A stretch of DNA of 6,986 bases. It comes from Planctomycetota bacterium. GTDB taxonomy: Bacteria > Planctomycetota > UBA1135 > UBA2386. The stretch covers positions 1 through 6,986 of the forward strand of contig JAGQRA010000322.1 of the NCBI GenBank assembly GCA_020425885.1. The letters are read 5' to 3'. Below the pieces are notes generated by a model that was not told the DNA's origin, did no database searches, and saw only the letters and a program-made list of their open reading frames with translations. Positions 1 through 6,986 of this stretch are shown here, in pieces. The first letter of the stretch is position 1, and each line of letters opens with the position of its first letter. The position numbers were made by a program, and so were the translations under genes.

Positions 1-57
1 ATCGAACTGCCGCGGCGGCTCGCAATCCCCAAGGCCCTCCAGGCCGCCGTCGTGTAG
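1..57 (+). CDS. possible C-terminal tail of an upstream gene
   Basis: Frame 1 is open from the left edge to a TAG at 55-57 and gives 18 residues ending in ...LAIPKALQAAVV. This is plausible as the helical end of a protein. The other two forward frames read as Arg/Ser/Pro-rich sequence of the kind seen in non-coding frames of GC-rich DNA. The piece is too short to assign to a family, and it could also be chance openness. Confidence 0.25.
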   Translation: MELPRRLAIPKALQAAVV

Positions 58-61
58 TGCC

Positions 62-86
62 AACCAAATGACCTAAGTCGTTGGTT
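62..86. repeat. imperfect inverted repeat upstream of the DUF5131 gene
   Basis: AACCAA (62-67) is complementary to TTGGTT (81-86), and inside them GAC (70-72) pairs with GTC (77-79) around a CTAA loop. The hairpin sits 4 bases after the possible upstream stop codon. It is weak and AT-rich for this DNA and has no proper T-tract on either side, so it could be a weak terminator, a regulator site or chance. Confidence 0.3.
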
Positions 87-122
87 TCCAGTCCGACCTG
101 CCCAGCTACTGCGGAAGTTGGG

Positions 123-145
123 CTAGCATCCCCGCCTGCGGCTAG
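123..145. repeat. short inverted repeat next to the DUF5131 start
   Basis: CTAGC (123-127) and GCTAG (141-145) are complementary with a 13-base loop, and the right arm ends 4 bases before the chosen ATG at 150. In RNA this would hold the start region near a hairpin. It also sits where a good ribosome binding site would be expected; only AGGGA at 144-148, too close to the ATG, is seen. Five base pairs is short enough to be chance. Confidence 0.25.
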
Positions 146-149
146 GGAT

Positions 150-920
150 ATGGCAACGAACTCGACCATCGAGTGGACCGAGACCACGTGGAACCCCGTC
201 GTGGGCTGCACGAAGGTCAGCGAAGGCTGCCGGAACTGCTACGCCGAACGCATGGCGAAGCGGCTGGCGGCAATGGCCGACGGCTCCGTTGAGCGCGGCG
301 AAGACCCTGGCCGGAAGGCGAACTACCAGAAGGCCGTTGGCCGCCGCGGGTGGTCCGGCCGCGTCGTGACCGATGAAGCCGCGCTGCAAGACCCGCTGCG
401 CTGGAAGCAGCCGCGCGTCGTGTTCGTGAACTCGATGAGCGACCTGTTCCACGCCGAGGTGCCCGAGCCGTTCATCCGCAAGCTGTTCGACGTGATGGCC
501 GCGTGCCCGCAGCACACGTTCCAGGTGCTGACCAAGCGGCCCGAGCGCGCCGCCGCGGTCGCCGGGTCGCTGCCTTGGCCGAACAACGTCTGGATGGGTA
601 CGAGCGTCGAGCGAGCCGACGTGCGCGGGCGCATCGACCTGTTGCGCAAGATCCCGGCGAAGGTGCGGTTCATCTCGGCCGAGCCGCTGATCGGACCGAT
701 TGGGCGCGTTTCGCTGCGCGGCATCCACTGGGTGATTGTCGGCGGCGAGTCCGGCCCAGGCGCGCGCCCAATGGATGGGGATTGGGTCCGCGACATCCGC
801 GACCGTTGCAACACGGCCGGCGTGGCGTTCTTCTTCAAACAGTGGGGCGGGACCAACAAGAAGAAGACTGGTCGCGTCCTTGACGGAAGAACCTGGGACG
901 AGATGCCGCGCGGAAGATGA
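150..920 (+). CDS. DUF5131 family protein (phage Gp37/Gp68-like, three-Cys-motif)
   Basis: A 256-residue protein of the DUF5131 (Gp37/Gp68) family. The opening with [14 protein letters not shown] is the family's hallmark and places the start at 150. The in-frame TTG at 81 would add 23 residues unlike the family. Three cysteines, C20, C27 and C30 (GC-x6-C-x2-CYA), form the three-Cys motif, which resembles but does not match the CX3CX2C cluster of radical SAM enzymes. Other conserved blocks are [10 protein letters not shown] (92-101), QVLTKRPER (125-133), WMGTSVE (148-154), RFISAEPL (173-180), [15 protein letters not shown] (194-208) and FFFKQWGG (227-234). The length is near normal and it looks intact. 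The reaction is unknown; an iron-sulfur or other metal site at the cysteines is an inference. Its stop overlaps the start of tcmP by 4 bases, implying translational coupling, and family members are known to sit beside TcmP genes. No convincing promoter or ribosome binding site is visible. Confidence 0.93.
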
Positions 921-2023
921 ACGACACGCTGCCGACCGTTTGGCCCGCCGATGCACACACGCTGGCGAAGCACAAGATCCTGATCCAGTACCTGTGCGCG
1001 TGGATGCCGATCATGACCAACCGGTTCCAGCGCGGCCCGCTGCGCTACATCGACGCGTTCGCCGGACCCGGTTCCTACACGGACGGATCACCCGGCAGCC
1101 CGATCGTCGCCTTGAACGTCGCGCTCGGCTGGCAGAGGCCCTTCGCGCGCCCCATCGACGCGACGTTCGTTGAACAGCGCGCCGACCGGCACGCGCTGCT
1201 GACCGACGCGCTGCGGCGCCTCGCCGACGAGCACGGGCGTTCGCCCAACGTGCGGTGGCAAGAACCCGTGCTGGGCGATGGCGAAACCGTGCTGCGGCAG
1301 ATGCTCAACAAGCGGCCGTTCGGGCCCGCGCTCGTGTTCCTCGACCAGTTCGGCTACTCGCAGGTCAGCATGGACCTGATCGGTGAGATCATCAGGTGCC
1401 AGAGCAGCGAGGTGTTCGCGTTCCTCAACTGGCGCGACATGAACCGCTGGATGAACGACCCGAACAAGGCGCCCGGCATCACGCGCGCGTTCGGTGGCGA
1501 CGAGTGGCGCACCGTGTTCGACCTGCCTGAGTCGAAGCGCCAGTCGGGGATGCTGGCGGCCTACGAGACCGCGTTGGAGAAGAAGGCCGGCGTGCGGTAC
1601 CGCTGCCGCTTCGACATGCGGGACAAGAACGACAAACTGCTGTACTGGTTGTTCTTCTGCTCCAACAGCCTGCGCGGCCTGGAAGAGATGAAGAAGGCCA
1701 TGTGGAAAGTCGACGACACCGGGCAGTTCCACTTCTCGGACCGGCACGTCGGCCAACCGTCCTTGCTCCAGGGGTTCACCCAGGAGTGGCTGGCCGGCGC
1801 ACTGCTCGACGAGTTCGACGGTCAGGATCTGACCGTCCGGGCCATCTTCGAGCACGTGCTGGTACACACCCCGTGCTACCAGTACAACAGCGCGCTGGGC
1901 CACCTGGAGAAGTCGGGCGACGCCGAGATGGTCAACGCGCCCGAGAAGCGCCGGCGCGGCTCGTTCGCGAAGTACCTGGACGACGAGAACGTGCGCGTGC
2001 GGTTCGCGAAGAAGCAGCCATAG
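917..2023 (+). CDS. tcmP: three-Cys-motif partner protein TcmP
   Basis: A 368-residue protein with the features of TcmP, the family defined by adjacency to DUF5131 proteins. The first segment (residues 12-32) is the helical lead-in around [17 protein letters not shown]. It is followed by [19 protein letters not shown] (44-62), a glycine-rich Rossmann loop like motif I of SAM-dependent methyltransferases. FLDQFGYS (141-148) sits where a methyltransferase motif IV would be. [12 protein letters not shown] (167-178) and [20 protein letters not shown] (243-262) follow, the latter typical of the family. The last about 80 residues (from GFTQEW, 286) look like a winged-helix segment. The ATG lies inside ATGA shared with the DUF5131 stop, so the two are almost certainly co-translated. 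Function is unknown: methyltransferase-like is the conservative description, and target and cofactor are not shown. It ends 12 bases short of the stop of the oppositely oriented helicase gene. Confidence 0.9.
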
Positions 2024-2035
2024 ACCAAGGACCGC

Positions 2036-4561
2036 TCAGGTGCTCTTCACGAACGGTACCAGGTAGTTCTCGGCGATCTGGTCCGCGCGCACCTTCGACT
2101 TCGTGAGCAGCCGGGCGCACTGGTTCACCAAACTGGCATCGTCCAGGCCGCTGGTCGCCAGCGCCGTGATCAGCGCACGGGCGTCTGCCACCAACCGGTC
2201 AAGGTTCGCGTAGGTCAACACTCGCGAGTCGCTGCACTCGGCCATGGCCGGCGCCGTGGCCTTGTTCGTGGGGCACACCGATGCCCCGACGTACGAGTGG
2301 TCCGGGTAGTGCTGCACGAACCACTTGCCCGCAACGAGCAACTGGCCGTGGTCGTCCTTGTTGAACGCGTTGTGCTTCCGCTTGCGGCTCTTCGCCTCGA
2401 AAACGATGGCTTCGTCGTCCGGCAAGAGCCACAGCACATCAGGCCCAACGCCTTGTTCGTCGAAACGCTCGGCGCTGAACCCGAGCACCTGCCCCAGCTC
2501 CATCAGCGACTGCTCGAACTGGTTCGACGACGCGTCCGGCACCAGCCTCGACACGATGTCTTCGAAGCGGCTGATGTGGCCACGCCGCATTCGTTGGCTC
2601 GGCATCCGTGCGACGATTGCGCGCTCCTGCTGGCCGGGCTCATTCAACTGGACGTAAGGCGGCGGGCTCTTGGATCGAACCAAGTTGCCGTTCTCCGCGA
2701 ATGCCTGCCGTTGCAGGTCGTCTGCCTTCTCGTGCTGGCCCCAGTCGTCAGCGATGCGTGCGGCCATCTGCAAGAGCCAGCCGCGTGACTGCCGGTCGAG
2801 GCTCTTCGCGTTCTTCTCGTCCGCCAAGAATGCCTCGATGCGGTCGATCGCCTGTTGGTGACGGCCTCCTGCCCACGCATGCAGGGCCCGCCGCTCGGTC
2901 GCGGCTTGCTCCAGGTGCTGCACTTCCCCGGTGTCCGCGTCCAACGCTTCGGCAAGTTCCTCTGCGTGGTACGTCGTCCACTCAGGGTCACGCGCCAAGC
3001 TGCGCGCCATCGTCTGGCCGAGTTCCTTGGTGCTCTTCACGGCCTCGCTGATGTCGATGCCCATGTCGAGTTGCGCCCGCGTCGCGGCGGTCAGGAACCT
3101 GTAGTTGGCATCCCGTGCGACCCAGCCGGACAGATCGGCCCCCAGCAGCAACACGATGCAGTAGTCACCTGAGCCGCGCGCACCGCGGCCAATCCCCTGT
3201 TCAACACGCTGAGCCAGAAGCCGGGTCATCGACTTGCCGCCGTACAACGCGCCGGCCCGGAACTGGTCGTACGACGACGTGCCACGTGGAAGACCCCACA
3301 TGACGAGCAGCCGGCAAGAGTTGCCCGGCAGGTCGATGCCGTCGTACCTGTTTGCGAATGCAACGGGCCCGAACGTCTGGCCCGTCTGCAACCGCTCGAC
3401 CTGCTGGTCAACTTGCGCAGGGCCTTCTGCCACTTCGGCCACATCTTCCCATTCCTTGGCGGCCTCGTTGGATGGGGCGAGGATCGCCACGCCGCTCCCC
3501 TTCTTCTCCGCCACCCACTTCATCAGCTTCGCGGCGTCGGCTTTCGCGTCGAAGTCGAACGACATCAGCCCGGGTACCAAGATCATGCGCTCGCTGATGC
3601 CAGCCACGGACCGCGAACTGAGCGCCCTGGCGACCTGGTCCTGCGCGGCGCCAAACGTGCGGATGATCTCGCTGTCGTCCGCAATCGTCGCCGACATGTA
3701 GATGCGCCGGCTGGCGTCGGCGAAGGAGGGCAGCATGTCGACGAGCGGCAGCATCGGGCTGATCGTGAACGCCCGACGGCTCACGAGCAGGTGGCACATG
3801 GGGAGGTGGTCACGAATCAGAGGCCACGCGAACTTGTGCCGATCCGCGTTCTTCCTTACGCAACCGCTCACGACTTGGCGCTTCTCACGCCAAGCCCAGT
3901 ACGGCACTTCGAGCACCGTCGATTCCTTGCCGCTCACAACATCATCGAAGGTGCCGATCTGGCCCGCCTGCTCGAACGCGTGCCGGAACTCGCCGACCAG
4001 CGTCTTGTACTGCTCCTCGTCATCTGCGGCGGTGATCTCGACCGTGAACGAGTCTCGAACGTCTGAGAATGCAACGTGCGCATCGTCGAGCACGATCGTG
4101 CCGACGTGCTGGATGTGCGTTCCGCCTCGCAGGCCGAACTTGTTGCGGTAGCCGTGGAACAGCGCGCTGTAGGTGGCGACCAGAACGGCTTTGCAGTTCA
4201 CGAAGTCGTCCGGCAAGTCTCGCCCGCCGTACGCGACGGCGGGGATGCCGTACTCGCGTGCGCGCTCAAGCGTCTGTTTGACCAACTGCTTGTTCGGGAC
4301 CAAGTACAGCACCGATTCCCTGGTCTCGTTGAGCGACGACTGGCACATCAGTAGCCCGACCAGCGTCTTGCCGCCGCCGGTGTGCAGCTTGATGACCATG
4401 TCGCGCTGCGTGCGGTTGTCGAACCACTTCGACAGCACTTCCGTCTGGCTCGTGTACAGATCGTTGATGCCCGGGGGCTTCGGCAGCCGCCGGAAAATCT
4501 CGCGCGGGTCGATGATCGCGGGCTTCTGCCCCTTCTTGCGCAACTTGTCGAAGTCGACCAT
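2036..4561 (-). CDS. SF2 DEAD/DEAH-type helicase with C-terminal PD-(D/E)XK nuclease domain
   Basis: An 841-residue helicase of superfamily 2, started at the ATG ending at 4561 because a strong GGAGGA site lies 6 bases upstream and the 71 residues of the longer reading (from 4774) are Arg/Pro-rich and family-unlike. Motif I is HTGGGKT (60-66), Ia YLVPNKQLV (86-94), II DDAH (159-162), III SAT (290-292), V about NRYDGIDLPG (404-413) and VI QRVEQGIGRGARG (451-463). About 100 residues lie between motifs II and III, longer than a minimal core. Residues about 535-625 look like helical-repeat linker. The C-terminus has PD (707-708), 13 residues, then FEAK (E722, K724) and DHGQ (737-740), the layout of a PD-(D/E)XK nuclease active site. 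ATP-driven movement on DNA or RNA coupled to cleavage is inferred. It runs convergently into tcmP, suggesting separate expression but common function in a defence-like locus. All key residues appear intact. Confidence 0.88.
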   Translation of the reverse strand: MVDFDKLRKKGQKPAIIDPREIFRRLPKPPGINDLYTSQTEVLSKWFDNRTQRDMVIKLHTGGGKTLVGLLMCQSSLNETRESVLYLVPNKQLVKQTLERAREYGIPAVAYGGRDLPDDFVNCKAVLVATYSALFHGYRNKFGLRGGTHIQHVGTIVLDDAHVAFSDVRDSFTVEITAADDEEQYKTLVGEFRHAFEQAGQIGTFDDVVSGKESTVLEVPYWAWREKRQVVSGCVRKNADRHKFAWPLIRDHLPMCHLLVSRRAFTISPMLPLVDMLPSFADASRRIYMSATIADDSEIIRTFGAAQDQVARALSSRSVAGISERMILVPGLMSFDFDAKADAAKLMKWVAEKKGSGVAILAPSNEAAKEWEDVAEVAEGPAQVDQQVERLQTGQTFGPVAFANRYDGIDLPGNSCRLLVMWGLPRGTSSYDQFRAGALYGGKSMTRLLAQRVEQGIGRGARGSGDYCIVLLLGADLSGWVARDANYRFLTAATRAQLDMGIDISEAVKSTKELGQTMARSLARDPEWTTYHAEELAEALDADTGEVQHLEQAATERRALHAWAGGRHQQAIDRIEAFLADEKNAKSLDRQSRGWLLQMAARIADDWGQHEKADDLQRQAFAENGNLVRSKSPPPYVQLNEPGQQERAIVARMPSQRMRRGHISRFEDIVSRLVPDASSNQFEQSLMELGQVLGFSAERFDEQGVGPDVLWLLPDDEAIVFEAKSRKRKHNAFNKDDHGQLLVAGKWFVQHYPDHSYVGASVCPTNKATAPAMAECSDSRVLTYANLDRLVADARALITALATSGLDDASLVNQCARLLTKSKVRADQIAENYLVPFVKST

Positions 4562-4567
4562 TCCGAT

Positions 4568-4573
4568 TCCTCC
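4568..4573 (-). promoter_or_regulatory. ribosome binding site of the helicase gene
   Basis: On the minus strand the bases read GGAGGA followed by ATCGGA and then ATG, a near-perfect Shine-Dalgarno at ideal spacing. It is the best ribosome binding site in the window and decides the helicase start in favour of 4561. Confidence 0.75.
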
Positions 4574-4670
4574 AACCCGACGGTCCGGGTGAACGGGCCA
4601 TCTTCGCGGCGGAGCGGCGCGGATCAACATCGGGTCCGGTGCCCGGCACGATCGCGGCATACTGGCCCGC
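4574..4670. other. divergent intergenic region between helicase gene and the 103-residue gene
   Basis: This short stretch must hold the promoters of both outward-facing genes. I see no convincing paired -35/-10 boxes. CATACT at 4658-4663 resembles a -10 hexamer (4 of 6 matches) but lies only 7 bases before the plus-strand ATG at 4671, which would mean an almost leaderless transcript. No repeat or operator stands out. Confidence 0.3.
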
Positions 4671-4982
4671 ATGACCGACCCGACGCCGATCCCGTTCCCG
4701 ACCGACCGGCACAGCCTGCTGCGCTGTGTGCGGTCGTACCTGGACCTGCTGACGCTGCGGGTCGACGGCGGCATCGAAGACGAAGCCGGGTGCGACTACC
4801 CGCTGCCCGGTGGGTTGTCGCTGGACGCCGTCACGTGCAGCCTGATGGCCTACGCGGCCGAAGACGACGCCAACAGCGCGGCCTTCGGCCTGGAGCCCTA
4901 CAGCGAGCACGACGACGTGGAAGAGATCGTGGCGAGCGTCAGGCGGCTGCTGGACCGCGCCGGGCCGCCGGGTGCGAACTGA
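4671..4982 (+). CDS. hypothetical acidic protein, 103 residues
   Basis: I do not recognise this protein. It starts at an ATG without a visible Shine-Dalgarno. It is acidic overall, with no signal peptide or membrane segment. A Pro-rich N-terminus (residues 1-11) is followed by a probable helix (SLLRCVRSYLDLLTLRV, 15-31), a middle section with DYPLPGGLSLDAV (42-54), a second helix around 51-62, and an acidic C-terminal helix (DDVEEIVASVRRLLDR, 81-96). Cysteines fall at 19, 41 and 56 without a metal-binding spacing. The codon pattern is protein-like: third positions are mostly G or C and the residues are balanced, unlike the overlapping frames. It is transcribed away from the helicase gene and is followed by a terminator-like hairpin, so it is probably monocistronic. 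Whether it belongs to the module at left or the region at right cannot be told. Confidence 0.65.
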   Translation: MTDPTPIPFPTDRHSLLRCVRSYLDLLTLRVDGGIEDEAGCDYPLPGGLSLDAVTCSLMAYAAEDDANSAAFGLEPYSEHDDVEEIVASVRRLLDRAGPPGAN

Positions 4983-5032
4983 CGGGGTCGGCGCTACCTT
5001 GATCGCGGCACAACGGCCGGGGCACGTCCGCC

Positions 5033-5076
5033 GGCGCCTTCACGGCGCCCGACTCTCCTTCTTCCCCTTTTTCCCT
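5033..5076 (+). terminator. terminator-like hairpin with pyrimidine tract after the 103-residue gene
   Basis: GGCGCC (5033-5038), loop TTCAC and GGCGCC (5044-5049) make a 6-bp all-GC stem, followed by an unbroken 24-base pyrimidine run (5053-5076) that includes five consecutive T residues at 5068-5072. It begins 50 bases after the plus-strand stop. The T-run lies about 18 bases beyond the stem, further than in a classic intrinsic terminator, so efficiency is uncertain. Confidence 0.45.
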
Positions 5077-5094
5077 GCGGCGGTCCCGGCCACT

Positions 5095-5295
5095 TCACCG
5101 CAACGCGGCGGCGTCGATGCCCAGGGCGCGCGCGATGGTCCACAGGGCTTCGGTGAAGCCCACGGGGTTGTCGGCGGCGCGGTCGTCCCACCAGTCGGGC
5201 AACACGTGCTGGCGCACCCAGGGCTCGCTGTAGCCCAGGTCGGCGAGGCGCGCGAACAGGGCGCGCATGGGTTCGGTGCCGGTGGTCGGCGTCAT
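5095..5295 (-). CDS. short PDWWDD-motif protein, probable N-terminal stub of a regulator
   Basis: A 66-residue reading frame from an ATG at 5295; an alternative ATG at 5268 would give 57 residues. Residues 11-30 read as a short helix plus GYSEPWVRQH, then VLPDWWDDRA (31-40), and NPVGFTEALWTIARALGIDAAAL (43-65). To me this resembles the N-terminal region of larger XRE/ImmA-IrrE-type regulatory proteins, in which LPDWWDD and a following helix ending in LG(I/L) precede the main domains. Here a TGA follows directly after LR, and nothing family-like continues in any frame beyond it, only a purine-rich stretch. It may be a truncated gene remnant or a genuinely short protein. It begins just after the minus-strand terminator hairpin, without a Shine-Dalgarno site, so it is probably not read as part of the operon upstream. 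The family link is from memory. Confidence 0.5.
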   Translation of the reverse strand: MTPTTGTEPMRALFARLADLGYSEPWVRQHVLPDWWDDRAADNPVGFTEALWTIARALGIDAAALR

Positions 5296-5304
5296 CGTGC
5301 AGGT

Positions 5305-5347
5305 ACAGAAAAAGACCGCGCTGGGCCCCACCCGAGGCCCAGCGCGG
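5305..5347 (-). terminator. strong intrinsic terminator, minus strand (distal of two)
   Basis: A perfect 12-bp stem is formed by 5316-5327 (CCGCGCTGGGCC) and 5336-5347 with an 8-base loop (5328-5335). On the minus strand it is followed at once by TCTTTTTCTGT. This is a textbook Rho-independent terminator for transcription arriving from the operon at right. It ends 10 bases before the ATG of the PDWWDD stub. Confidence 0.85.
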
Positions 5348-5386
5348 CGGCGCGCGCCACCGCCATGAACTCGATGGTGCGCGCGA

Positions 5387-5429
5387 AGGAAAAGTGCGCC
5401 CCGCCACCATGACCCGGGCAGCGGGGCGC
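5387..5429 (-). terminator. intrinsic terminator-like hairpin, minus strand (proximal of two)
   Basis: A 9-bp perfect GC stem (GCGCCCCGC at 5396-5404 with 5421-5429) closes a 16-base loop. On the minus strand it is followed by ACTTTTCCTT, a short T-tract. Together with the hairpin at 5305-5347 it forms a tandem pair behind the small-protein operon. It is weaker than the distal one because only four T residues follow. Confidence 0.55.
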
Positions 5430-5467
5430 GAGGAACCGCGCCCACCTGGAAGAGAATCAGGCGAGCG

Positions 5468-5520
5468 CGGTGGCACCACCGGGGCGAACCGGCGGTTGCC
5501 CGACAGCAACCAGCTGCCGG
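5468..5520. repeat. pair of inverted repeats downstream of the 141-residue gene
   Basis: CGGTGG-CA-CCACCG (5468-5481) is a 6-bp repeat with a 2-base centre. Beside it, CCGGC (5489-5493) and GGTTGC (5494-5499) pair with GCAACC (5506-5511) and GCCGG (5516-5520) around a 6-base loop, with AGCT (5512-5515) unpaired. Neither has a T-tract on the minus strand. They extend the run of hairpins that fills the stretch between 5316 and 5543, which otherwise holds no supportable gene. Confidence 0.45.
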
Positions 5521-5543
5521 GATGCCTCAACAAGATGTTCGGT

Positions 5544-5969
5544 TCACTGCTGGGCGGCGTCGCTCGCGTTGCGCAGGTGCTCGTACAGCCGCGTGAACGT
5601 GCGGTCCTTCTCGCGAGCAAGGCGCGAGGTGGTCGCCGCGGCGTCCTCGCCGTCGGCCTTCGCGAGTTGCACGTACTCGTCGAGCCGTTCGGCGGCTTCG
5701 GCGTGGAACTGGCGCGCTTGCTTGCGAACGGTCCGGTTGTCGGCGCTGACGCGAAGCCGCTCGGCGGCCTTCGCCAGCGTGACCATGTCGCTGTCGCCCT
5801 CGGCGACGAGCCGCGCGAAGGCGGCTTCGGGCGTCTCGCCCGCGCGCTTGCGAACGGCGCCGAGCGCGATCATCGCGTCTTCGACGTGCTGCAAGGTAAC
5901 CGTGGGCTTGGCGCCCTTGAGCAGTTGGGATGCGGCCGTGACCGCCTTGGTGATGTCGTTGGTGTTCAT
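5544..5969 (-). CDS. hypothetical helix-rich protein, 141 residues (last gene of the small-protein operon)
   Basis: I do not recognise this protein. The ATG at 5969 lies in an ATGA overlap with the stop of the preceding 117-residue gene and has GGAGA about 10 bases upstream, so the start is well supported. The sequence looks entirely helical, soluble and charged. There is an N-terminal helix (ITKAVTAASQLLKG, residues 6-19), HVEDAMIALGAVRKRAGETP (28-47), EAAFARLVAEGDSDMVTLAKAAERLR (48-73), and a long Ala/Arg/Glu-rich stretch (80-135) able to form a coiled coil, with ARQFHAEAAERLDEYVQLA (85-103). There is no cysteine, signal peptide or membrane segment. The composition is reminiscent of small phage or element structural and accessory proteins, but that is style, not homology. 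Two terminator hairpins follow, marking it as the last gene of the operon. Confidence 0.75.
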   Translation of the reverse strand: MNTNDITKAVTAASQLLKGAKPTVTLQHVEDAMIALGAVRKRAGETPEAAFARLVAEGDSDMVTLAKAAERLRVSADNRTVRKQARQFHAEAAERLDEYVQLAKADGEDAAATTSRLAREKDRTFTRLYEHLRNASDAAQQ

Positions 5970-6319
5970 CGTGGTGCGTTCTCCAGGAATCGGTCGATCA
6001 GGGCGTCGCGCTCGTCGCGCGGGAAGGCCCGAGCGAAGGCGGCGAGGATGGGGTCTTCGAGTTCGACGAGGTCGAACAGCGTCTGCACGGCGGATTGGCC
6101 GAAGACGCGCGTCGCGCACATGATCACGTACGCGTTGAAGTTCCATTCGAGGTCGTCGCCGTCCTCGATGGCTTGCAGGGCGGTACGCACGCGGTGCTCG
6201 TACTCGCGGCACACGCGGCGGAACCCGGCGCGGATGGACGCAGGACCGCGGCGACCGGGATCGCGCAGCGCGCGTTCCAGGCCCACCATTCGGTCGACGG
6301 GTCGAGCGTCGGACCTCAC
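5966..6319 (-). CDS. hypothetical protein, 117 residues
   Basis: Unrecognised. The proposed start is GTG at 6319, sharing GTGA with the stop of the 95-residue gene, and GGGGGA lies about 8 bases upstream. An internal ATG (residue 11, at 6289) has no such support. The N-terminal 40 residues are very basic (many Arg). The middle has IEDGDDLEWNFNAYVIMCATR (51-71), which is mildly hydrophobic but too short and polar for a clear membrane segment. The C-terminus is acidic and helical (LFDLVELEDPILAAFARAF, 81-99, then DERDALIDRFLENAPR, 102-117). The arrangement of a basic head and helical acidic tail suggests a small soluble, possibly nucleic-acid-binding or oligomerising protein; this is only an inference. 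It is translationally coupled on both sides by 4-base overlaps. Confidence 0.72.
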   Translation of the reverse strand: MRSDARPVDRMVGLERALRDPGRRGPASIRAGFRRVCREYEHRVRTALQAIEDGDDLEWNFNAYVIMCATRVFGQSAVQTLFDLVELEDPILAAFARAFPRDERDALIDRFLENAPR

Positions 6320-6603
6320 AGCGCGGTCCCCCAGGCGACCAAGGCAAGGTCGGCGAACCAGCGGTCGCCCGTGGCGATGAAGTGCGCGATCTGCTCGCCC
6401 GTCGTGCGACCGTGCAGCGTGGCGTTGCCCACGATGTAGCGCAGCAGGGCGCCGCGCTGGTCGGCGTGTGGGTTGTCGAGCGCGACTTCGGCATCGACGC
6501 GTAGCAGCCCGAGTTCGACTTCGGTCGCCTCGGCGATCACCGCGTGCTCGGCGCTGGTTCGCGCCGCGGCGCGCGCGTGCAGGATGGTTTCGATGGGGTT
6601 CAT
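6316..6603 (-). CDS. hypothetical protein, 95 residues
   Basis: Unrecognised. The ATG at 6603 is preferred. An upstream ATG at 6717 in the same frame would add 38 low-complexity Ser/Pro/Thr/Arg residues and overlap the preceding coding region by about 40 bases. The N-terminal half is a long Ala/Glu-rich helix (residues 3-42, with ETILHARAAARTSAEHAVIA at 5-24). GALLRYIVGNATLHGRTTGEQ (49-69) and IAHFIATGDRWFADLALVAW (70-89) form a mildly hydrophobic C-terminal half. No Shine-Dalgarno is evident, but a long stem-loop lies 20 bases upstream and may influence translation. It shares GTGA with the next gene, so it leads the coupled trio. Function cannot be inferred. Confidence 0.7.
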   Translation of the reverse strand: MNPIETILHARAAARTSAEHAVIAEATEVELGLLRVDAEVALDNPHADQRGALLRYIVGNATLHGRTTGEQIAHFIATGDRWFADLALVAWGTAL

Positions 6604-6623
6604 GTCGTCGTGTGGTGGAAGGT

Positions 6624-6670
6624 GCGCACCCAGCCGGCCCGCTGACGCGGTGCTTGCCCGGCGGGTGCGC
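6624..6670. repeat. long interrupted inverted repeat between two minus-strand genes
   Basis: GCGCACCC (6624-6631) pairs with GGGTGCGC (6663-6670). After a bulged A, GCCGG (6633-6637) pairs with CCGGC (6658-6662). Inside, CCGC (6639-6642) pairs with GCGG (6647-6650) around TGAC. The 13-bp outer stem begins 6 bases after the stop of the partial gene and ends 20 bases before the 95-residue gene's ATG. No T-tract follows on either strand, so it is not a classic terminator. An mRNA-stabilising or processing element is possible. Confidence 0.5.
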
Positions 6671-6676
6671 GATGTG

Positions 6677-6986
6677 TCAGTCGATGGACTCGGTGAGCGG
6701 TCGGGCGTGGGCGGCAAGGCGGCGGTCGGCGCCGATCAGCTGCGCGAACCGCGGGGCGCCGGCGTGCAGGGCCTGAAGCACCTGACGATCGGCGGTGACC
6801 GGGCGGCTGCGGCCGGTGGCCTTCCGCTGCTGCGCCTGCCGAGCGATGGCGGCGTCCTGGTAGCGGCCGACGGCGGCTTCGATCGCCGCGAACAGGCCGT
6901 CGATCTCGCCGGCCGCGGTTCGCTGTTCCTGCGCCAGCCGGGCGTCCTCGGCGACGGCGGCTTGACGGTCGCGTTCCTGGCGCTCG
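6677..6986 (-). CDS. C-terminal part of a coiled-coil-like hypothetical protein (runs off right edge)
   Basis: Reading the minus strand from the right edge, one frame stays open for 103 codons to a TGA at 6677-6679. The visible part has no chosen start, so the gene begins outside the window. The first about 30 residues are charged and repetitive (ERQERDRQAAVAEDARLAQE), typical of a coiled coil. EIDGLFAAIEAAVGRYQDAA follows, then a basic Gln-rich stretch (IARQAQQRKATGRSRP), and a final helical part (DRQVLQALHAGAPRFAQLIG, then ADRRLAAHARPLTESID). The other frames give the Gly/Pro/Arg-rich noise usual in this DNA. No family is recognised. It lies upstream of the 95-residue gene by 73 bases in the same direction and is probably in the same transcription unit. 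Confidence 0.65.
   Translation of the reverse strand, partial: ERQERDRQAAVAEDARLAQEQRTAAGEIDGLFAAIEAAVGRYQDAAIARQAQQRKATGRSRPVTADRQVLQALHAGAPRFAQLIGADRRLAAHARPLTESID

Follow-up and report, generated by a model that had tools for sequence, protein, structure and literature searches.

A probable Hna homologue beside a DUF5131-TcmP pair: two anti-phage-related modules likely to be independent in a planctomycete genome

Introduction

Hna is an established single-protein anti-phage system of the abortive-infection type. The published Hna of S. meliloti (SMa2245) is a helicase-nuclease whose 3'-5' ssDNA exonuclease is held off in an ATP-bound dimer and released by the phage SSB. The K729A substitution abolishes its nuclease activity (PMC13381803), and according to PMC12445080 the re-introduction of hna alone restores resistance in S. 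meliloti. PDC-M30 is a candidate system of PADLOC that was named by guilt-by-embedding and, according to PMC10855318, occurs in 32 of 100 strains of P. aeruginosa, with phage resistance in 68.8% of these carriers. It associates a TcmP (M30A) with a DUF5131 protein (M30B), and the open-access literature that we searched contained neither a mechanism for DUF5131-TcmP or PDC-M30 nor a direct test of the pair.

The window analysed here is the whole stretch of 6,986 nucleotides from a Planctomycetota bacterium (contig JAGQRA010000322.1), in which members of these two systems face each other.

Results and Discussion

Organization of the locus

The features of the window are the following:

150..920, + strand: DUF5131 (Gp37/Gp68) gene, ATG at 150 to TGA ending at 920, 256 aa; PADLOC PDC-M30B/M41B
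917..920, + strand: ATGA start/stop overlap coupling DUF5131 and TcmP, read from the sequence
917..2023, + strand: TcmP (three-Cys-motif partner) gene, ATG at 917 to TAG ending at 2023, 368 aa; PADLOC PDC-M30A
2024..2035, no strand: gap of 12 bases that separates the stop codons of two convergent genes, TcmP and the Hna homologue
2036..4561, - strand: probable Hna homologue, SF2 helicase with a C-terminal PD-(D/E)XK nuclease, 841 aa; PADLOC PDC-S28

The overlap of DUF5131 and TcmP and the end of the helicase 12 bases away, both noticed in an earlier sequence-only reading, are exact to the base. The helicase starts at the ATG at 4561 (MVDF), preceded by GGAGG, and its stop codon ends at 2036; GC3 is 0.86-0.93 across the three frames.

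The helicase

By sequence, the helicase is almost certainly a homologue of Hna. It matches PF00270 (E 1.8e-15), the Hna structures PDB 10uj/9ykj (E 3.7e-116, residues 1-813 of 841 on residues 1-818) and PADLOC PDC-S28 (E 2.6e-270, residues 1-838 covered), which is also the best model for the R. rhizogenes Hna, itself 94.3% identical to that of S. meliloti. Its length of 841 aa corresponds to that expected for an Hna, a single protein of about 845 aa homologous throughout. The SF2 motifs HTGGGKT (Walker A), LDDAH (DExH-type motif II), MSAT (SAT) and QGIGRGARG (motif VI) align with those of 10uj and are largely invariant among 14 Hna sequences. The nuclease core is retained, D708, E722 and K724 aligning with D713, E727 and K729 of the S. 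meliloti protein and the catalytic lysine lying in FEAKS in the window and in FECKS in S. meliloti, and the PD-(D/E)XK signature proposed from the sequence is thereby borne out. The two proteins share the helicase motifs, the GPD...FE-x-KS core and the MVDF start, but they are only about 32% identical over residues 1-813 and in the Hna tree the window protein falls into a different large clade. The nearest Hna among the fetched loci (L006, 70% identity) has no DUF5131-TcmP pair in the 1.5 kb past its stop. The Hna loci of viral and genome contigs were collected with an alignment (A1) as query, a single-sequence Hna query having matched none there.

The DUF5131 and TcmP proteins

DUF5131 matches PF07505 (E 2.3e-102) and PDC-M30B (E 1.9e-103), and TcmP matches PDC-M30A (E 1.2e-39) and TIGR04474 (177.9 bits for a curated cut-off of 53). 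An M30A-type TcmP thus adjoins an M30B-type DUF5131, with a 4-base overlap, as in PDC-M30. Searches of the PDB with the sequences of both proteins, single or as profiles, gave chance-level matches only, so that what follows on their folds relies on predicted models.

The AlphaFold model of DUF5131 has a radical-SAM-like fold, a partial (beta/alpha) barrel whose closest match is spore photoproduct lyase; other TIM barrels are present in the Foldseek list too, in which no match reaches E 0.001. The protein carries the cysteine motif C20-X6-C27-X2-C30, and this CX6CX2C spacing is found in 176 of the 193 DUF5131 ORFs scoring at least 250 bits, two others having different spacings and 15 being unmatched by the pattern used. 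The canonical cluster motif of radical SAM enzymes is CX3CX2C. It is absent from the window DUF5131 and present in spore photoproduct lyase, RlmN, viperin and other radical SAM enzymes, which are moreover only about 10% identical to DUF5131. The domain search gave no match to Pfam Radical_SAM, and with the motif spacing this rules out a canonical radical SAM enzyme by sequence. Nor is the protein a radical SAM mobile pair protein A as defined by TIGR04471 (80.9 bits for a cut-off of 355, partial match at 86-231). We propose, as its most likely function, that DUF5131 carries a [4Fe-4S] cluster on CX6CX2C and cleaves S-adenosylmethionine.

In TcmP a methyltransferase-like domain of Rossmann type, with D46AFAGPG as motif I and D143QFG as motif IV, is joined to a C-terminal winged-helix-like part, and the AlphaFold model of the protein displays an RlmJ/Trm1-like methyltransferase fold. 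It differs from RlmJ (23S rRNA A2030 N6-methyltransferase) and Trm1 (tRNA G26 methyltransferase) by its DQFG motif, which is DPFG or DPYG in many other TcmPs, and by the extra C-terminal part. TcmP would most likely bind SAM and a nucleic acid through the methyltransferase-like domain and the winged helix. We do not accept a structural match as proof of substrate.

DUF5131 is accompanied by a clear TcmP within 81 bases at 56 of the 85 genome loci sampled and at 40 of the 80 viral ones, which are the best among at least 594, in varying order and orientation; these counts leave out L178 and L254, where the weak match is the DUF5131 frame itself, and L232 and L283, which score below 50 bits. The other 29 genome loci have no clear TcmP; many loci are cut by contig ends. 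The genome loci were fetched from 19 of the 38 DUF5131 places over the cut-off in Bacillota (one of the 38 being the centre genome, which was selected by way of its Hna), 32 of 40 in Pseudomonadota and 34 of 51 in the phylum of a Planctomyces MAG (G004), weaker or fragmentary ones being dropped. The two families are fused in P0162, and partial matches to both occur in L198 and L130. In the loci seen, the pair is not accompanied by a cognate nuclease gene, which leads us to reject strict restriction-modification for it. In Sparky and PhiCh1, DUF5131 has replication-type genes in its vicinity, a position that fits a lytic role.

A model for two neighbouring modules

The sequence-only reading had joined DUF5131, TcmP and the helicase in a three-component system. 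The model that we favour, and consider likely, places instead an Hna next to an independent second module within one defence island; that Hna and DUF5131-TcmP are independent of each other is, taken separately, very likely. Homology and the kept catalytic residues suggest that the window Hna would act alone by abortive infection, its ATP-bound dimer remaining silent until the phage SSB frees the 3'-5' ssDNA exonuclease. In the second module, SAM cleavage by the cluster on CX6CX2C of DUF5131 would generate a 5'-deoxyadenosyl radical, while the RlmJ/Trm1-like domain and the winged helix of TcmP would hold SAM and the nucleic acid. Bases would be modified in phage DNA or RNA, or in host RNA during infection, and the multiplication of the phage would fail.

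That the pair serves defence seems to us somewhat probable, and nucleic-acid modification is a conceivable mechanism that we put forward with reserve. Still more tentative is the complete proposal of a radical-SAM-powered anti-phage system, common among genomes and housed by prophages beside their repressor, in which an enzyme resembling spore photoproduct lyase and viperin but with CX6CX2C would be aimed by a winged-helix methyltransferase-like partner and would alter nucleic acid against rival phages.

The analysis removes a tempting three-gene system and names its helicase as Hna. It also turns PDC-M30 from a catalogue entry without chemistry into a testable proposal, that of a radical-SAM-like enzyme with an unusual cysteine motif and a methyltransferase-like partner that would act together and that many viral contigs carry next to the repressor. 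Viperin is known for radical SAM chemistry in immunity; if the pair is anti-phage, it would provide a case besides viperin, and if it is indeed a radical-SAM system, the Hna beside it would make the locus a two-layer defence.

Genomic neighbourhood of the pair

The flanks of cellular pairs match 158 PADLOC models in 130 ORFs and those of Hna 161, against 47 models in 127 ORFs for the control; the ORFs were chosen by length and not by a gene finder, and the model counts are redundant, several models corresponding to one gene, and are given for the top 25 families. Enrichment near defence genes, whose absence would have spoken against the sequence-only reading, was therefore seen. Single pair loci adjoin McrBC with an N-6 methylase, a methylase/GIY-YIG block or Hachiman HamAB. 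Of the parts list of a modification/restriction or anti-phage system first read from the sequence, the anti-phage sphere stands for both Hna, which has been tested, and the pair, through its candidate status and its defence-rich flanks; the union of all parts in one three-component system is not supported.

In viral contigs, repressors are the commonest families beside the pair among the top 25 shown (phrog_4 in 11 and phrog_8 in 7 of the 146 ORFs) and are not among the top 25 of the viral control, taken more than 5 kb away, where a rarer repressor family could be hidden. The integrases phrog_1 and phrog_216 occur 5 and 4 times in these flanks and in 2 ORFs each in the control. In Gordonia phage Angelique the pair lies between the integrase and the immunity repressor, and genes in this position often stay expressed while the prophage is otherwise silent. 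These neighbour scans included L178 among 57 genome "pair" loci, and L254, L232 and L283 among 43 viral ones.

A different role for the pair has to be weighed here: its modification of nucleic acid could shield its carrier, prophage or plasmid, from the nucleases of the host or of rivals, its defence neighbours merely reflecting shared mobile elements. DUF5131 is indeed found in 159 of 50,697 phage and 405 of 72,556 plasmid records, and in three phages (L214, L215 and L217) the flanks that were fetched show no TcmP beside it, while in two of these it neighbours genes of replication type. The viral flanks match just 32 PADLOC models in their 146 ORFs, a figure that stands without a viral control, so that the defence-rich neighbourhood is shown for cellular loci rather than for phage ones. 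More than 5 kb from viral pairs, the commonest of the top 25 families shown are DNA methyltransferases (phrog_498 in 6 of 145 ORFs). Against such counter-defence speak the tendency of viral pairs to adjoin a repressor, as in Angelique, and the frequency with which the pairs of cellular genomes lie beside defence genes, and we regard it as rather unlikely.

Association of Hna with the pair

The preferred reading of two independent modules has to account for the loci where they meet. They do so in S. meliloti, the species used to characterise Hna, where the DUF5131-TcmP block of pSymA lies beside hna itself, and on pSymA and R. rhizogenes pC6.5b the same families follow in the order DUF5131-TcmP1-TcmP2-Hna, with the pair convergent towards Hna as in the window. 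These blocks differ from the window by an extra TcmP with the motif DPFG, of PDC-M41A type in R. rhizogenes, directly downstream of hna, and the identity of the S. meliloti proteins to their counterparts in the window is about 30-51%. PMC12445080 reports similar responses to NolR for hna and a tcmP, with log2 changes of 1.075 and 1.041 (about two-fold), and some coupling in S. meliloti is therefore possible. The three families are also adjacent in Paenibacillus filicis (L007) and in a Bryobacterales MAG (L024).

A pair lies within 10 kb of Hna in 2 of 79 genome loci, which derive from the best 80 of 458 candidates and are not a random sample, and in none of 27 viral loci. The 2 cases exceed the roughly 0.05 juxtapositions expected at random in the 79 loci, an estimate that ignores relatedness and assumes a DUF5131 density of one per 20-35 Mb, derived from the 129 places found in 697 genomes with sizes only partly listed. 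Shared defence islands would give the same excess. Together with the response to NolR, this repeated juxtaposition in distant lineages could alternatively reflect a layered, loosely coupled defence, in which separate modules would be co-regulated or mutually protective where adjacent, the modification by the pair sparing, for example, host DNA from an unleashed Hna. We hold this to be improbable: two defence genes often cluster through membership of an island, Hna acts by itself in S. meliloti according to PMC12445080, and 77 of the 79 Hna loci have no pair in the fetched DNA.

Conversely, Hna is absent from all 85 DUF5131 loci sampled in genomes, from all 80 viral ones (again the best among at least 594) and from all 14 DUF5131 loci of Hna-bearing genomes; these 14 were fetched from 20 places other than L007 and L024, a strong place in G050 being left out and the Hna flanks of that genome scanned. 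The frequency comparison that the sequence-only reading had proposed thus goes against the helicase as a constant third member. The shared history that it had proposed to check is likewise not borne out, the five Hna-linked rows being scattered with 4 changes on the Hna tree and 5 on the DUF5131 tree, 4 of them forced by starred branches in each. Both trees, which cover Hna and DUF5131, are quick and do not separate gain from loss, and that of DUF5131 includes L178, was built without a mixture model and carries a long-branch warning.

In spite of the tight 12-base convergence in the window, the four other loci with adjacent families and the parallel responses to NolR, a single modification/restriction or anti-phage system made of DUF5131, TcmP and the helicase-nuclease is thus rejected as highly improbable, since Hna does not recur beside DUF5131 in the sampled loci, the Hna-linked rows are scattered in the quick trees of Hna and DUF5131 and hna restores resistance by itself in S. 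meliloti (PMC12445080). The orientation of the pair relative to Hna also differs among loci, convergent in the window, L001 and L211 and divergent in L007 and L024, and on A. tumefaciens pAt the same DUF5131-TcmP-TcmP block is followed by Hachiman in place of Hna.

Gene content of the window

The arrangement examined here reads as two modules in one island, a known defence protein (the helicase-nuclease Hna) standing beside a catalogued candidate, the DUF5131-TcmP pair. The ATGA overlap within the pair and the 12-base spacer that separates TcmP from the convergent helicase gene, stop codon to stop codon, both reported by the sequence-only reading, were found again in the sequence:

150-920, + strand: DUF5131 gene, ATG 150 to TGA 920 (PF07505, E 2.3e-102)
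917-2023, + strand: TcmP gene, ATG 917 to TAG 2023 (TIGR04474, 178 bits, cut-off 53)
917-920, + strand: ATGA overlap of DUF5131 and TcmP (sequence)
4561-2036, - strand: helicase gene (Hna homologue), ATG 4561, stop ending at 2036, 841 residues

GC3 is 0.86-0.93 across the three frames. By profile match, the DUF5131 and TcmP family assignments are beyond doubt. The stretch 4671-6986 carries a run of small ORFs without Pfam match, one of which (5098-5445) matches phrog_18577 (E 6e-8), the sole phage-family match among the ORFs scanned there.

Judged by alignment, the helicase is Hna. Its residues 1-813 of 841 align with Sinorhizobium meliloti Hna (PDB 10uj, 9ykj; E 3.7e-116, about 32% identity), with retention of Walker A, motif II, SAT and motif VI, and of the nuclease residues D708, E722 and K724, the equivalents of S. 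meliloti D713, E727 and K729; the K729A mutant is described as nuclease-dead in PMC13381803, the paper from which these structures come. The PADLOC candidate model PDC-S28 is the top match both of the window helicase and of Rhizobium rhizogenes Hna, which shares 94.3% identity with the S. meliloti protein, and it therefore covers Hna.

The best PADLOC models are PDC-M41B and PDC-M30B for DUF5131 and PDC-M30A for TcmP. According to excerpts of PMC10855318, such PDC models derive from guilt-by-embedding and have candidate status only. Of the 100 P. aeruginosa strains in that paper, 32 carry PDC-M30, and 68.8% of the carriers are phage-resistant, which is a correlation only. Searches by name in one open-access library found no mechanism. 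A 620-aa protein (P0162) is a DUF5131-TcmP fusion, ORFs at two loci (L198 and L130) each match both families in part, and two plasmid loci (L219 8004-9898 and L218 8001-9697) carry convergent DUF5131 and TcmP genes with a 4-base overlap of their 3' ends.

Linkage of Hna to the pair

The proposal that DUF5131, TcmP and the helicase form a three-component system is not supported. The pair was present within the 10 kb flanks of Hna at 2 of 79 genome-contig loci (from the best 80 of 458 candidates) and at none of 27 viral-contig loci; the two, in Paenibacillus filicis (L007) and a Bryobacterales MAG (L024), have the pair divergent from Hna. The reciprocal PF07505 search covered genomes of Bacillota (199), of Pseudomonadota (299) and of the phylum of a Planctomyces MAG (199); the cut-off was exceeded in 33, 32 and 42 of them, respectively. 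Among the 85 strongest of 129 places over the cut-off, a clear TcmP (at least 50 bits, in its own frame) lay within 81 bases of DUF5131 in 56 (12 of 19, 19 of 32 and 25 of 34, in the same order), as it did at 40 of 80 viral DUF5131 loci. Hna was found near DUF5131 at none of these 85 genome and 80 viral loci, nor at any of 14 DUF5131 loci taken from genomes that carry Hna; DUF5131 exceeded the cut-off in 21 of 78 such genomes, in 19 of the 21 outside the Hna flanks examined.

The published S. meliloti data decide part of this question. The introduction of PMC12445080, citing earlier work, states that hna alone, put back into S. meliloti lacking pSymA, restores full resistance; the pSymA DUF5131 and TcmP genes are absent from that background. 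Table 1 of the same article, as excerpted, lists hna and the TcmP gene SMa2243 consecutively, their log2 changes in the nolR+ strain being 1.075 and 1.041; gene order would make SMa2243 the TcmP directly downstream of hna.

Hna and the pair are nevertheless juxtaposed in the window, in L007 and L024, on S. meliloti pSymA and on R. rhizogenes pC6.5b. On pSymA (L001 14221-19882), DUF5131 and TcmP1 are followed by TcmP2 and Hna itself on the opposite strand. On pC6.5b (L211), DUF5131, TcmP1 and TcmP2 adjoin hna, the PADLOC matches M41A (TcmP2) and M30A (TcmP1) sharing the single DUF5131, within an island that also encodes a reverse transcriptase, a UvrD-type helicase, a type IIG-like enzyme and a DUF262 protein. 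A shared history of pair and helicase does not emerge from the trees: on the 83-row Hna tree the five Hna-linked rows require 4 state changes, on the 82-row DUF5131 tree 5; in each, 4 are forced by starred branches, and such changes do not separate gain from loss. Separate juxtapositions, not shared descent, are the simplest reading. L006, which has the closest Hna among the loci compared (70% identical), shows no pair in the 1.5 kb past its stop. Among the related proteins, a Hna (P0001, 93% identity) and a TcmP (P0121, 91%) are each listed on an 82,963-base contig, so a close relative may have retained the linkage; none of the DUF5131 matches listed is on a contig of that length.

Defence islands

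The 2 juxtapositions in 79 loci exceed the roughly estimated 0.05 expected at random, likely because both modules live in defence islands. The predicted enrichment of defence genes was borne out when two flanking ORFs per side were matched to PADLOC models: 158 models were matched by 130 ORFs at pair loci (35 of 57 loci used, L178 among them without a clear TcmP) and 161 by 129 ORFs at Hna loci (33 of 64 sufficiently long loci), versus 47 by 127 ORFs in control stretches (33 of 40) half a contig away on contigs carrying a DUF5131 gene. On A. tumefaciens Yub001 pAt (L212 8992-17758), the same DUF5131-TcmP1-TcmP2 block is followed by Hachiman HamAB in place of Hna, the helicase and DUF1837 genes matching HamB and HamA (PADLOC E 0 and 2.9e-97).

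The pair in phages

The point of interest is the radical-SAM-like DUF5131-TcmP pair. DUF5131 occurs in 159 of 50,697 phage and 405 of 72,556 plasmid records, and the two genes converge in 18 of 40 viral pairs. In the flanks of viral pairs (146 ORFs; 40 of 43 contigs used, the 43 including three weak TcmP calls), repressors and regulators are the commonest families (phrog_4 in 11, phrog_8 in 7, phrog_2328 in 6), followed by integrases (phrog_1 in 5, phrog_216 in 4). Among 145 control ORFs more than 5 kb away on 32 of the same contigs, the top 25 families include no repressor family, and the two integrase families occur in 2 each; DNA methyltransferases head this control (phrog_498 in 6, with phrog_67 and phrog_3008 also among the commonest) and may hint at a modification theme. 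Gordonia phage Angelique (L213 4992-6862) carries a convergent pair between a tyrosine integrase and the immunity repressor, its "methyltransferase" gene 43 being TcmP by profile match. This placement beside repressors and integrases speaks for a gene set that is active in the lysogen. Evidence to the contrary comes from viral pair flanks, which match only 32 PADLOC models, and from the DUF5131 genes of phages dwieneke (L214), PhiCh1 (L215) and Sparky (L217), which have no TcmP in the flanks examined; two of these three loci adjoin replication-type genes, and a second, lytic use of the DUF5131 family in phages is suggested.
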